Shown here one piece after another: positions 1 to 64,000 of a DNA stretch of 64,000 nt. The stretch is taken from positions 1 to 64,000 of the forward strand of contig JAHCIH010000004.1 in assembly GCA_026129335.1 (NCBI GenBank), given 5' to 3'. This DNA comes from Anaerolineales bacterium (GTDB lineage: Bacteria; Chloroflexota; Anaerolineae; Anaerolineales; UBA11579). Numbering within the stretch: position 1 is the stretch's first letter; every line of letters starts with the position of its first letter. A program made the translations under genes and the position numbers. The notes under the pieces were generated by a model. It searched no databases and had not been told where the DNA came from. It worked only from the letters and a program-made list of their open reading frames with translations.

Positions 1-248
1 GCGGGCAGCTCGGTGTTTGTCTCCAGAATCTCGCCGTCCACCGGCATGTACACATCGGCGGCGGCTTTCACCGATTCCACCGAGGCGAAGCCGGCCCCTT
101 TGGCGATCTGGCTGCCCGCCGCGCCGCTGAATTCAACATAGACGATGTCCGAGAGCTGGTCTTGGGCGTAGTCGGTTAGCCCTATGGTGCCGTCGGCGCG
201 AATCCACTCATCGTTCAGGGTGTACTTCAAATCTGCGGGAAAGTTCAT
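1..248 (-). CDS. gcvH: Glycine cleavage system H protein (N-terminal part, runs off the window)
   Basis: GcvH is the small lipoyl carrier that shuttles the aminomethyl group between the P, T and L proteins of the glycine cleavage system. About 82 residues are visible from the ATG. The lipoyl-lysine site is present in the motif ESVKAAAD (Lys61), in the usual position for this ~130-residue family. A GGAGG ribosome binding site lies just upstream, and the gene follows a glycine riboswitch and its terminator, so expression should respond to glycine. The C-terminal end lies outside the window. Identity is secure. Confidence 0.95.
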   Translation of the reverse strand, partial: MNFPADLKYTLNDEWIRADGTIGLTDYAQDQLSDIVYVEFSGAAGSQIAKGAGFASVESVKAAADVYMPVDGEILETNTELP

Positions 249-275
249 TATTCCTCCGTCGCTTGCGTAGCGACC

Positions 276-309
276 AACAAAAAGGCGCACACGGCTAAGG
301 TGTGCGCCT
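276..309 (-). terminator. Intrinsic terminator, expression platform of the glycine riboswitch
   Basis: A perfect 10-bp GC-rich stem (283-292 with 300-309, 7-nt loop) is followed on the minus strand by a T-rich run at 276-282. It sits between the second glycine aptamer and the gcvH ribosome binding site, and its stem abuts the closing P1 strand of that aptamer. This is the arrangement of an ON switch, where glycine binding would prevent termination. The switching mechanism is inferred from position. Confidence 0.8.
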
Positions 310-583
310 CTGTTTTGGCCCTGAGAGATTCATGCTCATTCAAGAACGATCCTGAAAGAACCGTTCTTGAAACGCTAGCATTTGCACCATCGGGTTTGGC
401 GGGCAAACCGCCAAATTTCCAGAGTGGGTAGAAGCGGCCAGTCCTTTTTACCTGAGAGTTTCGCGCGAGGCTATTTTCGCGCTTGCCCCTTCGGTGGCTC
501 GTTTGCTGCGTCGTGTTCTGCTGCAGAACGCCCGCTTTTGGCGTTCTGCAATTTGAATGCGCAGCATTCAAACGCTCTCCTTA
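306..583 (-). promoter_or_regulatory. Tandem glycine riboswitch upstream of gcvH
   Basis: Read on the minus strand, the region carries two copies of the glycine-aptamer signature. The first runs from GGAGAG near 582 through GCCACCGAAGGGGCAA to AAACTCTCAGG. The second runs from ACTCTGG through GATGGTGCAA to AATCTCTCAGG, closing with CAGAG. Tandem glycine aptamers typically control gcv genes. The first aptamer holds two long extra hairpins (around 551-571 and 525-552), larger than the usual variable arm. The region has no convincing coding content. Confidence 0.88.
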
Positions 584-612
584 AACCGCTACATAAATTG
601 TCGCATGATTCT

Positions 613-646
613 AAAAGGCCGCCTGACATACGTCAAGCGGCCTTTG
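613..646 (-). terminator. Intrinsic terminator after the 662-1108 gene
   Basis: The hairpin pairs 614-622 with 637-645 and has a further TGAC/GTCA stem inside. On the minus strand it is followed by TTTTA. It lies directly 3' of the small membrane-protein gene and separates it from the riboswitch leader. Confidence 0.7.
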
Positions 647-661
647 GGTGTTTAGGGGAGC

Positions 662-1108
662 TTAGTCGATCTGCTGCGTGCGCAGCAGCACCACGCCGGC
701 GCCGCCGATGGCGCCGAGGAGCGCCGAGGTGACCACCTGGCTGGCCAGGTCGTCCATGGCGTAGGTGCCGGTGAGGTCGCGCAGCGCGGCGCCCAGCGAG
801 CCAGTGTCCGAGAGCACCTGGGCCAGCAGCAGGCCGACGATGGCCACCAGCACGGCATAGATCGCACCGGCCAGCGCGCCGCCACCGGCGGCTTCCATAT
901 AGCTGGGGATGATCTTCTTGTAGATGTTGCTGGCGTACAGCCAGCCGGCGATGATGGCGAAAACGAAAGCCAGCTCGTTGGCCTGGCGAATGTCCAGCAC
1001 GCCCATGATCAGGAAGAACGCGATGGCGGCGATGCCGGCCCAAACCGCGCTGCGCCCAGCGGTGGGCACATCCATGCGATAGCTTTGCGATGATGCTTTC
1101 ATAGTCAT
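662..1108 (-). CDS. Small four-helix membrane protein of unknown function
   Basis: I do not recognise this family. The product is about 148 residues with four clear hydrophobic segments (roughly residues 20-38, 43-60, 77-100 and 123-145), so it is an integral membrane protein with short loops. The ATG at 1108 is chosen because GGAGG ends five bases before it; an in-frame TTG 12 bases upstream lies inside that site. The gene stands alone between a terminator and the divergent fmt gene. No catalytic motif is visible. Confidence 0.7.
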   Translation of the reverse strand: MTMKASSQSYRMDVPTAGRSAVWAGIAAIAFFLIMGVLDIRQANELAFVFAIIAGWLYASNIYKKIIPSYMEAAGGGALAGAIYAVLVAIVGLLLAQVLSDTGSLGAALRDLTGTYAMDDLASQVVTSALLGAIGGAGVVLLRTQQID

Positions 1109-1184
1109 ACCTGCCTCCAAAGATAGCGTTTAGTTGAAAGGTAGAACGTATTTCGCCTCGTTTTTGACATGCTAGAATGCCGCC

Positions 1185-2092
<908 letters not shown>

Positions 2093-2096
<4 letters not shown>

Positions 2097-2524
2097 AGAC
2101 CGCCGGCTACTCGGGTAAGCCGCTGGCGCAGAAGCTGGGCATCAAGCCCGGCCAGCGCGCCTGCGTGCTGCATGCGCCTGCGGGGTATCTGCAACTGCTC
2201 AATGCTCCGGATGGGGTGGAGTGGCTCGCCCAGTTGGGCGAACCGCATGACTTGGACTTCATCCATTATTTCACTCTGGAAGCTGCACAACTGGCCGCGG
2301 GTTTCGCGGCACTGAAAACTGCGCTGGCCTACGATGGAACATTGTGGATCTCCTGGCCCAAGCAGGCATCCAAAGTGCCCACCGATCTGAATGAAAACGC
2401 GGTCCGCGAACTGGGTCTGCAAACCGGCCTGGTGGACGTGAAAGTGGCCGCGGTGGATGACACCTGGTCGGGTCTCAAGTTCGTCTATCGCCTGGAAGAC
2501 CGCCAGCCGTTAGTGGGCGCATGA
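2093..2524 (+). CDS. DUF3052 family protein
   Basis: A 143-residue soluble protein matching the DUF3052 family: N-terminal TAGYSGKPLAQKLGIKPG, central LWISWPKQ, and C-terminal VDVKVCAVDDTWSGLK-type motif (here with Ala for Cys). Its function is not established; the fold resembles small Rossmann-like proteins. The ATG overlaps the fmt stop codon, so the two are probably translated together from one mRNA, although no functional link with formylation is known. Confidence 0.85.
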
Positions 2525-2595
2525 CAAGTTCTGATACACTGCTGCGGACAATGTGCTGTTTCTTAATCGCCTGATTTAGCTGACAAGGACAGATA

Positions 2596-3231
2596 ATGAA
2601 GTACAAAAAACTTCTCGCAGAATTCATTGGCACCTTCGCATTGGTATTCATCGGCGCGGGCACAGTAGCCGTGGGCGTGGGCGGCTTGTTGGGCGCCGCA
2701 TTCGCGCATGGCTTGGTCATCGTTAGCATCGCCTATGCATACGGGTCCATTTCCGGGGCGTATTTGAATCCGGCGGTCACTTTTGCCATCGCGCTCAAAG
2801 GCAATCTGGACTGGAACCGCGCCTTGGGCTATGTGGCTGCCCAACTCCTGGGCGGGGCGGCCGCGGCCGCCTTGTTGTTTTACATCCTCGGTGGCGCGGC
2901 CAGCGGCCTTGGCGCCACCTTGCCTGCCGAAGGCATCGGCGATTTGCAGGCCGTGGTCCTCGAAGCGGTGCTGACTTTCTTTTTGGTCAATGTGATCTTG
3001 TTCACTACACAAGGCAAACAAGAGACGCCCTTCGCCGGCTTGGCCATCGGTCTCACTCTGGCGGCCCTCATCCTCATGGGCGGCCCACTGACCGGCGCCT
3101 CACTCAACCCGGCGCGCAGCTTTGGCCCGGCCTTGTTCACCGGCTTTGGCCAGTTTTGGATCTATGTGCTCGGGCCGCTTCTCGGGGCGGCCCTGGCCGC
3201 GGGCGTCTACCGCGCATTCCGTCGCAAGTAA
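2596..3231 (+). CDS. Aquaporin / MIP family channel
   Basis: A water or small-solute channel of 211 residues, typical of compact bacterial MIP proteins. It has six hydrophobic helices and both hallmark half-helices, NPAVT (Asn58) and NPARS (Asn171), in the two halves of the pore. The arginine after the second NPA is the selectivity-filter Arg. The short length and lack of a glycerol-facilitator extension favour an aquaporin (AqpZ-like) over GlpF, but substrate cannot be set from sequence alone. The ATG follows an AAGGACAG ribosome binding site, and a strong terminator follows the stop. Confidence 0.92.
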   Translation: MKYKKLLAEFIGTFALVFIGAGTVAVGVGGLLGAAFAHGLVIVSIAYAYGSISGAYLNPAVTFAIALKGNLDWNRALGYVAAQLLGGAAAAALLFYILGGAASGLGATLPAEGIGDLQAVVLEAVLTFFLVNVILFTTQGKQETPFAGLAIGLTLAALILMGGPLTGASLNPARSFGPALFTGFGQFWIYVLGPLLGAALAAGVYRAFRRK

Positions 3232-3240
3232 GAGAAAGCG

Positions 3241-3272
3241 TAGAGGAGGGTCGTGCCCTCCTCTATGTATTT
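3241..3272 (+). terminator. Intrinsic terminator after the aquaporin gene
   Basis: A perfect 10-bp stem (3241-3250 with 3256-3265, 5-nt loop) is followed by TGTATTTA. It begins 9 nt after the aquaporin stop codon. Confidence 0.75.
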
Positions 3273-3454
3273 AAAACTAGCGGTACAATACGCCGAATTT
3301 AAAGCGGTGACTGTTGCACCGACTGCAATTGCTGATCATTATCGAAGTGCCATAGGATTTCACCCTGCCGTCCCTGAGGCGGCCGGCGGTGATTGTTTCC
3401 CAAAGCATCCAACCGAAATTGATCATCGCTTTGCACCGCAAAGAGGTCGTCTTC

Positions 3455-4126
3455 ATGTACGAATTTACATTGCTGCGCCACGGCGAATCGCAGGGCAACA
3501 TCGAATCCCGGCACCAGGGCCAGTCCGATTGGCCGTTGACCGATCTGGGCGCCCACCAGGCCCAGGCGCTGGCCGAGCGCTGGCAGCGTGAGCGGCGCAG
3601 CTTCGACCGCGTGATCAGCAGCCCGCTGCAGCGCGCCCGCCAGACCGCCGAGCTGGCCAACGCGCCCATCGGCGCGCCGCTGGAGCTGGACCAGGATTTC
3701 GCCGAGCGCGACCTGGGTGACCTGACCGGGCTGACCCACGAGGAGGCCAGCCACAGCGTGCCCCCGCCGCCGTTCCTCACGCCCTACGAGCCGTACGGCA
3801 ACACCGGCGAGGGCCAGTGGCAGCTCTTCCTGCGCGCCGGGCACGCCCTGCAGAAGCTGCTGCGCCTGCCGCAGGGCAAGTATCTGGTCGTGTCCCACCG
3901 CGGCTTCCTGGGCATGCTGATGTACGCCATCCTGGGCATGGCCCCGCACGCCAATTTCCAGGGCCCGCGCTTCCACTTCCAGAACACCGGTTTCGCCCGG
4001 CTGACCTACGATAACCACAAACACCAGTGGCGCCTGTTCGCCTTTAACGACCTCAGCCACCTGGAGAGCCTGGTGGAAGGCCGCACCATTCTGGAAGAAT
4101 CCGGCCTGATCACCGACAGCAGCTAG
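3455..4126 (+). CDS. Histidine phosphatase family protein (phosphoglycerate mutase-like)
   Basis: A 223-residue member of the branch-1 histidine phosphatase superfamily. The phosphohistidine motif LLRHGESQGN is at the N-terminus, a conserved Arg lies in ISSPLQRARQTA, and the second catalytic His in VVSHRGFLG. These proteins dephosphorylate small phosphorylated metabolites; the substrate here is unknown, so it should not be called a glycolytic mutase. The ATG is preferred to upstream in-frame starts because an AAGAGG site precedes it and the conserved motif begins a few residues later. A TACAAT box near 3284 may be its promoter. Confidence 0.9.
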   Translation: MYEFTLLRHGESQGNIESRHQGQSDWPLTDLGAHQAQALAERWQRERRSFDRVISSPLQRARQTAELANAPIGAPLELDQDFAERDLGDLTGLTHEEASHSVPPPPFLTPYEPYGNTGEGQWQLFLRAGHALQKLLRLPQGKYLVVSHRGFLGMLMYAILGMAPHANFQGPRFHFQNTGFARLTYDNHKHQWRLFAFNDLSHLESLVEGRTILEESGLITDSS

Positions 4127-4168
4127 GCACGTTCAGCGCCTGCAACCATCTTCCAGTATGATGGTCTT

Positions 4169-5206
4169 GTGAGCGCGCAGCCCCTCAACGTCCTCGTTTT
4201 CGGCGCCGGCGCCATCGGTGGCTACCTGGGCGGCAGCCTGGCCCTGCGCAGCCAGCGCGTTGTCTTCGTTGAGCGCCGCCACAACGCCCCGGCGCTGCGC
4301 GAGCGCGGCCTGCGCCTGGAGATAGGCGAGCAGGTCCATCACCTCAAAGACTTCGGCGTGGTCACCTCGCTGGACGAGGCGCTGGCTTTTGCGCCGTTCG
4401 ATGTCGCCTTGTTCGCCCTCAAATCCTACGACACGGCCGAAGCGCTGGACGCTTTGCGACCGCACGCCGCTGTGCTGCCCGCGTTCCTCTGCCTGCAGAA
4501 TGGCGTGGAAAACGAAGCCGCCCTGGCCGCGGTGCTCGGCGATGACAAGGTCATCGCCGGCACGGTGACCACCGCGGTGGCCAAAGACGGCCCCGGCCAG
4601 TTGCGCCTCGAACGCCTGCGCGGGGTGGGGCTGTACAGCGGCCACCCGCTCTCCGCACGACTGGCCGCGGCCTTCGACGATGCCAGCCTGCGGCCGCAAC
4701 TGTACCCCAGCGCGGCCGGGCTCAAATGGTCCAAGCTGCTCACCAATCTGCTGGTCAATGCCAGCTGCGCCCTGCTGGATATGACCCCCGCCGAGGTGAT
4801 GGCTGACCGCGCCTTGTTCGCCCTGGAAATGCGCGGGTTGCGCGAGGCCCTGGCGGTGATGCGCGCCAAGGGGCTGCGCGTCACCGACCTGCCTGGCACG
4901 CCGGTGCGCGGTCTGGCGCTGGCTGCCGGGCTGCCGCTGCCGCTGGGTCGCCTGCTGCTGCGCCGCGCCGTGGCCGCTGGCCGCGGCGGCAAAATGCCCT
5001 CTTTGCACATCGACCTGTATGGCGGCCGCGGCCGCAGCGAAGTGGACTGGCTGAACGGCGCCGTGGCACGAGCCGCCGCCGAGTTGGGCCTCCCGGCGCC
5101 GGTTAACAGCTTCCTCAACCAGGCCTTGAACGAACTGGTCGCCGACCCCGCGCAGAACCCCTACCGCCATAACCCGGACCGCTTGCTGGCAGCCCTGCCG
5201 GCCTGA
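4169..5206 (+). CDS. Ketopantoate reductase family protein (PanE/ApbA-like)
   Basis: A 345-residue NAD(P)-dependent reductase of the 2-dehydropantoate 2-reductase superfamily. The nucleotide-binding motif VFGAGAIGGYLGG is at residues ~10-22, and the catalytic-domain motif KWSKLLTNLLVN contains the family Lys and Asn. Ketopantoate reductase makes pantoate for coenzyme A, but no other pantothenate gene is near and this superfamily has other substrates, so no symbol is given. The start is GTG; a TATGAT box ends 6 nt before it and no ribosome binding site is present, again suggesting a leaderless mRNA. Confidence 0.85.
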   Translation: MSAQPLNVLVFGAGAIGGYLGGSLALRSQRVVFVERRHNAPALRERGLRLEIGEQVHHLKDFGVVTSLDEALAFAPFDVALFALKSYDTAEALDALRPHAAVLPAFLCLQNGVENEAALAAVLGDDKVIAGTVTTAVAKDGPGQLRLERLRGVGLYSGHPLSARLAAAFDDASLRPQLYPSAAGLKWSKLLTNLLVNASCALLDMTPAEVMADRALFALEMRGLREALAVMRAKGLRVTDLPGTPVRGLALAAGLPLPLGRLLLRRAVAAGRGGKMPSLHIDLYGGRGRSEVDWLNGAVARAAAELGLPAPVNSFLNQALNELVADPAQNPYRHNPDRLLAALPA

Positions 5207-5276
5207 TTCCCGGCGCAACAGTCCCATTTCCCGCTTCGTTAGCCTGCACACATCCCTTTCTGACAAGGAGGCTTGC

Positions 5277-5654
5277 ATGTTGACCCGCAGAAATTTGGGA
5301 CGTTTTGGCGGCATCCTCGCCGCCCTCTCATTGATGTTTTTGCCCCTGGCGAGCTGCGGCGACGCCCAGCTGAATGCTTTGGACGTGTTCAAGGCCGAGA
5401 ACGCGCTGGGCCACCAGGTGCTGCTCTTCATCGCCCTCGTCGCAGCGATATTGTCCATCTTCGCCGTGCAGCGCCAGGCGCAGATTGCCCTCGGCCTGGT
5501 GGGCGCGGCCACCATTGGCCTGGAGTACATCTCCAGCATCAACGACCCGGATCGCCTGGTGCAGCTGCTCGCCGGCGCCTATCTGGCCTTCTTTGGCTTT
5601 GTGTTGGTCTTGCTGGCTGGGGTGCTGACGCTGGACAAGGGAAGTAAGGGTTAA
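5277..5654 (+). CDS. Small membrane protein of unknown function
   Basis: A 125-residue protein with three hydrophobic segments (about residues 10-28, 48-66 and 92-118). The first ends in PLASCGD, which could be a lipobox-like site, but the other two helices argue for a polytopic protein. It has a strong AAGGAGG site six bases before the ATG. I cannot name the family. It is followed by an interspersed repeat rather than a terminator. Confidence 0.7.
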   Translation: MLTRRNLGRFGGILAALSLMFLPLASCGDAQLNALDVFKAENALGHQVLLFIALVAAILSIFAVQRQAQIALGLVGAATIGLEYISSINDPDRLVQLLAGAYLAFFGFVLVLLAGVLTLDKGSKG

Positions 5655-5660
5655 ATCTAA

Positions 5661-5817
5661 TGTCATTGCGAGGAGGCCCGGCGTAGCTTGCGTTGCACAG
5701 CAATGCAGCCGTCGAAGCAATCTATGAGATTGCTTGCAAAGTGTCTGGGAGATTGCTTCGTCCGCTACAGAGTGATGCATGTGAATGCATCACTCTGTGT
5801 GCTCCTCGCAATGACGA
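5661..5817. repeat. Interspersed inverted-repeat element, family A, copy 1
   Basis: A non-coding element of about 157 bp bounded by 14-bp perfect inverted ends, GTCATTGCGAGGAG at 5662-5675 and its complement at 5802-5815. Inside are GAAGCAATCT / AGATTGCTTC arms and a 28-nt hairpin at 5769-5796. The same ends and internal arms recur at 22969-23116. Elements of this kind (ends like TGTCATTGCGA with GAAGCAATCT arms) are common MITE- or REP-like repeats in bacteria. No transposase is nearby. Confidence 0.85.
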
Positions 5818-5820
5818 AAT

Positions 5821-6114
5821 TCAAGTCAACATGTCAATTTCGTCGCCGTGCACTTCCACATCCCGCCAGTGGCGGTCCACCCAGGCGGCCACCTGCTGCA
5901 GCGTTCGCTGCGCATGGCCCGCCTCGGTACTCAGCGCCACACACCCCAGCAGCGCCTCGCCCCAGCGGTCGTGGTAGCCCACTTCGGCGACGGAGATGTT
6001 GAACTCGCGCTGCAGCCTGGCCAGCAGCGGCTTCAACCGGCTGCGCTTGGCTTTCAGCGAGTCGGCGCCGGGGATGTGCAGGTGCAAACTGAGCAAGGCG
6101 ACTTTGGCGGGCAT
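5821..6114 (-). CDS. DUF503 domain-containing protein (YlxP-like)
   Basis: A 97-residue protein matching the DUF503/YlxP family: N-terminal LHLHIPGADSLKAKRS and central NISVAEVGYHDRW are the family signature. YlxP-like proteins often lie beside rbfA and infB and are linked to ribosome assembly, but that context is missing here and the role is open. The gene diverges from the DUF4230 gene across a 32-bp gap that holds -10-like boxes for both directions. Confidence 0.88.
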   Translation of the reverse strand: MPAKVALLSLHLHIPGADSLKAKRSRLKPLLARLQREFNISVAEVGYHDRWGEALLGCVALSTEAGHAQRTLQQVAAWVDRHWRDVEVHGDEIDMLT

Positions 6115-6130
6115 GGCGACTTACTCGCCT

Positions 6131-6140
6131 AGTATATAAT
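6131..6140. promoter_or_regulatory. Overlapping divergent -10 boxes
   Basis: TATAAT at 6135-6140 lies 6 nt before the plus-strand ATG at 6147. On the opposite strand TATACT (complement of 6131-6136) points at the DUF503 start, 16 nt away. The two hexamers share two base pairs, so polymerase can probably bind in only one direction at a time. Inferred from sequence only. Confidence 0.6.
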
Positions 6141-6146
6141 CGCACG

Positions 6147-6821
6147 ATGGAACGTATCCGCCCCTGGTTGCCCACAGTTATCGCCCTCCTCGCGCTGGTC
6201 GGCGCGGCCATCCCCTGCTTGCTGGTCTACAACCTGTATGCCGCGGTCAACGATGTGACCTCGTCTGGTGTGGAGCAGGTGCGCCAGATGGCCGGGGCAG
6301 TGAGCACGCAGGTGGCTGAGGTGCTCCACCCCACACCCACCATCATCCCCGACCCGGTGACCATCATCCACAAGGTGCGCAGCCTCGCCCGGCTGGAGAC
6401 CATCCAGTACTCCATCGAGAAGGTCATCACCGCCGAGCGGGGGCAGGGTGCGCTGGGCTTCCTGGTGGGCGATAGGCTGCTCTTCGTCGCCCACGGCACG
6501 GTGATTGCGGGGGTGGACCTGCAGAACCTACAACCTGAAGACCTGCGCATTGAAAACGGCGTGCTCTATGTGCGCCTGCCCGAGGCCGAGGTGTTCATCG
6601 CCAGCCTGGACAATGAGAAGTCCTACATCTACGACCGCCAGCTGGGTTTCCTGACCCGCGGCGACACCCATTTGGAAACCGCCGCCCGCCAGGTGGCCGA
6701 GCAGGAAATCCTCAACGCCGCCCTGGAAGACGGCATTCTGGAGCAGGCCCAAATCAATGCTGAAAGCTATCTGCTGCGGCTGCTGCTCAGCCTGGGCTTC
6801 CAGGAAGTGATTTTTGAGTGA
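6147..6821 (+). CDS. DUF4230 domain-containing membrane-anchored protein
   Basis: A 224-residue protein with one N-terminal membrane anchor (residues ~8-30) and an extracytoplasmic domain of the DUF4230 family, recognisable from LARLETIQYSIEKVITAE, an IAGVDLQNL run and a C-terminal helical LGFQEVIFE. Function is not known. Transcription probably starts at the ATG itself, because a perfect TATAAT ends six bases upstream and there is no ribosome binding site. Confidence 0.85.
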   Translation: MERIRPWLPTVIALLALVGAAIPCLLVYNLYAAVNDVTSSGVEQVRQMAGAVSTQVAEVLHPTPTIIPDPVTIIHKVRSLARLETIQYSIEKVITAERGQGALGFLVGDRLLFVAHGTVIAGVDLQNLQPEDLRIENGVLYVRLPEAEVFIASLDNEKSYIYDRQLGFLTRGDTHLETAARQVAEQEILNAALEDGILEQAQINAESYLLRLLLSLGFQEVIFE

Positions 6822-6924
6822 TAGGGATTAGTGAGTAGTGATTAGTATTTAGGGATAATCAAGAAACAGGGGCCGCGGTCAGAAAATTCTCAATCAGAAA
6901 TCAGCATTCACCAATCAGCAATGC

Positions 6925-7782
6925 CTACGCTCGCTGTGTCCACTCGGGGTTGGCGTAGCGCTCGGCCAGCCAATGTTCCGTCGCCGCCTTTTCAGCGTCG
7001 GAGAGTTCCCCCTCGACAAATTCGATGTTCAGTGTGTCCGCGAGGGCTGAGATGAACGCGTCCGCGGCCTCGGCAAAGCTCACTCGCCGGCCCAGGCCCT
7101 CTTCCACCGTGGCCGCCCGGGCGCGCACCCGCTCAGCGGATTGCTGCTGCCGCTCCGCGTTGGGATAGGTGAGGATTTCGGTGATGCGCCCGATGTCGCC
7201 GAACAGCGGCAGGCTGCCGTGCTGCAGCACGCCGCCTTTGCGGCGGGCCTGAGCGCTACCGATGATTTTCTTGCCGTGCAGGGTGATTTCGTAATCGGAA
7301 GGCACTTCAAAGCAGACCGGGTTGTCCGCGTCGCCCAAGGGCGGCCCATCGTGCATCGGCTGGCGCTCCACGGGCAGCCCGAGCTGTTTAAGCGCCGCCA
7401 TCAGGCCCTCGGAGAGCCGCTTATAGGATTCCAGCACCCCACCGGCCAGGCGCGGCTCTTCAGATGGGCCGATGACCGAATAGGTCAACTCGTCGGTGTG
7501 CAGGATGGCGCGGCCGCCGGTAGGGCGGCGGACTACGTCCCAGCCGCGGGCGGCTTGGGCAGCCAGGTCAATATCGGCATAGTGCTGGGCGAAGCCCAGC
7601 GAGAGGCAGGCGGGCTCCCAGTCGTAAAAGCGCAGGGTGGGGGGCGATTTCCCTTCGACGACCATCTCCAGGATGGCAGCGTCCACCGCCATGTTGTACG
7701 CGCCGCGGGCGGCGCCGTGGCGCAGCAAACGCCATTGCGCGTGCAATGGCGTTTGGCTTTGTGTGGCTGGCAGCGTAGACAA
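6925..7782 (-). CDS. lipM: Octanoyltransferase LipM-type (lipoate-protein ligase family)
   Basis: A 285-residue member of the biotin/lipoate ligase fold. It has RRPTGGRAILH at residues 85-95, the cysteine motif CFEVPSDYEI (Cys157) and KKIIGSAQARRKGGVLQHGS, the arrangement of LipM enzymes that move octanoyl from acyl carrier protein onto GcvH. The cysteine and the lack of an extra C-terminal domain favour LipM over an ATP-dependent lipoate ligase. GcvH starts at the left end of the window, so substrate and enzyme genes are close but separate. The TTG start has an AGGAG site; the gene follows the glycosidase by 8 nt. Confidence 0.82.
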   Translation of the reverse strand: MSTLPATQSQTPLHAQWRLLRHGAARGAYNMAVDAAILEMVVEGKSPPTLRFYDWEPACLSLGFAQHYADIDLAAQAARGWDVVRRPTGGRAILHTDELTYSVIGPSEEPRLAGGVLESYKRLSEGLMAALKQLGLPVERQPMHDGPPLGDADNPVCFEVPSDYEITLHGKKIIGSAQARRKGGVLQHGSLPLFGDIGRITEILTYPNAERQQQSAERVRARAATVEEGLGRRVSFAEAADAFISALADTLNIEFVEGELSDAEKAATEHWLAERYANPEWTQRA

Positions 7783-7790
7783 ACAGGCTC

Positions 7791-8747
7791 CTAGTCTCGG
7801 GCGCGGAAGCCGAGGTGGTTGGCCACCGGGCGCTCATTGCCGGGTATCCCGCGATGTACCGGTGAGTTCAGCAGCATCGGCTCGCCATCCGGCCCCTGGA
7901 TGACCAGCGTGGAGGAGCCGCCGCCATCCATGTTCATGCCGATGTGCACGTTCCTGTCCAGCATCAGCTGGGCCAGCTCGGTTTCGGTGATGCCCTGGCT
8001 GTAACCCGCTTGGCGGCCATCCACCACAATGATGGTCAGCCGGTTGCCGCCCTGGTTCAGGCCCACCGCGGTACGCGGCTCTGCGGACGAGCTGTTCAAC
8101 CCTTCCATCAGCGCGCCGTTGCGCACCAGCAGCTTGTACCCGGAGATGGCGTTGTATATCTGGCCCTCCAGGGCGTTGATGCTGGCCTTGTTGCTCTCGT
8201 AGAGGTACAGGGTCGGTTGGCTGTCGCTGTCCTGGCTGTAAGTCACGCCGCGCGAGGCGGCGAAGCCCAGCGGGGTCACCCGCTCGCCGGGCTTGGGCGC
8301 ATAGCCTAACAACCCCAGGTCATACCAGGGCGTGAAAGCGTCGCCGTTAATCGCCAACTGCAGTTCGGCTTCCTGCAGGAATTGCGAGGTGGTTTTGGCG
8401 GTGGAAGGCTGCTCACGGTCCGGGTTGCCGGGCGAGACCAGCGGGAGCAGACCGTCGGCGCGCAGGTCGATGGTGATGATATGGATGACCATCAGCCGCG
8501 GGCTTTGGCGCACGATGCGTTCGTATTCGATGCCGGCGAACAAGCGGCGCTTTTCCGGCTCGGGTTGGCTGAGCTGGACGCCGAAGCTGGGCAGGCGGCT
8601 GCTCAGGTTGGATATCCGCCTGCTCAGGCTGTCTATCCGCCGGGTGATGCCGGCGGGCACGCGACTACTCAGGTTGCAGGCCGTCCCAACCAGCAGAACA
8701 ATGAGACCGCTGGCAATCAGGCGGGTCATGGTTTTGTTAGGGCGCAT
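7791..8747 (-). CDS. Phosphodiester glycosidase family lipoprotein (NAGPA domain)
   Basis: A 318-residue exported protein. The N-terminus has a signal segment ending in the lipobox LLVGTAC, then a short serine/arginine-rich linker, then a NAGPA-type domain with LAINGDAFTPW, the region TAVGLNQGGNRLTIIVVDG and the hallmark MNMDGGGSSTLV. Family members cleave phosphodiester-linked sugars and often act on surface polysaccharides; the substrate is unknown. A TACAAT box ends 7 nt upstream of the ATG. It likely forms an operon with lipM. Confidence 0.87.
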   Translation of the reverse strand: MRPNKTMTRLIASGLIVLLVGTACNLSSRVPAGITRRIDSLSRRISNLSSRLPSFGVQLSQPEPEKRRLFAGIEYERIVRQSPRLMVIHIITIDLRADGLLPLVSPGNPDREQPSTAKTTSQFLQEAELQLAINGDAFTPWYDLGLLGYAPKPGERVTPLGFAASRGVTYSQDSDSQPTLYLYESNKASINALEGQIYNAISGYKLLVRNGALMEGLNSSSAEPRTAVGLNQGGNRLTIIVVDGRQAGYSQGITETELAQLMLDRNVHIGMNMDGGGSSTLVIQGPDGEPMLLNSPVHRGIPGNERPVANHLGFRARD

Positions 8748-8802
8748 GCCGAAAATTGTATCTGTTCGTGCTGCGATTGGTCTACGCGGCGATTAACCCC
8801 AC

Positions 8803-9693
<891 letters not shown>

Positions 9694-11073
9694 TTAGCCT
9701 TCGCCCAGGTTGTAGATGAAGTGGATGAAGGCGTCGATTTCCTTCTCCCAAGTGGGCAGGTGCAGGTGCTCGTTGGGCGAGTGCAGCTGGTCGTCCGGCA
9801 GGCCGCTGCCCACGTTGATCGACTCGATGCCCAGTTGGCCCTGCAGGTGGCCTACCACCGGCACGCTGCCGCCTTCACGGCGGAAGATGGGCTTCACGCC
9901 CCACACGGTCTCCTGCGCCTTGGCCATTGCCTGCACCGCGGCGGAGTCGCGCTCCGAGATGGAGGGGATCGCGTCGGAGAGCAGCTTGAGTTCCCAAGTC
10001 ACGCTGGGGTGGATGTGGTCTTCAATGTACTTGCGCACCAGCGCTTCGATTTCGAACGGGTCCTGGTCCGGCACCAGGCGGCAGGAGAACTTGGCCATCG
10101 CCTTGGCCGGCAACACCGTCTTGGGACCTTCGCCGGTGTAGCCGGAAAGCACGCCGTTGATGTCCAGGGTGGGGCGGGCGGTGGCGCGCTCGTAGGCGCT
10201 GAAGTCGCTTTCGCCCCACAGGCTCTTTGCGCCGGTCTGTTCCAGGTAGAAGGCATCGTTCTGCGGCAGGCGGCGGAAATCGGCGCGCTCTTCTTCGGTG
10301 AGCTCGCGCACTTTGTCGTAAAAGCCCGGCACGGTCACGCGTCCATCCACATCCTGCATACCCCCCAGCACGCGGGCCAGTTCGTTGGCCGGGTTGCGCA
10401 CCGTGCCGCCGAAGAAGCCGGAGTGCAGGTCCAGCGCCGGACCGCTGACGTGCAGTTCGAAATAAGACATGCCGCGCAGGCCGTAGGTGATCGTGGGCTG
10501 GGTGGCGCTGAGCATGCCTGCATCGGGGTTCAGGGCGAAGTCAGCGGCGAACAGCTTGGCGTGCTTCTTGATGAAGTCGGCCATGCTCGGCGAGCCGGTT
10601 TCCTCCTCGCCTTCAATCATCCATTTGATGTTCACTGGCACGCTGCCGGCGTGCAGGGCGGCTTCCACCGCGGCGATGCTGGCGACCACCTGGCCCTTCA
10701 TGTCCGAAGCGCCGCGACCGTAGAGCAACTCGCCTTTTTGCACGCCCTCGAAGGGCGGCGTATCCCACAACTCCACCGGGTCGGCGGGCTGCACATCGTA
10801 GTGCCCGTAGATCAGCATGGTCGGCGCGCCTTCGCCGGCGGCCATCAGGTCAGCGTAGACCATGGGGTGCCCGCCGGTGTCCAAGATTTGCACGTTCTGG
10901 AAACCCAGGCTGGTCAGCTTGGCCACCACCCATTCGGCGCCGCGCTGGATGTCGGGCTTGAATGCCGGGTCGGCCGAGACCGAGGGGATGGCGACCAGCT
11001 CCTTGAGTTCCTCCAGGGTGCGGGCGCGGTTGTCTTGCGAGTACTTCAGGGCGGTGCTGCGAGGGTCACTCAT
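9694..11073 (-). CDS. M20 family dipeptidase / metallopeptidase
   Basis: A 459-residue zinc peptidase. The metal-binding motifs are all present: GHYDVQP, RGASDMKGQ, and the catalytic MIEGEEETGSP; an inserted dimerisation domain occupies roughly residues 200-360. It resembles the carnosinase/dipeptidase subgroup that trims dipeptides in the cytoplasm. The ATG giving MSDPRST is chosen for the AAAGGACA site before it. It lies 10 nt after the esterase gene and abuts DUF1385. Confidence 0.92.
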   Translation of the reverse strand: MSDPRSTALKYSQDNRARTLEELKELVAIPSVSADPAFKPDIQRGAEWVVAKLTSLGFQNVQILDTGGHPMVYADLMAAGEGAPTMLIYGHYDVQPADPVELWDTPPFEGVQKGELLYGRGASDMKGQVVASIAAVEAALHAGSVPVNIKWMIEGEEETGSPSMADFIKKHAKLFAADFALNPDAGMLSATQPTITYGLRGMSYFELHVSGPALDLHSGFFGGTVRNPANELARVLGGMQDVDGRVTVPGFYDKVRELTEEERADFRRLPQNDAFYLEQTGAKSLWGESDFSAYERATARPTLDINGVLSGYTGEGPKTVLPAKAMAKFSCRLVPDQDPFEIEALVRKYIEDHIHPSVTWELKLLSDAIPSISERDSAAVQAMAKAQETVWGVKPIFRREGGSVPVVGHLQGQLGIESINVGSGLPDDQLHSPNEHLHLPTWEKEIDAFIHFIYNLGEG

Positions 11074-11083
11074 CGATGTCCTT

Positions 11084-12076
11084 TCAATCCGGCATGGCGG
11101 CCGAGATGGCGGCGAAAGAGGCATCGTAGCGCTGCTGCATGCCGCGATGCCCGCCGTCGTATTCGTGATATTGGAATGGAATGTTGTGGGCGCGCAACTG
11201 TTCAGCCAGCCGGCGCGCCCCGTAGAGCAAATTATACTCGTCGAAGCGGCCGCAATCGAGGTAGAGCAAGCGCAGTGAGCGCAGCGCTTCGAGATGTTCG
11301 CCGGCGGCCTGCAGCGGGTCCAGCGCCGCCCAGCGCGCCCAGACCTCCGGGCGCAGCGCGCCGCTGGCCAGGTCGAAAGGCAGGTCGAAGCCCAACGGCG
11401 CGGCCGGGTTGGGCGAATAGACTGCCGCCATGGCCAGCGCGTTCAGCACGGCGTGCGGCGCGCCGGCGCGCAACGCTGCGCCGGGATCGCGCAGCAGCTC
11501 GGCCAGGGCTTCCTCGCCGTTGCGCTCTGCGTAGCGCAGCACCTCACCGAAGTCCGGCTGGTAGGCCAGTTCGAAATATTTGTCGCCGCTGTGGTCGGCG
11601 ACCAAGCCGAACACGTCGGGGTGGCGCATGCCCAGGCTCAGCGCGCCGAAGCCGCCGGAGGAATGCCCGGCGACGGCGCGGGCTTCCGCCGCGGCCAGCG
11701 TAGGGTATTTGCTGTCGATGTAGCTGACCAGCTCGAGGATATGGTCTTGGTAGTCCCCGGTGGCGCTGGAATTCAGATATTGCGAGCCGCCGTAGCGCGT
11801 GCTCGCATCCGGCATCACCACGACCAGCGGGCGCACGACCCCGCTCGCAATCAGCCGGTCCAGGCGCCCCTGAATGTTCTCTTCCCACAGATCGTCGTTG
11901 AGGAACTTCAGCCCGCGCCCGCCGAAGGCGGCCAACAGGTACAGGCTGGGATAGCGCTGCGCCGTGTCGTAACCCGGCGGCAGGTACACGGGCACGCGGC
12001 GGGTCGCCGGGTCGCCCAGCGGGTTGCCTTCCAGCGCCTGGCTGTGGAACTCCTCGATGACGATTTGCGAGGACAT
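11084..12076 (-). CDS. Putative esterase, alpha/beta-hydrolase fold (esterase D family)
   Basis: A 330-residue alpha/beta hydrolase of the PF00756 esterase type. The nucleophile elbow is GHSSGGFGAL, preceded by VVVMPDASTRYG, and the C-terminal His probably lies in YHEYDGGHRG. No signal peptide is present, so it should be cytoplasmic. A perfect TATAAT ends six bases before the ATG with no ribosome binding site. It is the first gene of a minus-strand run with the M20 peptidase and DUF1385. Confidence 0.87.
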   Translation of the reverse strand: MSSQIVIEEFHSQALEGNPLGDPATRRVPVYLPPGYDTAQRYPSLYLLAAFGGRGLKFLNDDLWEENIQGRLDRLIASGVVRPLVVVMPDASTRYGGSQYLNSSATGDYQDHILELVSYIDSKYPTLAAAEARAVAGHSSGGFGALSLGMRHPDVFGLVADHSGDKYFELAYQPDFGEVLRYAERNGEEALAELLRDPGAALRAGAPHAVLNALAMAAVYSPNPAAPLGFDLPFDLASGALRPEVWARWAALDPLQAAGEHLEALRSLRLLYLDCGRFDEYNLLYGARRLAEQLRAHNIPFQYHEYDGGHRGMQQRYDASFAAISAAMPD

Positions 12077-12199
12077 TGGGGCATTATAAAGCGGGTGCGG
12101 TGAATAGCCCCACTAAGCCGTAAGCACTTCTAACTTCTTCCTTCTGAATTCGAACCTGTATCTGCCCTTTGCTTTTCCCGGCATGCTACAATCCCCGCG

Positions 12200-12871
12200 A
12201 TGTCGGCAGCCAACCCGCAAACCATCGCCATTTTTGGCGGCACCGGCCAGCTCGGCTCGGCGCTGGCGCTGCGTTGGGCGCACGCCGGCCACAGCGTGCT
12301 GCTGGGCTCGCGCGCCGCGGAGAAGGCGCAAGCCGCTGCGGCCGAACTGAATGCCGCGCTGGGTCGCGAAGCCATCCAGGGCTTGGGCAATCCCGAAGCG
12401 GCTGCCGTGGCAGACATCTGCCTGCTGGCCGTGGAGCAGGGTGCCCACGCCGCCGCGTTGGAGGCGGTGCGTGAACATCTGGCCGGCAAGATATTGATAG
12501 ACGCCACTGCCCGGCTCAATTTCCCCGACCTGACCCCGCCAGCGGCCCCTGCCGCGGCGGAAATCGCCCAGCAAATACTGGGCGATGCCGCCCGCGTGGT
12601 GGCCGCTTTCCAAACCGTGCCCGCCGTCGCCCTGCGCAAGAACATCGCGCAGCCGCTGGACTCCGACGTGCTGGTCTGCGCCGCCGACCCGGCGGACGCT
12701 GAAACCGTCATCGCCCTGGCGGGTGACGCCGGCCTGCGCGGCTACTACGCCGGCGGGCTGGACAAGGCCATCGTGGTTGAGGGCCTCACTTCGCTGCTCG
12801 TGACGATGAACAAGCACTACAAGAGCCGCCACGGCACCTTCAAAGTGGCCGGTATCAAGCCCCAATCTTGA
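12200..12871 (+). CDS. npdG: NADPH-dependent F420 reductase
   Basis: A 223-residue Rossmann protein of the F420:NADP oxidoreductase family, which moves hydride between NADPH and coenzyme F420. The dinucleotide motif is AIFGGTGQLGSALALRWA, followed by LLGSR for the NADPH phosphate; the run VVAAFQTVPA matches the F420-binding part of this family. It heads the F420 gene block and overlaps cofE (TTGA). A TACAAT box ends 7 nt before the ATG. Confidence 0.9.
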   Translation: MSAANPQTIAIFGGTGQLGSALALRWAHAGHSVLLGSRAAEKAQAAAAELNAALGREAIQGLGNPEAAAVADICLLAVEQGAHAAALEAVREHLAGKILIDATARLNFPDLTPPAAPAAAEIAQQILGDAARVVAAFQTVPAVALRKNIAQPLDSDVLVCAADPADAETVIALAGDAGLRGYYAGGLDKAIVVEGLTSLLVTMNKHYKSRHGTFKVAGIKPQS

Positions 12872-13623
12872 AACCGCTGATCATCACCCCCTTGCCCGGC
12901 ATCCCGATGGTGGGGCCGGGCGACGACTTGGCCGCGCTGCTGCGAGACGCCCTGTCCCGCGCCGCACTCAGCCTCGAAGATGGCGACATTCTGGTGCTGG
13001 CGCAGAAAATCATCTCCAAGGCAGAGGGCCGCCTGGTGCATTTGGATACAGTGACGCCCGGCGCCGAAGCGGAGGAATTGGCTGAGCGGGTCGAGAAGGA
13101 CCCGCGTTTGGTGCAACTCATCCTCGACGAAAGCCGCGAAGTGCTACGCGCCCGGCCCGGCCTGCTGGTGGTGGAACACCGCCTGGGTTTCGTCTCCGCC
13201 AACGCAGGCATCGACCATTCCAACGTGGGAGCGTCCGACGATGAGGCCGTGCTATTGCTGCCCGAGGACCCCGACGCCAGCGCCGAGCGCTTGCGAGCCG
13301 CGCTGGCCGCCGAACGCAACATCGGCGTGCTGATCATCGACTCGCACGGCCGCGCCTGGCGCGAGGGCGTCGTGGGCGTAGCCATCGGCTTGGCCGGCCT
13401 GCCCGGCCTGGTGGACCTACGCGGCCGGCCCGACCTGTTCGGCCGCCAGCTGCGCGCCAGCATCCTGGCCGCTGCCGATGAGCTGGCCGCGGCCGCTTCG
13501 CTGGCCATGGGCCAGGCCGCCGAAGGCTGCCCGGCCGTGCATGTGCGCGGTTTCCCGTACCCCCTGCGACCGGGCAACCTGGCGGAGCTCATCCGCCCCC
13601 GCGAGCGCGACGAGTTTCGGTAA
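12868..13623 (+). CDS. cofE: Coenzyme F420-0:L-glutamate ligase
   Basis: CofE adds gamma-linked glutamates to F420-0 using GTP. The 251-residue protein shows the family motifs: PLPGIPMVGPGDDL at the N-terminus, DILVLAQKIISKAEGR, the metal-binding NAGIDHSN region, and DSHGRAWREGVVGVAIG. It is a stand-alone CofE without the fused nitroreductase domain of actinobacterial FbiB. The start is a TTG overlapping the npdG stop, implying translational coupling. Confidence 0.95.
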   Translation: MKPLIITPLPGIPMVGPGDDLAALLRDALSRAALSLEDGDILVLAQKIISKAEGRLVHLDTVTPGAEAEELAERVEKDPRLVQLILDESREVLRARPGLLVVEHRLGFVSANAGIDHSNVGASDDEAVLLLPEDPDASAERLRAALAAERNIGVLIIDSHGRAWREGVVGVAIGLAGLPGLVDLRGRPDLFGRQLRASILAAADELAAAASLAMGQAAEGCPAVHVRGFPYPLRPGNLAELIRPRERDEFR

Positions 13624-13664
13624 GATGAGTGAGCGACCGCCCGTCAAAGTTATCACTGAAACGC

Positions 13665-13686
13665 AGGGCGAGGCATGCCTCGCCCT
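13665..13686. repeat. 22-bp perfect palindrome, TAGGGGCG-type
   Basis: A perfect inverted repeat, AGGGCGAGG centred on CATG and its complement. It lies 21 nt before the ATG of the first PPOX gene and resembles the palindrome at 24707-24731 (a shared GGGCG arm around GCATGC), so both may belong to one short interspersed family. It could also form a hairpin in the mRNA. Confidence 0.6.
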
Positions 13687-13706
13687 ATAACCGAAGGAGG
13701 CTGACA

Positions 13707-14105
13707 ATGAAGAACATCCCCGAAAATTTCCAAGACTTGCTCAAAGATGAAACCAAGGCCTTCGCCTTTCTGAGCACCACCCTGGCCGACGGCTCGCCGC
13801 AGGTCAGCCCGGTGTGGTTTGGCGTGGAGGGCGAGCATATCGTGGTCAACACCGCCCGCGGCCGTCTGAAAGACAAAAACATGTCCGCTCGCCCGAAGGT
13901 GGCGCTGAGCATCCCGGACCCGGCCAACCCCTACCGCTACCTGCTAATCCGCGGCGTGGTGGATGAGGTCACTGAAGAGGGCGGCTACGAACACATCAAC
14001 CAGCTCTCCCATGTTTACAAAGGGGAGGACTTCCCCAAGCTGCCCGGCCAGGTGCGCGTGATCTACAAAATCAAGCCGCAAAAAATATTCACCAGCGGAG
14101 GTTGA
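13707..14105 (+). CDS. PPOX-class probable F420-dependent oxidoreductase (paralogue 1)
   Basis: A 132-residue split-barrel protein of the pyridoxamine-phosphate-oxidase-like superfamily: the start KAFAFLSTTLADGSPQ, then PVWFGVEGEHIVVNTARG and RPKVALSIPDPANPYR, are typical of short F420- or flavin-binding members. Its place inside the F420 block supports F420 as cofactor, but the substrate is unknown. The GAAGGAGG site fixes the ATG. The next gene is a close paralogue one base after its stop. Confidence 0.82.
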   Translation: MKNIPENFQDLLKDETKAFAFLSTTLADGSPQVSPVWFGVEGEHIVVNTARGRLKDKNMSARPKVALSIPDPANPYRYLLIRGVVDEVTEEGGYEHINQLSHVYKGEDFPKLPGQVRVIYKIKPQKIFTSGG

Positions 14106-14106
14106 A

Positions 14107-14514
14107 ATGAGCGTCCTTGAACACATCCCCGAATCGCACCGCCATCTGCTGGAAGATGCCACCAAGGCGTTTGCCTTTGTGGCCGCGGCCGCCCCAAGCG
14201 GCCCACAGCTGACCATGGTGTGGTTCAACACCGACGGGCAGCATATCCTCTTCGGCACCACCGACAAAGCGGCCAAATTCCGCTTCTTCAGCAAAGACCC
14301 GCGTATTGCGGTGGCGATCCCCGACCCGCAGAACCCCTACCAATACCTGCAGCTGCGCGGCAAAGTGCGCCTCACCGAAGAGGGCGCCGTGGAGCACACC
14401 CACGAGCTCTCGCGCAAATACACCGGGGAAGATTTCAAGATCCCTGAAGGCGTGAAACGGGTCAAATACATTGTCACCCCGGGGAGCATCACCGCCTGGC
14501 CGCCGGCCCGGTGA
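14107..14514 (+). CDS. PPOX-class probable F420-dependent oxidoreductase (paralogue 2)
   Basis: A 135-residue paralogue of the preceding gene: HLLEDATKAFAFVAAAAP, TMVWFNTDGQHILFGTT and DPRIAVAIPDPQNPYQY align with it throughout. The pair looks like a tandem duplication that has since diverged. The preceding AGCGGAGGTTGAA provides the ribosome binding site. The stop overlaps the next start (GTGA). Confidence 0.82.
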   Translation: MSVLEHIPESHRHLLEDATKAFAFVAAAAPSGPQLTMVWFNTDGQHILFGTTDKAAKFRFFSKDPRIAVAIPDPQNPYQYLQLRGKVRLTEEGAVEHTHELSRKYTGEDFKIPEGVKRVKYIVTPGSITAWPPAR

Positions 14515-15119
14515 AACCGCCAGACCTGCTCGCCTGGCTGCGCTCGCGTCGCTCGGCGCGCCGCTTCCTGCCGCGGCCTGTCCCCGCCGAAGCCGTCGAC
14601 CGCATTCTGGAAGCAGCCACCTACGCCCCCAACGCGCACAATCGCCAGCCCTGGCGCTTTGTGCAGCTGGCCGGCGCCGAAAGCCGCCAGGCCATGCTGG
14701 CCGCCATGCAGCCGGGCTTCGAGGCTGCGCTGGCCGCCGAGGGGCTGGACGCCGAACGCATTGCTGCGCAGGTGGAGCGCTCGCAGGGGCGCGTGCTGGC
14801 CGCGCCCGAAGCCATCCTGCTTTGCCTGGATGTCGACGCCCTGAACCAGTACCAAGACGCCGAGCGTAACCACGGCGAATATTTGATGGGCGTGCAGAGT
14901 GTGGCTTTGGCCGGCGGCCAGTTGTTGCTGGCCGCCCACGCCGGGGGCCTGGGCGGCGTGTGGGTCTGCGCTCCGCTGTTCGCCGCCAAGGCAGTGAGCG
15001 CTGCGCTGGGCCTGCCGGACAGCTGGCAGGCCCAGGGGCTCATCCTGCTCGGCTACGCGGCTGGCGAGCCAAAAGTTCGCGAGCGGCGCGACGTGAGCGA
15101 GGTGACACGTAGGGTATAG
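14511..15119 (+). CDS. Nitroreductase family protein, candidate dehydro-F420-0 reductase
   Basis: A 202-residue FMN-dependent nitroreductase-fold protein: SRRSARRFLPRPVP and APNAHNRQPWRF are the FMN-binding motifs, with a C-terminal GYAAGEP. The C-terminal domain of actinobacterial FbiB has this fold and reduces dehydro-F420-0. Here a free-standing version lies in the same operon as a single-domain cofE, so it may do that step; this is inference. The GTG start overlaps the upstream stop. A general nitroreductase role cannot be excluded. Confidence 0.8.
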   Translation: MKPPDLLAWLRSRRSARRFLPRPVPAEAVDRILEAATYAPNAHNRQPWRFVQLAGAESRQAMLAAMQPGFEAALAAEGLDAERIAAQVERSQGRVLAAPEAILLCLDVDALNQYQDAERNHGEYLMGVQSVALAGGQLLLAAHAGGLGGVWVCAPLFAAKAVSAALGLPDSWQAQGLILLGYAAGEPKVRERRDVSEVTRRV

Positions 15120-15189
15120 CAGTCTTATTGCGGGGGCTGCCGTCCCTGCACCACACCCCGTGCTTTCCTGAGCGGGTGCAGCAACCCCC

Positions 15190-15375
15190 ACCTGATCGCC
15201 GAACCGCGACCAGCGAAGGATTCCCGAAACGACATCTTCCACAATGGGTCTTGAACGCGAACCAGGCGGGGACTTCGACAGGCTAACGCCCTAATAACCC
15301 TGAGGTAATGGTGCCCCTTCACCACGCTTGCCCGTTGCAAAGCAACGCGCAAGCTGTTCAGGGTGACACAAGGGT
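15190..15375 (-). repeat. Interspersed repeat, family B, long copy
   Basis: The 302-bp gap between the nitroreductase gene and cofD holds no gene that I can see. On the minus strand it reads GTGTCACCCTGAACAGCTT, then a hairpin around GTTGCTTTGCAAC, AAGCGTGGTGAAGG, and a far arm AATCCTTCGCTGG. The first ~58 bp match an arm at 46270-46327. Ends of the form TGTCATCCTGA with GTGAAGGATC arms are a widespread bacterial repeat type. The outer boundary near 15190 is uncertain. The stretch 15120-15189 holds only GC-rich inverted segments. Confidence 0.6.
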
Positions 15376-15421
15376 TTGTACCTTTGTGATTCCTGTCCCC
15401 ACTCGTGATAGGATACGCGCC

Positions 15422-16363
15422 ATGAAAGTTGTAGCCCTCGCCGGCGGGGTGGGCGGCGCCAAGCTGGCCGACGGCTTGGCCCAGGTACTGCCCACCGAAG
15501 ACCTGACCATCATCGTCAACACCGGCGACGACTTCGAGCACTTCGGCCTGAGCATCTGCCCCGACCTGGACACCGTCTGCTACACCCTCGCCGGCCTGGC
15601 CAACCCGGAAACGGGTTGGGGCCAGGCCAGCGAGAGCTGGGTAGCCATCGAGGCCGCCAAGGCACTGGGCGCGCCGGGTTGGTTCAACCTGGGCGACCGC
15701 GACCTGGGTACGCATCTGGAGCGCACCCGCCGCCTGCGCGGCGGCGATGCGCTCAGCGCCATCACCGCCGACTTCTGCCGCGCCTGGGGCATTGGCCCGC
15801 AGGTGTTGCCGATGAGCGACGCGCCGGTACGCACCATCGTGCAAACCCGCGACGGTGACGAACTGGCCTTCCAGAACTATTTCGTGGAATTGCGCTGCGA
15901 GCCCGAGGTGCGCGGCTTCCGCTTCGAAGGTATCGAAGCCGCCCGGCCTGCGCCGGGCGCCGTCGATGCCCTGATCGCCGCCGACCTGGTGGTCATCTGC
16001 CCCTCCAACCCCTGGGTCAGCGTGGCGCCCATCCTCGCCATAGACGGCTTGCGCGCTGCCGTGGCCGACAAACCCGTGCTGGCTGTCTCGCCGATCATTG
16101 GCGGGCAGGCGGTCAAAGGTCCGGCGGCCAAGATGTTCCGCGAGCTGGGCATCGCCCCCAGCGCATTGGCCGTGGCGCAGCACTATGGTGACCTGCTGGC
16201 CGGCTTCGTGCTCGACACGGCCGACGCCGGGCAGGCGGAAGCGGTGCAGGGACTCGGTATAATGCCTCTGGCGACCGCCACCCTGATGCAGGACACGGCC
16301 GGCCGGGCTCGCCTGGCCGCCGAGGTGCTGGAATTCGGCGGTTACCTGCTCACCAATGCGTAA
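15422..16363 (+). CDS. cofD: 2-phospho-L-lactate transferase (F420-0 synthesis)
   Basis: CofD joins the activated three-carbon acid made by CofC to the deazaflavin FO, giving (dehydro-)F420-0. The 313-residue protein begins VVALAGGVGGAKLADGL and contains VNTGDDFEHFGLSICPDLDT and SNPWVSVAPIL, all diagnostic. In-frame codons upstream are ignored because a TAGGAT box ends 7 nt before this ATG and the conserved glycine motif starts immediately. cofC follows. FO synthase (CofG/H) is not in the window. Confidence 0.96.
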   Translation: MKVVALAGGVGGAKLADGLAQVLPTEDLTIIVNTGDDFEHFGLSICPDLDTVCYTLAGLANPETGWGQASESWVAIEAAKALGAPGWFNLGDRDLGTHLERTRRLRGGDALSAITADFCRAWGIGPQVLPMSDAPVRTIVQTRDGDELAFQNYFVELRCEPEVRGFRFEGIEAARPAPGAVDALIAADLVVICPSNPWVSVAPILAIDGLRAAVADKPVLAVSPIIGGQAVKGPAAKMFRELGIAPSALAVAQHYGDLLAGFVLDTADAGQAEAVQGLGIMPLATATLMQDTAGRARLAAEVLEFGGYLLTNA

Positions 16364-16406
16364 ACCCACTCCCTTCGTGCAAACGAGCCGCTAAAGGAGA
16401 TGCCCC

Positions 16407-16994
16407 ATGGCTCTCTGGGCGATTGTCCCTGTCAAACCGCTGCGTCGCGGCAAATCGCGCCTCGCCTCTGTGTTGTCGGAGGATGAGCGCGCCGCGCTCA
16501 ACCAGCGCCTGCTGCAGCAAACCGTGGACGTGCTGCGCAGCGTGCCGGAGGTGGAAAACGTGCTCGTGGTCAGCCGCGACACCGAGGCGCTGGCCCTGGC
16601 TCGCGAACACGGCGCGCGCACACTGCGTGAAGACGGCGCGCCGCACCTCAACCTGGCCCTGCAGCGCGCCACCGTGGTGGCCAAGAGCTACATGGCCACC
16701 AGCGTGCTCGTTGTCCCGGCGGACCTGCCCCAAATCGCCGCCGAGGATGTCCAGGCGCTGATCGCCGCTGGCGGCGAGCCGCCGGTGGCCGTCATCGTGC
16801 CCGACCACCACCGCGAAGGCACCAACGCGCTGCTGCTCAACCCCGTGGGCGATTTCACTTACGATTTCGGGCCCGACTCCTTCGCTCGCCACAGCCGCCA
16901 GGCTGAAGAAGCCGGCATGCAGGTTGTGGTGCTGGAGCTGGCTTCCTTGGCCCACGATGTGGATGTGCCTGAAGACTTGAACTTCCTTGGATGA
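16407..16994 (+). CDS. cofC: 2-phospho-L-lactate guanylyltransferase (CofC)
   Basis: CofC activates phospholactate (or phosphoenolpyruvate in many bacteria) with GTP for transfer to FO. The 195-residue nucleotidyltransferase has WAIVPVKPLRRGKSRLA at the N-terminus, VVPADLPQI and the acidic GTNALLLNP region. An AAAGGAG site precedes the ATG. Which three-carbon acid is used cannot be read from the sequence, but a dedicated reductase candidate nearby would fit the phosphoenolpyruvate route. The stop overlaps the next gene (ATGA). Confidence 0.94.
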   Translation: MALWAIVPVKPLRRGKSRLASVLSEDERAALNQRLLQQTVDVLRSVPEVENVLVVSRDTEALALAREHGARTLREDGAPHLNLALQRATVVAKSYMATSVLVVPADLPQIAAEDVQALIAAGGEPPVAVIVPDHHREGTNALLLNPVGDFTYDFGPDSFARHSRQAEEAGMQVVVLELASLAHDVDVPEDLNFLG

Positions 16995-17482
16995 CTGCCT
17001 ATATGGAAATTACCCATGAACACAAGCTGCCCAACTCCCGCAATTGCTTCGCCTGCGGGATGGAGAACCACACCGGCCTCAAGTTGACCTTTTACGCCCA
17101 GCCCGACGGCAGCGTGGCGGGGGACTACACCGTGCCGCAGCAGTTCGAGGGCTATCCCGGCATCACCCATGGCGGCATCGTCGCCTCGATATTGGATGAG
17201 GCGGTCAGCCGCGTCTTCATGGTCGCCGACCACAACCGCTTCATGTACACCGGCCGCCTGACCACCCGCCTGCGCCGCCATGTGCCCGTGGGCCAGCCGC
17301 TGCGCATCACTGGTCGCGCCCTGCGCGACCGCGGCCGCACCGCGGAGGCCGAAGCGCACATCTTCGGCCCCGATGGCGAGTTGCTCGCCGAGGGCCAGGC
17401 GCTGTTGGTCGCCCTGCCGCCGGAAGACATGCAGTCGGGAGATTTGGACGAGTTGGGTTGGGGCGTGTGCCCCGACGAATGA
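16991..17482 (+). CDS. Hotdog-fold thioesterase (PaaI family)
   Basis: A 163-residue single-hotdog protein: LPNSRNCFACGMENHTGL at the N-terminus and GITHGGIVASILDEA with the catalytic-helix Asp are characteristic. These enzymes hydrolyse acyl-CoA or acyl-ACP thioesters; the substrate is unknown. It is translationally coupled to cofC by an ATGA overlap, and its own stop overlaps the next start. Confidence 0.87.
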   Translation: MTAYMEITHEHKLPNSRNCFACGMENHTGLKLTFYAQPDGSVAGDYTVPQQFEGYPGITHGGIVASILDEAVSRVFMVADHNRFMYTGRLTTRLRRHVPVGQPLRITGRALRDRGRTAEAEAHIFGPDGELLAEGQALLVALPPEDMQSGDLDELGWGVCPDE

Positions 17483-17985
17483 GCATCGAGCAGCAAGGCA
17501 ATACTCTGCGTATTTCGGTCGAAACCAGCCCTGCAGCCCTGGTTGCCACGCCGGGCCTGCCGCCCGCGCTGGCCGAGGCGGCCGGCGGCGAACCGGCGGA
17601 GACGCTGGCCGCCGCGCTGCTCTCCGGCGGCCCGCTGGCCTGCGCCCTCTTGGCGCTGGACAGCCAGCTGGAACTCGCCGCCGGTGGGGAACTGGGCTAC
17701 GGCGACCTGCTCGCCCTCGGCTCGGCTGGCGGTGATATCCGCGCCGTCCAATTCAGTACCCAGCCCGCGCTCGGCTTTGCCGCCGACCCCGGCGGCCTTT
17801 GCCTGGCGCTGGCCCGCTGGCCGGGCGGCCGGGCGCGCCTGGCCGTCGGCGGCTTCGCCGCCGCGCCGGCCCTGGCGCTCGACGGGCGCGAGGCCAGCGG
17901 TTTGGCCGAAGCGCTGGAGAACGCGCTTAGCGCCGCCCCGGAACGCCTGCCCGCCGCGCTGGCGCTGTTGGCAGCAATTGCCTAA
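17479..17985 (+). CDS. Unrecognised Ala/Gly-rich protein upstream of the molybdenum hydroxylase genes
   Basis: A 168-residue protein, very rich in Ala, Leu and Gly, with no membrane helix or signal peptide that I can define. The stretch GGDIRAVQFSTQPALGFAAD followed by LALARWPGGRARLAVGG weakly recalls the C-terminal domain of molybdopterin-dehydrogenase FAD subunits, which would fit the next genes, but I would not assign it. The ATG overlaps the thioesterase stop (ATGA), so it is probably a real coupled gene. Confidence 0.55.
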   Translation: MSIEQQGNTLRISVETSPAALVATPGLPPALAEAAGGEPAETLAAALLSGGPLACALLALDSQLELAAGGELGYGDLLALGSAGGDIRAVQFSTQPALGFAADPGGLCLALARWPGGRARLAVGGFAAAPALALDGREASGLAEALENALSAAPERLPAALALLAAIA

Positions 17986-18090
17986 GGGTAAAAATCCGCC
18001 TAAAACCAACAGCCTAAGAATAGGTAACTGAAGCTAACAGCTATCGCTAAGCGCTACGCACCTGGAACTTGCTTATAATCACACTCACCC

Positions 18091-19497
18091 ATGTGGTCCT
18101 ACTACATTCACGCCCGCACTGTTGACGAAGCCTTGGCCGCGCTGGCCGAGCGCGGCCCTTCCGCCCGCCTGGTCGCCGGCGCCACCGACCTGATCCTCGA
18201 AATTGAACTCGGCGTGCGCAAGGGCATCGACACGCTGATTGATGTCACCCGCATCCCCGGCCTGGACGAAATCCGCCTCGACGACGAAGGCCGCATCCAC
18301 CTCGGCCCGCTGGTCACGCACAACGACTGCGCCGCCTCGCCGCTGATGCGCGAGCAGGCGCTGCCTCTGGCGCAGGCCGCCTACGAGGTCGGCGCGCCGC
18401 AGATCCGCAACCGCGGCACGGTGGCGGGCAACCTGGTCACCGCCTCGCCGGCCAACGACACCATCCCGCCGCTGATGGTGCTGGGCGCCAGCGTGGAGCT
18501 GCGCTCGGCCAACGGCACGCGCACAGTGCCGCTGGCCGAGTTCTACACCGGGCCGCGTAAGACTGTACTGCAGCCCGACGAGATGCTGGTGGATATCCAC
18601 TTCCCGGCGCTCGATCCGCAGACGGCCCGCGGCGCTTTCCTGCGCATCACCCTGCGCCGCGCCCAGGCCATTTCGGTGGTCAACGCCGCGGCGGTACTGC
18701 ACTTCGACGGCGACCATCTCGCCCAGGCGGCTATCACTCTGGGCTCAGTGGCCCCGGTCATCGTGCGCGCGCCGGAGGCCGAGGCTTTCCTGGCGGGCAA
18801 GCGGCTTGCGCCGGAGGTCATCGAGCAAGCCGCCGAATTGGCCGCCGGGGCCGCCTCGCCCATCGACGATGTGCGCAGTTCGGCGGCCTACCGCCGCCGC
18901 ATGGTCGCGGTGGCGGTGAAGCGCGTGCTGGAGGACCTGGCCGCCGACCCGCAGCCGCAGCGCATCCCGGCTCAGCCGGTGCTGCTGGCTACCCCCTCCA
19001 GGGGCGGGGATGGCCTGGACGGCCTGCCCAGCCACGAAATCGAGACCCGCATCAACGGCCATGTCTTCGCTTTTCAGAACGGCGAAGACAAAACCTTGCT
19101 GCGCCTGCTGCGTGAAGACGCGCTGCTCATCGGCACCAAAGAGGGCTGCGCCGAAGGCGAATGCGGCGCTTGCACCGTGTTCCTCGACGGGCAGGCGGTG
19201 ATGAGTTGCCTGGTGCCTGCGGCACGCGCCCACGGGGCCGATATCGTCACCATCGAGGGACTGGCGCAGGGCAAGCAACTTCATCCCGTGCAGCAAGCCT
19301 TCATTGACAACGCCGCGGTGCAGTGCGGCTACTGCACGCCCGGTTTCATCATGTCGGCCGTCAAGCTGCTCGAAGAGCGCCCGCAGCCCAGCCGTGAAGA
19401 GGCCCAAATCGCCGTCACCGGCAACCTGTGCCGCTGTACCGGCTACTACAAAATCCTGGACGCCATCCAACAGGCCGCCCGGGAGCAAGGAGCCTAG
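18091..19497 (+). CDS. Xanthine dehydrogenase family, fused FAD and [2Fe-2S] subunits
   Basis: A 468-residue fusion of two subunits that are often separate. Residues 1-290 are the FAD domain (LVAGATDLILEIELG, QIRNRGTVAGNLVTASP). After a linker, residues ~316-468 are the iron-sulfur subunit, with plant-type ligands C353, C358, C361 and C373 and the second cluster C412, C415, C447 and C449. It passes electrons from the molybdenum subunit to an acceptor. The order FAD then FeS reverses that of eukaryotic xanthine dehydrogenase. A TATAAT lies at 18074-18079. Confidence 0.92.
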   Translation: MWSYYIHARTVDEALAALAERGPSARLVAGATDLILEIELGVRKGIDTLIDVTRIPGLDEIRLDDEGRIHLGPLVTHNDCAASPLMREQALPLAQAAYEVGAPQIRNRGTVAGNLVTASPANDTIPPLMVLGASVELRSANGTRTVPLAEFYTGPRKTVLQPDEMLVDIHFPALDPQTARGAFLRITLRRAQAISVVNAAAVLHFDGDHLAQAAITLGSVAPVIVRAPEAEAFLAGKRLAPEVIEQAAELAAGAASPIDDVRSSAAYRRRMVAVAVKRVLEDLAADPQPQRIPAQPVLLATPSRGGDGLDGLPSHEIETRINGHVFAFQNGEDKTLLRLLREDALLIGTKEGCAEGECGACTVFLDGQAVMSCLVPAARAHGADIVTIEGLAQGKQLHPVQQAFIDNAAVQCGYCTPGFIMSAVKLLEERPQPSREEAQIAVTGNLCRCTGYYKILDAIQQAAREQGA

Positions 19498-19499
19498 CG

Positions 19500-19835
19500 A
19501 TGAATACCTGGCGTAGAAAACGCAGCCCCGGCCGCACCCTGCACCCACTCTGGCGCGGCGTGGGTTGCCTGATCGTGGTGTTGATGCCGCTGCTGGCCTG
19601 GTGGTTTTCCGGGTTTGGTCTCGAATTCGTGCAGTCAGAAGCCCCAGAGTGGTTGCGCGCCGCCCCCAGCGGTTCGAACGAACTGCTCTTTATCCGCATC
19701 GGCATCGCCGCCATCATTGGCCTCGCCCTCTATTTATTGCTGACTTTCTCCAGTTCCTTGCTGCTCTCCATGGTGAATTCCATCGACAGGTTCATTGAAC
19801 GCCTGGCTGGCGGTAACTCGGGGGAGGCGGAGTGA
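19500..19835 (+). CDS. Small two-helix membrane protein between hydroxylase subunits
   Basis: A 111-residue protein with a basic N-terminus and two hydrophobic segments (about residues 20-42 and 65-90). I do not recognise the family. It lies 2 nt after the FAD-FeS subunit and overlaps the molybdenum subunit start (GTGA), so it is translated within the operon. A membrane anchor or electron-transfer partner for an otherwise soluble enzyme is possible but unproven. Confidence 0.65.
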
Positions 19836-22057
19836 GCCATCTCGGCAAGTCAGCCCTGCGCATTGACGCGCGCGGCAAGGTCACCGGGCAGACCCTGTAT
19901 CCCGGCGACATCAACCGCCCGCAGCAGGCCCACGCCAAGGTGCTCTTCGCCAACCGGCCTCATGCTCGCATCCTCTCCATCGACACCAGCCAGGCCGAGG
20001 CGCTGCCAGGTGTGCTGGCCGTGTTCACCGCCAAGGATGTGCCGGTCAACGAATATGGCCTCATCTATCACGACCAGCCCGTGCTTTGCGGCCCGGGCTC
20101 GGACAAGCCACACGCTGACCGCGTGCGTTACGTGGGCGACCAGGTGGCCTTCATCGTCGCCGAGACCGAAGCCATCGCCGCCCGGGCCCGTGACCTCATC
20201 CGAGTCGAATACGAGGACCTGCCGGTCATCACCGACGTCTTCGCCGCCGAGGCGCCGGACGCGGTGCACATCCACCCCGAGAAGGACAGCAACACGTTCA
20301 TTGAATACCGCGTGCGCCACGGCGATATGGAGGCCGGCTTCGCCGAGGCCGATGTCATCATCGAGGGCGAGTACCACACGCCGGTGCAAGAGCACGCCTA
20401 CCTTGCCCCCGAGTCGGGCCTGGCCTACATGGATGAAGAAGGCCGCGTCACCGTGGAGGTGGCCGGGCAGTGGGCGCATGAAGAGCGCCTGGCCGTGGCT
20501 CACGCCCTCGGCCTGCCCGAGGAACAGGTGCGCATCATCCACCCGGCCATCGGCGGCGCTTTCGGCGGCCGTGAGGACATGTCCATCCAGATTGTGCTCG
20601 GCCTGGCCGCCTGGCGGTTGGCGCAGCGCGGCATCCACCGCCCGGTGAAAATCATTTGGTCGCGCGCCGAGTCGATGATCGGCCACCATAAGCGCCACGC
20701 CTACTTGCTGCGCGCCAAATGGGGCGCCACCCGCGAGGGCAAAATCGTCGCCGCCCAGTGCGAACTGGTCGCCGACGGCGGGCCGTATATCTACACGTCC
20801 ACCAAGGTGCTGGCCAACGCCACATTGATGTGTATCGGCCCGTATTTGATCCCCAACGTGCAGGTGGACGCCCGCGCGGTGTTCACCAACAATGTGCCCG
20901 GCGGCGCCTTTCGCGGCTTCGGCGGCCCGCAGGGCGCCTTCGCCGCCGAGACGCAGGTCAACAAGCTGGCTGAGGCACTGGGCATCGACCCCGTGGAACT
21001 GCGTATGCGCAATATTGCCCGCGATGGCGATGTGCTCTTCTTCAAGTCGCCACTGCCCAAAGGATCTTCGATGGACAAGGTGGTGGAGCAGGGCGCCCAG
21101 GCCGCCGGCTGGAGCCAGACTGCGGATGGCTGGGGGCGGGACGCGGCCACCTGGCCGCAACTGCCGCCCGTGGCGCGCCCGCACATCAAGCGCGGCGTGG
21201 GTTTCGCTTCCGGCTTCAAGAACGTGGGCTTTTCCTTCGGCTTCCCCGAGCGCAGTTGGGCCACCGTGGAACTGCACGGCGACGCCCAAATCGAGCGCGC
21301 TGTCCTGCGCCAGGCCGGCTCAGATGTGGGCCAGGGGGCGCACACCGTCTTCCAACAAATGGCCGCCGAGGCGCTGGGGCTGCCGCTGGAGAAGGTCGAG
21401 TTGGTGCTGGCCGACACGGCCGAGACCGGCGATTCGGGCAGCGCCAGCGCTTCCCGGCTGACCTTCATGGCCGGCAACGCCATCCGCGGCGCGGCCGAGC
21501 TGGCCCTGCAAAAGTGGGCCGATGAAGAGCGCCCCGCCATCGCCCAATACAAGTATGTGCCGCCGGCCACCACAGCCTTCGACCCCGAGACGGGCGCCAC
21601 CGACCCGAACTTCGCCTGCGGCTACGTTTCCGAGGCGGTGGCGGTGGAGGTGGATACCGAGACCGGCCACGTGCACATTACCGATGTGCTCTGCGCCGAC
21701 GATGTGGGCCGGGCGGTCAACCCGCAGCAAATCGTCGGCCAAATCGAGGGCGCCGTGGTGCAGGCCGCCGGCTACACCGTGCTGGAGAACTTCGTCCAGC
21801 AGGATGGTTACGTCAAAACCCAGTTCCTCTCCAATTACCTCATCCCCACCGTGCTCGACGTACCCGACCGCGTGGAATCGCTGATTTTGGAATACCCCGA
21901 CCCGGTCGGCCCCTGGGGGCTGCGCGGCGTGGCCGAGATGCCCTACATCCCCTTCGCCCCCGCGGTGGTGGCCGCCATCCACGACGCCACCGGCGTGTGG
22001 ATGGACCGCTTCCCGTTGACCCCCGAGCGCGTACTGGCCGCGCTGGGCAAGCTCTGA
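19832..22057 (+). CDS. Xanthine dehydrogenase family, molybdopterin-binding subunit
   Basis: A 741-residue large subunit of the molybdenum hydroxylase family. Visible motifs are [28 protein letters not shown] and the C-terminal [15 protein letters not shown] around the active-site glutamate. The second motif is of xanthine/aldehyde-oxidoreductase type; the cysteine loop AYRCSFR of form I CO dehydrogenase is absent. The likely reaction is hydroxylation of a purine or other N-heterocycle, or of an aldehyde; substrate not determined. The GTG start overlaps the preceding gene. mocA lies downstream. Confidence 0.92.
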
Positions 22058-22059
22058 CC

Positions 22060-23001
22060 TTGTCGTTTCTGGAGCGCTTCTTCGCAGACGAACACCAGGT
22101 GCTGGACGCGCGGGTGCGCGAAACCCTGCCGGGCGAAACGGCCCGGCTGAGCGACGGCGTGACCTATTATCAGCAGGCCGGGCCGCGCAACGGCCGCCCG
22201 GTCATCCTCATTCACGGTTTTTCGGTGCCGCAGTTCATCTGGGACGCCAACTTCGAAGCCCTGGCGGCGGCCGGCCTGCGCGTGGTGCGTTATGACCTCT
22301 TCGGGCGCGGCTACTCCGACCGCCCGGGGCTGCCCTACGACAAAGCGCTTTTCGTGCGCCAACTGGCCGAACTGATGGACGTACTCAAGCTGCCCCAGGC
22401 CGACCTGGTGGCGCTCTCGATGGGTGGCCCGGTCGCCGCCGAATTCGCCTTTCGCTTTCCGAAGCGGGTGCGCAGGCTGGCGTTCATTGCCCCAGCCGGC
22501 TTCGACCTGAGGCTGCCCGCCGCAGTGCGCTGGCTGCGCCTGCCGCTGCTGGGCGAGCTGGCCCTGGGGATGCTGGGCCGCTTCGGCCAGCGCAGCCTGC
22601 TCGAAGGCATGCTGGCCGACTTCTATCAGCCCAGCCAGGAGGCGTTGGACTATTTCGTGCCGCGCTATCAGGAACAGATGAAGTACCACGGCTTCAAACG
22701 CGCCCTGCTCTCCAGCCTGCGCCGCGGCATGCTCGACGAAGACCTGGAGCTCTACCGCAGGCTGGGGGAGGCTGAGGCGCCGGTGTTGCTCCTCTGGGGC
22801 GAGCACGACCAGACGGTGCCCTTTAGCCATCACGGCACGTTCCAGCAATTGGTGCCGCGGGCCGAATTCCACGCCATCTCCGAGGCGGGGCACCTGCCGC
22901 ATTTCGAGCGCCCCGACCTGGTCAACCCGCTGCTCATCGAGTTTCTCACTAGACCCCCAGCTCCACCCGTTATTGCGAGGAGCACGCGCGGTGATGCATG
23001 A
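22060..23001 (+). CDS. Alpha/beta-hydrolase fold protein with repeat-derived C-terminus
   Basis: About 313 residues. The fold is shown by ILIHGFSVPQFIWDANFEAL, RVVRYDLFGRGYSDRPG, the nucleophile elbow LVALSMGGPVAAEFA and the C-terminal GEHDQTVPF and SEAGHLPHFERP. The substrate is unknown. The start is probably the TTG two bases after the upstream stop. The last ten residues, VIARSTRGDA, and the stop codon are encoded by the family A repeat, so the original C-terminus was probably different. Confidence 0.85.
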   Translation: MSFLERFFADEHQVLDARVRETLPGETARLSDGVTYYQQAGPRNGRPVILIHGFSVPQFIWDANFEALAAAGLRVVRYDLFGRGYSDRPGLPYDKALFVRQLAELMDVLKLPQADLVALSMGGPVAAEFAFRFPKRVRRLAFIAPAGFDLRLPAAVRWLRLPLLGELALGMLGRFGQRSLLEGMLADFYQPSQEALDYFVPRYQEQMKYHGFKRALLSSLRRGMLDEDLELYRRLGEAEAPVLLLWGEHDQTVPFSHHGTFQQLVPRAEFHAISEAGHLPHFERPDLVNPLLIEFLTRPPAPPVIARSTRGDA

Positions 23002-23116
23002 ATATGCATCACCGCGCAGCGGACGAAGCAATCTCGGATGCAGGCTATGCAGACATGAAAACCGAGATTGCTTCGTCGTTGCCAGCGCTTCGCGCTGGTA
23101 CACTCCTCGCAATGAC
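22969..23116. repeat. Interspersed inverted-repeat element, family A, copy 2
   Basis: About 148 bp with ends GTTATTGCGAGGAG (22969-22982; one mismatch to copy 1) and its partner CTCCTCGCAATGAC (23103-23116). Inside are a hairpin around ATGCAT (22990-23013) and the CGAAGCAATCTC / GAGATTGCTTCG arms. It fills the whole gap between the hydrolase and the cytidylyltransferase and overlaps both coding ends: it provides the hydrolase stop, and its terminal ATGAC holds the next start codon. Confidence 0.88.
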
Positions 23117-23699
23117 AAACATCGCCGGCATCCTGCTGGCCGCCGGAGAGTCCAAGCGGTTGGGGCAGCCCAAGCAGCTGCTTGACTGGAAGGGCAGGCC
23201 CTTCGTGCGCCAGGTGGCCGAGACGGCGCTGGCCTCCAAACTTGGCTCGTTGACTGTGGTCACCGGCGCAATGGCCGCTGAGGTCGCCGCCGCCCTGGAT
23301 GGCTTGCCGCTGAACATCGTCCACAACCCCGACTGGGCCGCGGGGCAGAGCACCTCTGTGCGTGCCGGGCTGGCCGCCGTCCCCCCGGAGGCGACCGCGG
23401 CGCTGTTCATGGTCACCGACCAGCCGCAGCTCTCCGTGGCGCTCATCGACACCCTGTGCGCCGAGCACGCCGCCAGCGGGGCGCCCATCGTCGCCCCGCT
23501 GGTGGACGGCCAGCGCAGCAACCCGGTGCTCTTCGACCGCAGCACCTTCGCCCACTTTGCCGAACTGCAGGGCGATGTGGGCGGCCGGGCGCTGTTCTCC
23601 CGCTTTCCGGTGACCTGGATACCCTGGCTGGATAACTCACTGGCCATCGATGTGGATACGCCCGAAGACTACGAGAGGCTCAAGCGCCTGGCGGGCTAG
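23112..23699 (+). CDS. mocA: Molybdenum cofactor cytidylyltransferase-like nucleotidyltransferase
   Basis: A 195-residue MobA-like nucleotidyltransferase: GILLAAGESKRLGQPKQLL is the GTP/CTP-binding motif and MVTDQPQLS the metal-binding one; SNPVLFDRSTF follows. MocA makes molybdopterin cytosine dinucleotide for xanthine-dehydrogenase-type enzymes, which fits the operon upstream. CTP versus GTP use is inferred from context. Its ATG lies in the terminal repeat of the family A element, and a TACACT box inside the element ends 7 nt before it. Confidence 0.84.
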   Translation: MTNIAGILLAAGESKRLGQPKQLLDWKGRPFVRQVAETALASKLGSLTVVTGAMAAEVAAALDGLPLNIVHNPDWAAGQSTSVRAGLAAVPPEATAALFMVTDQPQLSVALIDTLCAEHAASGAPIVAPLVDGQRSNPVLFDRSTFAHFAELQGDVGGRALFSRFPVTWIPWLDNSLAIDVDTPEDYERLKRLAG

Positions 23700-23718
23700 G
23701 CGCAGGTAGAATCGCGAG

Positions 23719-24303
23719 ATGTCAGTAATACGCGCTTTTGTTGCCTTGGAAATGCCCGAACCCTTGCAGCGCGAGCTGGACAAGCTCAGTGTGCCGCTGC
23801 AGCGGCTGATGAAGGACCTGCCGCTGCGCTGGGTGAAAATCGCCAACATCCACCTGACGCTCAAGTTCCTCGGCCCGGTCTCCCCGCAGCAGGTTGAGCA
23901 GGTCAGTCAGCGGGTGGCTGCGTTGGCCGCGGAGACACCGCCGCTGGAAGTGCACATCAGCCAACTGGGCGCCTTCCCCAGCGCCGCCGCGCCGCGGGTG
24001 CTCTGGGCCGGCTTGCATACGCCGCCGGAACTGGGCCGCCTGCAAGAGAGCGTGGAGCGCGAGATGGTTGCCCTGGGGCTGCCGGCAGAGCGCAACCCCT
24101 TCCGCCCACACCTGACCCTGGCGCGAGTGCGCCGCGAACACCGCCAGGCCAACATCAAACGCATCAGCGAGCTGCTCGCTGATGCGCAGATCAACCCACC
24201 GCAGCCTGCCCGGCTGGAAACACTTGCCCTGTTCAGCAGCGACCTCAAACCGGGCGGCTCCGTGTATACTCCTTTGATACGCAGCACACTAACTGGCCAA
24301 TAG
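23719..24303 (+). CDS. thpR: RNA 2',3'-cyclic phosphodiesterase
   Basis: A 194-residue 2H phosphoesterase that opens 2',3'-cyclic phosphates on RNA (formerly called 2'-5' RNA ligase). Both catalytic HxTx motifs are present, in NIHLTLKFLGPV and FRPHLTLARV, at the usual spacing. No ribosome binding site is present; a TAGAAT box ends six bases before the ATG. Confidence 0.93.
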   Translation: MSVIRAFVALEMPEPLQRELDKLSVPLQRLMKDLPLRWVKIANIHLTLKFLGPVSPQQVEQVSQRVAALAAETPPLEVHISQLGAFPSAAAPRVLWAGLHTPPELGRLQESVEREMVALGLPAERNPFRPHLTLARVRREHRQANIKRISELLADAQINPPQPARLETLALFSSDLKPGGSVYTPLIRSTLTGQ

Positions 24304-24318
24304 GAGCCGCTAGCGCAT

Positions 24319-24663
24319 TTGGAACCGATTGAACTAGCCCGCAGCATCGCCGACACCCTGGAAGACAAAAAGGGTGAAGACATCCTCCTGCTCGACCTGC
24401 AGGATTTGGCCCCGCTCAGCGATTATTTCGTGATTTGCTCCGGCAGCACAGACCGCACCATCAAGGCCCTGCTGGACGCCGTAGTGGATGAAGCTCGCGA
24501 AAAGCACAAAGTCAAACCACGCATGGAAGGCAAGCCGGAAGAGGGCTGGCTGCTGGCCGACTATGGCTCCGTGGTGGTGCACATCTTTTCCAACCACCAG
24601 CGCGAGTACTACCGCCTCGAAGACCTGTGGTCGGAAGCCAAAGTACTGCTGCATGTGCAATAA
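24319..24663 (+). CDS. rsfS: Ribosome silencing factor RsfS
   Basis: A 114-residue RsfS/Iojap protein, which binds ribosomal protein uL14 and blocks subunit joining under starvation. The family run LLDLQDLAPLSDYFVICSGS is complete, as are MEGKPEEGWLLADYGSVVVH and FSNHQREYYRLEDLW. The start is a TTG; an AGGAG lies about a dozen bases upstream. It follows thpR by 15 nt and ends near a bidirectional terminator. Confidence 0.94.
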   Translation: MEPIELARSIADTLEDKKGEDILLLDLQDLAPLSDYFVICSGSTDRTIKALLDAVVDEAREKHKVKPRMEGKPEEGWLLADYGSVVVHIFSNHQREYYRLEDLWSEAKVLLHVQ

Positions 24664-24706
24664 CTCTCAACCACAAAGTCACAAGAGAAACCAATACCAC
24701 ATTGGG

Positions 24707-24731
24707 TAGGGGCGCAGCATGCTGCGCCCTA
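24707..24731. repeat. Palindromic short repeat, TAGGGGCG-type
   Basis: A 20-bp perfect palindrome (24710-24729, centre GCATGC) flanked by TAG and CTA. It shares its outer GGGCG arms and GCATGC centre with the palindrome at 13665-13686. Non-coding, between rsfS and the terminator. Confidence 0.6.
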
Positions 24732-24739
24732 AGAATTAA

Positions 24740-24770
24740 AAAGCAGGCAGCCCATCTGGCCGCCTGCTTT
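24740..24770 (-). terminator. Bidirectional intrinsic terminator between rsfS and ndk
   Basis: A 9-bp stem (AAAGCAGGC with GCCTGCTTT) flanked by A-runs on its left and CTTT on its right. On the minus strand it ends in a run of five T, so it should stop ndk transcripts; the plus-strand T-run is weaker. Confidence 0.75.
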
Positions 24771-24817
24771 GTATGTAATTACCACTTACTGAATCACTAA
24801 TCTCTAATTACCAACCT

Positions 24818-25276
24818 CTAATCACTATCCTCAAACACCCAACGGTCAATCGCCCGTTCCCACTCGACCAATTCGTCGGAATCGAACCACAGCTTGACCT
24901 CGCGCTCCCCGGTTTCCGGCGCGTCGGAGGCGTGGGTCAGGTTGCGGCCCACCTCCAGGCCGAAATCGTGGCGCAGGCTTCCGGGCGCCGCCTCGGTCGG
25001 GCGGGTGCTGCCCATTGTCTGGCGGATGGCGGCCACCGCATTGGGGCCTTCCCAAGCCATGGCCATCACCGGGCTGGAGGTGATGTACTTGATCAGACCG
25101 TCGTAAAACGGCTTGCCCTCATGCTCGGCGTAGTGCTTCTTCGCCAGGTCTTTGCTGACTTCCAGGAATTTCGCGCCCACCAGGCGCAGGCCGCGGCGCT
25201 CCAGGCGGGAGAAGACCTCGCCCACCAAACCGCGCTGCACGCCATCGGGTTTCACCAATACCAAACTGCGTTCCAA
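24818..25276 (-). CDS. ndk: Nucleoside-diphosphate kinase
   Basis: A 152-residue Ndk that transfers phosphate between nucleoside tri- and diphosphates. LVLVKPDGVQRGLVGE opens the protein, GPNAVAAIRQTMGSTRP is the nucleotide loop, and the phosphorylated His is in RNLTHASDAPE. The start is a TTG: GGAGG lies six bases before it and the family begins just here. The C-terminus is slightly extended compared with short bacterial Ndk. Confidence 0.94.
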   Translation of the reverse strand: MERSLVLVKPDGVQRGLVGEVFSRLERRGLRLVGAKFLEVSKDLAKKHYAEHEGKPFYDGLIKYITSSPVMAMAWEGPNAVAAIRQTMGSTRPTEAAPGSLRHDFGLEVGRNLTHASDAPETGEREVKLWFDSDELVEWERAIDRWVFEDSD

Positions 25277-25331
25277 ATCAGTCCTCCAGGATGCGTATGA
25301 GTTCGCCGACCTCTTCGGGTCGGCGGGAATT

Positions 25332-27707
25332 CTACCAGTGCTTGAGCAGGTCCTCGGCCCGGGTGTAGCACTCCAGGGCCTGGCGCAGCTGGTTGCTGCG
25401 CATGTAGGCGTCGCCCAGCGCCTGCCACAGCGCCACTTGCTCGGGCTGCAGGCTGGTGGCCGCCTGCAAGTCGGCGATGACTTCGGGCAGCAGCTTGCGG
25501 CGGCGCAGCAGCCTGTCGTAGTGCCGCACGGCGCCTTCACGGTCACCGGCGTTCATCGCCTGGCGGGCTGCTTGCAGATCGTCCTGATCTCGTTCTTTGC
25601 CTTTACCTGCCAGCTCGGAGCGAAGCTTTTCAAGCGGCTCTGCGGCCGCCCGAGCGCCGTTGGTTTCTGGCTCGGGCAGCGGGTCTGCGCTGGGCGCCGG
25701 CTGTGCGGTTTGTGCCGCGAAGCCTGGCGGTTCAGTCTCCTCGGCGATGGGCTCTATAGTTTCGGGCTCGCCCGCTTGCGTGTTTTCATCACCCAATTCC
25801 GTCTCAGGCACCCAGGCGCCGGCAGTCGGCTGGTGGCTGGGCGGGCCGAGCTCTTCCAGCCAATCCAGCTTGCTGAGGCCATTCTCCTCCGCAGCGCCCT
25901 CAGGTTCGGCTGGGGCTTCGGCCTCCGGGGTGGGGGCGATGTCTTCGTCTTCGGGCAGGGTCAGCTCGCCGGTCTGGTAGCGCAGCTCGTTGAGCCAGTC
26001 GGGCGTGTCTTCCAGCGGCTGCAATTGGGTCGTGCCGCTGGAGGGGCTTTCTTCGATTTCCGCGCTCAGTTCATTCAGCCAGCCGGGGGTGTCGTCTTCG
26101 GCTGGGGCATCGTCCGCCGGTTGGCTCTGCTCGCCGCCGAACGGCGCATCGGCGAAGATTTCGTCCAGGCGGTCCGTGCCGGCAGGCTGCGCTGCTTCGC
26201 CGGCGGCTTCTGCCTCCAGTGGCTGCTCAGTGGCGGGCGGCGCGGCCGCCTCATCCAGGCTGCCCGTCTGCTGGCGCTGCTCCATTTCGTCCAGCCAGTT
26301 CAGCGCTTCGCTTTGCGGCTCGGCGTCTGCCTGCGGCGCCCATTCCGGCGCGGGGGCCTGGCGGTCTTCCGGCGTGGTCAGCAGTTCTTCTTCCTCTGCG
26401 CCCTGGCTGGCTGCCAGTCCTTCCAGCCAGCGCAGGCTTTCTTCATCATCCACTGGGGCGGGGGAGGCTTCAGGTTGCGGCTCTGCCTCGGGTTCGGGTG
26501 CGGCGGCGAGTTCCTCTGGCAGGCTGCCGGTTTGCAACCCGGCCTTGTTCAGCTCGTCGGCCCAGTCGCGCTCTTCGGGAGGTGGTTCTTTGAGCGTGCG
26601 CGTGGCCGGGGCCAGGTCGCGCAGCCACTCCGGCACGCTGTCTTTGATCAGCGCTGCGGTGTGGGTTTTGCCGTAGCGTTCCAGCTGCCCGGTTTGGCTG
26701 GCCGGGTCTGGCTCGAGGTTTTCCAGTTCTTCCAGCAGTGAAGAAGTGTGCCTGGGTTGTTCGGGTTCATCCCCGGTTTCTTCTACAAAGGCTGGCTCGT
26801 CGCTGTTGGCTGGCTCGCCTGCTTCGCTCTCTTCCCCTTCGGGCTCGACGGACAGCCAGTCGGGAAGGGCCTCCGCCTCGCTGGGTTCAATATCGGCTTC
26901 GGGGGCGGGCCAGGTCTCGGTGGCGGGGGGCGGTGCGCTCTCCACGACCAGCTTTTCCACCATCACGTTGTTGGCCGGTACGTTGTCCGGCGAACCGCGT
27001 GTGTCGATCAGGGCGGCGTAGGGGTCCAATTCTTCCACGCGCTCCTGGTAGGGGGCGGCTTCGATTTCGCGTCCCTCGCTAGCCAGCATTTCGGCCATTG
27101 CCCGGTTGGCGAAGAGCGAATAAGGGAATTTTTCGATGAGTTGGCCGCAGATTTCAGTCGCTTCGGCGTTCTGCTGCGTTTTGAGCAGCATGTCCGCCAG
27201 CAGCACTTGCAGATCGGGGCGCTGCGGGTCTTCGGCCAGCGCGCTGCGCAACTCACCGATGGCCTGGTTGTGCAGGTCACCGTGGGCGTACATGCGCGCC
27301 AGCGCGCCGCGGGTCAGGCGGACTTTGGGCGGCGCGTAGCCTTCGCGCTTGGTGTACAGGCTGCGCAGTTCGTCTTGCACCGCCCGGTTGGAGGGCTGCG
27401 CCTCGAAGGCGCGCTCCATGTGCCAGATGGCCGCGTCCAGGTCACCGGCTTCTTCGCGGATAATGCTCATGCCGATGTGGGCGATGAAATCGTCCGGCGA
27501 AGAGGAGAGCACCCGCTGGAAGATGTCGCCAGCCTCGGCGTGTTGCTTCTGTTCCAGGTAGGCCTTGGCGATCACCCGGTAGGTGGCAATGTTCTTGGGG
27601 AAGCGCTGCAGGATGTGGCGGCAGTGGGCGATCGCCTCGGCGGTCTGGCCGCCCTCGATCAGGCCCTCTATCTGGTTCAAGTAGGTTCTTAGCGCAATGG
27701 TCGCCAC
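25332..27707 (-). CDS. Large acidic TPR protein with repeated WLxEL / QTGxL motifs
   Basis: A 791-residue protein in three parts. Residues ~1-220 are TPR repeats (helical pairs such as GQTAEAIAHCRHILQRFPKN). The middle ~450 residues are acidic, Pro/Ala/Glu-rich and probably disordered, and carry repeated short motifs: WLxEL-like (PGWLNEL, PDWLNEL, LDWLEEL, PEWLRDL, LRWLEGL) and QTGxL-like (QTGQL, QTGSL twice, QTGEL). The C-terminal ~100 residues return to TPR. The role is unknown; it looks like a scaffold. The GTG at 27707 has a GGAG site; a TTG 36 bases upstream is possible. Confidence 0.8.
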   Translation of the reverse strand: MATIALRTYLNQIEGLIEGGQTAEAIAHCRHILQRFPKNIATYRVIAKAYLEQKQHAEAGDIFQRVLSSSPDDFIAHIGMSIIREEAGDLDAAIWHMERAFEAQPSNRAVQDELRSLYTKREGYAPPKVRLTRGALARMYAHGDLHNQAIGELRSALAEDPQRPDLQVLLADMLLKTQQNAEATEICGQLIEKFPYSLFANRAMAEMLASEGREIEAAPYQERVEELDPYAALIDTRGSPDNVPANNVMVEKLVVESAPPPATETWPAPEADIEPSEAEALPDWLSVEPEGEESEAGEPANSDEPAFVEETGDEPEQPRHTSSLLEELENLEPDPASQTGQLERYGKTHTAALIKDSVPEWLRDLAPATRTLKEPPPEERDWADELNKAGLQTGSLPEELAAAPEPEAEPQPEASPAPVDDEESLRWLEGLAASQGAEEEELLTTPEDRQAPAPEWAPQADAEPQSEALNWLDEMEQRQQTGSLDEAAAPPATEQPLEAEAAGEAAQPAGTDRLDEIFADAPFGGEQSQPADDAPAEDDTPGWLNELSAEIEESPSSGTTQLQPLEDTPDWLNELRYQTGELTLPEDEDIAPTPEAEAPAEPEGAAEENGLSKLDWLEELGPPSHQPTAGAWVPETELGDENTQAGEPETIEPIAEETEPPGFAAQTAQPAPSADPLPEPETNGARAAAEPLEKLRSELAGKGKERDQDDLQAARQAMNAGDREGAVRHYDRLLRRRKLLPEVIADLQAATSLQPEQVALWQALGDAYMRSNQLRQALECYTRAEDLLKHW

Positions 27708-27792
27708 AGGGTCTCCGAAAAGTTTAGTATGCCATCTCTTCAATGATGTTGCAAGCTGAGGGCCAAAAACCGGACTTTTAGGCTACAGGTAT

Positions 27793-27823
27793 AAAAAGAG
27801 AGGCGCTCACGCGCCTCTCTTTG
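27793..27823 (-). terminator. Intrinsic terminator after hppA
   Basis: A long GC-rich stem (AGAGAGGCGC with GCGCCTCTCT) is followed on the minus strand by five T. It begins 14 nt after the hppA stop codon. Confidence 0.85.
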
Positions 27824-27836
27824 ATGGACAGCTTGC

Positions 27837-29108
27837 CTACTTGGCGGTAACCGGTTCGGTTGGGCGCTTGCTGGTCAGGATGGACCAGACCAGCAAGGCG
27901 ATCATCACAATGGCGGCGGCCCATTCGGCCACGCCAAAGTCGGTGATCTGCACCACCACCGGGGCGATGATCACCGCCACCAGGTTGACCACCTTGATCA
28001 TCGGGTTCAGCGCCGGCCCGGCGGTGTCCTTCATCGGGTCGCCGACGGTGTCGCCCACCACGCCAGCTTTGTGGCGTTCGGAGCCCTTGCCCAGGTTCTT
28101 CTTGGGGTCCTTGGGCTCGTCTTCGATGAGCTTCTTGGCATTGTCCCAGGCGCCGCCGGCGTTGTTCATGAACACCGCTAGCAGCTGGCCGGAGAGGATG
28201 ATGCCCGCCAGCGCGCCGCCCAGGGCCTCAACACCCAGCAGCATGCCCAGCAGGATGGGGGTGACCACAGCCAGCAGAGCCAGCGGGACCAGTTCCTTCT
28301 GGGCGGCGGTGGTGGAGATGTTCACCGCCTGGCGATAGTCGGGCTTGACCTTGCCGGTCAGCACGCCCTTCTTGAACTGGCGGCGGCACTCTTCCACGAT
28401 CAGGGCGGCAGCACGGCTGACCGCCTGGATGGCGAAGGAGGAGAACAGCCAGGGCAGGGCGCCGCCGATGAGCATGCCCACGAACACCTGGGGCACATCC
28501 ACGCGGATACCGATGGACTGGATCTGCTGGGCCAAGGGCACACCCAGGGCGGCTTGCGCCCGGCTCACATCCACCAGGAAGGAGCCGAACAGCGACACGG
28601 CGGCGATCACCGCCGAACCGATGGCGACACCCTTGGTGATCGCCTTGGTGGTGTTGCCCACTGCATCCAGGTCGGCCATGATCTGGCGGGCCTTCTTAGT
28701 CTCTTTGTCGTTCTTGCCGCTCCAGGACATTTCGCCGATGCCGTTGGCATTGTCAGCGATGGGGCCAAAGGAGTCCATGGCCACATTGTTGCCCGTGAGC
28801 GTCAGCATGCCAATGCCGGTCATGGCGACACCGTAGAGGATGAAGGTGATGCTCTCGACCGGGTCGGAGCTTACGCCGCCGAAGATGAGGATGGACGAGA
28901 AGATGGTGCCGGCGATGACCACGATGGCCCAAACCGAAGACTCATAGCCCACGGCGACACCCTGCAAGATCAGCGTGGCCGGGCCGGTGTCGGCGGCCTT
29001 CTTGATGTCCTGCACCGGGCTCTGGTGCGTGCCGGTGAAGTACTCGGTCATGCGGTCGATCAGGATCGCCAGCAGCACACCGATGCCCACCGCAGCGGCG
29101 TGCGCCAC
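27837..29108 (-). CDS. hppA: Membrane-bound K+-insensitive H+-pyrophosphatase, C-terminal part
   Basis: The C-terminal ~423 residues of a polytopic proton-pumping pyrophosphatase. GNTTKAITKGVAIGS has Lys where K+-dependent enzymes have Ala, marking the K+-independent class. Pyrophosphate-site residues are in GGAWDNAKKLIEDEP and KAGVVGDTVGDPMKDTAGP. The reading frame here is shifted by -1 relative to the N-terminal part, which begins at 30175. The nominal GTG start at 29108 is probably only the first codon after the frame change. The two halves together make a normal ~780-residue protein. Confidence 0.88.
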   Translation of the reverse strand: MAHAAAVGIGVLLAILIDRMTEYFTGTHQSPVQDIKKAADTGPATLILQGVAVGYESSVWAIVVIAGTIFSSILIFGGVSSDPVESITFILYGVAMTGIGMLTLTGNNVAMDSFGPIADNANGIGEMSWSGKNDKETKKARQIMADLDAVGNTTKAITKGVAIGSAVIAAVSLFGSFLVDVSRAQAALGVPLAQQIQSIGIRVDVPQVFVGMLIGGALPWLFSSFAIQAVSRAAALIVEECRRQFKKGVLTGKVKPDYRQAVNISTTAAQKELVPLALLAVVTPILLGMLLGVEALGGALAGIILSGQLLAVFMNNAGGAWDNAKKLIEDEPKDPKKNLGKGSERHKAGVVGDTVGDPMKDTAGPALNPMIKVVNLVAVIIAPVVVQITDFGVAEWAAAIVMIALLVWSILTSKRPTEPVTAK

Positions 29109-30175
29109 CAGCCGCCGGGCAGCCCGTCGCCGGTCAGCACGTTCAGGTAATAGAAGGCGGCGCCGAAGAAGAGCACCACGGAGATGGCCGCCGAGGAGAG
29201 GAAGCCGTTGAAGATGGCGCCCATCGCCTTGGCCGCGTTGCCTTCTTCACCGCCGCGCACTGCGTAGGTGCCGAAGATGGAGGACAGCACGCCGATGCCG
29301 CGCACGATCAGCGGATAGATGATCCACTCGACGTGCCCGGTGATGTGGAATAGCGCCACGCCCAGGATCAGGCCGGAGACGATGGTCACCTCGTAGGATT
29401 CGAAGATGTCCGCCGCCATGCCGGCGCAGTCACCCACATTGTCGCCGACCAGGTCGGCCACCACGGCGGGGTTGCGCGGGTCGTCTTCGGGGATGTCGTT
29501 CTCGACTTTGCCCACCAGGTCAGCGCCCACATCGGCAGCTTTGGTGTAGATGCCGCCGCCCACGCGCATGAACAGCGCCAACAGGGTACCGCCGAAGCCG
29601 AAGCCCAGCAGGGCATCCGGCGCGGCGATGCCAAAGTAGATGAAGAGCGCGGTGCCGCCGAGCAGGCCGAGGCCGTCGGTGAGCATGCCGGTGATTGTGC
29701 CGGTGCGATAGGCGATGCGCAGCGCTTCGCCGAAGGAGTAGCGGGCGGCCGAAGCCACGCGCACGTTACCTTGCACGGCCATGCGCATGCCGATCTGACC
29801 GACGGTCAACGAGAACAGCGCACCCATCACGAAGCCCACCGCACGGCCAATGCCGATGGTGCGGCTCACTTCGTCGAGGGGCATCCCCTGGAAGCGTTCG
29901 ATGGCCTCCGGGGTGGGGGGCACGATGGTCACCGACAGGTACATGGCCACAGTGAGGATGGCGATCAGCGGCAGGATGGTGCGCAACTGGCGGCTCAGGT
30001 AAGCATCCGCACCGTCGCGGATTGCGCCCCAAACCTCCTGCATTTTGGCCGTGCCCATATCCTCGGCCAGGATCTGGTTGCGAAGCAGCAGAGCGTACAG
30101 CAGGCCCACAATGGCCACGCCGAACACACCCCAGATCGACCAGATCTCAAAAGTTGATAAGCCTAATTCTTGCAT
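29060..30175 (-). CDS. hppA: Membrane-bound H+-pyrophosphatase, N-terminal part
   Basis: The N-terminal ~350 residues of the pump, with several membrane helices and the catalytic site in ADVGADLVGKVENDIPEDDP and VGDNVGDCAGMAADIFESYE. It couples pyrophosphate hydrolysis to proton export. The frame breaks near 29109-29150: after NVLTGDGLPGG the product ends in about 20 unrelated residues, while the true sequence continues in the -1 frame. A one-base sequencing or assembly deletion is the simplest cause. An AGGAG site precedes the ATG, and a consensus promoter lies at 30270-30298. Confidence 0.88.
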   Translation of the reverse strand: MQELGLSTFEIWSIWGVFGVAIVGLLYALLLRNQILAEDMGTAKMQEVWGAIRDGADAYLSRQLRTILPLIAILTVAMYLSVTIVPPTPEAIERFQGMPLDEVSRTIGIGRAVGFVMGALFSLTVGQIGMRMAVQGNVRVASAARYSFGEALRIAYRTGTITGMLTDGLGLLGGTALFIYFGIAAPDALLGFGFGGTLLALFMRVGGGIYTKAADVGADLVGKVENDIPEDDPRNPAVVADLVGDNVGDCAGMAADIFESYEVTIVSGLILGVALFHITGHVEWIIYPLIVRGIGVLSSIFGTYAVRGGEEGNAAKAMGAIFNGFLSSAAISVVLFFGAAFYYLNVLTGDGLPGGWWRTPLRWASVCCWRS

Positions 30176-30211
30176 GCAAAAAGCTCCTGTGTGAAAAGTA
30201 TGCTTATTTCC

Positions 30212-30245
30212 TTAAAAAGCGCCGGGGCATCTGCCGACGGCGCTT
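30212..30245 (-). promoter_or_regulatory. Terminator-like hairpin in the hppA leader
   Basis: On the minus strand an 8-bp stem (AAGCGCCG with CGGCGCTT) is followed by TTTTTAAGG. It lies between the hppA promoter and its start codon, where an intrinsic terminator would act as an attenuator. No ligand-binding domain that I recognise precedes it. Confidence 0.55.
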
Positions 30246-30269
30246 GATAAAGCGAAACTCAGGCGCGGA

Positions 30270-30298
30270 ATTGTAATTTGGGGGCTGAGTTGTGTCAA
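30270..30298 (-). promoter_or_regulatory. Consensus sigma-70-type promoter of hppA
   Basis: On the minus strand TTGACA (complement of 30293-30298) and TACAAT (complement of 30270-30275) are 17 bp apart, a near-perfect housekeeping promoter. The predicted leader is about 90 nt. Confidence 0.8.
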
Positions 30299-30308
30299 GT
30301 TTAGAGGC

Positions 30309-30611
30309 TCACAGCCCCTTGCCGCCCATGGTTTGCAGTTCAACCCGGTCAGACATGCCGGCGATCAGCGGGCGGGCCTCGGCAATCAGGGCGCGGGCGG
30401 CCTCGTCGTCCAGCGAGCCCTGGTGCGCCGCGGCGTTGGTCCATACTTCGCTGACCCACACGGCGTCCGCGTCGGCCGGGTCACGGCTCACCAGGTAGAG
30501 CAGGCAATCCGGGTTTGCCCGCAGCCCTTCGGCGGCGCGCAGCAGGATGTCCAGCAGGGCCGGGCCATTCCCCGGCGTAGCGGTGAACTTGCCGTGCACT
30601 CCGTAATACAT
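30309..30611 (-). CDS. Antibiotic biosynthesis monooxygenase (ABM) domain protein
   Basis: A 100-residue ferredoxin-like fold protein of the ABM/quinol monooxygenase group: GKFTATPGNGPALLDILL at the start, NPDCLLYLVSRDPADAD, then VWVSEVWTNAAAHQGSL with the conserved Trp and His. The substrate is unknown. The start is placed at the ATG giving MYYGVHG because a perfect TATAAT ends six bases upstream; a GTG 18 bases further up would lie before that box. Confidence 0.85.
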   Translation of the reverse strand: MYYGVHGKFTATPGNGPALLDILLRAAEGLRANPDCLLYLVSRDPADADAVWVSEVWTNAAAHQGSLDDEAARALIAEARPLIAGMSDRVELQTMGGKGL

Positions 30612-30683
30612 ACCCTGATTATAGGCCACAGGCGGCCTGGCACAAAGCCTGCATTAAGAAAATGGCACGTCAAGGATTTGTTA

Positions 30684-30713
30684 TTGACTCGGCGATTTGA
30701 TTCACTGTATAGT
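30684..30713 (+). promoter_or_regulatory. Promoter of the primary sigma factor gene
   Basis: TTGACT (30684-30689) and TATAGT (30708-30713) are separated by 18 bp, a good housekeeping promoter. The predicted transcript begins near 30720, leaving a leader of about 130 nt. Confidence 0.75.
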
Positions 30714-30744
30714 GGACTCCACTCAAAGCAGGTTCGCCAAAGCT

Positions 30745-30776
30745 CCAGCAACGCAAGCGGGTTGCTGGGCTTTTTG
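30745..30776 (+). promoter_or_regulatory. Terminator-like hairpin in the sigma factor leader
   Basis: An 8-bp stem (CCAGCAAC 30745-30752 with GTTGCTGG 30761-30768) is followed by GC and a run of five T at 30771-30775. It lies between the promoter and the GTG start, so it could attenuate transcription of the sigma gene. Confidence 0.55.
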
Positions 30777-30850
30777 CGCCCTGCGGGTAGCAAGCTCCTC
30801 TGGCGAGCAATCCAACTCCCCGGGCATGACCCGGAAGAAAGAAAAACCTA

Positions 30851-32098
30851 GTGCTGAACGAGAAAATCCTCGAAGACATCGTTGGGCGAGATGCCCAGTC
30901 CGACCGTGAACACCCCGCCATCAGCCGGCTGATCGAGCTCGGCCGCAAGCAGGGCTACGTCACGATCGACGACATCTTGAATTTTTTCCCCGAAGCTGAG
31001 CGCGACGTAGACAAGTTGGAAGAGGCCTTTGCCGCCCTGTTGGGCGCCGGCATTGCCTACGTGGATGACCCCGAAGTCATCGAATCGCACGATGCCGAGC
31101 TCAGCCTGGACGATGACGAGCACGAAGAGGACGAGAAGGAAAGCAAACGCCAGCAGGAAGCCGACGATAACTACCTGGCCAACATCGACACCGACGACAT
31201 GATTGGCCTGTACCTCAAAGAAGTGGGGCGGGTGCCGCTGCTCACCGCCGAAGAAGAAGTTACCCTGGCCAAACGCATCGAAAAAGGGCGCATCTCGCGC
31301 GAAGCGCTGGCCTCCGGCAAGTTCAATGAAGACCAGCGCCCCAAGCACCGCCGCCAGATCGAAGATGGCTGGGCGGCCCGTGAGCACCTGATCACCGCCA
31401 ACTCGCGCCTGGTGATCAGCGTGGCCAAAAAGTACATGGGCCGCGGTGTGCCTTTCCAGGACCTGATCCAGGAGGGCAACATTGGCCTAATCCGCGCCGC
31501 CAAGAAGTTTGACTACCGCCGCGGCCACAAGTTCAGCACGTATGCCACCTGGTGGATCCGCCAGGCGGTGACCCGCGCCATCGCCGACCAGGGCCGTACC
31601 ATCCGCGTGCCCGTGCATATGGGCGATCAGATCAACAAGCTGCTGCGCGTGCAGCACCAGCTCACCCAGCGGCTGGGCCGCGACCCTTCCGTGGAGGAGC
31701 TGGCCGAAGCGTTGGACGTCCCTCCCAAGAAGGTCGAGAACATGATCCAGGTGGCCCGCCGCCCGCTCTCGCTGGAGACGCCGACCGATGATGAGGAAGA
31801 CTCCGTGCTGGGCGACTTCATCCAGGACCACGAGGCCCCGGCCCCCGACGACTCGGCGACCTACAACCTGCTCCGTGAGCACCTCTACGAAGTGCTCGAC
31901 GGGCTGCCGCCGCGTGAAGTGCGCATCCTGCAGTTGCGCTACGGGCTGATGGACGGCCAGGCCTATACTCTCGAAGAGGTGGGCAGCAAAATGGGTGTGA
32001 CCCGCGAGCGCGTGCGCCAGATAGAGGCGCAGGCGCTCAGCCGCCTGCGCCACCCGGTGGTGGCCAAGAAGCTCAAGGAATATTTGGGCGAGGCCTAA
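30851..32098 (+). CDS. sigA: RNA polymerase primary sigma factor (RpoD/SigA family)
   Basis: A 415-residue group 1 (or close group 2) sigma-70 factor. Region 1.1-like residues 1-80 are followed by an acidic stretch ([12 protein letters not shown]), region 1.2 ([20 protein letters not shown]), region 2 ([37 protein letters not shown]), region 3 and region 4.2 ([20 protein letters not shown]). The N-terminal region and full set of domains favour the housekeeping factor, but I cannot see whether the genome has others. The start is GTG. Confidence 0.92.
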
Positions 32099-32136
32099 AC
32101 CGCAAACAAAGCGGGCGTTTACCCAAAGCCAGGGTC

Positions 32137-32150
32137 GACGAAGCAATCTG
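32137..32150. repeat. Short remnant of a family A repeat arm
   Basis: GACGAAGCAATCTG matches the internal arm of the two family A elements (GACGAAGCAATCTC). Only this arm is present, with no recognisable ends, so it is a remnant or a chance match. Confidence 0.35.
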
Positions 32151-32157
32151 ACAAAGT

Positions 32158-32187
32158 GCAGGCGAGTCTAAGGCCCGCCTGTTTTTC
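32158..32187 (+). terminator. Intrinsic terminator after the sigma factor gene
   Basis: A 6-bp stem (CAGGCG with CGCCTG) is followed by TTTTTCTT, about 60 nt after the stop codon. Confidence 0.65.
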
Positions 32188-32261
32188 TTGCGACTTCCGC
32201 CGCTTGGTTCTAAGCGGCTTTCTACAATTGCACAAGCCTAGTTTGTGCTACATTGCTGCTC

Positions 32262-33731
32262 ATGAGCTTCCGCAGCTTCGTCATCGCCATCCTCTTCTTG
32301 TCCATCTTTTACATGGGGTTGAGCACCGCGATGGACACCGATACTTGGTGGCACCTGCGCACCGGCGAGGTCATCGTCCAAACCGGCGCCATCCCTAAAA
32401 CGGACAGCTTCTCGTTCACCCGCGCCGGCCACCCGTGGCACTACCCCAGCATGGCTTGGCTCAGCCAGCTGCAGCTCTATGCTGTTTACACGCATCTCGG
32501 ATTCGGCGGCCTCAACCTGTGGACCGCGGTGATGATCACCCTGGCCTTCACCTTCATCTACAAGGCGCTCAGTGGGCCGCCCTTGCTGCGCGCCTTTATG
32601 CTCGTGCCGGCAGTGACCGCTTCGGGCGTCTACTGGGCGGCACGGCCCTACATGGTCACCTTCGTGCTGACTGCCGCCTTCCTATGGATATTGGAAGACT
32701 ACCGCTGGGGCCGTACCAAACGGCTGATCTGGCTGCCGCTGCTCATGGTCCTCTGGGCCAACAGCCACCCCGGATTCACCATCGGCTTTCTGGTTTGGGG
32801 CGCCTACTTCGCTGCCGAGCTGATCCCCTGGGCGGCCGCGCGGCTGCGTCGCCAGCCGGCGGCGGAAGCCGGCCGCCGCACCAGCCAGCTGGCCCTGGCC
32901 GGGTTGGGCATGCTGCTGGCGGCCTGCATCAACCCCGCCGGGCCGGCCGTGCTCGGCTACACATTGGAAACGCTCTCCATCGGCGTGCTGCGCGACCATA
33001 TTGTCGAATGGCAGTCGCCCAACTTCCACTGGCCTTCCACCCAGCCTTTTGCGCTCCTGCTGCTGTTCAGCATCGGCATCGTTGGAGCTTCCCGCATTGG
33101 CCTGGGGTTTTCGGATTTCTTCCTGCTGGTCGGCTTCGGCTACCTGGGCCTGCTGGCCGGGCGCAACATCCCGGCCTTTGCGCTGGCCGCGCCCCTGGTG
33201 CTGGAGCGCCACGTGCAGGCGATCCTCGCCCAGCTGGCCGATCGCTTCGGTTGGAAGCCGGGTCAGCCGCTGGCCGCGAGCTGGATACGCTGGTTGCACG
33301 TGGCCGTGGTGCTGCTCGGCCTGCTGGTGATCCTGGTGCAGGCGCGCACGCACTTTGATGAAGAAGCCCGCGCCGAATACCTGGCGGCCCGCTACCCCGT
33401 GGGCGCGGTGGAGTACCTGCGCCGCGAGCAGCCGCCGGGGCGGCTGCTCAACTCGTACAACTGGGGCGGCTACCTGATTTGGAATCTGCGCGAATACCCT
33501 GTTTTCACGGATGGACGCACCGACCTCTACGGCGATGAACTGCTCGAAGATTGGCTGGCCCTGTCCCAGGCCCAGCCGGGCTGGCCCGAGGTGCTGGAGC
33601 GCCACGAGATCGATCTCATCTTGCTCGAAAAGACGCGGCGGGTGGTCTTGGCGCTGCCTTTCCACGGCTGGCAGACTTTATATGAAGACGAGCATTCGGT
33701 GCTCTACGGCCGTGCCGCGCAAGCGGAATAA
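32262..33731 (+). CDS. Polytopic membrane protein, GT-C glycosyltransferase-like
   Basis: A 489-residue protein with about ten membrane helices. Near the N-terminus MDTDTWWHLRTGEVI carries an acidic, aromatic loop after the first helix, like the catalytic loop of GT-C transferases that use lipid-linked sugars. The soluble C-terminal part has LLNSYNWGGYLIWNL and VFTDGRTDLYG. Assignment to GT-C is by resemblance, not a firm family hit. The ATG at 32262 follows a TACATT box by seven bases, so an in-frame TTG upstream is rejected. Confidence 0.7.
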   Translation: MSFRSFVIAILFLSIFYMGLSTAMDTDTWWHLRTGEVIVQTGAIPKTDSFSFTRAGHPWHYPSMAWLSQLQLYAVYTHLGFGGLNLWTAVMITLAFTFIYKALSGPPLLRAFMLVPAVTASGVYWAARPYMVTFVLTAAFLWILEDYRWGRTKRLIWLPLLMVLWANSHPGFTIGFLVWGAYFAAELIPWAAARLRRQPAAEAGRRTSQLALAGLGMLLAACINPAGPAVLGYTLETLSIGVLRDHIVEWQSPNFHWPSTQPFALLLLFSIGIVGASRIGLGFSDFFLLVGFGYLGLLAGRNIPAFALAAPLVLERHVQAILAQLADRFGWKPGQPLAASWIRWLHVAVVLLGLLVILVQARTHFDEEARAEYLAARYPVGAVEYLRREQPPGRLLNSYNWGGYLIWNLREYPVFTDGRTDLYGDELLEDWLALSQAQPGWPEVLERHEIDLILLEKTRRVVLALPFHGWQTLYEDEHSVLYGRAAQAE

Positions 33732-33800
33732 CAGTAGTTGTATTTGCAGCCATCCAAAGACTTCACCGCTCTAAAAACTGCCCCGAAAAATCGCCTATGC

Positions 33801-33806
33801 TATACT
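33801..33806 (+). promoter_or_regulatory. Extended -10 promoter of the two-component pair
   Basis: TGCTATACT gives an extended -10 element (TATACT at 33801-33806) with no clear -35. The ~95-nt leader to the response regulator contains a perfect hairpin, GTGTTTGC/GCAAACAC (33850-33868). Confidence 0.55.
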
Positions 33807-33905
33807 GATTCCAGCGGCAATTTGTAGGGGTACTGTGCAGCTGATCAGCGTGTTTGCGCAGCAAACACACTTGTGGGTTGCATGGCAATTTTGCGCGAGG
33901 GTATC

Positions 33906-34589
33906 ATGGCAAAGATTTCTATAATCGTCGTGGACGATCACCCAATTTTCCGCCAGGGCGTTGTGGACGCGCTTTCTCTGGAGAAAGACTTCAAGGTCCT
34001 CGGCCAGGCGGCCAGCGGCAGCGAAGCGCTCGCAATGGTCGCTGAGTTGAACCCGGCAGTGGCGATTGTGGATGTCAACCTGCCGGACTTCAACGGCCAG
34101 CAACTCACCCGCCGCCTGCGCGAAACCAAGGCGGAGACGCGCGTGGTGTTGCTAACCGCCTACGACGACAGCTCGCAGGAGTTGAACTCCATCGCCGCAG
34201 GCGCTTCTGCCTACTGCGCCAAGGATGTCGACCCGCAGAAGCTGGTCGAGGTGGTGCGCACGGTGGCAGGCGGCGGCTACGTGGTCGCCGAGCAGGTGCT
34301 GGACCAGGACGCGCTGGAGCGCTGGCAGGCCGAGCGGGCCAACCCGCTGCTGCACCGCGAGCCCGGCGCATCCATCGAGCCGCTCTCCGGCCGCGAGATG
34401 GAAGTGCTGGCCTGCATCACCCGCGGGCTGAGCAACAAAGAGATCGCCTTGGCACTCGCCATCAGCCACCAGACGGTGAAGAACCACGTCACCTCGGTGC
34501 TGCGCAAGTTAAGCGTAGAAGATCGCACCCAGGCAGCCGTGTATGCGCTGCGCCAGGGGTGGGTGCAAGTGGAAAAGCCGGCTCCGTAA
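33906..34589 (+). CDS. NarL/LuxR-family response regulator
   Basis: A 227-residue regulator. The receiver domain (residues 1-120) has the acidic pair D10/D11, phosphorylation site D56 in VAIVDVNLPD, T84 and K106. The C-terminal LuxR-type HTH has LSGREMEVLACITRGLSNKE and HQTVKNHVTSVLRKLSV. It is followed 23 nt later by its probable partner kinase and lies directly before the Tad pilus genes, so pilus control is plausible. A GAGGG site precedes the ATG. Confidence 0.92.
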   Translation: MAKISIIVVDDHPIFRQGVVDALSLEKDFKVLGQAASGSEALAMVAELNPAVAIVDVNLPDFNGQQLTRRLRETKAETRVVLLTAYDDSSQELNSIAAGASAYCAKDVDPQKLVEVVRTVAGGGYVVAEQVLDQDALERWQAERANPLLHREPGASIEPLSGREMEVLACITRGLSNKEIALALAISHQTVKNHVTSVLRKLSVEDRTQAAVYALRQGWVQVEKPAP

Positions 34590-34612
34590 GATTGCCGGCT
34601 TAGGAGACAAGC

Positions 34613-35677
34613 TTGTCCGCCGACCAAACCATTGAAGACGGCCCGCTGACCCCGCAGGCGGTGCTGGAAGAGCTCGAACAAGAACGCCAACAGACCGAAC
34701 GCGAGCTGCGCGAGATCGACCTGCTGTTGGACCAGAGCAAGAGCGAGGTGGACAAGCTCACCCAGCGCAACGCCACGATCAACGCGCATTTGCAGCAGAT
34801 CGAATCACAGATCGACGAACTGCCCGCCGCGGATATCCGCGTGGCCTACGAAGCGGCCTTGGAGGCGCAGCAGCGCCTGGTGGTGATGCGCGGCCAGATG
34901 GAGAAATTGGCCAGCGATCGCGCCCACCTGGAGCACCAGCTGCAGATCTACAAGAAGGTGCTCGAGGCCGGCCAGGAGACCGCCGCCCCGGCGGGCGACG
35001 GCCGCAGCCAGCAGAGCTCCATCGAGGTGATGACCCAGGCCCAGGAGTCCGAGCGCCAGCGCCTCTCGCGCCAGATGCACGATGGGCCGGCCCAGGCGCT
35101 TTCCAATTTCATCCTGCAGGCCGAGATCGCCCTGCGGCTGTTCGATGTCGACCAGGAGCAGGCCCGCCATGAGTTGAACAATCTCAAAGACTCTGCTGCC
35201 GGCACATTCCAAAAAGTGCGTGACTTCATCTTCGACTTGCGGCCGATGATGCTGGACGATTTGGGCCTGGTGCCCACCATCAGGCGCTATGTCAGCCACC
35301 TTGCTGAGAAGACCGGCACCGAGATGAACGTCAGTGTCACCGGTTCCGAGCGGCGCCTGGAACCCTATGTGGAAGTGATCATCTTCCGCGTTGTGCAGGA
35401 GCTGCTCACCAACCCCGCGCTGCACAACCAGGCCACCAGCGTCAAAGTGCAGCTGGACATCGCCGAACGCCAGGTGCGCGCCAGCGTGGAAGACAACGGC
35501 CGCGGCTTCGATCCGGGCAGCCTGCCGGATGAAGCCGAGCTGACCATCAAGGCATTGCGCGAGCGCATGGAAATGCTCGGCGGCACGTTCGAGTTGGACA
35601 GCGCGCCGGGCAGCGGCACTCGCTTCCAAATGGTCATCCCGGTCGAACCGGTTTCGTCCGCGCTGAGTGGTGATTAA
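34613..35677 (+). CDS. Cytoplasmic DegS-like sensor histidine kinase
   Basis: A 354-residue kinase with no membrane segment. Residues ~15-125 are a coiled coil rich in Glu and Gln, residues ~140-210 are a HisKA_3 dimerisation domain with the phospho-His in ERQRLSRQMHDGPAQ (His156), and the C-terminal ATPase domain has VVQELLTNPALHNQATS and VEDNGRGFDPGS. The domain order matches DegS, which pairs with a NarL-type regulator, as here. It must sense an internal signal or a partner protein. The TTG start has an AGGAG site. Confidence 0.92.
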   Translation: MSADQTIEDGPLTPQAVLEELEQERQQTERELREIDLLLDQSKSEVDKLTQRNATINAHLQQIESQIDELPAADIRVAYEAALEAQQRLVVMRGQMEKLASDRAHLEHQLQIYKKVLEAGQETAAPAGDGRSQQSSIEVMTQAQESERQRLSRQMHDGPAQALSNFILQAEIALRLFDVDQEQARHELNNLKDSAAGTFQKVRDFIFDLRPMMLDDLGLVPTIRRYVSHLAEKTGTEMNVSVTGSERRLEPYVEVIIFRVVQELLTNPALHNQATSVKVQLDIAERQVRASVEDNGRGFDPGSLPDEAELTIKALRERMEMLGGTFELDSAPGSGTRFQMVIPVEPVSSALSGD

Positions 35678-35742
35678 AATTTATTAATTACCTTAAAAAA
35701 TTCATAGTACTAATCTCTCATTAAGTTAAGCCCCCGTTTTTA

Positions 35743-35770
35743 TTGCATCGCAAAACAAATTCTCTATAAT
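35743..35770 (+). promoter_or_regulatory. Probable promoter of the flp pilin gene
   Basis: TTGCAT (35743-35748) and TATAAT (35765-35770) are 16 bp apart in an AT-rich 146-bp gap. A small hairpin CCACGG/CCGTGG follows in the leader before the AAAGGAG site. Confidence 0.65.
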
Positions 35771-35823
35771 ATTCAGCACATCCACGGAGAACCGTGGGGA
35801 GCTCAGTGAAAGGAGAAATCGCC

Positions 35824-35988
35824 ATGTATATGTTCAAGTCGGATGAGAAGGGCCAGGGTATGGTCGAGTACGTTTTGATCATCGTGCTGGTGGCCGTTGT
35901 CGGCCTGGTCGTTTGGGGTCTGCTGGGCGACGAGATCCGCACCACCCTGAACACCATCATCGACACTATGTCGAACGCTACCAACTAA
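35824..35988 (+). CDS. flp: Flp/Fap-type pilin
   Basis: A 54-residue type IVb prepilin. The short basic leader MYMFKSDEKG is followed by QGMVEYVLIIVLVAVVG; the processing site before the hydrophobic helix and the Glu-Tyr pair are the Flp hallmarks. After cleavage it would polymerise into the Tad pilus fibre. It precedes the assembly genes, separated by a strong hairpin that could keep pilin mRNA more abundant than the rest. No prepilin peptidase gene is in this window. Confidence 0.9.
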   Translation: MYMFKSDEKGQGMVEYVLIIVLVAVVGLVVWGLLGDEIRTTLNTIIDTMSNATN

Positions 35989-36007
35989 TTTTTTTGAAGC
36001 GCACGAT

Positions 36008-36034
36008 CGCAGCCCTGGTTCTGCCAGGGCTGCG
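36008..36034 (+). other. Strong hairpin between flp and cpaB
   Basis: A perfect 11-bp stem (36008-36018 with 36024-36034, 5-nt loop) lies 20 nt after the pilin stop. There is no T-run after it, so it is more likely an mRNA-stabilising or processing structure than a true terminator. The remaining ~140 nt to cpaB show nothing else definite. Confidence 0.6.
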
Positions 36035-36174
36035 TAGCTTAAATCAGGGAAGCGAAATTTTCCTGCAGGCGACGACGATTTCATGTAGACTGGATAGCGT
36101 TCGATTGGAAGCAGGCGGCCCAGCCGCCCGGTCAAAACGGGAGCAGCATTGCGGCCCGGAGGTAGAGGACGAAA

Positions 36175-37251
36175 ATGCGATTAGGAAGAGTACTCATCAT
36201 TGTTTCCATTATTCTTATCCTGGCGTTGCTGGCCCTCTACGCGTTCCTGAACCTGGGCCTGACCGGCAATGGCCAGCAGGCCGAGATCCAGACCACCGAT
36301 ATCGTCATCGTGGTGCAGCCCATTGGGCGCGGCAGTGAGATCACCGCAGAGGCCCTGGGCTATCTGGCCTATCCCACCCAGCACACCAGCGCCAACATGC
36401 TCACCGACATCAACCAGGCGGTGGGCCGCCTGGCCCGCTATGATCTGGAGCCGGACCAGCCGCTGCTGGTCAACATGGTGGTGAACACGGTTGAGGAAGT
36501 CGCCACTGGCGGCTCGGACACCTCGCTGGCGATCCCCTCCGGCATGGTGGCTTTTCCCATCCCCATCGATCGCTTCTCCAGCCTGGCTTATGGGCTGCAG
36601 GCCGGCGACCACGTGAACGTCATCGTTACCTTGCTGCTCACCGAGCTTGATCCCAACACCCAGACCCGCCTGCCCAACCACGCCGCGCTGCTGCTACCGC
36701 CTGGTGAAAGTGTGGTGGTGGCTGGCGAAGGCACCGAATCCCAAAGCGTGCAAACAGTGCCTGAAACGCTCAGCGCCCAAGTGGTTCCCGGGCAGATCCC
36801 GGTGCCGTATGGCCAGCTGATCATGGACGAAGTCTCCGGGCAGCCATTCTATGTCGTGCCGTCCGAAAATCAGCGCCCTCGGTTGGTCAGCCAGACCCTG
36901 TTGCAGAATATCGTCATCTTGCACGTGGGCGATTTCGCTCCCCAACAGGTGGCTGACCCGTCTGGCGAGGGGCAGACTGTAATCTTTACCCCGCCCGACC
37001 TGCTCACCCTGATCGTCACCCCGCAGGACGCAGTGACGCTGAACTACTTGCTCTTTGCCGGTGGCGAACTGACCCTGGCGCTGCGCTCTTCCACGGACGA
37101 CAGCACTGCCTCCACCGAGGCGGTCACGCTGGAGTATCTGCTCAGCAGCTACAACATCCCCGTGCCGAGCAAGCTGCCCTTTGGCCTGGAGCCGCGCATC
37201 GAGTCGCTCATTCCGCCGACCCAACAAAACCAGCAGCCGCCCGCGCCTTAA
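36175..37251 (+). CDS. cpaB: Flp pilus assembly protein CpaB (SAF domain)
   Basis: A 358-residue protein with an N-terminal membrane anchor (residues 5-27), a SAF domain (VVQPIGRGSEITAEALGYLAY and later PLLVNMV) and an RcpC-like region (MVAFPIPIDRFSSLAYGLQAGDHVNVI). In diderms CpaB/RcpC works with the secretin CpaC; no secretin gene is present here. A GGAGG and AGAGGA precede the ATG. The gene is followed by tadZ after 18 nt. Confidence 0.9.
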   Translation: MRLGRVLIIVSIILILALLALYAFLNLGLTGNGQQAEIQTTDIVIVVQPIGRGSEITAEALGYLAYPTQHTSANMLTDINQAVGRLARYDLEPDQPLLVNMVVNTVEEVATGGSDTSLAIPSGMVAFPIPIDRFSSLAYGLQAGDHVNVIVTLLLTELDPNTQTRLPNHAALLLPPGESVVVAGEGTESQSVQTVPETLSAQVVPGQIPVPYGQLIMDEVSGQPFYVVPSENQRPRLVSQTLLQNIVILHVGDFAPQQVADPSGEGQTVIFTPPDLLTLIVTPQDAVTLNYLLFAGGELTLALRSSTDDSTASTEAVTLEYLLSSYNIPVPSKLPFGLEPRIESLIPPTQQNQQPPAP

Positions 37252-37269
37252 GCTGGGTACTATTGAGGC

Positions 37270-38502
37270 ATGGCCACTGAAGACAAGATCCGCGTCCTGA
37301 TTGTGGATGATGTCGCCGAGACGCGCGAGAACATCCGCAAGCTGCTGCAGTTCGACGCCAATATAGAAGTGGTCGGCGCCTCGCGCACTGGCGCTGAAGG
37401 GCTGGAGCTTTCCATCGAGACGCAGCCCGATGTGGTGTTGATGGATATCAACATGCCGGACATGGACGGCATCAGCGCCACCGAAGCCATCCGCAAGAAA
37501 GTGCCTTTCACGCAGATCGTCATCCTCTCCGTGCAGGGCGACTCGAATTACATGCGCCGGGCCATGCTGGCCGGGGCGCGCGACTTTCTCACCAAGCCGA
37601 TCGATATCGACGAACTGACCGCCGCCATCCACCGCGCCGGCCGCGTAGCCCGCACCGAGAAAGAGAAGCTCTCCGGTGTGGGCCTCGGCGAAGTGGGCGG
37701 CGGGGCTGCCGGTGGCGGCCAACTCATCCCCGGTGACCAGGGTTACGTGATCACCGTGTTTGGGCCCAAAGGCGGCATCGGCAAGACCACCATCGCAGCC
37801 AACCTGGCCGTGGCCCTGCGCCAGCAGGGCGGGGCGGTGGCCGCGGTGGACGGCAATCTGCAGTTCGGTGATCTTTCCTTCTTCTTTAATGAACAAGGCC
37901 GCACCAACATCACCGATCTCACTCCGCGGGCCGACGAACTGGACCGCGAAGTGGTCGGCGAAGTGATGATCAAGAACGAAGCCTCCGGTGTGCATATCCT
38001 CCCCGCGCCCATGCGCCCCGAATACGCCGACACAGTGGCCGGTTCCGAGCTGGGCGCCGTGCTGCGCTTCCTCAGCCGCATGTACCCCCGCGTGGTGGTG
38101 GACAGCAGCGCGCTGCTCAACGAGCTCACCCTGGCTGCGTTGGACGCCAGCGACCTGTTGGTGCTCGTCTTCACCCAGGATATTCCCTCGATCAAAAACG
38201 CACGCTTATTCCTGGGCCTCACCGAAGACCTGGGCATCCCCAGCGAACAGATCCTCCTGGTGATGAACAGCTACGACAAGCGCCGCAGCATCACCCCCGA
38301 ACGCGTGCGCGACAACTTCAAGAAGGAAGTGGACGTGGTCATCCCGCTGGACGAGAAGCTGGTGGTGCCCGCCATGGACCGCGGCGAGCCCTTCCTGCTG
38401 CGCGGCGCGAACACGCCCACCGGGCGGGCCATCAATGAGCTGGCCGAGAAAGTGAATGTCAAGCTCAAGGCCATGGTCCACTCCGGGGTTGAGACCGCCT
38501 AG
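37270..38502 (+). CDS. tadZ: TadZ/CpaE-type pilus localisation ATPase with receiver domain
   Basis: A 410-residue protein with two domains. Residues 1-125 form a receiver domain with an intact acidic pair (D13, D14) and phospho-acceptor Asp59 in VVLMDINMPDMDG. After a Gly-rich linker comes a MinD/ParA-like ATPase with the deviant Walker A KGGIGKT (167-173). It should position the pilus machine. Many TadZ proteins have degenerate receiver domains; this one keeps its key residues, so it may be phosphorylated, perhaps by the kinase upstream. Confidence 0.9.
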   Translation: MATEDKIRVLIVDDVAETRENIRKLLQFDANIEVVGASRTGAEGLELSIETQPDVVLMDINMPDMDGISATEAIRKKVPFTQIVILSVQGDSNYMRRAMLAGARDFLTKPIDIDELTAAIHRAGRVARTEKEKLSGVGLGEVGGGAAGGGQLIPGDQGYVITVFGPKGGIGKTTIAANLAVALRQQGGAVAAVDGNLQFGDLSFFFNEQGRTNITDLTPRADELDREVVGEVMIKNEASGVHILPAPMRPEYADTVAGSELGAVLRFLSRMYPRVVVDSSALLNELTLAALDASDLLVLVFTQDIPSIKNARLFLGLTEDLGIPSEQILLVMNSYDKRRSITPERVRDNFKKEVDVVIPLDEKLVVPAMDRGEPFLLRGANTPTGRAINELAEKVNVKLKAMVHSGVETA

Positions 38503-38522
38503 GCTAGTAAAGGAAAGACGCC

Positions 38523-39947
38523 ATGTCTCTGATGCGAAGGCTGGAACGCGACCAAAGCGACGAAGCCAAAAAACCCTCGACGGACAAGCTAGAAAACGGC
38601 AGCGAAGCTCCCGGCGGCACTTCGCGTCTCTCCACCCTGCGTTCGCGGCGCACAGAAGGGCAAACCCCCACCGGGCGCACTTCGTACAAAGACTTGAAGA
38701 CGCGGGTGCAGACCCGCTTGCTGAATGAGGTGGACACCACCATGGACGTCAGCAAGCTGGACGAAGTGCGCCGCACCATTCAAGAGCTCTTCGAGAAAAT
38801 CCTTGTCGAAGAGAACATCGTCCTCACCCGGCCCGAGCGCCAGCGCCTGCTGGAGCAGATCACCGATGAGATTTTGGGCTACGGCCCGCTGCAGCCCCTC
38901 TTGGCCGACTCTAGCGTGTCGGAAATCATGGTCAATGGCTACGATAGCGTATACGTGGAGCGCAGCGGCCGGCTGTATCGCACGCCGCTGAAGTTCGAGA
39001 GCAACGAGCACGTCATGCGCATCATCGACCGCATCGTGGCTCCGCTCGGCCGCCGCGTGGACGAGTCCAGCCCCTATGTGGACGCCCGCCTGCCGGATGG
39101 CTCGCGCGTCAATGCGGTCATCCCGCCCATTTCGCTGGTCGGGCCGGTGCTCACTATCCGTATGTTCTCCAAAGACCCGATCACCATCGACCAGTTGATC
39201 GGGTTCGGCTCGGTCACGCAGGAAGCCGTGTCTTTCCTGCAGGCTGCCGTGCATGCCAACCTGAACGTGGTGATTTCCGGCGGTACTGGCTCCGGTAAGA
39301 CCACGCTGCTCAATGTGCTCTCCACCTTTATCCCGGCCGACCAGCGCATAGTCACCATCGAGAACGCCGCAGAACTCCAACTGCGCCAGGACCACGTGGT
39401 CACCCTGGAGACCCGCCCGCCCAACATTGAGGGCAGTGGGGCGATCACCGCCCAGCAGTTGGTGGTGAATGCGCTGCGTATGCGCCCCGACCGCATCATC
39501 GTGGGCGAGATTCGCGCCGGCGAGGCGCTGGACATGCTCCAGGCGATGAACACCGGCCATGAAGGCTCCATGACCACGGCGCACGCCAATAGCCCGCGCG
39601 ATGTGCTCTCCCGCATCGAAACCATGACCCTGATGGCCGGCTACGAGCTGCCCATCCGCGCCATCCGCGAGCAGATCGCCTCGGCCATTGACCTCATCGT
39701 GCACGTCGACCGCATGCGCGACGGCACCCGCAAGGTGACCCACATCACCGAAGTGGTTGGCATGGAGGGCGATGTGATCACCCTGACCGACCTGTTCATG
39801 TTCGAGCAGACCGGCTTTGAAGAAGGCAAAATCGTAGGGGGGATGCTGCCCACCGGCTTGCGCCCCTCGTTCATCGACCGCTTTGAAGCTGCGGGCATCC
39901 ACCTGCCGGCCAACATATTTGGCGCCGGCCAACGCCAGCGCTATTGA
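38523..39947 (+). CDS. tadA: Tad pilus secretion ATPase (TadA/CpaF)
   Basis: A 474-residue hexameric ATPase that powers pilus extension (and probably retraction). The N-terminal ~60 residues are polar and poorly conserved. The core has LLADSSVSEIMVNGYDSVYV, the Walker A GGTGSGKTT (253-261), RMRPDRIIVGEIRAGEALDM and the His motif TGHEGSMTTAHANSP. It acts at the cytoplasmic face with TadB and TadC, encoded directly downstream. An AAAGGAA site precedes the ATG. Confidence 0.95.
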   Translation: MSLMRRLERDQSDEAKKPSTDKLENGSEAPGGTSRLSTLRSRRTEGQTPTGRTSYKDLKTRVQTRLLNEVDTTMDVSKLDEVRRTIQELFEKILVEENIVLTRPERQRLLEQITDEILGYGPLQPLLADSSVSEIMVNGYDSVYVERSGRLYRTPLKFESNEHVMRIIDRIVAPLGRRVDESSPYVDARLPDGSRVNAVIPPISLVGPVLTIRMFSKDPITIDQLIGFGSVTQEAVSFLQAAVHANLNVVISGGTGSGKTTLLNVLSTFIPADQRIVTIENAAELQLRQDHVVTLETRPPNIEGSGAITAQQLVVNALRMRPDRIIVGEIRAGEALDMLQAMNTGHEGSMTTAHANSPRDVLSRIETMTLMAGYELPIRAIREQIASAIDLIVHVDRMRDGTRKVTHITEVVGMEGDVITLTDLFMFEQTGFEEGKIVGGMLPTGLRPSFIDRFEAAGIHLPANIFGAGQRQRY

Positions 39948-39953
39948 TCTAGC

Positions 39954-40919
39954 ATGCCTCCACTGTTTTGGGTCGGAATTGGTCTCGCGCTGCTGATGCT
40001 GCTGATCGGCTCAGTAGTGGCCGTGCGCGGCGAAAAGTCGCTCGTGGACCAGCGCCTGGAGCAATACCTGGACGAAGTGCGCCAGGATGCCAAGGAAGAC
40101 GGCTCCAAGCGGGCCAAAGATGGCGTGCTGACCACCTGGATCACCAAACGAGTAGAACCCACCGGCTTTGGTGAAAACATCGCCCGCGAACTTGCCCGGG
40201 CGGACATCAAGCTCAAGATTGGTGAGTACATCGCCCTGATCATCATCGCCAGCGGCCTGGCCGGCCTGCTGGCTTATTCGTTCGGCGGCGGTTCGTTGCT
40301 CTTCGGCCTGATCGGCGTTATTCTCGGCTCCACGCTGCCGCGCTTTTTCGTGCGCTACCAGCAGCAGCAGCGCCTGCGCAGGTTCGACGAGCAGCTGCCG
40401 GATATGCTCAACCTGATGGTCAACGGCCTGCGCACCGGCTTTTCGGCGCTGCAGGCCATGGAGGCGGTCAGCCAGGAGATGCCCTCGCCGATCAGCGACG
40501 AATTCCGCCGCGTGGTGCAGGAAATGCAGCTGGGTGTGCCCATGGAAGGCGCTTTGGAGAACCTACAGCGCCGCATCACCAGCAACGACCTCGACTTGGC
40601 CATCACCGCCATCAACATCCAGCGCGAAGTGGGTGGCAACCTGGCCGAAATCCTCGATACGATTTCGTACACCATTCGTGAGCGCGTGCGCATGCAGGGC
40701 GAGATCCGCGCCACGGTCGCCCAGGTGGCCTTCTCCGGCCGCTTCCTCGCCGTGCTGCCCATCTTCATTTCGCTCCTCTTGTGGGCCGTGAACCGTGATT
40801 ACATGCTCCAATTCTTTGAAGAGCCGATCATCTGCGGCGCTTCCATGTTGATCGCTTCGGCGATCATGCTGGTGCTCGGCTATCTGGCCCTGACCAAACT
40901 GGCTGATGTGGAGATCTAA
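39954..40919 (+). CDS. tadB: Tad platform protein TadB (type II secretion F family)
   Basis: A 321-residue inner-membrane platform protein: helix at residues ~5-22, a basic cytoplasmic part, paired helices around residues 90-125, then the F-domain with RFDEQLPDMLNLMVNGLRTG and FRRVVQEMQLGVPMEGAL, and two C-terminal helices. It lies 6 nt after tadA and 3 nt before tadC, in one operon. Confidence 0.93.
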   Translation: MPPLFWVGIGLALLMLLIGSVVAVRGEKSLVDQRLEQYLDEVRQDAKEDGSKRAKDGVLTTWITKRVEPTGFGENIARELARADIKLKIGEYIALIIIASGLAGLLAYSFGGGSLLFGLIGVILGSTLPRFFVRYQQQQRLRRFDEQLPDMLNLMVNGLRTGFSALQAMEAVSQEMPSPISDEFRRVVQEMQLGVPMEGALENLQRRITSNDLDLAITAINIQREVGGNLAEILDTISYTIRERVRMQGEIRATVAQVAFSGRFLAVLPIFISLLLWAVNRDYMLQFFEEPIICGASMLIASAIMLVLGYLALTKLADVEI

Positions 40920-40922
40920 CCC

Positions 40923-41855
40923 ATGACCTGGCTCGGACTGCTGATCGTCTTGCTGATCGTTGGCGGCGCTGCCGCCTTGGTCTTCGTGGGCCTGCGCGAG
41001 CGGCAGAACTCCGATCCGCTGGCCTCCCGCCTGGCGGAATACGCCGCCCGCGGAGAGGTCGCCTCGCTGGAAGAGATCGAGCTTTCGCAGCCCTTCATGG
41101 AGCGCGTGGTTTACCCGGCGGCCAGGCGTTTTGGCGAAATTGCCCAGCGCTTCACACCCGCCCAGGCGATCATCGAGACTCGCCGCCGGCTGGAGATGGC
41201 CGGCGCGCCACGTTGGTTGGAGCCGACCGTCTTCCTGGCTTCCCGCTTCGTCTTCGGTTTGGGCCTGGGCGGCCTGATGTTCCTGGTCTATTCGATCTCG
41301 GGGGACTTTTCGCTGACTTCGGTGCTGGTGATCCTCGCCACCACCGTGGTCGGCTTTTTCATCCCCAACCTGCTGCTGGATAGCCGGCTCACCCGCCGCA
41401 AACGGGCTGTGCTCAATTCCATGCCCGATGCGCTCGACCTGCTGACCATTTCGGTGGAAGCCGGCCTGGGCTTCGACGCGGCGCTGAAGAAAGTCACCGA
41501 GAAGTGGGACAACGACCTCTCGCACGCGTTTGCCCGCGCCCTGCAGGAGATCCAGCTGGGCAAGCTGCGCCGCGAGGCGCTGCGCGATATGGCCTCCCGG
41601 TTGAACCTCCCCGAGATGGACAGCTTTGTGGCCGCGGTGATCCAGAGCGAGCAGTTGGGCGTGAGCATGTCACGCGTGCTTCGCGTGCAGTCGGATTCGA
41701 TGCGCATCAAGCGCCGCCAACGCGCCGAAGAGCGCGCCCAGCAAGCCCCGGTCAAGATGCTGCTGCCCATGGTTACCCTGATTTTGCCCACCATCTTTAT
41801 TCTGCTAATGGGTCCCGCCGTGCTGCAGGTGATGCGCTCCGGCATCGGCTTCTAA
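40923..41855 (+). CDS. tadC: Tad platform protein TadC (type II secretion F family)
   Basis: A 310-residue relative of TadB and its platform partner. The F-domain reads AVLNSMPDALDLLTISVEAG, LQEIQLGKLRREALRDMASR and MSRVLRVQSDSMRIKRRQRA, with an N-terminal helix and three further helices. It is the last pilus gene of the cluster; minor pseudopilins (TadE/F) and the prepilin peptidase are not seen in the window. Confidence 0.93.
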   Translation: MTWLGLLIVLLIVGGAAALVFVGLRERQNSDPLASRLAEYAARGEVASLEEIELSQPFMERVVYPAARRFGEIAQRFTPAQAIIETRRRLEMAGAPRWLEPTVFLASRFVFGLGLGGLMFLVYSISGDFSLTSVLVILATTVVGFFIPNLLLDSRLTRRKRAVLNSMPDALDLLTISVEAGLGFDAALKKVTEKWDNDLSHAFARALQEIQLGKLRREALRDMASRLNLPEMDSFVAAVIQSEQLGVSMSRVLRVQSDSMRIKRRQRAEERAQQAPVKMLLPMVTLILPTIFILLMGPAVLQVMRSGIGF

Positions 41856-41890
41856 ATTCTTCTCCACTCCAACTACAATACACGGGGAGC

Positions 41891-42604
41891 ATGCGCGCCG
41901 TTCACACTCTCCTGGACTGGCTCTTTCCGCCGCGCTGCGCGGGCTGCGGCGCGCTGGGCGCTCCCTGGTGCGCGGCCTGCGATGGCCGCGCCCGGCGGCT
42001 GGTTGAGCCGCTGTGCGCCTGCTGCGGCCTGCCGCTGGCCGCCGGGGCGCAGTGCGCTGCCTGCAAGGCGAACCATTATCGCTTCGACGCGGCGCGCTCC
42101 TGGGCGGTGTACGATGGCGAGCTGCGCCAGGCGCTGCTCTCGTTGAAACGCCGGCGCAACCCTGGCCTGGCGGATGCCTTGGCCGGCAAACTTGCCGGGC
42201 TGCTGGAAGAACAGGGCTGGCAGGTCGATTTGGTGGCGACGGTGCCGTTGGATCGAGCCCGTTTGGCCCGGCGCGGTTTCAATCAGGCTGCCTTGCTGGC
42301 CGAGTCGCTGGCTGCCGCCGCCGGGCTGCGCTTCACGCCAGGCGCCCTGGTACAGCCCCAGGCCGCCCGCCCGCAGCACGAGCTCAGCGCCGCGCAGCGC
42401 TGGCGCAACCTGCAAGGGTCATTTGTCGCTGACCGTCGGGAGGTGTTGGGGACACGCGTGCTCCTGGTGGATGATATTATGACCACAGGAGCTACGCTGG
42501 ATGCCGCCGCAACGGCATTGCAAGAGGCGGGCGCCCACACAGTCCACGCACTGACTGTAGCTCGTTCGCTCTTCGATGGCCGCCGGGCGGATTTGGTAAG
42601 ATAG
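41891..42604 (+). CDS. comFC: ComFC-like phosphoribosyltransferase-fold protein
   Basis: A 237-residue ComF protein, tied to DNA uptake in competent bacteria but also found in non-competent ones. The N-terminal zinc ribbon has C-x2-C pairs (RCAGCG, CAAC, CACCG, CAACK), and the C-terminal phosphoribosyltransferase domain has VPLDRARLARRGFNQA and VLLVDDIMTTGATLD. The ATG is placed just before the zinc ribbon; a TACAAT box ends 11 nt upstream. No other competence gene is nearby. Confidence 0.88.
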   Translation: MRAVHTLLDWLFPPRCAGCGALGAPWCAACDGRARRLVEPLCACCGLPLAAGAQCAACKANHYRFDAARSWAVYDGELRQALLSLKRRRNPGLADALAGKLAGLLEEQGWQVDLVATVPLDRARLARRGFNQAALLAESLAAAAGLRFTPGALVQPQAARPQHELSAAQRWRNLQGSFVADRREVLGTRVLLVDDIMTTGATLDAAATALQEAGAHTVHALTVARSLFDGRRADLVR

Positions 42605-42629
42605 TTCCATTCTCGCAAGGAGGCTGACA

Positions 42630-43193
42630 ATGGCAGCGACCGTAGAGATCTCCGGCCGGGACCTGAAGGTCGACAAGACCCTGGAAGATTACGTAAGCAA
42701 GCGCGCCAAAAAGCTGGACCGCTACCTGCCCGCGGTGGAAGAGGTCAAGGTGGACCTCGCACATCATAAATCCGCCAAAGCGGCGCAAGACCGCTACAAG
42801 GCCCAGATCACCTTGCGCGGCACCACTTTCGTGCTGCGCGCCGAGGAGCGGGCTGAGCAGATCAACACCGCCTTCGATACCGCGCTGGAGAAAATCCAGC
42901 GCCAGATGGAGCGCTACAAAGGCAAGCATTTCAGCAGCAAAGGCAACCAGGCCGTGCCCACCGACCAGGAACTGGCCGAGTTGGACGCCGAGGAAGACGA
43001 GGGGCTGGAAGAGATCGCCCGCCGCAAGCGCTTCCTGTTGCACCCCATGACCCCCGCCGAAGCGCTGGAGCAGATGCGCCTGCTGGGCCACGACAGTTTC
43101 TTCGTCTTTTACAATATGGAGGCCAATGGCGTCAGCGTGCTCTACCAGCGCGGCGACGGCCGCTATGGCTTGATTGATACCGAGATCGCCTGA
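42630..43193 (+). CDS. hpf: Ribosome hibernation promoting factor, long form
   Basis: A 187-residue long-form HPF. The N-terminal domain (VEISGRDLKVDKTLEDYVSK) binds the 30S decoding centre, and the C-terminal domain (RRKRFLLHPMTPAEALEQMR, GHDSFFVFYNMEANGVSVLY) dimerises ribosomes into inactive 100S particles. A strong AAGGAGG site precedes the ATG. With rsfS it is the second ribosome-dormancy gene in the window. Confidence 0.94.
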   Translation: MAATVEISGRDLKVDKTLEDYVSKRAKKLDRYLPAVEEVKVDLAHHKSAKAAQDRYKAQITLRGTTFVLRAEERAEQINTAFDTALEKIQRQMERYKGKHFSSKGNQAVPTDQELAELDAEEDEGLEEIARRKRFLLHPMTPAEALEQMRLLGHDSFFVFYNMEANGVSVLYQRGDGRYGLIDTEIA

Positions 43194-43214
43194 AGCCTCG
43201 GTTGAAAGGAACAC

Positions 43215-43838
43215 ATGAACAGCAAAGTCTATGAAGCCGCCAGGCTGCTGGAGACCGGAGTCGACACAGCTGCCATCGCTCAGGCGGTGGAGCAAATCCT
43301 CGCCGCCGTGGGCGAGGACCCACAGCGCGAAGGGCTGCAGGATACCCCGCGGCGCGTGGCGCGCGCCTACGATGAACTGCTGGCCGGCTACCGCACCGAC
43401 CCGGTGGAACTGATCAACGATGCGCTCTTCGACGTGGAGTACGACGACATGGTGCTGGTGCGTGACATCGAGTTCTTCAGCCTGTGCGAGCACCACATGC
43501 TGCCCTTCATGGGCCGCGCCCACGTAGCCTACATCCCCAAGGGCAAGGTCATCGGCCTCTCGAAGATCCCCCGCATTGTGGACATGTTCTCCCGGCGTCT
43601 GCAGGTGCAGGAGCGCATGACTCGCGAGATCGCCGATTTCCTCTGCGAGGCGCTCAACCCCATCGGCGCCGGGGTGGTGGTGGAGGCTCTGCACATGTGC
43701 TCGGTGATGCGCGGCGTGAAGAAACACGATGCGCGCATGACCACCTCGACCATGGTGGGCAGTTTCCGCAGCAACCCGGCCACCCGCCAGGAGTTTCTGG
43801 ACAGCATCTCACGCGGGGCGCAGCCGCTGCATATCTAA
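43215..43838 (+). CDS. folE: GTP cyclohydrolase I
   Basis: A 207-residue FolE, first enzyme of folate synthesis (GTP to dihydroneopterin triphosphate). Zinc and substrate motifs are complete: [53 protein letters not shown] and the closing TMVGSF. A GAAAGGA site precedes the ATG. The folK, folB and pteridine-reductase-like genes converge on it from the other strand. Confidence 0.97.
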
Positions 43839-43922
43839 AACGACTAGTACTTTTGTCTTGTGCGCCATTATCGATTTATGCGATAATTAAGCTGTTAACT
43901 ATCCTGTAAGGATAGAGGCGTC

Positions 43923-44087
43923 ATGGACAAAACCTCGAATTTCGCTGCAAAGGGCCAGGGCATGGTTGAGTATGCTCTGTTGCTCATCTTGATTGCCCTG
44001 TTCCTGGTGGGCAGCCTCACGCTGCTTAGCAGCACCATGGGCAACGTGTTCATCGAAAACCTTTTCCCCATCCTCAACCTCCCTTAG
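43923..44087 (+). CDS. Second Flp-like pilin, orphan
   Basis: A 54-residue protein that begins MDKTSNFAAKGQGMVEYALL and continues as one hydrophobic helix. The KGQGMVEY motif and length match the flp product at 35824-35988, so it is a prepilin of the same family. It stands alone between folE and folK, about 8 kb from the pilus cluster. A GGATAGAGG site precedes the ATG, and the leader holds an inverted repeat, TTATCG/CGATAA (43868-43886). Confidence 0.82.
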   Translation: MDKTSNFAAKGQGMVEYALLLILIALFLVGSLTLLSSTMGNVFIENLFPILNLP

Positions 44088-44099
44088 CCTGGGCAATGG

Positions 44100-44579
44100 C
44101 TAGAGCACGGCCGTGCGCCTGGCTTTGGCGCGCCAGCGCAGTTCGCCGGCGATCTGTTTCAGCGTTTGGCGGCTACGCGGCTCGCGCAGCTCCGGCGCGC
44201 ATTCGGCCAAGGGGATGGCCAGATGCGCCAGTGTCCATATATTGAAGTCCAGCACCTTGTCGTCGTAGACCAGGATGTCGATGTCGATGCTGCGTGGCGC
44301 GTACTTGTCCGCGCCCCGTTGGCGGCCGAGTTCGGCTTCCAACGGCAGCAGCACCTCCGCTTTCAGCGCCTCGGCGGAGAAGGCCGTGCGCACTTTGATG
44401 GCTGCGTTGAGGAAATCCGGCCCTTGCGTGCCGTGGGCGGGGAACCGCCAGGCGCGTGAAACACACAGCACCTCCAGCTGCTCGCGCAGCGCCTCCACGG
44501 CCAGCGGCATGTAATGTTCGGGGTCTATGTTGGAGCCCAGGCCCAGGCAGGCGGTGTGCTCATTCCCGGCGGCGCTCAA
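44100..44579 (-). CDS. folK: 2-amino-4-hydroxy-6-hydroxymethyldihydropteridine diphosphokinase
   Basis: FolK pyrophosphorylates the pterin before dihydropteroate synthase. The 159-residue protein has ACLGLGSNIDPEHYM at the N-terminus and the signature GADKYAPRSIDIDILVYDD. The start appears to be a TTG that overlaps the end of folB by 20 nt; there is no better start before the conserved GLGSN motif. Confidence 0.94.
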   Translation of the reverse strand: MSAAGNEHTACLGLGSNIDPEHYMPLAVEALREQLEVLCVSRAWRFPAHGTQGPDFLNAAIKVRTAFSAEALKAEVLLPLEAELGRQRGADKYAPRSIDIDILVYDDKVLDFNIWTLAHLAIPLAECAPELREPRSRQTLKQIAGELRWRAKARRTAVL

Positions 44580-44913
44580 TTTCCACTCCCACTGAGCGGG
44601 CGAAGCGCACTGCGCCGGGCTTTTCCACCCGCACGCGCGCGGCCTGGGCCAGCGGCTCCTCCAGGCATAGGGCGGCGATGTCCGCCGCCAGAGCCTCCAC
44701 GGTGAAGCGGGCGGCGCTTTCAGCGTGGGCGATGACCTTCTTGCTCACCGTGCGGTAATTGACGCAATCTTCGATGCGGTCGTTTTCGCCCGCCGCGCGC
44801 AAGTCGGCGCTGATCTCGATGTTGATCAGGATGTCTTGCGCCTGTTCGCGTTCCCAGTCATTGATGCCGATGATGCCGCGCACCAACAGGTCTTTGATGA
44901 TCACTTTGTCCAT
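44560..44913 (-). CDS. folB: Dihydroneopterin aldolase
   Basis: A 117-residue FolB that cleaves dihydroneopterin to the hydroxymethyl pterin used by FolK. The motifs IKDLLVRGIIGINDWERE and EDCVNYRTVSKKVIAHAES are typical, with the catalytic Glu and Lys regions kept. The ATG shares one base with the stop of the upstream SDR gene (TGATG), and the 3' end overlaps folK, so the three genes are tightly coupled. Confidence 0.92.
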   Translation of the reverse strand: MDKVIIKDLLVRGIIGINDWEREQAQDILINIEISADLRAAGENDRIEDCVNYRTVSKKVIAHAESAARFTVEALAADIAALCLEEPLAQAARVRVEKPGAVRFARSVGVEIERRRE

Positions 44914-45638
44914 CAGATAAGATGCCTTCCGCCGTCCAGGTGGATGATTTCGCCAGTGATGTAGTCCGGCCCGCAGAGCAGGAAGCGCAGCGTTTCGCCG
45001 ACTTCCTCCAAATCCGCCCAGCGCCCGGCCGGGGTTTGTTCGATGACCTTGGGGGCTTCCCCCGTGACCGGCGGCAGGATCGCGCCCAGCGCGATGCCGT
45101 TCACCATCACCCGCGGGGCCATGGCCGCAGCCAGCGAGCGGGTCAGCGCGGCCAGCGCCGCCTTGCTGATCGTGTAGGGCAGGTGGTCTGCGCCCGGGCG
45201 CAGGGCGCGCCAATCCAACATATTGACGATGCGCCCGGGCCGCCCCGGGGGCAGGGCGCGCCAGAATGCCTGGCTGAGCAGGAAGGGCGCGCTGAGGTTG
45301 ATGTCAAAGTGGCGCTGCCAGGCAGCAGGGTCGGTGTTCTCCAACTCCAGGTCTTCGAAGATCGCCGCGTTGTTCACCAGGGCGTAGAGCGGGCCGAACT
45401 CCGCCGCACGGGCCAGCAAACCGGCGGCTTGCTGCAAGTCGCCCAGGTCGGCTTGCAGCAGGTGGGCGGGCGTGCCGTTGCCCGCCAACTCCTCCTGCAG
45501 CGCGACGGCCTCGGCGGCCGAGCTGTGGTGGTGCAGCACCACACCGCCGCCGGCCTGCGCCACGGCGCGGGCCAGGGCGGCGCCAATCCGAACCCCCGCC
45601 CCGGTGATCAGCACCAATTTGCCTTCCAGGCTGTGCAT
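44913..45638 (-). CDS. SDR family oxidoreductase, pteridine-reductase/FolM-like
   Basis: A 241-residue short-chain dehydrogenase. ITGAGVRIGAALARAVA includes the Arg-Ile-Gly of pteridine reductases, followed by LHHHSSAAEA, ALVNNAA, NMLDWRALRP and the YTISK catalytic pair. PTR1 and FolM proteins share the RIG motif and the Asp in the position usually held by Ser. With folB and folK directly downstream, reduction of a dihydropterin is likely; the exact substrate is inferred. A TAGAAT box ends 7 nt before the ATG. Confidence 0.82.
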   Translation of the reverse strand: MHSLEGKLVLITGAGVRIGAALARAVAQAGGGVVLHHHSSAAEAVALQEELAGNGTPAHLLQADLGDLQQAAGLLARAAEFGPLYALVNNAAIFEDLELENTDPAAWQRHFDINLSAPFLLSQAFWRALPPGRPGRIVNMLDWRALRPGADHLPYTISKAALAALTRSLAAAMAPRVMVNGIALGAILPPVTGEAPKVIEQTPAGRWADLEEVGETLRFLLCGPDYITGEIIHLDGGRHLI

Positions 45639-45736
45639 GGGCTGTATTCTACCTGCCGGCTGAGGGGATTAAGAACATGTTAAAGCAGGCCCAAAAGCGA
45701 GAGGCTGGCTGTGCCCGAGGGTTAATATCTCATGCA

Positions 45737-46243
45737 ATGGATTATTCTGTGGCTTCATCCCGTTTCACTCCGGGCATTTGGCTGCCCTTGTTGGCGCTGA
45801 CTTTGTTGAGCGCCTGCGCCGGGGCTGGCTCGGATTCGCTGACTTTGGAAGAATTGAACATCCCCGCCAGCCTCTCGGCGGCCACCGAGGAACTGCCCAG
45901 AATACCGCTGGGCAGTTCGGCTTTCCGCGCCGACGACCCGGCGTCGGTGGCCCTGGCCAGCGGCCAGGTGCAGTTCATCGAATTCTTCGCTTATTGGTGT
46001 TCCACCTGCAAGGCGATGGCGCCCACGGTGCATGGCCTCGAAGACCTGTACGGTGAGCGGGTCAACTTCATCTATTTGGACCGCGAAGACCCGGCCACCG
46101 AACCCCTGCGCAGCCAGTTGGGCTACATCTACCAGCCGCACTTCTTCCTGCTCGCCCCGGATGGGGCCGTGCTCGCCCAATGGCGCGGCTACGTGGAAGG
46201 GAGCACCCTGCAGCAAGCCATTGTCGAAGCCCTGGGCGAATAG
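45737..46243 (+). CDS. Thioredoxin-fold lipoprotein
   Basis: A 168-residue exported thioredoxin-like protein. The signal segment ends in the lipobox LLSAC, and the active site is FAYWCSTCKAM; YIYQPHFFLLAPDG contains the cis-Pro region. It would exchange disulfides outside the membrane, like the TlpA protein further downstream. The ATG is chosen because a TAATAT box ends eight bases upstream; an in-frame start 60 bases earlier is weaker. Confidence 0.85.
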   Translation: MDYSVASSRFTPGIWLPLLALTLLSACAGAGSDSLTLEELNIPASLSAATEELPRIPLGSSAFRADDPASVALASGQVQFIEFFAYWCSTCKAMAPTVHGLEDLYGERVNFIYLDREDPATEPLRSQLGYIYQPHFFLLAPDGAVLAQWRGYVEGSTLQQAIVEALGE

Positions 46244-46269
46244 TTTCAAATCGTAACTCCCTAACATTG

Positions 46270-46327
46270 TGTCATCCTGAACAGCTTAGCCGTTGTCTTT
46301 GCAACGGCTAAGCGTCGTGAAGGATCC
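46270..46327. repeat. Interspersed repeat, family B, single arm
   Basis: TGTCATCCTGAACAGCTTAG, a hairpin (AGCCGTTG ... CAACGGCT) and AAGCGTCGTGAAGGATC match the arm of the repeat at 15190-15375 over ~58 bp with a few differences. It is non-coding and lies between the thioredoxin gene and the csoR promoter region. Confidence 0.65.
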
Positions 46328-46413
46328 TCATAACGCTGAAAATTGATGAACTGTCCGCTGGTCGGAGTGAAGAGCCCTTGACAGCCGCCTGCATCCCCGC
46401 TATCATCCTTCTG

Positions 46414-46437
46414 TATACCCCACCCCCCGGGGGTATT
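46414..46437. promoter_or_regulatory. Probable CsoR operator
   Basis: ATACCCCACCCCCCGGGGGTAT has the G/C-tract inverted repeat with flanking AT that CsoR repressors recognise. It lies 17 nt before the csoR start codon, where bound repressor would block transcription of the copper genes until Cu(I) is present. Recognised by pattern, not tested. Confidence 0.7.
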
Positions 46438-46453
46438 AGAAGTGAGGTGCCAT

Positions 46454-46726
46454 ATGCAGCACAGCCAACAAGCCAAACGTCGCCTGAAGACCATCGAGGG
46501 CCAGATCCGCGGCATCCAGCGCATGCTGGAGGAGGACGCCTACTGCATCGACGTGATGCGCCAGGTGCAGGCCGCCCAGGCTGCACTGGGCAAAGTGAGC
46601 CAGATTGTGCTCGAAGAACACATGCATTCCTGCCTGGTTTCCGCTGTGCGCGGCGAGGACCCCGACGAACGCGAGCGTGTGCTCAGCGAAATCGCTGAGG
46701 TGTATGCCGCGGCCACCAAGAGCTAA
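46454..46726 (+). CDS. csoR: Copper-sensing transcriptional repressor CsoR
   Basis: A 90-residue all-helical repressor that leaves DNA on binding Cu(I). The ligand triad Cys31-His56-Cys60 has exactly the CsoR spacing, which separates it from formaldehyde- or nickel-sensing relatives. The N-terminal KRRLKTIEGQIRGIQRML matches the family DNA-binding helix. It heads the copper operon and probably represses it through the operator just upstream. Confidence 0.93.
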   Translation: MQHSQQAKRRLKTIEGQIRGIQRMLEEDAYCIDVMRQVQAAQAALGKVSQIVLEEHMHSCLVSAVRGEDPDERERVLSEIAEVYAAATKS

Positions 46727-46752
46727 TCCCACCCCAACCCCAAGGAGATGTC

Positions 46753-46959
46753 ATGAACACGGTTACCTACACTGTCCCCAAGATCCACTGCGCCAATTGC
46801 GTCCACACCGTGGAAACCGAACTCTCGGAAATCCCCGGCGTGGAGAGCGTCAAGGCCAGCAATGTGGACCAGCGGGTCGTGATCAACTTCAGCGAACCGG
46901 CCAGCGAAGACCAGATTTTGGCTACTCTGGTCGAGATTAACTACCCCGCCGAAGCCTAA
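46753..46959 (+). CDS. copZ: Heavy-metal-associated copper chaperone
   Basis: A 68-residue HMA-domain protein with the metal-binding pair Cys13 and Cys16 in PKIHCANCVHTVE. It would carry Cu(I) to the P-type ATPases encoded downstream. The usual Met before the first Cys pair is replaced (IHCANC). An AAGGAG site precedes the ATG. Confidence 0.9.
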   Translation: MNTVTYTVPKIHCANCVHTVETELSEIPGVESVKASNVDQRVVINFSEPASEDQILATLVEINYPAEA

Positions 46960-46962
46960 GCC

Positions 46963-47430
46963 ATGTCCGCCAGCAAGCGGGAACGGCGAGAGCAGCGGCG
47001 GGCCGGAGCGCTGGCCCGCCGCAACCGCACCTGGCTGTTCGCCGGCCTGGTGATTTTGGGCCTGGCGGCTCTGGCCGCGTTCATGGCCCTAAGCGCACCA
47101 CGCCCCGAGCCGCTGGCCTCGCAGGCCCAGTTGGCGCTGGGTGAACAAGTCTACGCGCAGACCTGCGCGGTCTGCCACGGCGACCGCGGCCAGGGCCACC
47201 TGCTGCCGGGCGCCCCGGCGCTGGACCACAGCGAACATGCCTGGCACCACCCGGACGGCCAGATCCAGCAGCTGATCCTGGCGGGCGGCACTCTCATGCC
47301 GCCGCTGGGCGACCAGCTGAGCCACGAGGAGATCGTGGCGGTGATTCGCTACATCCAAACCTGGTGGACCCCGCAACAGTTGGAAGCGCAGCAGGAACTG
47401 AGCCAACAATATCCTTTGTTCGAGCCGTGA
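46963..47430 (+). CDS. Membrane-anchored c-type cytochrome
   Basis: A 155-residue protein with a basic N-terminus ([18 protein letters not shown]), one membrane helix (residues ~23-45) and an extracytoplasmic cytochrome c domain with the haem site [12 protein letters not shown] and the distal Met in [13 protein letters not shown]. It lies between the copper chaperone and CopB, 3 nt after one and overlapping the other (GTGA), so it belongs to the copper operon. Its electron partner is unknown. Confidence 0.85.
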
Positions 47431-49565
47431 GCCAGCCCAGTCCCCACCAGCACGAAGAAGAAGCACATGGTGGTCATGCCCACGGGCATGACCACCATGA
47501 ACACGCCGGCCACCAGCACGGCCAGCATGCCGCGCATCGCGAACATGATCAGCAGCAGGCCAGCCATGCCCACGAAGAGCACGCCGGGCACACTGACCAC
47601 AGCGGCCACGAGGCAGTCTTCCGACAGCGTTTCTGGGTTTCGCTGCTGCTCTCCATCCCGGTGCTGCTTTACTCTGAAATGCTGCAGCACTGGTTCGGCT
47701 TCTCCGCCCCACGCTTTCCGGGCGACGAGTGGGTGGCGCCCATCTTCGCCACCGTCGTCTTCCTCTACGGCGGGCTGCCCTTCCTGCAAATGGCCGTCCC
47801 TGAGCTGCGCCAGCGCCGCCCCGGCATGATGCTGCTGATCAGCCTGGCCATTTCGGTGGCTTTCATCTATAGCACGGCTGCCTTCCTCTTCAGCCTGGGC
47901 GAAGACTTCTATTGGGAACTGGTCACCCTGATCGCCATCATGCTCCTCGGGCACTGGATCGAGATGCGCAGCGTACGCCAGGCCACCAGCAGCCTTGACG
48001 AGCTCGCCAGGCTGATGCCCGACCAGGCCGAACGCATTGGCCCTGACGGCGACCTGCAAACCGTCGCCGTATCCGCGCTGCAAGTGGACGACCTGGTGCT
48101 GGTGCGCCCCGGCGCCAACATTCCGGCCGACGGCGAAGTGGTCGAAGGCGCCTCCGCGGTCAACGAGGCTTTGCTCACCGGCGAGTCGACGCCGGTGAGC
48201 AAAGCCCCGGGCGACCGCGTGATCGCCGGCGCGCTGAACGGCGACGGCAGCCTGCGGGTGCGCGTGGCGGCTACGGGCGAAGGCACCGCGCTGGCCGGCA
48301 TTATGCGCCTGGTGCGCCAGGCGCAGCAAAGCCGCTCGCGCACACAAATATTGGCCGACCGCGCCGCGGCCTGGCTTTTCTATTTAGCGCTGGCTGCCGC
48401 GCTGCTCACCGCCGTCGCCTGGACGCTGGCCCAGGGCTTCGATTCGCAGGTACTGGCTCGCGTGGTCACCGTGCTGGTCATCGCCTGCCCGCACGCCCTG
48501 GGGCTGGCCGTGCCGCTGGTGGTCGCCATCAGCACCACCCTGGCCGCCGGCAATGGCCTGCTGGTCAAAGACCGGCTGGCCCTGGAAGAGGCCCGCCAGA
48601 TTGATGTGGTCGCCTTCGACAAAACCGGTACGCTGACCAAGGGCCAGATGGGCGTGGCTGGCATCCAGGCGTTCAGCGGCTGGGACGAAGACGATGCCCT
48701 GGCATTGGCCGCTGCGGTCGAAGGTGATTCCGAGCACCCGCTGGCCGCCGCAGTGCGGGGCGCCGCCGCGGACCGCGGGCTGAAATTGCCCGCGGTGAGC
48801 GACTTCGAGGCTATTAAGGGCCATGGCGTGCGCGCCCGCAGCGCGGGCCGCCAGGTCCATTTGGGCGGCCCGCGCCTGCTGGAACGCCTGAACCTGGCGC
48901 TGTCCCCTGAGGCGCAGGCTTTCGCCGAGCAGGCCGGCGCCAAAGCGCAGTCGGTCATCTATTTGGTTGTGGATGGCGAAATGGCCGCCGCACTCGCCAT
49001 CGCCGACATCCTCCGCCCCGAGAGCGCCGAGGTCATCCGGCGCTTGCACGCCATGGGCGTGCAGGTGGCCATGATCACCGGCGACAGCCGGGCAGTGGCC
49101 GAGGCGGTCGGCGCCGAACTGGGCATCGACCACGTCTTCGCCGAAGTGCTGCCGGAGCACAAGGACCACAAGGTCGCCGAGCTGCAGGCCGAAGGCCGCC
49201 GCGTGGCCATGGTCGGCGATGGCGTCAACGACGCCCCGGCGTTGGCCCGTGCCAACGTGGGCATCGCCATCGGCTCCGGCACGGATGTGGCCGTGGAGTC
49301 GGCCGGCATCATCCTGGTCAACAGCAACCCGGTGGACGTGCTCAAAGTGTTTGAACTGAGCCGGGCCACGTATCGCAAGATGGTCGAGAATCTGATTTGG
49401 GCCACCGGCTACAACGTGGTCGCCATCCCGCTGGCCGCCGGCGCGTTGGCCTGGGCGGGCATCCTGCTCTCGCCGGCGATGGGCGCGGTGCTGATGTCCG
49501 CCAGCACCATCGTTGTGGCCGTCAATGCCCAGCTGCTGCGCCGCGTCCGCTTGGGCGTGTTGTGA
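47427..49565 (+). CDS. copB: Copper-translocating P-type ATPase, CopB type (CPH motif)
   Basis: A 712-residue P1B ATPase. Its N-terminal ~65 residues are extremely His-rich instead of carrying an HMA domain, and the membrane motif is CPHALGL (CPH, the P1B-3 class), as in CopB exporters. The phosphorylated Asp is in [11 protein letters not shown], and the hinge [11 protein letters not shown] is intact. The GTG overlapping the cytochrome stop is the start, because the His-rich segment begins right after it. Family members pump Cu or Ag ions; direction (export) is inferred. Confidence 0.92.
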
Positions 49566-49596
49566 AAATTTGAGAACCTGAGGAATCTGATTAGCA

Positions 49597-52008
49597 ATGG
49601 CTGATACCAAACAATACAGCTTGCCCATCACGGGCATGACCTGCGCCGACTGTGTCGCCACGGTCGAGCGCAATTTGAAAAAGGTGCCCGGCGTGCAAAG
49701 CGCGCAGGTGAACCTGTCCTCCGAGCGTGCCTCGGTGGACTTCGACCCGGCTCAGGCGGCCCTGCCGGATATGCTCGCCCGCCTGCGCTGGGCCGGCTAC
49801 GACCTGGCGGTGGGCGAGGCCGACCTGGCCATCGCCGAGCTGCACGATGCCGCTGAGGCCCTGCGCCTGGAGAAGCTGCTCGCCGGGCTGGATGGTGTGC
49901 TGGAAGCCCAGGTGAACCTGGGCAACGGCCGCGCCCGGGTGCGCTACGTGCCCACCATCGTCAGCCAGGCCGACCTACGCCGCGCGGCAAGCGCTGCGGG
50001 CTTCGAAGTGCTGGAGCAGGGCGGCGAGGTGCAGGATGTGGAGCGCGCCGCCCGCGAACAGGAAGCGAGCAAGCAGCGCCGCCTGATGTGGATTGCCGTG
50101 CTCTTCAGCGCGCCGCTGTTCATCCTCTCCATGTCGCGTGACTTCGGCCTGCTGCCGGCCGCGCTGGCCCACGCCCCCTGGCTGGAGTGGCTCTTCTTCC
50201 TTTTGGCCACCCCGGTGCAGTTCTACGTCGGCCTTAGTTTCTATATCAATGGCTACAAAGCGTTGCGCAATGGCTCGGCCAACATGGATGTGCTCGTCGC
50301 CATGGGTTCATCGGCGGCCTATTTCTATTCCGTGGCTTTGCTGCTGGGCTGGCTTCCCGGCCATCACGGCTATTTCGAAACTTCGGCCCTGATCATCACG
50401 CTGATCCGCGTGGGCAAGTACCTGGAAATCGGCGCCAAGGGGCGCACCGGCGATTCGATCCGCAAGCTGATGGACCTGCGCCCCAAAATGGCCCGCGTGC
50501 TGCGCGACGGACAGGAGTTGGAAATCCCCAGCGCCGAGGTGCAGGTGGGCGACCGCGTGCTGGTACGCCCCGGCGAAAAGTTCGCTGTGGACGGCGTGGT
50601 GGTAGAAGGCCGCAGCTCCGCCGACGAGTCGATGATTACCGGCGAGTCGATGCCGGTGGTCAAAGGCCCCGGCGACGCGGTCATCGGCGCCACGCTGAAC
50701 AAGCAGGGCAGCCTGACTTTCGAGGCCACCAAAGTGGGCGCAGCCACCGCGCTGGCCCAAATCGTCCGCCTGGTGGAAGACGCCCAGGCCAGCAAGCCGC
50801 CCATCCAGAAACTGGGTGACCGTATTTCCGCTGTCTTCGTTCCCACGGTCATCCTCATCGCAATCGTCACCTTCGCTGCCTGGCTGTGGTTCGTCCCGGT
50901 CAGCGACGGCCTGACTCGCGCGATCATCAACGCCGCCGCCGTGCTGCTGATTGCCTGCCCCTGCGCCATGGGCTTGGCCACACCTACCGCGGTGATGGTC
51001 GGCACCGGCCGCGGCGCGGAGATGGGCATTCTGATCAAATCCGGCGACGCGCTGGAGCGTGCCTCCGGTATCAGTATGGTGCTTCTGGACAAGACCGGCA
51101 CGGTGACCCGCGGCCAGCCGGCAGTCACCGATGTGCTCACCAACGGCGCTGAGCAAAATGAACTGCTCCGCCTGGCCGCCAGCGTGGAAGATGCCAGCGA
51201 GCACCCGCTGGGCGAGGCCATCGTGGCCGAGGCCAAGGCCCGCAAGCTGGCGCTCAGCCGCCCCGATGGCTTCGCCGCCGAGGGCGGCCGCGGCGTCTCC
51301 GCCGAGGTGGACGGCCGCCAGGTGCTGATTGGCTCGGCCCGCTGGATGGACGAACGCGGCCTGGGCCTCAACGGCCTGGCCGCTGACGCCCAGCGCCTGC
51401 AGGCCGAAGGCAAGACCGCCGTGATGGTGGCGGTGGACGGCGAAGTGCGCGGCCTGTTCGGCGTGGCCGATACGCTCAAGGACGATTCCGCCGCGGCCAT
51501 CGCCGCGCTGCACCGCATGGGCCTCAAGGTCGGCTTGCTCAGCGGAGACAACCGCGCCGTGGCCGAAGCCATCGGCCGCCAGCTGGGCGTGGACACCGTG
51601 GTCGCCGAGGTGCTGCCCGACCAGAAGGTGGCCGAAGTGCGCCGCCTGCAGGAACAGGGCGAGGTGGTCGCCATGGTCGGCGACGGGGTCAACGACGCCC
51701 CGGCGTTGGCCCAGGCGCAGCTGGGCATTGCCATTGGCACGGGGACGGACGTGGCCATGGCCGCCGCGCCGGTGGTGCTGATCACCGGCGATCTGATGGG
51801 CGTGCCGCGGGCCATCGCCCTGGCGCGCGACACCCTGCGGGCGATCAAGCAGAACCTGTTCTGGGCGTTCATCTACAACATTCTGCTCATCCCCGCGGCG
51901 GCGGTGGGCCTGCTCAGCCCCATCCTGGCCGCCGGCGCCATGGCGCTCAGCGACATCTTCGTCATCGGCAACAGCCTGCGCCTGCGCGGCTGGAAGCCGG
52001 CGCGATAA
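49597..52008 (+). CDS. copA: Copper-translocating P-type ATPase, CopA type (CPC motif)
   Basis: An 803-residue Cu(I) exporter of the P1B-1 class. The first HMA domain has GMTCADC (Cys16, Cys19); a second HMA-like stretch (~residues 85-145) has lost both cysteines. The membrane motif is [11 protein letters not shown], phosphorylation site [11 protein letters not shown], and His-Pro in [10 protein letters not shown]. Having CopA and CopB side by side suggests copper tolerance over a wide range. The next gene is separate, with its own -10 box. Confidence 0.95.
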
Positions 52009-52057
52009 GCCCGCCATTAAGCCAGGCTTCATGCAGCCACGGTAAAATTGCTTCGTT

Positions 52058-53143
52058 ATGCCGCAATCGTCCTCCTTTTCCCGCAGAGACTTCCTTCAAT
52101 TGAGCGGCCTGGCGCTGGGCGGCATTGCCCTCTCCGGTCGCCTGAGCAGCGGCCTTTTGCAGCCGCTGATGGATGACTTCCCCCAGGCTGCGCGCCTGGG
52201 CCGGGTGGTCGAAGATTTCGGCCGGCCGACCAACCTGCGCGCTGCGCCCAGTTCCGAAGCCGCCCTGGTCGGTGAACTGCAGGCCGATGAAGTGGTCGAG
52301 TGCCTGCGTGAAGTGGTGGGCTACACCCCGTTCCGCAACCAGCGCTGGGTGGAGACCCCGCGCGGCTATGTCTGGTCGCCGCTTCTGCAGCCCGTGCGCA
52401 ACCTGCCCAACGCCCCGCTGAGCAGCCTGCCCGCCAGCGAGACCCCGGGCATGTGGATGGAAGTCACCGTGCCTTACGTGAACGCCCAGCTGGCCAACCC
52501 GCCGGCGCGCGGCTTCCGCGTTTCTTTTCTGGTCCAGAACAACCTGCCCGTGCGCTTCTATTATGGACAGGTGCTTTGGGTGGACGACATCCGTACCAAC
52601 GACAACGGCGCCATCGAATACCGCGTCGGCGAACTGCATGGCAGCCGCGGCGATATCTTCTGGGCCGCCGCTGAGGCGTTCAAGCCGATTTACCCCGAAG
52701 ACGTCACCCCCATCTCTCCCCAGGTGGAAAACAAACGCATTGATGTGAACCTGGCCCGGCAAACCCTCTCCTGCTTTGAGGATGAGCGCGAGGTCTTCTT
52801 CTGCCGGGTATCCACCGGTGACTATGGCGAAGGGCGCGCCACCCCGGTGGGCGACTACCTGCAAGTCTTCATGAAATATCTCTCCACTCATATGGAGGGT
52901 GGCAGCACCGGCGCTGGCTACGACCTGGGCGGGATCGGCTGGACCACCTTCATCGCCACCGGCGGCATCGCCATCCATTCCACCTATTGGCACAACAACT
53001 TCGGCGAGCGCACCTCGGCGGGCTGCGTCAACGTGACCCCGCAGGATGCCAAGTTCATCTACCGCTGGACCTCGCCGGAAGTCCCGTATTACCCCGGCAA
53101 CATGTTCGTGGCCGGCACGCGCGTGCGCGTCCTCGAGGGCTGA
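52058..53143 (+). CDS. Tat-exported L,D-transpeptidase with SH3 domain
   Basis: A 361-residue cell-wall enzyme. A twin-arginine signal (SRRDFLQLSGLALGG) is followed by an SH3-like domain (residues ~48-105, PTNLRAAPSSEAALVGEL) and a C-terminal YkuD domain with the catalytic HSTYWHNNFGERTSAGCVNV (His and Cys). It should form 3-3 crosslinks in peptidoglycan or attach proteins to it. A TAAAAT box lies nine bases before the ATG. Its place after the copper pumps may be chance. Confidence 0.9.
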   Translation: MPQSSSFSRRDFLQLSGLALGGIALSGRLSSGLLQPLMDDFPQAARLGRVVEDFGRPTNLRAAPSSEAALVGELQADEVVECLREVVGYTPFRNQRWVETPRGYVWSPLLQPVRNLPNAPLSSLPASETPGMWMEVTVPYVNAQLANPPARGFRVSFLVQNNLPVRFYYGQVLWVDDIRTNDNGAIEYRVGELHGSRGDIFWAAAEAFKPIYPEDVTPISPQVENKRIDVNLARQTLSCFEDEREVFFCRVSTGDYGEGRATPVGDYLQVFMKYLSTHMEGGSTGAGYDLGGIGWTTFIATGGIAIHSTYWHNNFGERTSAGCVNVTPQDAKFIYRWTSPEVPYYPGNMFVAGTRVRVLEG

Positions 53144-53149
53144 GCCCGC

Positions 53150-54055
53150 ATGCTGACCCAGCCCAGCTTCGGCCTGGCCTTTCTGGCCGGAGTGGCCTCT
53201 TTCCTTTCCCCCTGCGTTTTCGCTTTGGTGCCGGCTTACGTCAGCTACCTGGGCGGGCGCTCCACCGCGGCCGGGCTGCGCCAGGAAGCCGCCACGCGCC
53301 AGGCGCTGACCCACGGCCTGGCCTTCGTGCTGGGCTTCAGCCTCATCTTCGTATTGCTCGGCCTGCTGTCCTCCGCCCTCGGCGCGCTGTTCGCCAGCAT
53401 GCAGGGCTATATGGCGAAAATCGGTGGCCTGATCGCCATCGCCTTGGGTTTGCACCTGGCCGGGGTCATCCACATCCGTTTTCTGGACTACGACCTGCGC
53501 CCGCAGAGCAAGCTCCAGCAGGAGCGCAGCTACCTGTCCTCGGCGATGATGGGCGTCTTCTTTTCGGCGGGCTGGACGCCGTGCATCGGTCCCGCGCTCG
53601 GCGTCATCCTCACCCTGGCGGCCAACGGCGGCTCGCCGGTGCAAGGCGCCTGGCTGCTCAGCGCCTACTCGGCCGGCCTGGCCGTCCCCTTCCTGCTGGC
53701 TGCCGGCCAGATTGGCTGGGTCACCTACCTGCTGCGCCGCCATCCAGGTTTGGGGGCCAGCGTGCAGCGTGTGATGGGCGTGGTGCTGACCTTGGTGGGC
53801 GTGCTGCTGTTCAGCGGGCGGCTCTCCACCCTGGCCAACCTGGGCGCTTTCTTCGACATCCTCGATGAGGGCCGCGTAGGCCTGCTGCTGCTGGCCGCCA
53901 TCGGCCTGGCCCTGCTGCTGGGCCTGGCCGCCGGCTGGTGGGCGCAGCGCCGCGGCAAGCCCTTTGTGGACTATTGGTTCCTCGGCGCGGGGCTCAGCCT
54001 GCTGGCGCTGGCTGCCCTGTACCTGGCCGGGGCGTTCCCCTTCCTGGCTCTTTAG
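53150..54055 (+). CDS. ccdA: CcdA-type cytochrome c biogenesis / thiol transport protein
   Basis: A 301-residue polytopic protein of the DsbD/CcdA family, which carries reducing power across the membrane. The two redox cysteines lie in FLSPCVFALVPAYVSYLGG and SAGWTPCIGPALGVIL in equivalent helices. It lies 6 nt after the L,D-transpeptidase and 3 nt before tlpA, its likely extracytoplasmic partner. The haem protein in the copper operon is a possible client. Confidence 0.92.
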   Translation: MLTQPSFGLAFLAGVASFLSPCVFALVPAYVSYLGGRSTAAGLRQEAATRQALTHGLAFVLGFSLIFVLLGLLSSALGALFASMQGYMAKIGGLIAIALGLHLAGVIHIRFLDYDLRPQSKLQQERSYLSSAMMGVFFSAGWTPCIGPALGVILTLAANGGSPVQGAWLLSAYSAGLAVPFLLAAGQIGWVTYLLRRHPGLGASVQRVMGVVLTLVGVLLFSGRLSTLANLGAFFDILDEGRVGLLLLAAIGLALLLGLAAGWWAQRRGKPFVDYWFLGAGLSLLALAALYLAGAFPFLAL

Positions 54056-54058
54056 CGC

Positions 54059-54553
54059 ATGAAACACCGGCTGGCTGGCTTGTTCGCGCTCCTGGCCCTG
54101 GCGGCCTGCGCCGCGCCGGCTTTCAGTGGGCCGGCGCCTGAAGTGGGCGCCCGGGCGCCCGACTTCGCCTTGCAGAACCTGCAGGGCGAGACAGTGCGCC
54201 TGAGCCAGCTGCGCGGCGAGGTGGTGCTGATCAATTTTTGGGCCACCTGGTGCGGCCCCTGCCGGCTGGAAATGCCCGCCATCCAGGCGCGCTATAATCA
54301 CGGCGGCTTCACTGTGCTGGCCGTGGACTTCGCCGAGCCCGCTGACCTGGTGCAAGCCTTCGTGGACGAGTTGGGGCTGAGCTTCCCGATATTGCTCGAC
54401 CCCGCCGGGGAAGTGCAGGAGATCTACCGCGTGCGCGGCTACCCCAGCACCTTTTTTGTTGACCCACAGGGTTTTATTCGCCATTTTCACATCGGCGAGA
54501 TGAGTGAACAGATTTTGGATAACTATCTGGCTGAAATGGGAGTCTTGCCTTGA
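54059..54553 (+). CDS. TlpA/ResA-type thiol-disulfide oxidoreductase
   Basis: A 164-residue exported thioredoxin-fold protein with a lipoprotein-like signal (LLALAACAA), the AhpC/TSA-like run ARAPDFALQNLQGETVRLSQL and the active site FWATWCGPCRLEMP. RGYPSTFFVDPQG holds the cis-Pro. It would reduce cysteines of apocytochromes or other exported proteins using electrons from CcdA. Its stop overlaps the next gene. Confidence 0.92.
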   Translation: MKHRLAGLFALLALAACAAPAFSGPAPEVGARAPDFALQNLQGETVRLSQLRGEVVLINFWATWCGPCRLEMPAIQARYNHGGFTVLAVDFAEPADLVQAFVDELGLSFPILLDPAGEVQEIYRVRGYPSTFFVDPQGFIRHFHIGEMSEQILDNYLAEMGVLP

Positions 54554-55542
54554 TTACCGTCACCTTGTACACCAAAGACAACTGTTCGCTGTGTGAAACG
54601 GCGAAGGAGGACCTGCAGGCTTTGCAGGCCCAAATCCCGCACAATCTCGCCCTGGTGGATATTGATGAAGACCCTGAATTGAAGGCTGCCTATGGCGACC
54701 GCGTGCCGGTGGTGCAGGCCGGGCCGTATACGCTGGAGGCGCCTTTTGACCGCCGCCGGCTGCAGGCCACCCTCTCGGCGGCCCACAACCGCCAGGAGCA
54801 GCTCGCCGACGACCCTAAGTTCCAGCAGCGCAAAGCACGCGGCAGCCAGCTGACCAACAGCGACCGCGTCAGCAACTGGCTCAGCCGCAGCTACCTGACA
54901 ATCCTGAATCTGCTGCTCTTCCTGTATGTGGGGCTGCCCTTTCTGGCGCCCACGCTGATGAACGCCGGTTACCCGCAGCTGGCCCGGCCCATTTACGGCA
55001 TCTACGGCGCCTTGTGTCACCAGTTGGCCTATCGTTCCTGGTTCCTCTACGGCGAGCAACCCTTCTACCCCCGTGCCATGGCCGGCGTGGAGGGCTATCA
55101 GACCTTCGAGCAGGCCACCGGCATCGACGAGAACAGTCCGGGCAGCCTGCTGGAGGCGCGCCGCTTCATCGGCAACGAGCAGATGGGCTACAAGGTGGCC
55201 TATTGCGAGCGTGATATCGCCATTTACGGCAGCATGCTGCTCTTCGGGCTGGTCTACGCGGCCAGCGGGCGGCGGCTGCGCCCCCTGCCTTTCTGGGCCT
55301 GGATACTGATTGGCATTGCCCCCATCGCGCTGGACGGGTTCAGCCAGCTCTTCAGCCAGATACCCGGCTTCAGCCTTTGGGAGCACCGCGAGAGCACCCC
55401 ATTGCTGCGCACGATTACCGGTGTGCTCTTCGGGCTGAGCACCGCCTGGTTCGGCTTCCCCATCCTGGAGGATTCGATGGCGGAAACGCGCCTGACCACC
55501 GCCAGCAAGCAAGCGCGCCTCAAGGGCAAAACCCGCAAGTAA
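54550..55542 (+). CDS. Glutaredoxin-DUF2085 fusion protein
   Basis: A 330-residue fusion. Residues 1-80 are a glutaredoxin-like domain (DUF836 type) with the motif TKDNCSLCETAKEDL (CxxC). Residues ~115-310 are a DUF2085 membrane domain with four to five helices, carrying GALCHQLAYRSWFLYGEQ and MGYKVAYCERDIAIYGS, both with conserved Cys. The TTG start overlaps tlpA (TTGA). The fusion with a thiol-redox domain, beside ccdA and tlpA, suggests that DUF2085 here takes part in disulfide exchange; that is inference. Confidence 0.85.
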   Translation: MITVTLYTKDNCSLCETAKEDLQALQAQIPHNLALVDIDEDPELKAAYGDRVPVVQAGPYTLEAPFDRRRLQATLSAAHNRQEQLADDPKFQQRKARGSQLTNSDRVSNWLSRSYLTILNLLLFLYVGLPFLAPTLMNAGYPQLARPIYGIYGALCHQLAYRSWFLYGEQPFYPRAMAGVEGYQTFEQATGIDENSPGSLLEARRFIGNEQMGYKVAYCERDIAIYGSMLLFGLVYAASGRRLRPLPFWAWILIGIAPIALDGFSQLFSQIPGFSLWEHRESTPLLRTITGVLFGLSTAWFGFPILEDSMAETRLTTASKQARLKGKTRK

Positions 55543-55543
55543 G

Positions 55544-56329
55544 ATGCCCTCCCAGGCCGCAGCCGGGCTGCGCTATTTTCAATTCGACTTGTTCAAAGAC
55601 GCCGGGGTCACCCAGGCGGTCTTCACCCGCGAGGGTGGGGTGAGCCAGGGGCCGTTCGCCGAGTTGAACGTCGGCGCCATGGTCGGCGACCAGCCGGAAC
55701 ACGTGCAAGAGAACCTGCTGCGCTGCTTTGCCGCCGCAGGCCGAGCGCGCGCCTCCATGTTCGACAGTTGGCTGGTGCACGGCACTCACGTGCTTGTGGC
55801 CGACGCGCCGCGCCCCGCGGACCAGGAACGCCCGCTGCAGGCGGACATCATCATTACCGATAAACCCGAGGTCACTTTGTTCATGCGCTACGCGGACTGC
55901 GTCCCGCTGTTGCTGGTCGACCCGGTCCGCCGGGCCATCGGCCTGGCGCACGCCGGCTGGCGCGGCACGCTGCAGCGCGTGGCCGCCAAAGCCGCGGAGG
56001 CCATGCAGGCCCACTACGGCAGCCAGCCGGGTGACCTGCTGGCCGGCATTGGCCCGGCGATTTCGGCGGCCCGCTACGAAATCGGGCCGGAGGTGGTCGC
56101 CGAGGTGCGCGCGGCCTTCGGCGACCTCGCCGAAGGCCTGCTGCCGCTTTACGGCGAGAAGACGCACTTCGACCTGGCCGCCGCCAACCAACATGTATTG
56201 CAGCAGGCTGGGGTGGGGCGCATCGAACAATCTGGTCTGTGCACGTATGAAAACCAGGCCGACTGGTTCTCCCACCGCGGTTCTGGCGGCAAGACCGGGC
56301 GCTTCGGCGCGCTGTTGGCCCTGGGATGA
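55544..56329 (+). CDS. pgeF: Peptidoglycan editing factor PgeF (laccase domain)
   Basis: A 261-residue YfiH/PgeF protein with VFTREGGVSQGPFAELN, the run YADCVPLLLVDPVRRAIG and the copper/zinc-site motif HAGWRGT. PgeF removes wrongly incorporated amino acids from muropeptide precursors. It overlaps yggS by ATGA, a common pairing. No ribosome binding site is evident; it begins one base after the preceding stop. Confidence 0.92.
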   Translation: MPSQAAAGLRYFQFDLFKDAGVTQAVFTREGGVSQGPFAELNVGAMVGDQPEHVQENLLRCFAAAGRARASMFDSWLVHGTHVLVADAPRPADQERPLQADIIITDKPEVTLFMRYADCVPLLLVDPVRRAIGLAHAGWRGTLQRVAAKAAEAMQAHYGSQPGDLLAGIGPAISAARYEIGPEVVAEVRAAFGDLAEGLLPLYGEKTHFDLAAANQHVLQQAGVGRIEQSGLCTYENQADWFSHRGSGGKTGRFGALLALG

Positions 56330-57048
56330 GTCGCACCGCCGAGCTGCGCGCCAATTTGGACGCGGTGCAGGAACGCATTGCCGCCGCCGCGGCCCGCGCT
56401 GGCCGCGCCGGGGATGGGGTTCGCCTGGTGGTGGTGACCAAGGGCCATCCGGCCGAAGACCTGACAATCTTGCACCAACTCGGCGTGCGCGACCTGGGCG
56501 AAAGCTACGTGGCCGAGGCACTGGAGAAGCGTGCCGCGTTGGCGGGGCTGCCCGACCTGCATTGGCATATGATCGGCCATGTGCAGAGCCGCAAAACCGG
56601 CGACGTGGCCGCCCACTTCGACCTGGTGCATTCGGTGGACAGCTTGCGGCTGGCGGGGCGGCTCAGCCGGGCGGCTGAGGCCGCCGGGCGCAGTTTGCCC
56701 GCGCTGCTGGAGGTGAACCCGGGGGGCGAAGCCAGCAAGCACGGCTGGCCGGTCCACGACGCCGCTGCATGGGCGGCGGCGCTGCCCGAAATCGAGACGG
56801 TGCTGCAGTTGCCCAATCTTCACATCCGTGGCTTAATGTGCATGGCTCCCCAAACTGAAACCCCAGACCAGGCCCGACCTTACTTTACGCGCACTCGTGC
56901 TTTGCTGGCGGAACTCGCCGGCCGCTTCCCGGGCCGGGACTGGAGCCAACTCTCGATGGGCATGAGTTCGGACTTTGAGGCGGCCATTGCGGAAGGCGCC
57001 ACTCTGCTGCGCGTAGGCAGCGCAATTCTCGGCGCCCGGCCGACATAA
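56326..57048 (+). CDS. yggS: YggS-family pyridoxal phosphate homeostasis protein
   Basis: A 240-residue PLP-binding protein (PLPBP) that controls free pyridoxal phosphate and affects amino acid pools. The PLP lysine is in RLVVVTKGHP (Lys39), with DLHWHMIGHVQSRKT and SMGMSSDFEAAIAEGAT at the usual places. It belongs to the conserved pgeF-yggS-yggT-yggU string. Confidence 0.95.
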   Translation: MSRTAELRANLDAVQERIAAAAARAGRAGDGVRLVVVTKGHPAEDLTILHQLGVRDLGESYVAEALEKRAALAGLPDLHWHMIGHVQSRKTGDVAAHFDLVHSVDSLRLAGRLSRAAEAAGRSLPALLEVNPGGEASKHGWPVHDAAAWAAALPEIETVLQLPNLHIRGLMCMAPQTETPDQARPYFTRTRALLAELAGRFPGRDWSQLSMGMSSDFEAAIAEGATLLRVGSAILGARPT

Positions 57049-57059
57049 ACGGAGACACG

Positions 57060-57305
57060 ATGATTGAATTGCTTCGCTTGCTGGTCAATGTGCTGACCTG
57101 GATGGTCATCCTGCATGTAGTCATGAGCTACTTTTTGCCGCCGTACCACGTACTGCGCGAGGGCCTGGAGCGCATCATTGAGCCGCTGCTCTCGCCCATT
57201 CGCCGCATCATGCCGCCGGTGGCCGGGTTGGATTTCAGCCCACTGGTGCTCATCCTGCTTATCAATTTGCTGGGCAATATGCTGGCCAATCTGCTAAGCT
57301 TCTAG
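57060..57305 (+). CDS. yggT: YggT family membrane protein
   Basis: An 81-residue protein with two membrane helices and the family linker LSPIRRIMPPVAGLDFSPLV. YggT proteins are linked to membrane organisation and division-site functions in some bacteria. GGAGA precedes the ATG, and the gene sits between yggS and yggU as in many genomes. Confidence 0.92.
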   Translation: MIELLRLLVNVLTWMVILHVVMSYFLPPYHVLREGLERIIEPLLSPIRRIMPPVAGLDFSPLVLILLINLLGNMLANLLSF

Positions 57306-57307
57306 CC

Positions 57308-57622
57308 ATGAACGTCAGCAAGAAGTCGCCCAAACTGTCCGACGGCCGCCGCGGGGCGGCGTTGGCCATCCGCGTCACCCCCCGAGCGCGGCGCGATGAG
57401 ATCGTCGAAGTGCTGCCCGACCAGACGATCAAGATCCGCCTCACCGCGCCGCCGGTGGAGGGCAAGGCCAACGAGGCCCTGATCGGCTTCCTTTCGAAGG
57501 TCTTGGACGTCTCCCGCTCGCGTATCGAAATCATCGCCGGTGATACCGGCCGCGACAAACTGGTCTCGATTTTGGACATGGATAGCAGCGAGGCCCAGGC
57601 GCGCATCTTGAAAATGATCTAA
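57308..57622 (+). CDS. yggU: DUF167 (YggU) family protein
   Basis: A 104-residue small alpha/beta protein: IRVTPRARRDEIVEV, LTAPPVEGKANEALIGFLSK and GDTGRDKLVSI are the DUF167 signature. The function is unknown. It starts 2 nt after yggT and ends the operon. The 232 nt after it are AT-richer than average and hold only a -10-like TATAGT near 57811 before the next gene. Confidence 0.92.
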   Translation: MNVSKKSPKLSDGRRGAALAIRVTPRARRDEIVEVLPDQTIKIRLTAPPVEGKANEALIGFLSKVLDVSRSRIEIIAGDTGRDKLVSILDMDSSEAQARILKMI

Positions 57623-57854
57623 CGCCGCGCCGGCAAACGCAGACTTTCTAAAAGCTTCCTCAATTTTTCAGAGCAGTCCTACCCAGCCTGCATCAGGGCC
57701 TTCTTTTGGTTCGACCTGGCTTTTAAACAAGAGCACAGCGGTTTGTGCCAAAGGGTGCAAGTGCTTGGGGGCACCGAAAAGATTAATCTTTTTTAAGCAC
57801 CTTTGGCTGTATAGTTTTTCAACTAACAGTTATGTGAGGTTGGAGGAGGGCATC

Positions 57855-58957
57855 ATGAAACACCTGAAGAGCCGAGCCTATACTTCGGTGGCGCGCTCAT
57901 TAAGCGCTTCCCTTATTCTTGCTTTGGTATTTAGTGCTTTCTTGGCGGCGCCAGTGCTTGCAGCCGACTGTGTGGACGGCAAACACATGATAACGTCCCT
58001 CACCCAAGTGATCTGACACCTGGGCTTCAATACCTGGGAAGGTGGGGGCGGGGACGCCAGAAGAATCTATCGACTGAACGTGTCGGGTGGTCTGGGAGAT
58101 GACAGCATCACGCTCAACGGGCAAGTCGGGGAAAACCTTCTAGGGCACAGCGTATATGGCGATGGCGTTCTTTCCGGGGGGTTCACCAACGGTGGTGATG
58201 ATCAGATCATCAACGGGACAACCTCCGGGGATGTAATGGGAGATGGGATACTCAATTTTTTGGGCGGCAATGGCGGCGATGACACGATCATCATCAACGG
58301 CACGGTTGGCGGCAACATAGTGGGAGACGGCATCGCCAGCTTGTTGGGTGGTTCAGGCGGCAACGATATCATCGTGATCAATGGAACCGTGCTGGGCGAT
58401 GTGTTGGCCGATGGCGTTGCCTCCATCTTCGGCAATGGCGGTGACGATGAGGTAGCCGTCGCAGAAGGCGCCACGATCCTCGGCATTATTGATGGTGGCA
58501 AAGGCACTGATAAGCTAACCTTGTTCGGTGTTTATCAGGATGAGCTCGACCTGCTGGATCCACAGGGTGGAAGCGTGACCAGCGGGAGTAAAACCTACAC
58601 CTGGATTAACTTCGAATTCCTCATCGGCAAGATCCGCGAAGTGGTGAGCGAGCTGGTGGAATCTGATAACGGGCGTCGTATCATTTACCCGAGGGATCTC
58701 TTTGCTGGGCGTTGTTCACGAGAATGGCATCAAAATCTTCTCCGAGAACGGCCTGGTGGCGTTTGTTCCCTATGCAGGATTGCTTCGATGAATACCGGCG
58801 ACTCGCTTACCTATCAGGCAGCCATAGCAAACAGCGTTGGTACGTTGTAGTGACTGACTTGGGTGTCAACCCGAATAATGCAGGCAACCACCTTTATCAG
58901 TTCGACATTTACGATGCGGCTGGCGTCTTTCAGGGCCGATTCACGATCGCGAACTGA
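57855..58957 (+). pseudogene. Exported Gly/Asp-rich repeat protein, interrupted
   Basis: A signal peptide (residues 1-36, ending VLAAD) and a GGAGG site give a clear start. An in-frame TGA at 58014-58016 then interrupts; the same frame continues from 58017 with repeats of about 28 residues, each built on GGDDxIxINGTVxGxxxGDG, a calcium-binding or beta-solenoid type. Near 58690-58705 the plausible reading shifts to another frame (GVVHENGIKIFSENGLVAFV), and near 58770-58800 again (WYVVVTDLGVNPNNAGNHLY to the end at 58957). One stop and two frameshifts make a pseudogene or bad sequence. Confidence 0.65.
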
Positions 58958-58966
58958 AGTTACACT

Positions 58967-59000
58967 GAAAGACACGCTTGTTAGCGCTTGTCTTTTTTTT
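58967..59000 (+). terminator. Intrinsic terminator after the repeat-protein remnant
   Basis: An imperfect stem (AAGACA-GC with GC-TTGTCTT around TTGTTA) is followed by a run of eight T at 58993-59000, about 10 nt after the last plausible stop codon of the gene. Confidence 0.75.
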
Positions 59001-59009
59001 TATCCATAG

Positions 59010-59756
59010 CTCCAAATGCGCTTTGTGTCAGCCGGCCAACAGCTAACCAGCGTACAAAATTCGCCAGGCGCTGCAGCGGGCTAATCCGCTGGGCGAAGCG
59101 GCTGCCTTCGCGCCAGCGCCGCCGAGAGCTCCGCGCCGCAGGCGCCGCAGCTACCGCCTGCCACCTTGGCCACCGCCAGCCCAGCCTTGGTCCCGCGCAG
59201 CTGCGTGTACAGCGCCAGCGGCTCGGCCTCGACGCCCTTCAGCGCCAGCTCGCGGTCCGCCTCCAGGCGGGCGATTTCCTCTTCAGCTCGATCTGCTTCC
59301 TTACCCAGGCTTTGGCTTTCCGCGCCGCGCTGGGCAGTGACCGCTTCCAACTCAGCGATAGCCGTTTGTAGCGCGGCGGCGCGTTCTTCGCTGGCGGCCA
59401 GCTTGTCCAGTTCGGTATCTTCCAGCGTGCTGAGCTGGCGACCCAGCGCCTCGGCTTCGGCCTGCAGGTCTTGCAGCTCTTTGGGGTTGCTCACGCCCCC
59501 GCCGTAGAGCTGGTCCTGGTTCTGTTTAGTTCATGTGCCAGGCTTTCACTCACAGCCTCGTGCCCGGCTCAAGGCTGCAATTCTTTCTCGGCCGCCTGGT
59601 TGGCCTGCCCCGCGGCCTGCCAGGCCGCTTGGGCCGTTTGCAGCACGCTGTCTTCGCTGAGCAGGCGCTCGATTTCGGCTTGGCGCTTGCGCAGCTCTCT
59701 TCGTCGAGTTGGCTGTCCACTTGCTGCAGGCGGAAAAGCTTGAAAGAGGGGTTCAC
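59010..59756 (-). pseudogene. C4-type zinc-ribbon coiled-coil protein, multiply frameshifted
   Basis: The parts of one gene lie in order but in different frames: NPSFKLFRLQQVDSQLDE at the start (GTG, with a TATAAT box ending 7 nt upstream), then AEIERLLSEDSVLQTAQAAW, then NQDQLYGGGVSNPKELQDLQ and a long coiled coil to GGSCGACGAELSAALA, then EGSRFAQRISPLQRLANFV in yet another frame. The second CxxC of the zinc ribbon, expected near 59050, cannot be found. The intact family (~240 residues) has a coiled coil and a four-Cys ribbon. At least four frame changes are needed. Confidence 0.65.
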
Positions 59757-59832
59757 GAAAGCGATTATAAGGCAGGCCCGGGCAGCCCGCTGGCGACTTG
59801 CGTACACTTTCCGGCACGCCGCGCGCTTCGCC

Positions 59833-60371
59833 ATGTCCACTTTGCATCGCCTGAGGCCGCGCGTCGAGCGCGTCATCCTGATCTCGCCGGCGCTCACCCA
59901 GCGTGCCTTCAGCTTCTCGCCGGCCCGCCGCCGCTGGATGCGCCGGGCGGCGGCGCTGCTGCGCCGGCTCGGCAGCCGGGCGGCCCTGCTTGCGGCGGCC
60001 AAAAGCCCCGCCTTCAGCGGGGCGCTGGGCCGCCTGCTGCGCTGGTTCGGCCGCGTGGAGGAGACCATCCCCATGCACGAGGTCTTCGCCAAGCTGACCG
60101 ACAGCACCCTCGAGGTGCTGTCGTATCAGCTCGTCGAGACTTTGGAATACGAGCTGCCAGCGGGCCAGGCGCCGCCACGCAGCCCAAAGTTACTGGCATG
60201 TCCGTCCGCGACCGCTGCTGGATTTCGAGGACCACCAGGCCGCAGCCCAGGCCGCCTTCACCCGCCTGAAATCCAGCGCCGGATTTCCCCTACCACCAAC
60301 CGCCGCAGCCGCCCACCTTCGCCGAGATGAACCGTGAGTATGCGGGTTTGCTGGATCGGATGAGCAGTTAG
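59833..60371 (+). pseudogene. Unrecognised protein remnant with frame change
   Basis: One frame from the ATG gives a natural-looking sequence (RPRVERVILISPALTQRAFS, then VEETIPMHEVFAKLTDSTLE and VLSYQLVETLEYELP). Near 60170-60290 it loses sense, and the likely C-terminus (FAEMNREYAGLLDRMSS, stop at 60369-60371) is in another frame. The VERVILISPAL run vaguely recalls alpha/beta hydrolases, but I do not assign a family. The true start may lie upstream of 59833. Confidence 0.4.
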
Positions 60372-60398
60372 CAGGCGCCTGACTGCTATAATTGAGTT

Positions 60399-60731
60399 GT
60401 GCCGACGAAAGAAATTGCTGGGATAGACCTGATTGTTGAAACCATCCGCCGGGAGACTTCACCTGAGCGGATTATTTTATTTGGCTCGCAAAGTCATGGA
60501 AATACCGGTCCGGATAGCGATGTGGATATCGCTATCATTCAGAAAAAGGCCACTCGGCTTGGACAGAAAGCGAAAGTATTTCTGGCTCTCGCCAAATCTG
60601 GCTACGATTGGCAGCCAGAGGTCGACTTGCATATATTTTCTGAGCAGCAATTTGACGAGCGCTTAAAAGGCGGGGATTTATTTGCTCGCGAGGTCAAAAA
60701 AGGCAAGATTCTCTACCAAGCCGAAGAATAA
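60399..60731 (+). CDS. MNT-type minimal nucleotidyltransferase
   Basis: A 110-residue protein with the nucleotidyltransferase signature IILFGSQSHGNTGPDSDVDI (GS and two Asp) and a third acidic residue in VDLHIF. MNT proteins are usually encoded with a HEPN partner and act as antitoxin-like AMP-transferases in type VII toxin-antitoxin systems. The HEPN gene follows by one base but is frameshifted. The GTG start has a TATAAT ending six bases upstream. Confidence 0.88.
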   Translation: MPTKEIAGIDLIVETIRRETSPERIILFGSQSHGNTGPDSDVDIAIIQKKATRLGQKAKVFLALAKSGYDWQPEVDLHIFSEQQFDERLKGGDLFAREVKKGKILYQAEE

Positions 60732-60732
60732 T

Positions 60733-61121
60733 ATGGCGGGTCAAACGTACGCTCCCTGGGTCAAGAAAGCGAAAGACAATCTTAAGTGGGCTCAAGACAA
60801 TCTCCCGCTGGAGAACTCCCATTGGTCTGTTTTCTTAGTCAGCAGGCTGTGGAACTGGTGCTAAAGGCCTTCATCTATTCCAAAGGGCAAATCCCACCCA
60901 AAACGCATAATTTGGTTCGTTTGGAAAGCGTTTGCGCAGGTCTCGGACTGAATATCAAACAACACCTGACTGAGCTGGCGACCTTATCTGAGTTTTATTT
61001 TGAAACTCGATATCCAGATGAAGCCTTAATGGAACTCAATGACCGGGCTGTCGCAGAAGATGGCATTAAGGCTGCAAGGAAAATCGTTGTTGATGTGCTC
61101 GCATCGTTCGAGGACAGATAA
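60733..61121 (+). pseudogene. HEPN-domain protein with a one-base frameshift
   Basis: The first ~36 residues (WVKKAKDNLKWAQDNL) and the rest (SQQAVELVLKAFIYSKGQIP, KTHNLVRL) make a normal HEPN protein of ~128 residues only if one base is restored near 60827-60835, in the run GTTTTCTTAG. As written, the first frame stops at 60862. HEPN proteins paired with MNT are typically RNase-like toxins; the RxxxxH motif is not obvious here. One missing T is the simplest explanation. Confidence 0.75.
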
Positions 61122-61123
61122 TA

Positions 61124-61152
61124 AAAGCTGTTAGCTAATTGCTAACAGCTTT
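61124..61152. terminator. Bidirectional intrinsic terminator
   Basis: A perfect 12-bp stem (61124-61135 with 61141-61152, 5-nt loop) lies between the HEPN gene and the tRNA. On the minus strand it is followed by TTTTATTAT, so it suits the tRNA gene best; on the plus strand it starts two bases after the HEPN stop. Confidence 0.8.
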
Positions 61153-61157
61153 CCTGA

Positions 61158-61227
61158 TGGGGATTCTGGATTCGAACCAGAGCTTTCTGATCCAGAGTCA
61201 GACGTCCTACCGCTAGACGAATCCCCA
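61158..61227 (-). tRNA. tRNA-Gln (anticodon CUG)
   Basis: The minus strand folds into a full cloverleaf: acceptor TGGGGAT/ATCCCCA, D arm with AGCGGTAGG, anticodon stem TCTGA/TCAGA around loop CTCTGGA (anticodon CTG), and T arm TCTGG/CCAGA with TTCGAAT. It reads CAG codons. The 3' CCA is not encoded, and the base after the acceptor stem is T rather than the G usual for glutamine tRNAs. Confidence 0.92.
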
Positions 61228-61256
61228 GCGAACTACCGAAATTATTATACCCGCTT

Positions 61257-61619
61257 CTATGCTGGCTGCAGCGCCACCGCGACGGGCAGCGAGCGGCGCG
61301 CCCAGTCGCCCAGCGGCTGGCCCTCGCGCCAGCCGTAGTACTTGGCGGCCAGCAGGCCGCGGGCCAGCGCGTCCTCGTCTTCCGCTTCCACCAGGCGGGC
61401 CACGCCGCTAAAGTGCGCCTTGCCGATGCGCAGCGAAACGGACGGGTTGGCCTGCAGATTGCGCACCCAGTCGGAGCGCTCCCGGCCGCCGGAGAGCAGA
61501 TAGAGCACGCCGTTCTCCAGGCCAAACCAGATCTCGATCTCGTGCGGCTTGCCCGTACGGCGTCCCGTGGTGGTCAGGTAACAATACTGCTCGCCGGCCA
61601 GCGTTTCGAGTGCATCCAT
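61257..61619 (-). CDS. F420H2-dependent quinone-reductase-like (Ddn family) protein
   Basis: A 120-residue split-barrel protein: LTTTGRRTGKPHEIEIWF, VLYLLSGGRERSDWVRNLQ and NPSVSLRIG match the deazaflavin-dependent nitroreductase family. Members use reduced F420, which this organism can probably make. The ATG is chosen over a TTG six bases upstream because a TACACT box ends seven bases before it. Confidence 0.84.
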   Translation of the reverse strand: MDALETLAGEQYCYLTTTGRRTGKPHEIEIWFGLENGVLYLLSGGRERSDWVRNLQANPSVSLRIGKAHFSGVARLVEAEDEDALARGLLAAKYYGWREGQPLGDWARRSLPVAVALQPA

Positions 61620-61635
61620 GTGCAAAAGTGTACCG

Positions 61636-62931
61636 CTATTTGGCCGCGGCGGCCTCCCGGCGCGTGTTGGGCAGGTAGCGCAGGCACAGCCACAGCGAAA
61701 GCAGGCCTACCACCAGCACGGCGATGAACAGCGCCTGGTGCGAGAGGCCGTCCACGATCAGGCTGCCCACCAGCGGGGCCACGGTGAGGATCGGCGCCAC
61801 GAAGGTGTTGGAGATGCCGATGAAGCGGCTGGTCTGCTCCGGCGAGGCCAGCTCGAAGACCATGTTGGGGTCGGCCACCCGGAAGGCGGCGTATACGCCG
61901 CCCATGCACACCGCGATCAGGTAGAAAGCCCAGGGGGCGATGGCGGTCATCGCCAACACGCCGGTGAGGATGAACAGCCCGCTCTCCACCACATAGACGA
62001 TCTTGAAACCGAAGCGGTCCCCCAACCAGCCCCAGATGAAGCCGAACAACATCTGGGTCAGCAGGATGATCATCGTGAAGGTGCCCACCGCGCCGCTGCT
62101 CAGCCCGAAGCGGTCGATGGCGTACAGCGCGAAGAAGGCGTTGCCCATGATGCCGAAGCCCATCAGACCGCGCACGATCAGGAAGCGCTTGAAGCCCACC
62201 GAGGCGCGGATGTGGCCAGGGATGTTCTTGAGAAAGGTCTTCAGGTCTTCGGTCTTGCTCTCGATGGGGAAGGGCGTTTCCCGGAAGCTGGCGATGAAAA
62301 ACGGCGAGATGAACGAAGTGGCGAAGCCGATCCAGAACAGGTAGCGCAGGTTGCTGGGGAAGTCGTAGCTGCCCAGCAGGCGGGTGGCCACCAGCGAGGC
62401 GGTCAGACCCAGCACTCCGCCCAGGCCGTTCATCACGCCATAGAAGAAGCCGCGGTTGCGGATGATGTTCTTGCTGATAAAGTCGCCGTAGGCCGGGCCG
62501 ATCAGGCCGTTGGTCACCGAGAAGACCAGGTACGACATCATCAGCACGCCCAGAGCCAGGTTGTTGCTGATGATGCCGGTCAGCTGCGCCACCACGGCGA
62601 TGGCCAGGATGCCGATGCGCTCGGTGACCGCGATCCAGAAGATGGCCCATTTGCGCGTCGGCCGGCCGTTCACCAGGAAAGCGCCCAGCAGTTGCGGGAA
62701 GAAGTAGCCCAGGTAGTAGATCGCCGGCACCAGACCGATGAAGGCCGGGTGCGCGCTGAGGTGCGACACGAAGTAGGGGATGATCGTGTCTTGCGACAGC
62801 ATGGCCACCGAGAAGGCGAAGAACGAGGCGTCCAGCGCGATCACCGCGAAGTTCCAGCGGTAGTGTTTTTCGACCGCGGCAATATAGTCAGGAAAGCTCT
62901 TTTTGAGCTTTTGGATGTCGGTGCTTAGCAT
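61636..62931 (-). CDS. MFS transporter
   Basis: A 431-residue transporter with about twelve membrane helices, a cytoplasmic N-terminus (~25 residues) and a central loop (KTEDLKTFLKNIPGHIR). The segment between helices 2 and 3 (NGRPTRKWAIFWIAVTERI) and its counterpart WGWLGDRFGFKI in the second half are MFS features. The substrate is unknown; the neighbouring nucleoside phosphorylases hint at nucleosides, but weakly. Confidence 0.85.
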   Translation of the reverse strand: MLSTDIQKLKKSFPDYIAAVEKHYRWNFAVIALDASFFAFSVAMLSQDTIIPYFVSHLSAHPAFIGLVPAIYYLGYFFPQLLGAFLVNGRPTRKWAIFWIAVTERIGILAIAVVAQLTGIISNNLALGVLMMSYLVFSVTNGLIGPAYGDFISKNIIRNRGFFYGVMNGLGGVLGLTASLVATRLLGSYDFPSNLRYLFWIGFATSFISPFFIASFRETPFPIESKTEDLKTFLKNIPGHIRASVGFKRFLIVRGLMGFGIMGNAFFALYAIDRFGLSSGAVGTFTMIILLTQMLFGFIWGWLGDRFGFKIVYVVESGLFILTGVLAMTAIAPWAFYLIAVCMGGVYAAFRVADPNMVFELASPEQTSRFIGISNTFVAPILTVAPLVGSLIVDGLSHQALFIAVLVVGLLSLWLCLRYLPNTRREAAAAK

Positions 62932-62949
62932 GGGGTTCCGGTTGCGGCG

Positions 62950-63738
62950 TTAGCTTTTGGCTTTGGCGCGGTCGGCCTCGATCAGGGTCTTGAAGGCTTC
63001 CACGGCGACGCGGATGGCCTTGTTGATGTCGAACTCGCGCTGAAATTCCTCGAGATGTTCCGGGGTTTCGGGGTGGCTCTCGATGTTGGCCATCAGCATC
63101 ACGCCGCCGGCGCGCACCCGCTGGATGCTGGCAATGACGAACAGCGCCGAGGCTTCCATCTCGGAGCAGACCGCCCCGCCGTCCACCCAGGCCTTCCAGC
63201 GGTCCTGCAGGCGGCGGGCTACCGGCATGCGCTCGGGGCTCACCTCGCCGTAAAAGGAGTCCTTGGACTGTGAGACGCCCACGCGGTAGGGCTGCCCCAG
63301 GTCAATCGCGGCTTTGCGCAGCGCCAGGGTCACGTCCAGGTCGGCCACCGCGGGGAACTCGATCGGCATGTAGTGGCTGGTGGTGCCTTCGTCGCGAATC
63401 GCCCCGCTGACCACGGCCACCTCGCCAGTCTGCGTGCCGGGCTGCATGCCGCCGGAGGTGCCCACGCGGATGAAGGTGTCGGCGCCGATGGCGATCAGTT
63501 CCTCGATGGCGATGGCCGCCGAAGGACAGCCGATCCCCGTCGAGGTCACCGAGACCTTCTCGCCCAGCAGGGTGCCGGTAAAGGTGCGGTATTCGCGCTT
63601 GTAAGCGATCTCTTTGGCGTCGTCGAAATACGAGGCGATTAGCTCGGTGCGGCCGGGGTCACCAGGCAGCAGCACGTAGCGGCCCACATCCCCAGGCTTC
63701 AGGTCAATATGGTGTTGTTTGTTCTCCAGATTACGCAT
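62950..63738 (-). CDS. Uridine phosphorylase-like nucleoside phosphorylase
   Basis: A 262-residue member of the NP-I nucleoside phosphorylase family, which splits nucleosides with phosphate into base and ribose-1-phosphate. YVLLPGDPGRTELIASYF holds the phosphate-binding Gly-Asp, STGIGCPSAAIAIEEL and RVGTSGGMQPGTQTGEV follow, and CSEMEASALFVIA is the nucleoside-binding Glu-Met-Glu. Closest in motif to uridine phosphorylase; base preference is not certain. A related gene follows 3 nt upstream on the same strand. Confidence 0.9.
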   Translation of the reverse strand: MRNLENKQHHIDLKPGDVGRYVLLPGDPGRTELIASYFDDAKEIAYKREYRTFTGTLLGEKVSVTSTGIGCPSAAIAIEELIAIGADTFIRVGTSGGMQPGTQTGEVAVVSGAIRDEGTTSHYMPIEFPAVADLDVTLALRKAAIDLGQPYRVGVSQSKDSFYGEVSPERMPVARRLQDRWKAWVDGGAVCSEMEASALFVIASIQRVRAGGVMLMANIESHPETPEHLEEFQREFDINKAIRVAVEAFKTLIEADRAKAKS

Positions 63739-63741
63739 TGC

Positions 63742-64000
63742 TTAGCTTCCTTGAGCGCGATCGCGCTCGATGAGGATCTTCAGGGCTTCGGTGACCGTTT
63801 CCAGCATGCGGGTCAGGTCGCGGTAAGGCTCCACTTTCTCGGGGGCCTCCTGGTTGGCCATGATCTGCATCACCCCGCCGCAGCGTTTGCGGTGGATGCT
63901 GGCGATGGCGAACAGCGTGGAGGCTTCCATCTCGGAGCAGATCGCCCCGCCGGCGATCCAGGCCTTCCAGCGGTCCAGCAGGTGGTCGGCCACCGGCATA
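63742..64000 (-). CDS. Second nucleoside phosphorylase (C-terminal part, runs off the window)
   Basis: The visible 85 residues end a second NP-I phosphorylase: DRWKAWIAGGAICSEMEAST aligns with the same region of the previous gene, including the Glu-Met-Glu motif. The N-terminus lies beyond the window. The pair is a tandem duplication; the copies differ considerably in their last 40 residues, so they may use different substrates. Confidence 0.88.
   Translation of the reverse strand, partial: MPVADHLLDRWKAWIAGGAICSEMEASTLFAIASIHRKRCGGVMQIMANQEAPEKVEPYRDLTRMLETVTEALKILIERDRAQGS

What the first reader, a model, noticed from the sequence alone, without database searches (positions are those of the whole stretch)
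22969..23116. Repeat element supplies the end of one gene and the promoter and start codon of the next
The family A repeat fills the gap between an alpha/beta hydrolase and mocA. Its left end encodes the hydrolase's last ten residues (VIARSTRGDA) and the stop codon. Its right end contains TACACT seven bases before an ATG that lies in the terminal sequence CGCAATGAC. An inserted element therefore seems to have rewritten a C-terminus and provided a new leaderless promoter and start for a molybdenum-cofactor gene.
Basis: partly seen in the sequence, partly recalled or inferred. Interest (0 to 1): 0.6.

Follow-up and report, generated by a model that had tools for sequence, protein, structure and literature searches.

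The report
Repeat captures two neighbouring gene ends
In an uncultured Anaerolineales bacterium a short palindromic repeat sitting between two genes now holds the last ten codons of one and the start codon (and probably the promoter) of the next; relatives show that only part of this came from the insertion itself, the rest from later changes.

Summary
The 148-bp element (22969-23116) is an inverted pair of interspersed palindromic units. It encodes VIARSTRGDA plus the stop of an alpha/beta hydrolase, and carries TACACT-N7-ATG at the start of a MocA-like gene. Eight same-genus genomes keep the gene pair. Three have no repeat there: the genes overlap as ATGA, the hydrolase ends about 12 residues earlier, and mocA starts at nearly the same codon. 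In close relative G010 the same kind of repeat begins at the same point, but after an intact stop (TGACC|TGTCATTGCG); the window reads CCA there. So the C-terminal extension came from stop loss after insertion, not from insertion itself. The start half holds better: the element's terminal ATG is the only start giving a normal MocA N-terminus, no Shine-Dalgarno precedes it, and this genome widely uses leaderless promoters (TANNNT 6-7 nt before 16 of 94 called starts versus 4 of 460 internal ATGs). The ATG would be fully paired in read-through RNA and mostly free in a leaderless one. No transcript was seen. Among 36 repeat ends examined here this is the only clear such case. Precedents exist (MITEAba12, BOX, Correia), so interest is moderate.

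The parts
22060..23001 (+). alpha/beta hydrolase gene (ORF opens at GTG 21997; start of the protein not settled); last ten codons and stop lie in the repeat
   Evidence: Pfam Abhydrolase_1 at residues 47-285 of 313, so the extension is outside the domain; dN/dS 0.15-0.19 against G009/G010
22963..22965 (+). CCA codon in place of the TGA stop that G009 and G010 have at this position
   Evidence: CCAGCTCCACCCGTTATTGCG in the window against CCAGCCTGACCTGTCATTGCG in G010
22969..23116 (.). two-unit inverted palindromic element
22969..23037 (+). left unit: outer end GTTATTGCGAGGAG, 14-bp hairpin, inner end GACGAAGCAATCTCGG
   Evidence: genome matches cover positions 1-66 as one unit
22969..23001 (+). 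repeat-encoded hydrolase tail VIARSTRGDA and TGA stop
   Evidence: codon score -0.47 per codon against 0.36 for the rest of the gene
23062..23116 (-). right unit, read on the + strand as CCGAGATTGCTTCGTC...CTCCTCGCAATGAC
   Evidence: matches cover positions 91-148 as one unit
23096..23104 (+). extended -10-like TGGTACACT
   Evidence: same geometry as leaderless starts in this genome; GCNGGTACACTCCTC occurs only upstream of mocA in G000, G009 and G010
23112..23114 (+). mocA ATG inside the terminal CGCAATGAC of the element
   Evidence: gives MTN-IAGILLAAG, matching the N-terminus of the eight syntenic relatives minus one residue
23112..23699 (+). MocA-like nucleotidyltransferase gene
   Evidence: Pfam NTP_transf_3 E 1.5e-36; TIGR03310 MocA E 9e-43 but below its cut-off; dN/dS 0.14-0.17
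22998..23111 (+). rival start: ATG overlapping the hydrolase stop as ATGA, in frame with mocA, 38-codon extension
   Evidence: coding score -0.07 per codon, below any 38-codon stretch of the two genes

Best explanation
A pair of inverted palindromic repeat units landed just behind the hydrolase stop codon, as this family often does, in an ancestor shared with G010, and split a gene pair that in repeat-free relatives is joined by an ATGA stop/start overlap. Afterwards the window's lineage lost the hydrolase stop (TGA to CCA), so translation now runs 12 codons on (2 old flank, 10 repeat) to a chance stop in the repeat. On the other side a deletion, or the insertion itself, brought the element's terminal CGCAATGAC against mocA codon 3 (AAC), so the element's ATG replaced the native start. 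MocA is most likely made from a leaderless mRNA that starts at or next to this ATG from the extended -10 TGGTACACT. Shown: anatomy, empty sites, stop loss relative to G009/G010, altered start context, genome-wide leaderless signal. Inferred: the transcript, the order of events on the mocA side, and any benefit.
For: Empty sites in G004, G006, G007 with a -4 gap (ATGA overlap) and hydrolase tails ending FLARGAQ, FLSKI, FLGRPA. G010 has the repeat left end at the same point behind an intact TGA, and a right unit 92% alike. GCNGGTACACTCCTC is found three times in 11 genomes, each time upstream of mocA, in G000, G009 and G010. MocA in the window has one residue fewer before (I/V)AG than all eight relatives and shares codon 3 (Asn) with G009/G010. 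TANNNT 6-7 nt before the start in 16 of 94 called genes against 4 of 460 internal ATGs, including a non-repeat gene with GGTACACT-N7-ATG. Only anti-SD-like CTCCTC precedes the ATG, so an SD-led start there is very unlikely. ATG unpaired probability 0.0 in read-through RNA and about 0.8 in a leaderless RNA. Both genes are under purifying selection. Repeat ends face gene stops in 26 of 36 cases, 10 of them 1-15 nt behind the stop.
Against: No RNA or protein data. TACACT departs from the local consensus TAnaAT at position 5 and no -35 at good spacing was found. About one in five ends of this repeat family carries TANNNT-N7-ATG by family sequence alone. G009, sister of G010, lacks the element at the first position and has a TACACT unit elsewhere in the same gap, so the shared-insertion history is not simple. 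Unit copies are 96-98% alike across species even at unrelated sites, so similarity of the right units does not prove selection on the promoter.
Confidence: 0.55

Rival explanations
1. Coupled translation. The stop inside the repeat overlaps an ATG (ATGA, 22998-23001) that is in frame with mocA, so ribosomes finishing the hydrolase restart there and make MocA with a 38-residue repeat-encoded extension. Stop loss restored the ancestral coupling.
For: The frame is open from 22998 to 23699. The arrangement in repeat-free G004, G006 and G007 is an ATGA overlap.
Against: The same overlap and open frame arise in 7% of shuffles. The extension scores -0.07 per codon, below any stretch of the two genes (minimum 0.08), and the MocA start chosen in the eight relatives has no such extension.
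Confidence: 0.15
2. MocA is expressed by read-through from the hydrolase/xanthine dehydrogenase-like gene row and starts at ATG 23112 on that long mRNA. Ribosomes running into the repeat keep its left arm open and free the start.
For: Same strand and conserved gene order. Masking 22957-23014 raises ATG accessibility to about 0.8.
Against: Without that masking the ATG is fully paired; masking only the terminating ribosome's footprint (22987-23014) does not free it. No SD, and CTCCTC before the ATG is anti-SD-like.
Confidence: 0.2
3. One reading: a single insertion event itself rewrote the C-terminus and created promoter and start.
For: Both gene ends do lie in the element, and three relatives lack it.
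Against: G010 has the repeat and keeps the stop; the window differs from it by TGA to CCA upstream of the element.
Confidence: 0.05

Closest known systems
MITEAba12 of Acinetobacter (PMC6382973)
   Same: Short inverted-repeat element with outward promoters. In some copies its end supplies the first four codons (MQQS) of the next gene near the promoter; in another it supplies the stop of the gene before.
   Different: Different sequence, IS-derived with target duplications, sigma-70 two-box promoters; in the passages read, no copy is said to do both at once. Its stop case truncates a gene by 398 residues; here the gene is extended by 12.
BOX elements of Streptococcus pneumoniae (PMC3049150)
   Same: Repeats overlap coding ends: in 36 genes BOX encodes the stop codon; boxC can provide start codons of expressed ORFs.
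   Different: Those start-codon ORFs match only hypothetical proteins; here the next gene is a conserved enzyme gene.
Correia elements of Neisseria (reviewed in PMC10969869)
   Same: Mobile repeats upstream of genes carrying working promoters.
   Different: Sigma-70-like promoters, other termini (from own knowledge, not leaderless).
REP/REPIN palindromic repeats with RAYT transposases
   Same: Single palindromic units and inverted doublets, mostly just behind genes.
   Different: No RAYT-like gene was found beside the repeats; the best Y1_Tnp matches in relatives are one receiver-fused conserved protein.
Leaderless TANNNT genes (PMC3160421, PMC12340547)
   Same: -10 motif a few nt before the start codon; reported for some Chloroflexi at 4-6% of genes.
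   Different: Here the motif and the ATG lie in a repeat end; the signal in this genome is seen at about 17% of called starts in the sampled regions.

Membership tests
MITE-like interspersed element | Short, non-coding, with terminal inverted repeats | tested here: met
   148 bp, 14-bp ends 93% complementary
MITE-like interspersed element | Many dispersed copies | tested here: met
   36-37 matches in own assembly
MITE-like interspersed element | Target-site duplication and a parent transposase with the same ends | tested here: inconclusive
   No clear duplication seen at this site; no parent transposase found, but only Y1_Tnp was searched
REPIN/RAYT system | Inverted doublet of short palindromic units | tested here: met
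   Matches split into 1-66 and 91-148; doublets also elsewhere, e.g. L020, L030
REPIN/RAYT system | RAYT gene in the genome flanked by the repeats | tested here: not met
   None in the own assembly (72% complete); Y1_Tnp proteins retrieved from 10 relatives are about 450-aa proteins without family-typical repeats beside them; the extra copies in G003 were not examined
Leaderless promoter | -10-like TANNNT at 6-7 nt before the start codon, no SD | tested here: met
   TACACT, 7 nt, ATG; CTCCTC instead of SD
Leaderless promoter | Transcript 5' end at the start codon | not testable with these tools
   No RNA data
Rfam families | Match above gathering score | tested here: not met
   Only a tRNA and a glycine riboswitch in the window

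The most novel reading that the evidence does not exclude
The outer end of this repeat family (TANNNT-CCTCGCA-ATGAC) is a ready-made leaderless start module. In genomes that use leaderless promoters, any insertion or deletion that puts it in frame against a coding sequence gives promoter and start codon at once, and mocA is a working example.
Probability: 0.3. Interest if true: 0.55.

Novelty: new member of a known kind. Interest (0 to 1): 0.36.

Why it matters
It gives a stepwise natural example, with empty sites and an intermediate, of how a palindromic repeat becomes part of two genes: insertion behind a stop codon, later stop loss, and start capture. It also suggests that leaderless expression makes start capture easy, because promoter and start codon need only about 16 bp. 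And it warns that a gene end inside a repeat need not have been made by the insertion.

Tried and rejected
Literature search for the repeat letters (cattgcgagg, gaagcaatct) found no relevant paper (23 hits, and the 20 listed of 52 hits, all unrelated). Rfam gave no match. Sigma-70 two-box and terminator scans of 22800-23250 found nothing. One pattern (GCNNGGTACACTCCTC) was mistyped and gave no hits; the corrected one is. A second apparent start capture (etfB, C16:16205) was rejected: the repeat ATG is in frame, but AAGGAGG followed by TTG-AAA-ATC is the likelier start. Other long ORFs from repeat ATGs (e.g. L164, L180, L181) were set aside as likely antisense readings; for L181 a higher-scoring gene lies on the other strand. 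An argument that the right unit is conserved by selection was dropped because units at unrelated sites are equally alike across species. Misassembly is unlikely as the cause: gene order on both sides of the repeat is conserved in relatives.

Full report
What is there. The element 22969-23116 begins on a codon boundary of the hydrolase, encodes VIARSTRGDA and TGA, and ends with CGCAATGAC, whose ATG opens the MocA-like gene; TACACT lies 7 nt before it. It folds into a closed three-armed structure at -97 kcal/mol, z -12, from 14-bp outer ends, a 14-bp hairpin and a 16-bp inner inverted repeat, plus a small hairpin just before TACACT. Matches elsewhere in the genome cover either the left 66 or the right 58 positions, so it is an inverted doublet of a smaller palindromic unit. 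Strong matches are concentrated in this genus, with weak ones in three other genera of a 121-genome sample of the order. Nearest named relatives of the mocA locus are Anaerolineales metagenome-assembled genomes such as TGS_CHL2, DTUCFX4, ACE_CHL7 and ACE_CHL1.

Comparison with relatives. The hydrolase-mocA order is kept in eight other genomes of the genus. In G004, G006 and G007 nothing lies between the genes: the stop and start overlap as ATGA, the hydrolase ends FLARGAQ, FLSKI or FLGRPA, and mocA starts MSEQ or MSQR. G001, G002 and G008 carry other repeat copies at the junction and their own stops and starts; in G008 the repeat end is followed by AAAGGAAGCTG-ATG, an SD-like start. G009 and G010 are nearest to the window (82% protein identity; dS 0.67-0.87 for mocA).

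The C-terminus. In G010 the hydrolase ends ACG CCA GCC TGA and the repeat follows at once as CC TGTCATTGCG. The window reads CCC CCA GCT CCA CC CGTTATTGCG. The left end of the repeat sits at the same place, but TGA has become CCA. The extra 12 residues (PP plus ten from the repeat) therefore come from stop loss after insertion. The tail has a codon score unlike coding sequence (-0.47 per codon against 0.36) and lies outside the Pfam domain, as expected of a recent extension without much function. Both genes evolve under purifying selection.

Generality. Of 36 outer repeat ends with a neighbouring gene in this genome, 26 face a gene's stop and 10 of those lie 1-15 nt behind it. The family thus tends to sit just behind stop codons. 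Only the window's copy contains a gene's stop, and only it has a clear gene start at its terminal ATG; the etfB copy has a better SD-led start downstream.

The start. mocA in the window has one residue fewer before the conserved (I/V)AGILLAAG than any of the eight relatives, and its third codon (AAC, Asn) matches codon 3 of G009/G010. In those two, 30-odd nt of other sequence and another repeat family lie between the unit and mocA. Joining the repeat's ATGACA to AAC CAT GTA GCC would give MTNHVAG, close to the window's MTNIAG, so a deletion in the window's lineage is the simplest route; this step is inferred. The fifteen letters GCNGGTACACTCCTC occur just three times in the 11 genomes, each upstream of mocA in G000, G010 and G009, so these units probably share an origin. 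Unit copies stay alike across species anyway, so this does not show selection on the hexamer.

Leaderless expression. With starts chosen by codon score alone, TANNNT sits 6 or 7 nt before the start in 16 of 94 genes and before 4 of 460 internal ATGs (window alone). Two of the 16 are repeat ends (mocA and etfB), leaving 14 of 92. One ordinary gene has GGTACACT-N7-ATG. TACACT is preceded by TGG, an extended -10. The sequence before the ATG, CTCCTC, resembles anti-SD, so an SD-led start is very unlikely. In a read-through RNA the ATG is completely paired; in an RNA beginning at it, it is about 80% free. A published survey reports leaderless genes in Chloroflexi at 4.0-5.7% (PMC3160421), and work in Deinococcus shows experimentally that such a motif acts as promoter (PMC12340547). 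The caution is that about a fifth of this family's ends have TANNNT-N7-ATG anyway.

The new hydrolase stop overlaps an ATG (ATGA at 22998) in frame with mocA, recreating the overlap seen in repeat-free relatives and allowing a 38-residue extended MocA. Shuffles give this in 7% of cases, and the extension does not look like coding sequence. It remains possible at lower odds.

Known ground. Repeats that provide promoters, start codons or stop codons are known: MITEAba12, BOX, Correia and Rickettsia palindromic elements, enterobacterial repeat units (PMC2759123). What is added here is one copy touching both genes, a leaderless arrangement, and relatives that show the steps.

Limits. The assembly is 72% complete, gene starts were called by a simple codon score, taxon naming rests on loci of other genomes, and no expression data were available.

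Noticed in passing
22969-23116 and loci L032-L039: The hydrolase-mocA junction carries repeats in six of nine genomes of the genus, with different copies in G001, G002, G008 and the G000/G009/G010 group, so it looks like a repeated insertion site.
   Followed up: partly
window, e.g. starts at 1185, 6147, 8747, 12200, 32262, 45638: Strong leaderless signal (TANNNT 6-7 nt before the start) at many ordinary genes, higher than the 4-6% reported for Chloroflexi.
   Followed up: yes
L190-L199: A conserved protein of about 450 aa, usually single copy in the genus, with a response-receiver-like N-terminus (judged by eye) and a Y1_Tnp-like C-terminal part, apparently a domesticated transposase domain.
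   Followed up: partly
L183 around 1504 (G000:C16:16205): Repeat end TATACT-N7-ATG in frame upstream of an electron-transfer flavoprotein beta gene that has its own SD and TTG start.
   Followed up: partly
L034 (G001), about 1323-1490: TATGACT on both sides of the repeat cluster at the hydrolase-mocA junction, a possible 7-bp target duplication; one copy alone would leave an open frame into mocA.
   Followed up: no
L032 and L033 between hydrolase and mocA: A second repeat family (TGTCATCCTGA...TCAGGATGACA) is nested with the first.
   Followed up: no
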